20,221 nucleotides of DNA, from positions 1 through 20,221 of the forward strand of contig JAGGUN010000040.1 in NCBI GenBank assembly GCA_021158465.1. Direction: 5' to 3'. Shown one piece after another: positions 1 through 20,221 of the stretch. This DNA is from a bacterium. Lineage in GTDB: Bacteria > UBP14 > UBA6098 > 4484-93. The position numbers and the translations under genes are program-made. Within the stretch, counting starts at the first letter, position 1. Each line of letters begins with the position of its first letter. Below the pieces are notes generated by a model, which was given only the letters and a program-made list of their open reading frames with translations, was not told the DNA's origin and ran no database searches.

Positions 1-544
1 ATTCGCTGCCCTCGCAGATATCGCAGACATCGACAGATAACCTGACCCCAGCAAGGCTCTCAAGGTGTCCCGGCTCAGGAATCCAGTTAACAAAGCACGG
101 TGCCCAGATGTCCGTCGTGTCAGGCGGCTCTCCCTCAATGTCAAACTCCCAGCAAGTATCCGCAGGATTACCAGCAATGTCAGAGATACTGACACACGCC
201 CTGAGATGCGCTCCGGGTGGTAAACTACTACCAAACCAACTGACCCAGCAGTAGTATCCGTAGCCCTCATAATTCAGCTCATAAGTCTCAAGCCAGAGTG
301 TGTCCCCAATCCATATCTCCAGACGCCCAGTGGTAGTGTCAATACCTGACGCCGGACATCCAACCGGTTCTCGGGCGTTAAACCGAATCTCAACATCCCG
401 AGGAACATCCGTTGCGCCGGGATAAGGCATAAGCTCACTGATTACAGGCGGACAGGTATCCGCCGGCGGATACTGAGCAGATAGCAGTCCTCCATACAAA
501 AGGACTACCGTCAGCAGAACCGAGAACTTGATGAACTTATTCAT
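1..544 (-). CDS. Secreted Ig-like-domain protein, N-terminal part (runs off the left edge)
   Basis: I translated this by hand from the reverse complement. It is open from the ATG at 544 to base 1, giving about 181 residues and no stop. The start has a GGAGGG ribosome binding site about 4 bases upstream. The first 22 or so residues form a Sec signal peptide: MNKFIK, a hydrophobic stretch, then a likely cleavage after LLSA before QYPP. Two successive modules follow. Each opens with a Cys- and Pro-containing segment (DTCPPVISELMPYPGA near residue 30, and IWAPCFVNWIPEPG near residue 145). The first continues as VPRDVEIRFNA, the style of bacterial Ig-like (Big-type) domains on surface or secreted proteins. 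The visible part is unusually rich in Cys for an exported protein, suggesting disulfides. The role is probably cell-surface or extracellular adhesion or structure; no catalytic motif is visible. It is preceded by a sigma-54 promoter and the sigma-54 activator gene. Confidence is high that it is a real exported protein and low on exact function. Confidence 0.85.
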   Translation of the reverse strand, partial: MNKFIKFSVLLTVVLLYGGLLSAQYPPADTCPPVISELMPYPGATDVPRDVEIRFNAREPVGCPASGIDTTTGRLEIWIGDTLWLETYELNYEGYGYYCWVSWFGSSLPPGAHLRACVSISDIAGNPADTCWEFDIEGEPPDTTDIWAPCFVNWIPEPGHLESLAGVRLSVDVCDICEGSE

Positions 545-595
545 TTTACCCTCCCTTATTTGCTTTTGATCTTCACATCACCCATAAACAGATAG

Positions 596-610
596 GCAAT
601 TATTGTGCCA
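596..610 (-). promoter_or_regulatory. Sigma-54 (RpoN) promoter for the secreted Ig-like gene
   Basis: On the minus strand bases 610-596 read TGGCAC-AATAA-TTGC. This matches the RpoN consensus TGGCAC-N5-TTGC at every specified base, with the required GG-N10-GC spacing (GG at 609-608, GC at 597-596). The predicted start is near 584, leaving about a 40-base leader before the ATG at 544. It lies directly downstream of the stop of a gene encoding a sigma-54 activator with an intact GAFTGA loop. The motif is seen directly; its activity is inferred. Confidence 0.8.
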
Positions 611-651
611 GCGATCTATCGGATTGCTTTTCAAGGAGTTACGGAGATTGT

Positions 652-757
652 GGCACAGGCTGCCGCGAATTAGAGTAACAAAATAGTTACATTCAAACAT
701 TATTTTTCTCGCTTTTTGCTCATTTTTTCGTATGATAACAAACTTTACTTCAAGTAA
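652..757. promoter_or_regulatory. Candidate enhancer (activator-binding) region with three dyads
   Basis: Sigma-54 activators bind dyads roughly 70-200 bases upstream of their promoter. This interval has three: GGCA-CAGGC-TGCC at 652-664 (about -74 from the predicted start near 584), GTAAC-AAAATA-GTTAC at 675-690 (about -98), and the 13-base TTACTT-C-AAGTAA at 745-757 (about -167). The arms do not share one clear motif, so at most one or two are likely to be real sites, and the AT-rich sequence makes chance dyads easy. The surrounding gap 545-778 contains no supported gene. Confidence 0.35.
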
Positions 758-778
758 TTTATTTATTACTATTGTAGC

Positions 779-3700
779 TCATTTATTTCTTCTTAGCCCG
801 TGCTTTTTTATCAGGCTGTGCAGGCGAACACGATTTATACCAAAAAGTTCCGCTGCTCTCGTTACATTCCACCCGCATTTCTTAAGAACCGCCTCGATGC
901 TTTTCCGCTCCACCTCGTCGCAGTATCGCTTTTTTAGCGATTTCATCTCCTCGAGGCTCGTTGCAATAGGAGTTTCTTCACCACCTGCGCTTCTCGCCCA
1001 CCCGCTGGGAATATCGTCCACAGTTATAAGTTTTCCTTTGGAAAACAGGACCATCTCCCTGACGAGGTTTTCGAGTTCACGCACATTTCCGTTCCAGGGT
1101 AAGTCCCTCAGGTACTTTATCACAAGTGGTGATATGCCGATTATCTCCTTGCCGATCTCATGGGCAAACTTCTTGACGAACCTTTCGACAAGTAGCGGTA
1201 TATCTTCCGGTCGCTCACGAAGCGGTGGAATCTTTATCCTTATTCCTGACAGGCGGAAGAATAGGTCCTGTCGGAAACGACCGTCTTTGCAGAGCGCTTC
1301 CAACTCCCTGTTAGTTGCAGCTATTATTCTGACATCCACTTTCACAGGGGACCTTCCACCGAGCCGCTGAATGCTCTTATCCTCGATAGCCCGCAGAAGC
1401 TTTGCCTGAATTGCAAGCGGCATATCGCCTATCTCGTCCATAAACAGCGTTCCGGCATCTGCCAGCTCAAAAAGTCCAGGCTTACTTGTTGTGGCTCCGG
1501 TGAACGCCCCCTTCTCGTAGCCGAACAGCTCGCTCTCGAGCAGTGTTTCTGGGATTGCGGCACAGTTAACGACAACAAACGGCTTATCCTTTCTTCGGCT
1601 ATTCGCATGGATTATGCGAGCCAGAAGCTCCTTGCCGACGCCTGTCTCACCTGTTATAAGCACCGTGAAATCCGTTGGGGCAACAACGGATACACGCTCG
1701 AGGACGGATCTTATGGCATCTGATTCACCGATGAAGTCGAGTCTTTCGAGTTGTCCGAAGGCGGCTCTCAGAGCCTCGCGTTCCGATTCCAGCTCTGATA
1801 TGTAGCTCGTATTCTGAATAGCGACACCAACCTGCTGTGAAAGGGCGTCAAGGATTCGCATATCCTCATCTGTGAACCTGCCGACCTCCGCCTTCGAGTC
1901 GGTATAGATTATCCCGATAAGCTTGCTGCCGAATCTGACGGGAACGGCGAGAACCGTTCGTAGCTTAAGGTCGATGACACTTGCAGCAACGGAGAACTGC
2001 TCATCCTCGAGCGCGTTCTCGGCAAGGACCGATTCGCCTGTCCGCTTTATTTTGTCAACGATGGAACGGCTCCAGCGAACTGTCTCGAGCGGGATTGACC
2101 TACCCCCTTCTCCCCTCGCCGCAACGAGAGGAAAGCCTTCCCCCTCCCTGATAAAGAGGAGTGCTCGTTCTGTTCTGGCAACCCTTATTACTCCGTCCAA
2201 TATCCTCGAGAAGAGTGCGTCAAGCGAGCGTTCAGAGTTTATCGCGAGAATAACATCTAAGAGTTCATGGATCGCCCTATCAGAACCGGTTACAAACCTA
2301 TCAATACCTGATACACCTTCCTTCATACCGTCAAGCGGTTCTAGCATTTTCATCACCTTCTGATAGAGAACATCGTCCGTCGGATGCAGGCACCCTTCTT
2401 GATAAAGCGAGACAGCCTGCTCCCTCGATACGGGGAAGAACCTCAAAGCGGAGAGCAGAATGACCAGCCCATATTCTCTATCACTTATTATTTTAATTTT
2501 ATATAATTCCTTTATTTTTTCAACTACTGCTTGTGGGATCTTTTCCTCGATCGCAAGCGAGTATATATAGTATGCAACGAGCAGCTTGACCGCTTCCTTC
2601 TCGGGAAACAGACGAGAGAATGCCAGCATCTCGTCCGTTCCATCCAGCCTCTTGGATGTATATGCGGAGAGGAGCAATCTCTCACGGAGTTCGAGCAGTT
2701 TCAGCCTACCTCCGAGTTTTGCGGTTATCTCTGCTGCCTCGTTGAGCGCCTTGTGTGATAGAGCAAACCTACCGAGAGAGAGACAGGCTTCCGTCATCAC
2801 AAGGAGTGCCTCGGCATAGTATGGCTCCCCACCTGGCCTGTCATGCGAGATAGCAGCAGACTCCCTCGCAAATCTCACTGCATCATTGAAATTACCACGA
2901 GCGAGCCTTGCGTAGGCGAGGTTCAAGAGCAGAATCGACTCAAACTGCAGATGCGATATATCCCTTGCAATCTCGAGTGCCTTCCGAAAAAGGGATTCAG
3001 CTTTATCTATCTCTCCTCTTTCAAGATGGATATTTCCGATGTTGTTCAAGAGGATTATCTCCTGCTTGCCGCTCCCGGAGAGCATCTCCAGAGCGCGCTG
3101 GTAGTTCGACAGAGCGGATTCTATCTTGCCTGCCTCAAAATCGACGACACCTAAGTCGTTGTAAATCCCGCCTTCCACAGCCTTATCACCTTCGGAGAGT
3201 TTGAGAGCCTTCCTGTAATATTCTCTCGCCCTGTCAAAATCCCTTATACGCTTGTATCCGAGTGCAATATTCTTCAACCCCTTTATCCAGCTTATCCTAT
3301 CGGATCTTCTCTTGGCAATCGAACAGAACAGGAAGAAGCATCTTCTGGAAGCAGGTATGTCAAACGAGTTCAAAAACAGCCTACCGGACTTGAAGAGCAG
3401 TTTCTTCGCCTCATCGAGACCAGATAACCGGTAGAGCAAAGTTCCTACATCGAGAAGAAAATACGGGTTTTTCTCACTCTCAATATCTGGTAAAATCTTC
3501 TTCAAATATTTTTCTGCATAACTTATTGCCTGCGGGAAAAGGTGTCGCTGGACAGCTTTTGAGATTATCCTGTACAAACCGTCATCAGATTCAAGTATTA
3601 ACCCCTTTCGTAGCAGGATACTCAGGTGGAGTGAAGACTCCTCGGAGAGAACCTTGAACAACCTTTCGGATGGCAGTCCGTGCGGGAAGAGCGAGAGTAA

Positions 3701-5218
3701 TTCGAGCAGTCTTTTCTCTGGTTTTGGGAGAGAAGAGATCACCTCATCGAGCGATGCCCCGATAACAGAGGAGAGTATCTTCGCATCGAATACAACGCCA
3801 TCTTTTCCTCTTTTGATGCCGTTCTTCTCAGAGAGTGAGACGAGCGTTTCCCTGACCTTTTTTATATCGCCGCCGGTGGCGGAGAAGATGAGCGCTGCAA
3901 TCTCGCCTCCCGAGAGAATATCAGGGAATATGGAGAAAAGATATTCCTTCACCTCATCAGCCGATAGCTGTGGAAGCTCGAGCTTACTTGGACCCCCTGC
4001 CCTCGGTACCCGGCTCGATATGAAAAGATACGGAACACTATCCCCCAGCCCATCGAGAACCAGCTCCAACTGCCGTGATATGCCGTTATCGGACAGGAAA
4101 ACAATCTTTTCATCCACCTGCTCCGATGCGAGAAGGATGAGCCGTGCAACCCTTTCTGGGTCAAACCCACCCTGAGCAACAAGAGAAGAAAGTTCATTCC
4201 TCACAAGTCCTCTTTTCATCCTTCCAAGAAGCGGTGCGAGGATATCGCCCATCGAACTTGTCTCGAAAGCGGGAAACAAAAGTACCTTCTCCGTTTTCAG
4301 AACAAAGCTCAACTCCTTCAGGAATCTCGACTTCCCGGAACCTACAAGCTGGAGAAATGTCGGTTTGTTTAATTTTTTGAGCGTGTTGAGGACGAATGTT
4401 ACCTGCTTATCTCGTCCAACAAACTTACCACCAGGGATATGCCTAACAACGCTTATCGTCTCTTTCTTTTCTGGATAGAGTATCGCGGAGAGTATCTGTT
4501 TTGCCCGCCCGGCAGAGGATATTCTCTCTGTGGGCTTCTTCTCCAAGAGGGAACGGATGAGCCACACAAGTTCCCTGTCTGCGTCTTGCTCAGGGAAATC
4601 TGGGGTAAGTTCGAGCTGGCGGTTTATAACCTCCTGCGGCGCATCAGAGTAAAACGGATTTATCCCGTACAAAAGCTCGTACCCGATCACGCCAAGAGAA
4701 TACATATCGGATGCGGTGCTATATTCTGCTTTCCTTATCACCTCTGGAGCGATGTAGGGTAGTGTCCCGGAGACACCGTTCTTTCCACGCAAGCCGAAAT
4801 CCACAAGAACAGTCCTATCACCTTCAAGGAAGATATTCGATGGTTTGAGGTCGCAATGGAGTATCCCATAAGAATGAACGGATTCGAGGGTATCGGAAAT
4901 GCTGCATAGAATTTTAGCCACATCCTCCCAGGGGAGCGGCGGAGAGAGCTCATCGAGCGATTTACCCGTTATATATTCCATCGTGTAGAAAAAGTTCCCG
5001 CTCTCCATACCGAAATCATACACCCGAACAACACCGGGAATATCAAGCTGTGCAAGTGTATAAAATTCTCTTTTGAAGCGAGCAGCTTGCTCGAGATGCG
5101 CTAAGGTCTTAAGTGCGTATCTCTTCTTTTCGAGCTTATCCTCGACGAGGAAGACTCTGCCTGTTCCACCCGAGCCGAGTTCGGAGAGAACCCTGTATCT
5201 GCCAGCAAAATCATTCAT
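779..5218 (-). CDS. Ser/Thr kinase-ATPase-TPR-GAF-sigma-54 activator, 1479 aa
   Basis: A giant one-piece signalling protein and transcription activator. Residues 8-245 are a Hanks-type kinase: GSGGTG loop at 15-20, Lys37, Asp123 in HCDLKPSN, DFG at 140-142 and APE at 157-159. The Arg before the catalytic Asp is Cys, so it is a non-RD kinase. Residues 266-560 resemble the STAND-like ATPase of PknK/MalT-type regulators (FVGRD at 266-270), but the P-loop is shortened to LVGSGKS at 291-297 and lacks the first glycine. TPR-like helices span about 590-850 and a GAF domain about 985-1140. A complete sigma-54 AAA+ domain spans about 1161-1385, with GETGVGKE at 1190-1197, GAFTGA at 1237-1242 and Walker B DE at 1261-1262. 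A Fis-type HTH is at about 1439-1475. The start is an ATG behind GAGAGGG, overlapping the previous stop by 8 bases (ATGAATGA). It should remodel RpoN polymerase; phosphorylation targets and GAF ligand are unknown. Confidence 0.95.
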   Translation of the reverse strand: MNDFAGRYRVLSELGSGGTGRVFLVEDKLEKKRYALKTLAHLEQAARFKREFYTLAQLDIPGVVRVYDFGMESGNFFYTMEYITGKSLDELSPPLPWEDVAKILCSISDTLESVHSYGILHCDLKPSNIFLEGDRTVLVDFGLRGKNGVSGTLPYIAPEVIRKAEYSTASDMYSLGVIGYELLYGINPFYSDAPQEVINRQLELTPDFPEQDADRELVWLIRSLLEKKPTERISSAGRAKQILSAILYPEKKETISVVRHIPGGKFVGRDKQVTFVLNTLKKLNKPTFLQLVGSGKSRFLKELSFVLKTEKVLLFPAFETSSMGDILAPLLGRMKRGLVRNELSSLVAQGGFDPERVARLILLASEQVDEKIVFLSDNGISRQLELVLDGLGDSVPYLFISSRVPRAGGPSKLELPQLSADEVKEYLFSIFPDILSGGEIAALIFSATGGDIKKVRETLVSLSEKNGIKRGKDGVVFDAKILSSVIGASLDEVISSLPKPEKRLLELLSLFPHGLPSERLFKVLSEESSLHLSILLRKGLILESDDGLYRIISKAVQRHLFPQAISYAEKYLKKILPDIESEKNPYFLLDVGTLLYRLSGLDEAKKLLFKSGRLFLNSFDIPASRRCFFLFCSIAKRRSDRISWIKGLKNIALGYKRIRDFDRAREYYRKALKLSEGDKAVEGGIYNDLGVVDFEAGKIESALSNYQRALEMLSGSGKQEIILLNNIGNIHLERGEIDKAESLFRKALEIARDISHLQFESILLLNLAYARLARGNFNDAVRFARESAAISHDRPGGEPYYAEALLVMTEACLSLGRFALSHKALNEAAEITAKLGGRLKLLELRERLLLSAYTSKRLDGTDEMLAFSRLFPEKEAVKLLVAYYIYSLAIEEKIPQAVVEKIKELYKIKIISDREYGLVILLSALRFFPVSREQAVSLYQEGCLHPTDDVLYQKVMKMLEPLDGMKEGVSGIDRFVTGSDRAIHELLDVILAINSERSLDALFSRILDGVIRVARTERALLFIREGEGFPLVAARGEGGRSIPLETVRWSRSIVDKIKRTGESVLAENALEDEQFSVAASVIDLKLRTVLAVPVRFGSKLIGIIYTDSKAEVGRFTDEDMRILDALSQQVGVAIQNTSYISELESEREALRAAFGQLERLDFIGESDAIRSVLERVSVVAPTDFTVLITGETGVGKELLARIIHANSRRKDKPFVVVNCAAIPETLLESELFGYEKGAFTGATTSKPGLFELADAGTLFMDEIGDMPLAIQAKLLRAIEDKSIQRLGGRSPVKVDVRIIAATNRELEALCKDGRFRQDLFFRLSGIRIKIPPLRERPEDIPLLVERFVKKFAHEIGKEIIGISPLVIKYLRDLPWNGNVRELENLVREMVLFSKGKLITVDDIPSGWARSAGGEETPIATSLEEMKSLKKRYCDEVERKSIEAVLKKCGWNVTRAAELFGINRVRLHSLIKKHGLRRNK

Positions 5219-7409
5219 TGAATATCCCTCTCCAGCGTCCTCCCCTCAAGGTGAACCTCATCTGCCCGAGGGAATCCTCGAAGCTACCGTCCTTGTGATA
5301 CCATCGGAGGATATAGATCACATCCGAAAAGCTCGACAGTATATCGTAATCCACATTGACAATCCGGAGAACACGAACGGAATCCTCCCCGTTCATCATC
5401 CAGGTAAGCGATTTTTTCTCGAGGAGAAGCGTATCTAAAGCGGTTGTATCAAGCCTGGATATAGCAGAGAAGATGGTAGCGACTGTGTATTCAGGTGTAT
5501 ATGTATCAAATCCGAGCTTGGCGGCGAGAATGTCCTCCTTTCGAGGTTTGCCAAGCAGCTCACCGAGCTTTCTATGTTCCTCTGCCTCGTGATATTTCCC
5601 CTCCTCATTGAGGATGTCGGCAAGAGCCAGATGTGTCTGCGCGATGTAGTATCTGAAGGATACTGTCTGCTGGGAGTACTTTTCATCCGGTCGGCTCGAG
5701 AATTTCCTGAGAGCCTCCTCGTATGTCTTTTTTGCTTCCTTCTCCCTCCCTGCTTTTGCATAGAGGTAGGCAAGCTTGTTATACTGGTCTGGTCGGGAGA
5801 ACGGGGCGAGCGATATTGCACGCTCAAGAGACCTGATTGCCTGCTCGAGGCTATCCTTTTTCTCATAGATACGGGACCTGACAAGGTGGACTGCTGGCGA
5901 AAACGGAGAAAGGTTCTCAGCCACATTGAGTTGCGAGAGCGCTTCGTTGTCCTTCCCGATGGTAGAAAGGTAGTTCGCCTTCTCAATCCTATAATCAGCA
6001 TTGAGTGGGTTCAGCATAACGGCAAGTGATAGCTTACTTTTGGCAAAAAGGAGGTTCCTCTTTCGCAGATATTCCCTTGCTTCCCGGAAGCTCGTATCAG
6101 CGGTAAGAGCCAGTGTGGAAGCGATGGTAACCAACACCGAAAGGACGGCAAGAAGGGTTACCACGGGTGGTTTCAACTTCTTCTCGCTATAAGGGACGCT
6201 CCCGGCAGTTGCACCGGCAAGCCCAAAGAAAAGGTAGCTTAGGGCAGAGAAGGAAAACGAGAAATCAAACATAATGTGAAGCGAAAAGGCAAGGGTCGAC
6301 ATAAAAACGGCAAGAGTAAGATATTTCTTCTCATCGGAGATGATAAAACAGCTCCGGAATACACCCCAAAGGATGGAGATTATCATAAGGATAAACAAAA
6401 GTAGTCCAACTATTCCTCCTTCTGCGGCTGCCTGGAGGTACTGGTTATGCACATTTGTTGAGAGGTAGGAAGAAGATTTCAGATAGCTCGGATAGACGCT
6501 TTCAAAACCGCCGAGTCCGACGCCGAACAGCTTAAAATCGGAGAAGACGCGCAGAGCCATATCACCCATAAGTTTGCGCTCCTCGAATGAGCGAACCTGC
6601 TCTACACGGGATACCTCCTTTAAGCTGCTTGCCTGCTTTACAATCATCCTTGGGGCAATGAAAAGCGGAACAAGAGCAGCCGACACAACGAGGAGAACCG
6701 CAACCCTTCTGAGATCCTTCCTCCGATAACCCAAACGGAGATATACCAAAAGACCCATAATCGATGCCGCAGCAAGTGACACCCAGCCGCCTCGAGACCG
6801 CGTGAGAACAAACCCAACGAGCGATAGAACCGCTACGATAAACTCGACATATCGCCATAACTTCTTCTCTTCTGTCAGATAAAGGAAAAAGGATATCGGG
6901 ATTACAAAGAGCAGGTACCCTGCCATCGGATTCTTCCAGTAGAATGTTCCGATGAAGTATCCAGGCATATCGTGCGATGTTACGATAAGCCCCAGCATAT
7001 TCTGGATATAAAACAGATACCCGATTACAACAACAGGCAGCGAAAAAAGGACAGAAAAACGCAGGAGTTCACGCAACTTGCCCGTTTCCCTCGTGTAGTT
7101 AAAAAGCAGGATGTATATCAGGAAATAGCCAAAGTAGTTGAGGAACTGTTCCACCGTTGATGACGGGTTCACGGAAACGAATATAGAGAAGAACGAATAT
7201 CCCAATAAAATCAAAAGAGGGATGAACAGCTTAGAGAAAACGAGCTTTTCTCGGTTGACCCATAAGAGGTACGCTCCTGATACTACAACTATTGCTACGG
7301 TTTTCGGGAAGAGCCTCCAGCCACCGCCATCGAGTGCGAGGTAGAGGAAGAACGCTGGGAAAAGGATATGGAACATCTCCCTGCCGATCCTTCTGCCGCC
7401 TTTATCCAA
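5211..7409 (-). CDS. Wzy/O-antigen ligase-like membrane protein with TPR tail, 732 aa
   Basis: The first 435 or so residues are a multi-spanning membrane region of the Wzy_C (O-antigen ligase/polymerase) superfamily. It has a TRSRGGW motif at 203-209, a GVGLGGFESVYP segment at 296-307 and an NVHNQYLQAAAEGG periplasmic-loop motif at 319-332, whose His is usually catalytic in WaaL. A soluble tail follows: about four TPR-like helix pairs at 450-620, then an unassigned alpha/beta segment at 640-732 ending in GGRWRGIFNE, which resembles an NTF2-like fold. Families with this layout join or polymerise lipid-linked glycans, or glycosylate pilins. The start is TTG at 7409 with AGGGGG about 5 bases upstream, overlapping the previous gene by 8 bases; an ATG at 7376 is the alternative. 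It overlaps the kinase gene that follows. Ligase, polymerase and protein-glycan transferase cannot be told apart here. Confidence 0.85.
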   Translation of the reverse strand: MDKGGRRIGREMFHILFPAFFLYLALDGGGWRLFPKTVAIVVVSGAYLLWVNREKLVFSKLFIPLLILLGYSFFSIFVSVNPSSTVEQFLNYFGYFLIYILLFNYTRETGKLRELLRFSVLFSLPVVVIGYLFYIQNMLGLIVTSHDMPGYFIGTFYWKNPMAGYLLFVIPISFFLYLTEEKKLWRYVEFIVAVLSLVGFVLTRSRGGWVSLAAASIMGLLVYLRLGYRRKDLRRVAVLLVVSAALVPLFIAPRMIVKQASSLKEVSRVEQVRSFEERKLMGDMALRVFSDFKLFGVGLGGFESVYPSYLKSSSYLSTNVHNQYLQAAAEGGIVGLLLFILMIISILWGVFRSCFIISDEKKYLTLAVFMSTLAFSLHIMFDFSFSFSALSYLFFGLAGATAGSVPYSEKKLKPPVVTLLAVLSVLVTIASTLALTADTSFREAREYLRKRNLLFAKSKLSLAVMLNPLNADYRIEKANYLSTIGKDNEALSQLNVAENLSPFSPAVHLVRSRIYEKKDSLEQAIRSLERAISLAPFSRPDQYNKLAYLYAKAGREKEAKKTYEEALRKFSSRPDEKYSQQTVSFRYYIAQTHLALADILNEEGKYHEAEEHRKLGELLGKPRKEDILAAKLGFDTYTPEYTVATIFSAISRLDTTALDTLLLEKKSLTWMMNGEDSVRVLRIVNVDYDILSSFSDVIYILRWYHKDGSFEDSLGQMRFTLRGGRWRGIFNE

Positions 7410-8508
7410 GGATGCCCCCTATGATGTTGGAAAGGTTCTCCCTCATGACATTGAGGGTGTAATTCTCTTTGACAAGCTCCTTCGCCGCCTCGGACATGCC
7501 TTTTCTCACCTTCTCATCTGAGAGCAGGAGAGAAACTCTATCAAGAACCTCCTCTTCCGATTCCGGGTCAACAACAAACCCTGTTTTGCCGTCCACAAGC
7601 GCCTCTGGTGCTCCGCCCGAATTCCCAACAACGACGGGCAAACCAACTGACTCAGCCTCGATTATGCTTATCCCGAACCCTTCAAAATCATAAGATAACC
7701 TCCTAACCGGCATAACAAAAACGGAGGATGCCTCAAGCAGGGCAATCTTTTCTTCCTCACTGACAGGACCGACAAATATTACCCTATCAGTGAGCCCCTT
7801 TTCCCTTGCAAGGTCTGCGAGCTTATTCCGCTGTTCACCGTCGCCTGCAACGATGTAGTATAGATCGTTGAACATCCTTATAAGCCGTGGCATAACCCTG
7901 ATAACGGTATCTATCCCCTTCCTGGCAACGAGTCTCGAAACAGTTATGATGTACCTACCCTCTGGGAGAGAAAACCGAGTAAGATACTGCCTATTATCGA
8001 ACGATGCAGGCAACTGGACGCAGTTCTTAACGACCTTCACCTTTGGCAAGAGCCTCGGGAACATCCCTGCCAGAACTGACTTTGTGTATTCGCTCACGGC
8101 GATTATCGCATCTGACGATGAGAAAACAAACCCCATCTTCAACCTGTGCCTTGCCCTTCTCCACTTGACAAGCTCCATTCCATGGACAGCAACGACGAGC
8201 CGAAACGGGAAGAATATTTTAAGCACTGCGGCAGGGAAACCTGCTATCCAGGTGGATGCAAAGACGACGAGCCTCCTTTTCCTCAAGACGAAAGGTAGCA
8301 GTGCCAACAACATCCGGAGATCCCTTGTATCCTGCCAGAGGATACCGGCAAGATACCGAACACAGCCATCCCTCCTGTGAGTGTTTCCCTTCGTGATAAC
8401 AGAGGGATCAGCACCCATCGACCGAAGGACAAGGTAAAGGTTCTCACTCCATTGAGCGAGCCCACCGGTTTTCGGTGGGAAATCCTCCGTCATAATGACG
8501 AATCCCAC
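7402..8508 (-). CDS. Glycosyltransferase family 4, 368 aa
   Basis: A GT-B fold, GT4-type glycosyltransferase that transfers a sugar from a nucleotide-sugar donor to a glycan or lipid acceptor at the cytoplasmic membrane face. The N-terminal acceptor domain opens with MTEDFPPKTGGLAQWSENL. The C-terminal donor domain begins around VSRLVARKGIDTVIRVMP and has the E-x7-E motif in FEGFGISIIEAESVGLPVV, followed by GGAPEALVDGKTGF. The annotated start is GTG at 8508, sharing one base with the nrdR stop (TAGTG). The ATG at 8493 would remove five residues of the first beta strand, so the GTG is preferred. It overlaps the Wzy-TPR gene by 8 bases, implying shared translation and a shared polysaccharide pathway. 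The exact sugar cannot be read from the sequence. Confidence 0.9.
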   Translation of the reverse strand: MGFVIMTEDFPPKTGGLAQWSENLYLVLRSMGADPSVITKGNTHRRDGCVRYLAGILWQDTRDLRMLLALLPFVLRKRRLVVFASTWIAGFPAAVLKIFFPFRLVVAVHGMELVKWRRARHRLKMGFVFSSSDAIIAVSEYTKSVLAGMFPRLLPKVKVVKNCVQLPASFDNRQYLTRFSLPEGRYIITVSRLVARKGIDTVIRVMPRLIRMFNDLYYIVAGDGEQRNKLADLAREKGLTDRVIFVGPVSEEEKIALLEASSVFVMPVRRLSYDFEGFGISIIEAESVGLPVVVGNSGGAPEALVDGKTGFVVDPESEEEVLDRVSLLLSDEKVRKGMSEAAKELVKENYTLNVMRENLSNIIGGILG

Positions 8509-8960
8509 TATTCACCGAGTAAGGACTTAAGCGATTGCATAAACTCATTTATATCCTTGAACTTCCGATAAACAGATGCAAACCTTATATAGGCGACCTC
8601 ATCCAGCTCCTTGAGCTTTTCCATCACCAGCTCACCGATATACTTGCTTGTCACCTCCCTCCCTTGTCTCGACATAATCTTCTCTTCTATCTCATCGACC
8701 AGTGCTTCCAGCCTCTTCGTAGGGATTGGTCTCTTGTGGCAGGCTGCTGCGATTCCGTTGAAGAGCTTTTCCCTATCATATGGCTCAATCCTGCCATCGT
8801 TCTTGGCGACCATAAGCTCTATGGTAGAGATATACTCGTATGTTGTGAACCGCTTATGGCATGAGAGGCATTCACGCCTGCGCCTTATCACCATCCCGTC
8901 CTTTATAGGTCTGGTATCGACGACCCTATCCTCCTCGTGTCCGCAGTATGGGCATCTCAT
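8508..8960 (-). CDS. nrdR: Transcriptional repressor NrdR, 150 aa
   Basis: NrdR represses ribonucleotide reductase genes in response to nucleotide state. The sequence shows the full family plan. An N-terminal zinc ribbon has Cys3, Cys6, Cys31 and Cys34 (CPYC and CLSC) with VVDTRPIKDG and a basic RRRREC stretch between the pairs. The ATP-cone runs from about residue 49 to 140 and includes VAKNDGRIEPYDREKLFNGI. The length is typical for the family. The ATG overlaps the glmM stop in an ATGA and has GGAG about 4 bases upstream. No ribonucleotide reductase gene and no recognisable paired NrdR box were seen in this window, so its targets lie elsewhere. Identification is very secure. Confidence 0.97.
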   Translation of the reverse strand: MRCPYCGHEEDRVVDTRPIKDGMVIRRRRECLSCHKRFTTYEYISTIELMVAKNDGRIEPYDREKLFNGIAAACHKRPIPTKRLEALVDEIEEKIMSRQGREVTSKYIGELVMEKLKELDEVAYIRFASVYRKFKDINEFMQSLKSLLGE

Positions 8961-10315
8961 ATCTCCATTCCTTCCCTCAGGATCTCCCTGACTCTATTTG
9001 CCATCTGTTTTGCCTCCTCGTTTGTTGGCGCCTCAGCGTAGATGCGGACGATGGGCTCCGTGTTGGATGCCCTTATCTGAACCCATCTATCCTGGAATTC
9101 AAGTTTCCAACCATCCATTTTGTTGATATTGTCAGGCAAGAGTGTCTGTATAACATTTTCAACAGCGGAGGGAAGATTCTCAATCATGGGCAACTTCAGT
9201 TTGACGGTGTGGAATTCTGGAAGTTTATTCACCTGTTCGGAGATAGGGCAGTTCCTCTCTGCAAGCAGGGCTAATATGAGAGCGATGCCGACACCCGCAT
9301 CCCTGCCGAGATGCGAATCAGGGAGGATAACCCCACCGTTTCCTTCGCCTCCGATGACAGCGGAGCACTCTACCATTTTATCCGTTACATTCAGCTCACC
9401 GACCTTCGTCTGGTAGAACGGGACATCAAACTCCTCGGCAACGAGGCGGTTAACGAGTGACGATGAGACATTGACGACATAAGCTCCTCTCTTCTTTGAG
9501 AGGATATATCTTGCGCACAACGGCAGTGTCAGCTCCTCGCCGATCGGTTTTCCAGCCTCATCGATGACTGCGAGGCGGTCGGCGTCCGGGTCTGTAGCGA
9601 ACCCGATGTCGGCATCTGAGACACGGACGGCATCTGAGACACCAACGAGGTTCTGCGGAAGCGGCTCCGGCGGATGATAGAAGAAGCCCGTTATTCTGTC
9701 ATTCACAAGGATGACCTCGCATCCAAGTTTTTTAAGCAGTTTCGGGATGAGCATAACACCTGCGCCACCGTTTGGGTCGTAGACAACTCGAAAGCGCCGT
9801 CTACGGATAGCATCAAGCTCCAGATACGGCAAGGATAGGATATTCTCGATGTGCATATCCACTCCATCCTCACGCTTCTCGAGTGTCCCCGTCTCATCGA
9901 ACCCAGCATATTGAAAGCTACTCGATGCAGCGAACGAAAGCAGTTGCCCAAGCTCGGATTCGTTAAGAAATATCCCGTTCTTACCAACGAATTTCAGTGC
10001 GTTCCATTCGGCGGAGTTGTGGCTTGCGGTGATGATCACGCCACCTGTTGCTCCAAGCTTTTTTGTTACTATCTCGACCGTCGGTGTTGGGGCAATCCCT
10101 ATATCCACGACATCGTTCCCTGCAGAGAGCAGGGCTGCTGTAACGAGCCGGGATATCCATTCACCTGATGCGCGATTATCCCTGCCGATGACGATCCTTC
10201 CCATGCCGACAACCCTTGCAAATGCGAGGGAGAAGCGCAACACATCTTGCGGCAAAAGCGTTTCGCCGACAACTCCCCTTATCCCAGAGATGCTTATCAT
10301 CAGGCTATTTGGCAT
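8957..10315 (-). CDS. glmM: Phosphoglucosamine mutase (GlmM-type phosphohexomutase), 452 aa
   Basis: A member of the alpha-D-phosphohexomutase family, interconverting 6-phospho and 1-phospho sugars in the cytoplasm. All four active-site elements are visible: ITASHN with the phosphoserine Ser98, the metal loop DPDADR at 242-247, the sugar-specificity loop GGEGNGG at 322-328 and the phosphate loop RASNTEP at 415-421. The family divides into phosphoglucosamine mutase and phosphomannomutase/phosphoglucomutase. The SISGIRGVVGE opening and the GEGNGG loop fit GlmM best, which would supply UDP-GlcNAc for peptidoglycan and LPS, but ManB-type activity is not excluded. The ATG at 10315 has a strong GAGGGGG site (10322-10328) 6 bases upstream. 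The gene overlaps ogt by 11 bases and nrdR by 4. Confidence 0.88.
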   Translation of the reverse strand: MPNSLMISISGIRGVVGETLLPQDVLRFSLAFARVVGMGRIVIGRDNRASGEWISRLVTAALLSAGNDVVDIGIAPTPTVEIVTKKLGATGGVIITASHNSAEWNALKFVGKNGIFLNESELGQLLSFAASSSFQYAGFDETGTLEKREDGVDMHIENILSLPYLELDAIRRRRFRVVYDPNGGAGVMLIPKLLKKLGCEVILVNDRITGFFYHPPEPLPQNLVGVSDAVRVSDADIGFATDPDADRLAVIDEAGKPIGEELTLPLCARYILSKKRGAYVVNVSSSLVNRLVAEEFDVPFYQTKVGELNVTDKMVECSAVIGGEGNGGVILPDSHLGRDAGVGIALILALLAERNCPISEQVNKLPEFHTVKLKLPMIENLPSAVENVIQTLLPDNINKMDGWKLEFQDRWVQIRASNTEPIVRIYAEAPTNEEAKQMANRVREILREGMEI

Positions 10316-10805
10316 ATCTTACCCCCTCGAGCTTCAGGAGGCGGAGTTTAAGAGGGATACCAGCCGTGAATCCTCCTGGTTTCCCCGACGACGCGACTAC
10401 CCTGTGGCAGGGGATAATAACAGGGAGCGGATTCTTCCCGAGAGCTTGTCCAACTGCCCTTGCAAGCCGCCTGTTACCCAGAGAGTATGCAAGCTCAGCG
10501 TATGTTATTACCTGCCCGTACGGAATATCCGCCACCTTATCCCAGACAGCTCTTTCAAACTCGGTGCCAACAAGCGGTTTTGCCCTTATATCGAAGCTCT
10601 TCCTTCTACCATCCAGATACTCAGAGATTTGCTTAAAAAATTCATCAAATACTGCAAAAGAAGCCTCTTTTACAGTGAATTTCTCTCCTATTCTCCTCTT
10701 TTGGAAGAGATTAAGAAATATAAATGATATTGTCCCATTATTACCCAGAACGGAAAACAGAATATCGGATACCTTCTCTTCTCTTATGTAAAGGATATTA
10801 TTCAT
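10305..10805 (-). CDS. ogt: Methylated-DNA--protein-cysteine S-methyltransferase, 166 aa
   Basis: A suicide DNA-repair protein that moves the alkyl group from O6-alkylguanine to its own cysteine. The C-terminal domain has the acceptor motif PCHRVV, followed by GKPGGFTAGIPLKLRLLKLEG. The helix-turn-helix with its arginine finger is in NRRLARAVGQALGKNPLP. The segment FERAVWDKVADIPYGQVITYAELA is typical of the family. The open frame extends 40 codons upstream, but those codons lie in another frame of prfB. The start chosen is the ATG at 10805 (MNNILY), which overlaps the prfB stop by 8 bases (ATGAATAA) and gives a normal family length. No good ribosome site precedes it, so translational coupling to prfB is likely. 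Confidence 0.93.
   Translation of the reverse strand: MNNILYIREEKVSDILFSVLGNNGTISFIFLNLFQKRRIGEKFTVKEASFAVFDEFFKQISEYLDGRRKSFDIRAKPLVGTEFERAVWDKVADIPYGQVITYAELAYSLGNRRLARAVGQALGKNPLPVIIPCHRVVASSGKPGGFTAGIPLKLRLLKLEGVRYAK
10322..10328 (-). promoter_or_regulatory. Ribosome binding site of glmM, inside the ogt reading frame
   Basis: The minus strand reads GAGGGGG, 6 bases before the ATG at 10315 and inside the end of ogt. It favours this ATG over the in-frame ATG five codons further on. Confidence 0.7.
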
Positions 10806-11887
10806 TTTTCCACAGCAGGTATCCCTCGATGAACATATCAAGCTCACCGTCGAGCACCGCTTGAGTATTCCCTGTTTCGAGTCCTGTTCTGTGGTCTTTG
10901 ACCATATTGTAGGGATGCATGACATATGAGCGTATCTGGCTACCCCATTCTATCTTCTTTTTTGTCTTCTCCAGTTCTGCTTTCCTTTTGCGTTCCTCCT
11001 CAAGCTGTCTTTCGTACAGGCGTGAGCGCAAGATCCTCATAGCAATCTCGCGGTTTTTATACTGAGAGCGTTCTGCCTGGCATTGAACAACAATCCCTGT
11101 TGGGATGTGTGTAATCCTGACAGCGGTTGCGACCTTATTAACATTTTGTCCGCCGTGTCCTGAGGAATGGTAGATATCGATTCTCAGGTCATCGGGATTT
11201 ATCTCGATTTCGACATCCTCGTTGACCTCCGGATAGACGAAGACAGATGCAAACGATGTATGTCGGCGTCTATTGGAATCGAACGGGGATATCCTAACGA
11301 GCCTATGTATGCCGATTTCCGCCTTCAACAGTCCATAGGCGTACTTGCCTTTGACCTCGACGGTAGCGCTCTTTATCCCTGCTTCTTCTCCTGGCAAGAT
11401 ATCTACTATGGTTGTTTCAAACCCTTTTTTCTCGCACCAGCGGAGGTACATCCGAAGCAGCATCTCTGACCAATCGCAAGCTTCTGTTCCGCCTGCTCCA
11501 GAATGGATAACAAGAATTGCATTCCCTGAGTCGTTCTCACCTGAGAGGACAAACTTCAGCTGAAGCTCATTGAGACGGGTTGAAAGGTTTTCTATATCAG
11601 CGATAAGCTCTTTTATATCCTCTGGGTCGGTCAGGACACTGGCAAGCTCCGAGATATCAGCGAGCTGCTTTTCAACGGAATCAAAATTCTCGACTATCTC
11701 CGAAAGCTGTTTCCTTCTGGAGATGACCTCCTTTCGCCTCTTCTCATCCTCACTCCAGAAGTCGGGCGAGGATATAAGCTCGTCGAGTTTGGCAAGCTCT
11801 CCCCTGGTCTCATCTATGTTAAAGATACCTCCTGAGTTCGGACAGTTTCTTCTCTATTCTCTCCAGTTCTGCTATTTGTGTGCTCAT
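10798..11887 (-). CDS. prfB: Peptide chain release factor 2, made by programmed +1 frameshift
   Basis: RF2 ends translation at UGA and UAA. The protein is encoded in two frames. Frame 0 runs 22 codons from the ATG at 11887 (ribosome site AAGGAGG at 11893-11899) to CTT-TAA. A +1 shift skipping the T at 11821 then opens a frame from AAC at 11820 to the stop at 10798, for 362 residues, a normal RF2 length. Hand translation across the join gives NIDETRGELAKLDELISSPD and then FWSEDEK, matching the RF2 N-terminal helical domain. The RF2-specific recognition tripeptide SPF is at about 200-202 (in RISPFDSNRRR), and the catalytic GGQ is at about 245-247. It lies 10 bases after tyrS, whose TAA overlaps the ribosome site, and overlaps ogt by 8 bases. 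Confidence 0.96.
11818..11833 (-). promoter_or_regulatory. Programmed +1 frameshift signal of prfB, with UAA as the in-frame stop
   Basis: On the minus strand the site reads AGGAGG (11833-11828), TAT, CTT (11824-11822), TAA (11821-11819), C. This is the classical RF2 autoregulatory layout: an internal Shine-Dalgarno three bases before the slippery CUU, followed by a stop and a C. The stop here is UAA instead of the usual UGA. RF2 reads both, but RF1 also reads UAA, so RF1 would compete with the shift. Confidence 0.92.
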
Positions 11888-11897
11888 CGTTGCCTCC

Positions 11898-13127
11898 TTA
11901 TTCCGGGCAAACCTTGAAAAACCTTCGTTTACCCACCTTGAAAACGGCTTTATGTTCAAACAATAATTTCCCTTTTGGGTCTGTGACTTTCACTCCGTCC
12001 ATCTCAACTGCCCCCTGATTTATTAGCCTTATACCCTCTGAGCTTGAGCTGATAACCCCTGCCCTCTTCATAAGCTCGACAACCCAGACAGCTTCTCCCT
12101 TTTTCATATTAACAACAGGAATATCTTCAGGGACACCTTTTCTTTTCTGGAACACATACTCAAACCTCTCTCTGGCTTCCCTCGCTGCATCCTCCGAATG
12201 GTAAAGCTTCACTATGTCGTAAGCCAGCTCCTTTTTCAGCTCCATCGGGTTGACGCTCCTGGATTCGAGTGCCTGTTCCACCTTCTTCAACCTCTTCTCA
12301 TCATAATCCGAGCAGAGGGTAAAATATCTCATAATGAGCGAGTCTGGTATAGACATAATCTTCCCGAACATATCGAACGGCTCGTCGTTCACACCGATGT
12401 AGTTTTTGTATGATTTTGACATCTTCTGGACGCCGTCTGTTCCCTCGAGGAGCGGCATAAGTATAAGCACTTGAGGCTCGAGCCCGTATTCCTTTTGGAT
12501 TTCCCTGCCTACAAGCAGGTTGAACTTCTGGTCGGTACCACCCAGCTCAATATCAGCCTTCAGTGCGACGGAATCGTAAGCCTGTGCCAACGGATACAAG
12601 AACTCCATAATGCTTATCGGTTTCCCCTCTGCGAACCTCTTCGCGAAATCGTCCCGCTCGAGCATCCTTGCGACAGTGTATCTTGAAGCAAGCCCAAGCA
12701 CATCGGCAAAGCTCATTTTGGCAAGCCACCGGCTGTTGAACTCGATTATTGTCTTTTCCGGGTCGAGTAGCTTGAATATCTGCTTCTTATATGTCTCAGC
12801 ATTGCTTAAAATCTCTTCCCTTGTCATCCTCGGTCGGAGCTTGCTTCTTCCCGTTGGGTCACCGATGAGAGCAGTGAAATCACCGATCAGAAATATTACC
12901 TTATGTCCCAACTCTTCGAACTGCCTGAGCTTCCGAAGCGATACGGTATGCCCGAGGTGAATATCCGGCGCCGTCGGATCGAACCCCTGCTTGACAGTGA
13001 GCGGGCGAGACTCCCTCCTTGCGGTCTCGAGCTTCCTGACAAGTTCATCCTCCGATATTATCTCATCGACACCACGGCGGATTATCTCGAATTCCTCATT
13101 GACCGTCATCTTATCTCTTGGCAGCAT
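11898..13127 (-). CDS. tyrS: Tyrosine--tRNA ligase, 409 aa
   Basis: A class I aminoacyl-tRNA synthetase that charges tRNA-Tyr. The HIGH-type motif is HLGH at 57-60 in PTAPDIHLGHT. The KMSKS loop is at 235-239. Tyrosine-site segments include GDFTALIGDPTGRS and the AQAYDSV/ELGGTDQKFN region. A C-terminal S4 RNA-binding domain covers roughly the last 65 residues. HLGH with this spacing fits the TyrZ-like branch of bacterial TyrRS. The open frame begins at a TTG at 13151, but the ATG at 13127 has GAGAGG 6 bases upstream and is preferred. It is followed after 10 bases by prfB. The upstream gap shows no T-box-like leader. Identification is secure. Confidence 0.97.
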   Translation of the reverse strand: MLPRDKMTVNEEFEIIRRGVDEIISEDELVRKLETARRESRPLTVKQGFDPTAPDIHLGHTVSLRKLRQFEELGHKVIFLIGDFTALIGDPTGRSKLRPRMTREEILSNAETYKKQIFKLLDPEKTIIEFNSRWLAKMSFADVLGLASRYTVARMLERDDFAKRFAEGKPISIMEFLYPLAQAYDSVALKADIELGGTDQKFNLLVGREIQKEYGLEPQVLILMPLLEGTDGVQKMSKSYKNYIGVNDEPFDMFGKIMSIPDSLIMRYFTLCSDYDEKRLKKVEQALESRSVNPMELKKELAYDIVKLYHSEDAAREARERFEYVFQKRKGVPEDIPVVNMKKGEAVWVVELMKRAGVISSSSEGIRLINQGAVEMDGVKVTDPKGKLLFEHKAVFKVGKRRFFKVCPE

Positions 13128-13169
13128 AGCATCCCTCTCTACCTGTAACAAAAAGGTTATAGTAATAAC

Positions 13170-13197
13170 AATTTAACACAAAAATCATATTTAGCAA
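13170..13197 (-). promoter_or_regulatory. Weak candidate sigma-70 promoter for tyrS-prfB
   Basis: In the AT-rich 84-base gap between pgeF and tyrS, the minus strand has TTGCTA (13197-13192), 16 bases, then TAAATT (13175-13170). Each matches four of six consensus bases. This is the only real gap in an otherwise close-packed run, so an internal promoter is plausible. AT-rich sequence gives such matches easily. Confidence 0.3.
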
Positions 13198-13211
13198 GAA
13201 ACTTTTACCGT

Positions 13212-13928
13212 TCAAAAGGGTTTTATCACCATTAGAGAGCGCATAACGCGGAACGCTCTGCCATCCCGCCGGTAGGAAGAGAGATATTTCTCCTTATAGG
13301 TATCGAACGGGAAGAAGGCTATATGCTTCATCGGGATGCGAAACTGTTCTATTACTTCCTTAATGATGAGCTTTTTCAGGTTGAGCCTACCATCGGCACG
13401 GAAGTTATACCTACCTTGAAAGGCAGCAATAACCTCGTCTCCGACCTCATAACTTTCCCTTCCAATGGATGGTCCAAGGTATATCCAGATATCCTCAGGG
13501 CAGCTGTCAAAACGGCTTATGACAAGCCTTATAGCCTCGAGGTGAACAAACGATGCCACACCTCTCCTGCCACAATGAACAAGCCCAATCACCATCCTTC
13601 TTTCATCCACAATGAAGACAGGGACACAATCGGCGGTGTGGATCTCGATGGGAACATTGCGGACATTTGTCAAAAGACCGTCACAAACGAGATATCCCCC
13701 GCATAACCCATTGATGCCGCTTGAATTATCTATAATGCAAATCTTATCTGAATGCACCTGTTTACATCGAGCAATCCGACCGAAGTCAGGTGGAGAAACC
13801 CTTCTGACAAACCTCCAGACAGGATCAGTCGAGCCTGGTTCACTCAGAAATGTAAAGAAGACCGAAAGCCAATCGAATCTGTTAAAAAAATTAAATGTTA
13901 CCCAAACTGGGTTATCGATTAACCCCAT
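13212..13928 (-). CDS. pgeF: Peptidoglycan editing factor PgeF (YfiH/laccase-domain family), 238 aa
   Basis: PgeF/YfiH-family proteins carry a copper/zinc-binding laccase-like fold and, in E. coli, remove misincorporated L-Ser from peptidoglycan stem precursors. The three metal ligands are visible: His59 in KQVHS, Cys101 in HTADCVP and His118 in GLVHCGRRG. Family segments LGPSIGRESYEVGDEV (about 151-166) and SSYRRDGR (about 218-225) are also present. The usual HAGWRG is HCGRRG here, an atypical substitution next to the metal His. The ATG lies one base after the stop of the upstream GT4 and lacks a strong ribosome site, suggesting coupled translation. Length is normal. Older annotations call this family a polyphenol oxidase. 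Confidence 0.9.
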   Translation of the reverse strand: MGLIDNPVWVTFNFFNRFDWLSVFFTFLSEPGSTDPVWRFVRRVSPPDFGRIARCKQVHSDKICIIDNSSGINGLCGGYLVCDGLLTNVRNVPIEIHTADCVPVFIVDERRMVIGLVHCGRRGVASFVHLEAIRLVISRFDSCPEDIWIYLGPSIGRESYEVGDEVIAAFQGRYNFRADGRLNLKKLIIKEVIEQFRIPMKHIAFFPFDTYKEKYLSSYRRDGRAFRVMRSLMVIKPF

Positions 13929-13929
13929 T

Positions 13930-14994
13930 TCAGAGCGAGTTTAACACGGTTTCATACTCGTTTAACACCCTGTTTTGGACAAAATTTTGAGCATGTTCGA
14001 TACAGTGTTTAGAAAGTTTACTGTATAACTCCTTGTTTTCCATCAAGTCATTTACCCTCTCAGCGATCCCATCAGGTGAGCCAACTGGGAGCAAAAAACC
14101 GTTCATACCGTCGATAACAATCTCAGGAAGACCACCGACATCCGTTGCTATAACAGGTATTCCCCTGGATAGAGCCAAAAGAGGAGCAGTTCCTAATCCC
14201 TCCATCTCCGATGGGTAGACGAACAGGTCAAATGCGTTGAGGAACTGCTCGTCCCGAGGCACAAAAATAACTCTACTCTCCACTCCAATCTTTTTGCAAT
14301 AGTCCACAAAACGAGGCTTTAGCCTTCCTTCACCAGACACAACAGCAAGGCATCGAGGCAGGCTCTTCATAGCAAGGAGAAGATCCTCGACGCGTTTCTC
14401 AGGTGAAAAGTTTGTGAGAGTGCCAACAACAAAGGCTTTGGCAGGGATTCTAAGGCGGTCTCTCGCGGTGTTCCTTTCCAGGGAAGAGACAGGCGAAACA
14501 GATCCTACCATACTGTAAATTTTCACAATCTTATCAGGAGGGACACCAGATTTCACAAGCATCCGGCGGATATAATCGGAGATGGCGATAATCCTGTCGA
14601 AGGCGAGATACTTCCTGAGACGAAACCCTGATTTCCCTATCGGGAACCCCACACGCCGGATAGCAACAAGTGAGGCTAAAATCCGCTTCCTGCCAAGAAA
14701 AACAAGGCTTTGAGCGAGGGAATCATTGGCGATTACAACCTGTTTCCCGGAGCATATACCTGCAACCCTTCTTGCCGCCAGAACATCAAACTCTGAACAG
14801 ATACTTATGGGAAATAAGTCGAAACCACACAAAGCAGTAGCAAGCTCTATATTTCTTTTGTTGTATATAACTGAGAGACGGAAACCTCGTTCTTTTAGAC
14901 CTTTTGCAAGGAGGAAAAGCTGAAACTCGCCCCCTCTTAAAGTTTTTTGCGAACTAACTAATACTATTTCTCGATTTTTCATATAGTTTTGCAT
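13930..14994 (-). CDS. Glycosyltransferase family 4, 354 aa
   Basis: A GT-B glycosyltransferase. The N-terminal strand and glycine loop are IVLVSSQKTLRGGEFQLFLLAKGL, and the donor domain starts near GTLTNFSPEKRVEDLLLAM. The GT4 motif region reads SEMEGLGTAPLLALSRGIPV, followed by GGLPEIVIDGMNGF. The second glutamate of the E-x7-E motif is replaced by leucine, which may change donor binding. The ATG at 14994 overlaps the upstream GT2 by 41 bases; an ATG four codons later (14982) is equally possible, and neither has a good ribosome site. Context within the polysaccharide cluster points to LPS or capsule assembly. The sugar is unknown. Confidence 0.88.
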   Translation of the reverse strand: MQNYMKNREIVLVSSQKTLRGGEFQLFLLAKGLKERGFRLSVIYNKRNIELATALCGFDLFPISICSEFDVLAARRVAGICSGKQVVIANDSLAQSLVFLGRKRILASLVAIRRVGFPIGKSGFRLRKYLAFDRIIAISDYIRRMLVKSGVPPDKIVKIYSMVGSVSPVSSLERNTARDRLRIPAKAFVVGTLTNFSPEKRVEDLLLAMKSLPRCLAVVSGEGRLKPRFVDYCKKIGVESRVIFVPRDEQFLNAFDLFVYPSEMEGLGTAPLLALSRGIPVIATDVGGLPEIVIDGMNGFLLPVGSPDGIAERVNDLMENKELYSKLSKHCIEHAQNFVQNRVLNEYETVLNSL

Positions 14995-15706
14995 ATTTCA
15001 GAAAAGTGTAATATCCCGACATAACCGAAAGAACAAGACCAGGAAATCCGTCTAACATACCAAATTTCAGGAGGTAAGTTGATATTATTTTCCAAATTGG
15101 TCTAAGTGATACATCTAACATACTGCTTTTGCGACCTAATATCAGCATCTCATTCGACCAAAGGTCGGTATAAAGGTTCATCTTTTCAAGGTGATGCGAG
15201 ATATTCCTATACGGATGATGAAGCAGTTTCCCACTCAGTCTACCAACCTTCCCAGTAAGGTTCACACCCTCATGAACCGCTTTACCGTCAAAACTTGCTT
15301 CTTCTCTTCTGAAGAGGCGCAGCACCCAGTCAGGATACCATCCAGAATGTTTCATCCACCTGCCAAGGTAACAAGACTGCCGCAAAATATAGTAACCAGA
15401 ATAGTCTGACCTTGTTCTCAAAACATCCTTGATGCTCCTTTCAAGCTCGGGTGTTAGCCATTCATCCGCATCTATCCAAAGCGCCCAGTCGGATGTCGCC
15501 TTTTCAAGCAGGAACTGCTTTGTGCCAGAGAAGTGGAACTTTTCCACATCAAATATCTTATTGGTGAAACGACTTGCTATCTCGACCGTTCTGTCGGTAC
15601 TGCCGGAATCGGCAACCAGTATCTCATCGGCGAAGGAAACCGTTCTAAGACAGCGTGCAATATTCTGCTCCTCGTTCTTTACCACAAGTATCACAGAAAG
15701 GGTCAT
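14954..15706 (-). CDS. Glycosyltransferase family 2, WaaE/KdtX-like, 250 aa
   Basis: A GT-A glycosyltransferase. It opens with MTLSVILVVKNEEQNIARCL and has the nucleotide-binding segment EILVADSGSTDRT and the metal-binding motif in WALWIDADEWL. The region YLGRWMKHSGWYPDWVLRLFRR, then VHEGVNLTGKVGRL and HHPYRNISHHLEKMNLY, is typical of the WaaE/KdtX group, which adds glucose to LPS inner core. The activity here is an inference from that likeness. The ATG has a strong GGAGGGGAGAG ribosome site, overlaps the upstream WaaL-like gene by 4 bases (ATGA) and runs 41 bases into the next GT4. The C-terminal 50 or so residues contain a hydrophobic stretch suited to membrane association. Confidence 0.88.
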   Translation of the reverse strand: MTLSVILVVKNEEQNIARCLRTVSFADEILVADSGSTDRTVEIASRFTNKIFDVEKFHFSGTKQFLLEKATSDWALWIDADEWLTPELERSIKDVLRTRSDYSGYYILRQSCYLGRWMKHSGWYPDWVLRLFRREEASFDGKAVHEGVNLTGKVGRLSGKLLHHPYRNISHHLEKMNLYTDLWSNEMLILGRKSSMLDVSLRPIWKIISTYLLKFGMLDGFPGLVLSVMSGYYTFLKYAKLYEKSRNSIS

Positions 15707-16872
15707 CTCTCCCCTCCCGAAAGTGCAAAACCGAGCAGGAAGACAACGAATTCTCCCACCTCAGCATCGGTCCAATTGCACTGGAAAAACGATGCAACAA
15801 GAAAACCAACCACAGCAGAAAGGGAACCAAGCGCTATACCTTCATCCAAGCCTTCGCTCGACTTCATCCGCCTTAGTATCAAAACAAAAAACAGAATAAA
15901 TATTGAAATAAAGGGAACAAATGTAAATATTCCCCCAGATGCGAGTATGTTGAGATAGTCGTTATGTGGATGGCAGGTGTTGTCATACACTCCGCCTGCG
16001 TAAAACTCGTCGAAATATGTCGAGAAGTTGCCCGCCCCGATACCAAAGAAAGGATGTGCCTTGAACATATTGAACGCTGTCCTCAAAAGTGTTATCCGAG
16101 ACTCAACCGCTACCTCGCCGAAGTGCAAATCCATAACCCTCTCGCGGAGAGATGGAAAAAGAAATATCAAAACCGCCACCAGAAAAAGTATAAAGAAGAG
16201 GAACGCAACCTTTCTCTTTTTACAAAAGGCGAGAGAAACAATCCCTGCAACAAAACCAAGCCAGGCGCTTCTGGCAAAGGAGACCACAACCGATACCGTC
16301 GCAAGAATCCCCGAAGGGAAAGAGAACCTCCCCTCAGAAGCAAAAATACCGAAAGCAAACAGGGCAAGCATCATATACATAGTGCCAAAAGTCAGATGCT
16401 GTCCAAATACACCTGTCGCAATGAAGAAACTGCCAGCAGGCTCGAGCATCCTCGCACGATACAGGTCAACGCCCGAAAAGAACTGCCAAGCAGCATACAC
16501 AGAAACAATGGACAAGATAACAAAAAGAAGATAAAGAGCAAACCTCCTTCTCTTCTCGGTCCATCTGGTGGCAATACCCGATAGGATAGCCAGAACCATC
16601 CACTCGTTGGCGAACGAACGGATAGAATCACACCTATTGGAGGCAAGAAGAGACGAGATGAAATAAGATGTAAGATAGGCAAACACACATAAAGAGAGCG
16701 GGTGAAGGAGCAGTTTTCTCTTGTATAAAAAAATATTCAGTATCCCGACGATAACAGTCCCTGCAAGGAAAGCCTGGGCTCCAGCCAGAGACCAAGGGGC
16801 AAAAAACAAGAAACCTATCCAAAGGAAAACAAGAAGGTTATTTAGAGCTTTTTCGCTCAAGTATCTTTTCAT
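15703..16872 (-). CDS. O-antigen ligase/polymerase family membrane protein (WaaL/Wzy-like), 389 aa
   Basis: A multi-spanning inner-membrane protein with about ten hydrophobic segments. The Wzy_C core contains SFARSAWLGF (about 198-207), GIGAGNFSTYFDEFY (about 277-291) and CHPHNDYLNILASGG (about 300-314). The His of the last motif is the likely catalytic residue in the periplasmic loop. Length and layout fit WaaL, which joins lipid-linked O-antigen to lipid A-core; a Wzy polymerase role is not excluded. The open frame can begin at TTG 16896, but the ATG at 16872 (MKRYLSEKAL) is preferred. It still overlaps the upstream GT4 by 35 bases and lacks a clear ribosome site, implying coupling. Unlike the Wzy-like protein at 5211-7409, it has no TPR tail. 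Confidence 0.87.
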   Translation of the reverse strand: MKRYLSEKALNNLLVFLWIGFLFFAPWSLAGAQAFLAGTVIVGILNIFLYKRKLLLHPLSLCVFAYLTSYFISSLLASNRCDSIRSFANEWMVLAILSGIATRWTEKRRRFALYLLFVILSIVSVYAAWQFFSGVDLYRARMLEPAGSFFIATGVFGQHLTFGTMYMMLALFAFGIFASEGRFSFPSGILATVSVVVSFARSAWLGFVAGIVSLAFCKKRKVAFLFFILFLVAVLIFLFPSLRERVMDLHFGEVAVESRITLLRTAFNMFKAHPFFGIGAGNFSTYFDEFYAGGVYDNTCHPHNDYLNILASGGIFTFVPFISIFILFFVLILRRMKSSEGLDEGIALGSLSAVVGFLVASFFQCNWTDAEVGEFVVFLLGFALSGGER

Positions 16873-17956
16873 AGAAATCGACCGTATCTCTTGCAAACTT
16901 CTCTATGGAATACTTTCTCTCTGCTACCTTTCTGGCAGACCTACCCATCTGTTGAATCCTGCCTGAGCTGATTATACTGGAAACCGCGCAAGCAAACGCT
17001 GTCGGGGTAATATCATCAACTACAATTCCGAAATCATCCGTCACAATATCTGGCAAGACACCAACATTCGATGTAACAACCGGAACACCGGAAGCGATAT
17101 ACTCCAGAAGCGTTCTGGCAATGTATTCTGAGCCGGTCGATGGGATAAGCCCGACATCCGTCACAGAAAGGAGATCAAACACACTACGGCTACCGACGAT
17201 GACATCGGTTCTATCCTCTATTCCAGCGTCCTTTACCATAGCCGTTATCTCATCCTCGCTTATCTGTGCCGGGTAGCCAACTATGAGAAAATGCACATTT
17301 GAAAACCGACGAGACAGGAGCCTTGCCGTCTGTATGAAGATGTCATGCCCTTTCACAGGAGAAAACCTGGCAATGATTGTGACAACAATCTCATCATCGG
17401 CGATGCCAAGCCTCGCACGAAGATTGCCACCCTTTCTCGGAGTGAAAAGAGCTGTGTCGATGCCAAGGGGAATGTATTCAAGCTTATCGGCAGGAACAGC
17501 TGCTATGCTGATATCATCGAGGAGTGAACGTGAGACACATATCACGCCATCGGTCAAGCGCTGCAACTGATGACGGCTGAATATGCTTTTCCGAGAGCGT
17601 CTCCTATCGCCTATCGTGCGGATGAGAGAAAAACGCCCGATAAGCTTGCGAAGCAGAGAGAAAAGCGTATGTTCCTCTCCCCTGTGAACATTGACAATAT
17701 CGTATCTCTCTTCCGCGAGCAGTTCTCGGAGAAAACCGGATGTGCCTACATATCCGAACAGACCTTTGCCAGTGAATCGAAACGGGATGAGCCTAACGCC
17801 GTGGCATTCGGAGCGTGCCATCGAGAAAAGCGGCGAGTCGGGATGAGAAAGCAGATGAACCTCAACCCCAAGCCTCGCAAGCGCACAGGATAGAACATAA
17901 CCATAGTGAGCCTGCGCATTATACCAGCGAAAGTTCACCACCTGAAGAACTTTCAC
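16838..17956 (-). CDS. Glycosyltransferase family 4, 372 aa
   Basis: A GT-B glycosyltransferase. The N-terminal domain begins VKVLQVVNFRWYNAQAHYGYVL, and the donor domain begins near VVTIIARFSPVKGHDIFIQ. The E-x7-E motif is intact in GSEYIARTLLEYIASGVPVV, followed by SNVGVLPDIV. The open frame extends to a TTG at 18025, but those 23 codons are AT-rich and overlap promoter sequence. The GTG at 17956 has GGAGGG (17964-17969) 7 bases upstream and begins at the first beta strand, so it is the start used here. It is the first gene of the long minus-strand run and faces the plus-strand GT2 gene across a 76-base divergent gap. Substrate unknown. Confidence 0.88.
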   Translation of the reverse strand: MKVLQVVNFRWYNAQAHYGYVLSCALARLGVEVHLLSHPDSPLFSMARSECHGVRLIPFRFTGKGLFGYVGTSGFLRELLAEERYDIVNVHRGEEHTLFSLLRKLIGRFSLIRTIGDRRRSRKSIFSRHQLQRLTDGVICVSRSLLDDISIAAVPADKLEYIPLGIDTALFTPRKGGNLRARLGIADDEIVVTIIARFSPVKGHDIFIQTARLLSRRFSNVHFLIVGYPAQISEDEITAMVKDAGIEDRTDVIVGSRSVFDLLSVTDVGLIPSTGSEYIARTLLEYIASGVPVVTSNVGVLPDIVTDDFGIVVDDITPTAFACAVSSIISSGRIQQMGRSARKVAERKYSIEKFARDTVDFYEKILERKSSK

Positions 17957-17984
17957 TTGACAACCCTCCAGCAGAAGATATATT
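17957..17984 (+). promoter_or_regulatory. Sigma-70 promoter for the plus-strand GT2-ABC genes
   Basis: A perfect TTGACA (17957-17962), a 16-base spacer and TATATT (17979-17984, five of six consensus bases). The predicted start is near 17991, giving a leader of roughly 40 bases before the ATG at 18033. Confidence 0.65.
17964..17969 (-). promoter_or_regulatory. Ribosome binding site that sets the GTG start at 17956
   Basis: The minus strand reads GGAGGG, 7 bases before the GTG. It also lies inside the spacer of the plus-strand promoter, so the same bases serve both directions. Confidence 0.7.
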
Positions 17985-18006
17985 AGTCGGCAAGCAAATT
18001 TAACAA
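17977..18006 (-). promoter_or_regulatory. Candidate sigma-70 promoter for the minus-strand polysaccharide run
   Basis: On the minus strand TTGTTA (18006-18001), an 18-base spacer, then TATATC (17982-17977). The match is weaker, and an alternative -10 (TAATAT at 17985-17980) has a 15-base spacer. The predicted start lies only a few bases before the GGAGGG ribosome site. The -10 overlaps that of the plus-strand promoter. Confidence 0.35.
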
Positions 18007-18032
18007 AAATATAAAGAAAAACCAAGAAAATT

Positions 18033-18953
18033 ATGAAGTTATCGGGGTTTTCGTTTGCAAGAAACGCAGTTAGCCTCGATTATCCGATTGTCGAATCGAT
18101 AAAATCCATCTTGCCGATCGTTGATGAATTTGTTATCGCATTAGGGGATTCAACCGATAACACGACGGAGGTTGTACGCTCAATCGGTGATAAGAAGATC
18201 AAGATAATCGAGACAGTGTGGGACAAGAAGCTTTTCGTCCACGGTGCAATAAACGCCCAGCAAACCGATATCGCACTCTCCCAATGCACCGGAGATTGGT
18301 GTATCTATCTTCAGGCAGATGAGGTTATACACGAGAAATACCTGCCGGTAATCCTCGAGGCGTGCAAAAGATACCTCCACAACAGAGAGGTCGAGGGGTT
18401 CCTGCTATCATACAAGCATTTCTGGGGGGATTATTTCAAGTATCAGAAGGCTCACAACTGGTATAGGAGGGAGATCCGAGTGGTGAGGAACGGAATCGGT
18501 GTGCACTCTTGGAAATCTGCCCAGAGCTTTCGCGTCCACGGGAGAAAGATGAGGACTATACTCATACCCGCCGAGGTATATCACTACGGCTGGGTGAGGG
18601 AACCGGTCGTTATGAAGAAGAAATCTGTCGCCCTCGATTCGCTCCACCACGATAAGGAATATATCGAGAAGAAATACCCCGGAAAGGAGAAAACAACACC
18701 GTTCGAATATGGTTCACTTAAGTATCTTGCCGACTTCAAAGGAACTCATCCTGCCGTTATGAAAGATAGGATCGCAGCAAAGAACTGGACGATCACCGAG
18801 AACCCAAAAGTAAAGCATAAGCATATGAAACTCTCCACCAGACTGCTCTCGGCTATCGAAAACCTGCTCGGGACGAGGCTCGGCGAGTACAGAAACTACC
18901 GTCTCATCGGGAAGGACTACTCGCTTAGAAGATTTATCGGGGAAGAGATATGA
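18033..18953 (+). CDS. Glycosyltransferase family 2-like protein, 306 aa
   Basis: A GT-A-like protein. It opens MKLSGFSFARNAVSLDYPIVESIKS, has the nucleotide-binding segment EFVIALGDSTDNT (about 32-44) and a DXD-like motif in WCIYLQADEVIHEKY (Asp96-Glu97). The rest holds family-like segments: FLLSYKHFWGDYFKY, an HSWKSAQSFRVHGRKM region and VYHYGWVREP, where a His may be catalytic. No membrane segment is obvious. It is transcribed away from the other sugar genes and overlaps the ABC ATPase by 4 bases (ATGA). The ribosome site is weak (AAGAAAA region). Acceptor and sugar are unknown. A role in surface glycan assembly is inferred from context. Confidence 0.82.
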   Translation: MKLSGFSFARNAVSLDYPIVESIKSILPIVDEFVIALGDSTDNTTEVVRSIGDKKIKIIETVWDKKLFVHGAINAQQTDIALSQCTGDWCIYLQADEVIHEKYLPVILEACKRYLHNREVEGFLLSYKHFWGDYFKYQKAHNWYRREIRVVRNGIGVHSWKSAQSFRVHGRKMRTILIPAEVYHYGWVREPVVMKKKSVALDSLHHDKEYIEKKYPGKEKTTPFEYGSLKYLADFKGTHPAVMKDRIAAKNWTITENPKVKHKHMKLSTRLLSAIENLLGTRLGEYRNYRLIGKDYSLRRFIGEEI

Positions 18954-19672
18954 TACAGGTTGAAAACCTCAAGAAGTATTTTTACACCTCAAAGGGCGAG
19001 GTTGTGCGAGCGGTCGATGGGATAAGTTTCGAGGTCGGACAGGGAGAGATATTTGGGCTTCTCGGACCGAACGGTGCAGGCAAGACGACAACGCTCCGGG
19101 TAATATCGACAGTGCTTAAACCGACCGATGGAACGGTCGTCGTCGATGGGTTCGATACGCAGGAAAACCCCGAGGAGGTCAGAAGGCATATCGGCTTCCT
19201 ATCCAGTGATACGGGGCTATACAGGCACCTGACAGCAAGGGAGATGGTCGAATATTTCGCCGAACTATACGGAATGGACAAAACCGAATCGGACAGGAGA
19301 ATCGACGAGCTGTTCGAGCGGTTCGAGCTGACAGAATACGCCGATACATTCTGCTCGAAGCTGTCATCGGGGAACAAGCAGAAGGTGAACATCCTTCGGA
19401 CAATCGTGCATGACCCACCGACACTCGTATTCGACGAGCCGACAATCGGGCTGGATGTGATTATCGCAAAGACGCTCCTGGATTTCATAAAAGAGCTACG
19501 CGCCGAGGGAAAATGTATAATATTCAGCACACACATTATGGACGAGGCGGAGAAGCTCTGCGACAGGATAGGCATAATACACCGAGGGAAAATCTACCGC
19601 AAGGGAACACTTGCCGAGATTACAAACGGAACAGGCGAGCTGGAGAATGTGTTCTTTGAGATCGTAGGGTGA
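18950..19672 (+). CDS. ABC transporter ATP-binding protein, NatA-like, 240 aa
   Basis: The ATPase of an ABC-2-type exporter. Walker A is GPNGAGKTT at 39-47, the signature is LSSGNKQKV at 138-146, Walker B is LVFDEP at 159-164 with catalytic Glu163, and the switch His195 is in STHIMDEAEKL. The signature region resembles NatA-type sodium or drug exporters (LSxGxKQK, then RTIVHDPP). The start overlaps the GT2 stop in an ATGA. NatA-type ATPases need a NatB-like permease, normally the next gene. Here only what looks like its first 21 codons follows (19676-19741). As seen, this ATPase lacks an intact neighbouring partner. Confidence 0.93.
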   Translation: MIQVENLKKYFYTSKGEVVRAVDGISFEVGQGEIFGLLGPNGAGKTTTLRVISTVLKPTDGTVVVDGFDTQENPEEVRRHIGFLSSDTGLYRHLTAREMVEYFAELYGMDKTESDRRIDELFERFELTEYADTFCSKLSSGNKQKVNILRTIVHDPPTLVFDEPTIGLDVIIAKTLLDFIKELRAEGKCIIFSTHIMDEAEKLCDRIGIIHRGKIYRKGTLAEITNGTGELENVFFEIVG

Positions 19673-19675
19673 AAA

Positions 19676-19741
19676 GTGGGAAAAGGGAGGTTCTTTCCCG
19701 CGGATATAAACAAGTTATACGCAATAGCTAAAATGAGGTGA
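19676..19741 (+). pseudogene. Apparent 5' end of the ABC-2 permease gene, cut off after 21 codons
   Basis: Three bases after the ATPase stop, a GTG preceded by AGGGTGA opens a frame reading VGKGRFFPADINKLYAIAKMR, then TGA at 19739-19741. The segment NKLYAIAKMR resembles the cytoplasmic N-terminus of ABC-2/NatB permeases (pattern K-[LI]-x-x-I-A-K-x-[EFR]). No permease sequence continues in any frame; a different, AT-richer gene follows at once. I infer the permease was interrupted by insertion, rearrangement or an assembly join near 19735-19745. A chance short frame is the alternative. Confidence 0.55.
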
Positions 19742-19745
19742 TAAT

Positions 19746-20221
19746 ATGGCAACAAGAAGAGAAAAAATCATAGCAAAAGCGATAGAGATACTCAAATCAA
19801 ATCCTGATGGCGTTCGTTATTCGGTTCTTGTGAGAAAAATATCCCAAGAGTTTCCAGAGATCCCTGTTAATACTATTGATGGGACAGTTTGGAATTTAGA
19901 AACACGTGTGCCTAAGGAGGTCTATAAACCTGCACGAGGGCTTTTTCGCCATATTACATTTAGAGAGGAAGAGATTAGTGAAGAAGAGCAGAAGCCCCCT
20001 TTAGAAATTGAAAAGATAAAAGAAGAGGATTTTTATGAACCTTTTGCAAATTGGCTTGTTAATGAACTGGAAGAATGCACCAAAGCAATAGCATTAGGAG
20101 GAAATAGATTTAGAGATAAATGGGGAACACCAGATGTGATAGGAAAGCGAGAACCACGCAGAAGCGACATTGTTAAGGCACCTACTGAAATAGTATCAGC
20201 AGAAATAAAAGCGGACACGAG
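19746..20221 (+). CDS. Winged-helix/nuclease-like protein of unknown function, N-terminal part (COG2958-like)
   Basis: Open from the ATG at 19746 to the right edge, about 158 residues with no stop. GAGGTGAT just upstream is a good ribosome site. Residues 1-70 (MATRREKIIAKAIEILKSN, then VRYSVLVRKISQEFP, VNTIDGTVWNLE and KPARGLFRH) look like a small winged-helix domain. After an acidic linker comes YEPFANWLVNELEECTKAIALGG, then DKWGTPDVIGKREP and EIVSAEIKADT. The pattern D...PDVIG...AEIKAD resembles the PD-(D/E)XK nuclease core. This matches my recollection of an uncharacterised family (COG2958) that occurs near restriction or defence genes; I could not check it. Hand counts show lower GC than upstream (33% at 19981-20040, 42% at 19801-19860, against 55% at 19021-19080 in the ATPase), which supports a different origin. 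Confidence 0.7.
   Translation, partial: MATRREKIIAKAIEILKSNPDGVRYSVLVRKISQEFPEIPVNTIDGTVWNLETRVPKEVYKPARGLFRHITFREEEISEEEQKPPLEIEKIKEEDFYEPFANWLVNELEECTKAIALGGNRFRDKWGTPDVIGKREPRRSDIVKAPTEIVSAEIKADT

Follow-up and report, generated by a model that had tools for sequence, protein, structure and literature searches.

The locus considered here raises the question of what is switched on by a sigma-54 activator that carries a Ser/Thr kinase in the same polypeptide, and in particular whether its target is the gene for a secreted protein lying directly behind it. The stretch of DNA analyzed (20,221 nucleotides; hereinafter the window) is a complete contig (C39) of a 2.04 Mb genome (G000; 54 contigs, 97.6% complete) from an uncultured phylum. 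The class comparison comprised few genomes (17), in incomplete assemblies, with G001 denoting the sister species (public record NATO01000096.1, 'Zixibacteria bacterium 4484_93'); genome-wide motif counts are from exact-pattern searches. The features of the activator are the following:

779..5218, minus strand: activator of 1479 aa, STPK - AAA_16/STAND-like - TPR - GAF - sigma-54 AAA+ - Fis-type HTH (ORF, Pfam, alignment)
4490..5197, minus strand: Ser/Thr kinase domain, aa 8-243 (Pfam Pkinase, 5.6e-42; alignment)
4133..4426, minus strand: AAA_16/STAND-like module, aa 265-362, with a shortened P-loop LVGSGKS (Pfam, alignment)
2720..3241, minus strand: TPR region, aa about 660-833 (Pfam)
1814..2233, minus strand: GAF domain, aa 996-1135 (Pfam GAF_2, 1.4e-15)
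1235..1732, minus strand: sigma-54 AAA+ domain, aa 1163-1328 (Pfam Sigma54_activat, 5.4e-71; alignment)
818..916, minus strand: Fis-type HTH, aa 1435-1467 (Pfam HTH_8, 6.9e-9, above cut-off; alignment)

The preliminary description of this DNA had read a 1479-residue activator with an intact GAFTGA loop and a Fis-type HTH, and the ORF, the Pfam matches and the alignment agree on all three. Walker A, Walker B and the arginine-finger region are likewise intact, as they are together with GAFTGA in all class members aligned, and Pfam also matches the lid region between Sigma54_activat and HTH_8. That proposal had been made to hinge on an rpoN gene, and RpoN is indeed encoded in the genome (E 1.2e-54), as in 15 of the 17 class genomes. 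Judged by these features (Sigma54_activat, GAFTGA, HTH, and RpoN in the genome), the protein is a bacterial enhancer-binding protein (bEBP). The kinase domain has the catalytic Lys, Asp, Asn, DFG and APE and is of the non-RD type (HCD); by its Lys, Asp, Asn and DFG it is a Hanks-type Ser/Thr kinase with predicted activity. While the kinase, TPR and GAF modules of the original domain list are recovered by Pfam, the STAND-like one fared less well: its AAA_16 match is weak (E 2e-5, under the curated cut-off) and its P-loop is shortened where a STAND NTPase would have an intact one, so we call the module STAND-like only.

The protein occurs in 10 of the 17 class genomes, one of which has two copies, and its homologues in the other class genomes are about 1570-1650 aa long. 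Pfam recovers the full architecture in G002, G004, G005 (both copies), G008 and G010, with HTH_8 not among the matches listed for the G004 homologue; that of G015 matches along its length by BLAST, and those of G007 and G014 run into contig ends. In G001 a single frameshift near codon 480-522 (L143 5783-5841, contig G001:C36), either an assembly error or real, divides the ORF. Similar proteins of 1745-1841 aa in G049 and three relatives of another phylum (G061-G063) indicate that the fusion extends beyond this class: G049 shows the kinase - AAA_16 - TPR - GAF - sigma-54 architecture, and the others are similar in length and matching region. They share the kinase-to-sigma-54 layout but differ in loop variants, with GAYTSA in G049 and GAYTGA in one G063 copy, alongside GAFTGA in L245-L247. 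Candidate fused homologues in Myxococcales (L093) and Desulfobacteraceae (L059) were rejected, the kinase and sigma-54 matches lying in far-apart, different frames or the sigma-54 match standing alone.

Downstream of the activator lie the following elements:

2..544, minus strand: secreted, probably Ig-like surface protein, first 181 aa (ORF; gene runs off the contig)
549..557, minus strand: Shine-Dalgarno-like AAGGGAGGG of the secreted gene (sequence inspection; good match)
596..610, minus strand: predicted sigma-54 promoter, -24/-12, TGGCACAATAATTGC (motif search; conserved in the sister species)

The 234-base gap between the two genes (545-778) and the TGGCAC-N5-TTGC element within it are placed correctly in the preliminary description: TGGCACAATAATTGC runs from 610 to 596 on the coding strand of the ORF at 2-544, with the canonical GG-N10-GC spacing. 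It is the sole exact match within the window; with up to two mismatches there are 14 matches, equal to chance. Across the genome exact matches number 11, versus 4 for a reversed control, and five of them are intergenic and sensibly spaced, preceding genes for a type IV pilin, a pilin-like protein, Hsp20, a FlgD/sorting-tail-like ORF and the secreted protein of the window. The others (C4:18372, C11, C16, C27, C36:55536 and C41) were set aside as chance, since they fall within coding regions or at their beginnings, or lack a fitting gene. The site before the FlgD/sorting-tail-like ORF (G000:C23:19749; L018) stands ahead of a lone reading frame of 120 aa. Exact sites preceding pilin and Hsp20 genes argue that the motif is used in this genome; the sole exact match in the window, the genome-wide excess and the encoded RpoN thus make the promoter credible by itself. 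Its counterpart in the sister species reads TGGCACAATAGTTGC, and with the GG-N10-GC spacing, TGGCAC/TTGC and conservation in a relative the element is a predicted sigma-54 promoter.

The activator, promoter and secreted gene are all kept in the sister species (85% identity for the secreted gene), and a homologous secreted protein follows the activator in G002, G004 and G007, which are three genera of two other families. The gaps of these three contain a GG-N10-GC/GA element (TTGGCACAATAGTTGAT, ATGGCAAGAAAAATGCG and ACGGCATATTTTATGCT, respectively), with the caveat that the G004 and G007 promoters are degenerate and that G002 has TTGA at -12. The G005 contig (C35) ends 200 bases past the activator, at TTTGGCAC (TTGGCAC), and a search for its continuation beyond that point found none. 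The expectation that relatives would share the gene pair and promoter is hence borne out in G001, and as a gene pair in G002, G004 and G007; it fails in family f3 (G008, G010, G014 and G015), where the activator is kept beside an unrelated downstream gene with neither secreted gene nor promoter, the outcome listed at the outset as counter-evidence. On its other side, the activator has a conserved neighbor:

5211..7409, minus strand: Wzy_C / O-antigen-ligase-like membrane protein with C-terminal TPR, 8-base overlap with the activator start (Pfam; neighbor conserved)

A homologue of this Wzy_C/TPR protein is the upstream neighbor of the activator in G001, G002, G004, G005, G008 and G010 (26-86% identity). 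Further upstream of the activator region, the window contains a glycosyltransferase cluster with a second Wzy_C ligase (13930-18953) and, at about 10798-11887 (minus strand), prfB with a canonical programmed +1 frameshift site AGGAGG-TAT-CTT-stop-C; here, however, the stop (11819-11821, minus strand) is not the usual TGA but TAA, which RF1 recognizes as well, so that autoregulation by RF2 would be weaker.

Within the gap we detected two palindromic sites:

754..769, minus strand: predicted enhancer site A, dyad GTAAT-N6-ATTAC (counterparts 1-15 bases past the activator stop in five other genomes)
675..690, minus strand: predicted enhancer site B, dyad GTAAC-N6-GTTAC, 79 bp from A (dyad search)

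Two 16-bp dyads (5-N6-5) are present in all six gaps (G000, G001, G002, G004, G005 and G007), which represent three families. The A/B offsets past the activator stop are 9/88 in G000 and G001, 15/94 in G002, 12/91 in G005, 1/77 in G004 and 10/85 in G007, for an A-B spacing of 79 bp in the first four of these genomes, 76 bp in G004 and 75 bp in G007; from the end of site B to the promoter GG there are 65 bases in G000 and G001 and 74-89 in the other genomes. The half-sites are GTAAY...RTTAC in the genus of the window (GTAAC-N6-GTTAC) versus GTTAT...ATAAC in the others (GTTAT-N6-ATAAC), and the sister species has an imperfect site A (GAAAC...ATTAC). The genome of the window has five GTAAY-N6-RTTAC sites, two of them within the 234-base gap. 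In dinucleotide shuffles the pair was matched in 0 of 2000 for G002, G004, G005, G007 and the G004 CotH promoter (see below), and for the window gap in 0 of 2000 with its own consensus and 5 of 2000 with any perfect dyad pair at that spacing; the consensus was derived from the same sequences, which is partly offset by the other genera, the CotH promoters and the activator-less genomes. In contrast to this specific paired arrangement, inverted repeats counted in general are not significant in G000, G001 or G002.

When 304 kb of class loci were scanned, the pair was recovered, outside the genus of the window, only at four gaps and two CotH promoters, and each pair, bar that on a truncated contig, is followed 74-89 bp on by a GG-N10-GC/GA element. 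Single exact dyads elsewhere were rejected (mostly within genes, none with a promoter), as was a dyad pair 58 bp apart ahead of a PilZ-like gene on G004:C7, which has no suitable GG-N10-GC element. The end of G005:C94 (L239 about 1106-1137) finishes in GTTATATATATATAACACTGTTATAATTATAT, nearly matching the site A arrangement of G005:C35, and may belong to a further regulated promoter that is lost at the contig break. The second kinase-activator of G005 (C163; L141 10080-10600) has a near-dyad GTTACTAATTAATAAC in a divergent gap with no clear promoter, beyond which lies a 1525-aa ORF of a different kind. In the window, a conserved block CCGTAACTCCTTGAAAAGCAATCCGATAGAT (614-644, minus strand) between site B and the promoter lies inside a 36-bp stretch identical to the sister species at 31 of 36 positions, the flanking spacer being about 60% identical; this block may be a further protein site.

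As to the product of the predicted promoter, the signal peptide of the preliminary description is seen, by eye, as an N-terminal signal-peptide-like stretch in the ORF at 2-544, whereas the Ig-like assignment is more distant: because the gene is cut by the contig end, only 181 aa are visible, Pfam finds no match on these, and the protein is probably Ig-like by virtue of distant, sub-cut-off Big_5 matches of its homologues. The complete G004 counterpart (1005 aa) has near-identical internal repeats, CarboxypepD_reg domains and a Por_Secre_tail, the T9SS sorting domain; the corresponding C-terminus of the window gene lies off the contig. The genome of the window encodes the T9SS translocon SprA, for which 16 of the 17 class genomes have a match (above the cut-off in 15). 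Contigs break inside or just before the secreted gene in G000, G001, G002, G005 and G007, which repeats like those of G004 would explain. Ahead of a secreted CotH-kinase gene, G004 has a second dyad pair, 77 bp apart, which is followed after 85 bases by ATGGCATATGGAATGCT; likewise, G007 has a pair 84 bp apart ahead of a CotH gene, with ATGGCATAAATAATGCA 85 bases on. These two CotH cases come from one genus, and both genomes have the activator; the CotH genes of G003, G011, G012 and G013, in which no such activator was found, show no dyad pair.

The domains, promoter, dyads and conservation seen in these sequences make it most likely that the activator recognizes the dyads and turns on the expression of surface/T9SS-type proteins via sigma-54. 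We regard as highly probable the fuller reading in which it binds the dyad pair, switches on the secreted gene via RpoN and governs a small surface/T9SS-type regulon under the control of its sensory modules. Drawing for binding and activation on established bEBP biology, we envisage a cytoplasmic bEBP whose HTH dimers would occupy A (754-769) and B (675-690), just past the activator's own stop codon, and assemble the AAA+ ring; through GAFTGA, this ring would remodel RpoN-RNA polymerase poised on the -24/-12 element (610-596), and transcription of the secreted surface-protein gene (start 544) would begin at about position 584. The same dyad pair and promoter would control the secreted CotH gene in relatives, making up a small cell-surface/T9SS-type regulon. 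We further infer that an internal cue acts on the AAA+ domain through gating by the kinase, TPR and GAF modules; our guess is that this cue may be the envelope glycan state, suggested, and no more, by the Wzy-type ligase gene being the conserved upstream neighbor.

The strongest argument for the dyads being the activator's sites is that they travel with the activator and with sigma-54-type secreted-protein promoters, also away from the activator gene. Counting against the fuller reading are the f3 activators without a target, the degenerate promoters, the dyad consensus differing between families, the imperfect site A of the sister species, the restriction to two CotH cases and the eight other sigma-54 activators of the genome, which could in principle serve the promoter. 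The earlier proposal of a pathway from the activator to the secreted gene via RpoN is thus well supported by the conserved gene pair, the -24/-12 element and the dyad pair in six genomes of three families; it is not, however, a private one-to-one pathway, since a secreted CotH gene in other genomes has this cis-module ahead of it as well and f3 has the activator without the target.

With regard to gating, a tentative possibility is that the fused kinase phosphorylates its own regulatory/AAA+ region or a hexamer neighbor and so gates sigma-54 activation of the surface/T9SS regulon, perhaps glycan-tuned via the Wzy-type neighbor; if true, a eukaryote-style kinase would directly control an enhancer and a surface/T9SS regulon. 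We are rather doubtful of the converse, in which only the AAA+ domain is active, the kinase, AAA_16 and TPR are passive remnants, and a GAF ligand alone activates, as in NifA/FhlA-type proteins, a scenario compatible with the enhancer part of our explanation. The AAA_16 P-loop is indeed eroded in several members (shortened in the genus of the window; Lys absent in G007, G008, G010 and G015), and the GAF-AAA+-HTH part resembles NifA (chain 9qq6_C matches aa 1044-1463). However, in every class member with the kinase region Lys, Asp, Asn, DFG and APE/SPE are kept, with the Arg of HRD replaced (HCD, HLD), and relative to the sister species all activator modules are under purifying selection (dN/dS 0.03-0.23), including the kinase (0.14), GAF (0.06), sigma-54 domain (0.06) and HTH (0.03).

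The preferred reading, in which the activator controls the secreted gene through the dyads, must also be weighed against the unlikely case of a real -24/-12 promoter driven by another sigma-54 activator, with the targets of the kinase-activator elsewhere, the adjacency historical and the dyads another protein's. bEBPs often act at a distance, the genome encodes nine genuine Sigma54_activat proteins (including the kinase-activator), and f3 dispenses with the adjacent target; against this, six genomes from three families have the dyad pair in the gap directly behind the activator, the pair recurs at CotH only where the genome also encodes the activator, and the other -24/-12 promoters of the genome of the window (pilin, Hsp20) lack these dyads. 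That the dyads mainly serve something besides the secreted gene, such as DNA structure or the 3' end of the activator mRNA, the promoter using another enhancer, would fit site A beginning just 1-15 bases past the activator stop codon, but is very improbable: the dyads are rich in A+T and have neither the G+C stem nor the U run of an intrinsic terminator, and ahead of CotH, where there is no activator gene nearby, the same pair stands equally far from a GG-N10-GC element.

Like the GAF-type bEBPs (NifA/FhlA/NorR), the predicted activator combines GAF, a sigma-54 AAA+ domain with GAFTGA and a Fis-type HTH, with predicted enhancer dyads upstream of a -24/-12 element; unlike these, it has kinase, AAA_16 and TPR parts totaling about 980 residues ahead of the GAF, and its predicted targets are secreted surface proteins. 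The M. tuberculosis kinase with a MalT-like part, which we take to be PknK, has to our knowledge no GAF and no sigma-54 domain. An N-terminal Ser/Thr kinase is fused to the MalT-like C-terminus of that protein (PMC1262709) and is equally N-terminal here, in a chain that has a GAF and a sigma-54 domain. The closest chassis is that of the cyanobacterial dual kinases cbSTKIII and HstK/Alr2258, with an N-terminal Ser/Thr kinase, a later GAF and a histidine kinase output (PMC2176072); kinase and GAF share one chain in both, whereas the output here is the sigma-54 AAA+ domain and HTH, with no HisKA of an HstK-type C-terminus among the Pfam matches listed. Sigma-54 has been viewed as a controller of the bacterial exterior (Francke et al., 2011; PMC3162934), to which the present surface gene, as a predicted sigma-54 target beside a polysaccharide gene, bears a likeness, and its known activators are mostly response regulators of two-component systems or PAS/GAF sensors (PMC3162934). 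Searches of that study and of a 2025 sigma-54 survey (PMC12316311) turned up no mention of a kinase-fused sigma-54 activator, and our open-access literature search found none described. What appears to be new is the module of paired 16-bp dyads and a -24/-12 element in six gaps, together with an activator that differs from described classes by its kinase chassis.

Comparison alone has thus yielded a probable enhancer, a promoter and regulon members for a protein with a predicted Ser/Thr kinase in the same chain as a sigma-54 motor. One protein and short DNA fragments thereby suffice for a direct test of a signaling circuit of an uncultured phylum, and the locus would provide a concrete link between Ser/Thr kinase signaling, sigma-54 and the export of T9SS-type surface proteins.
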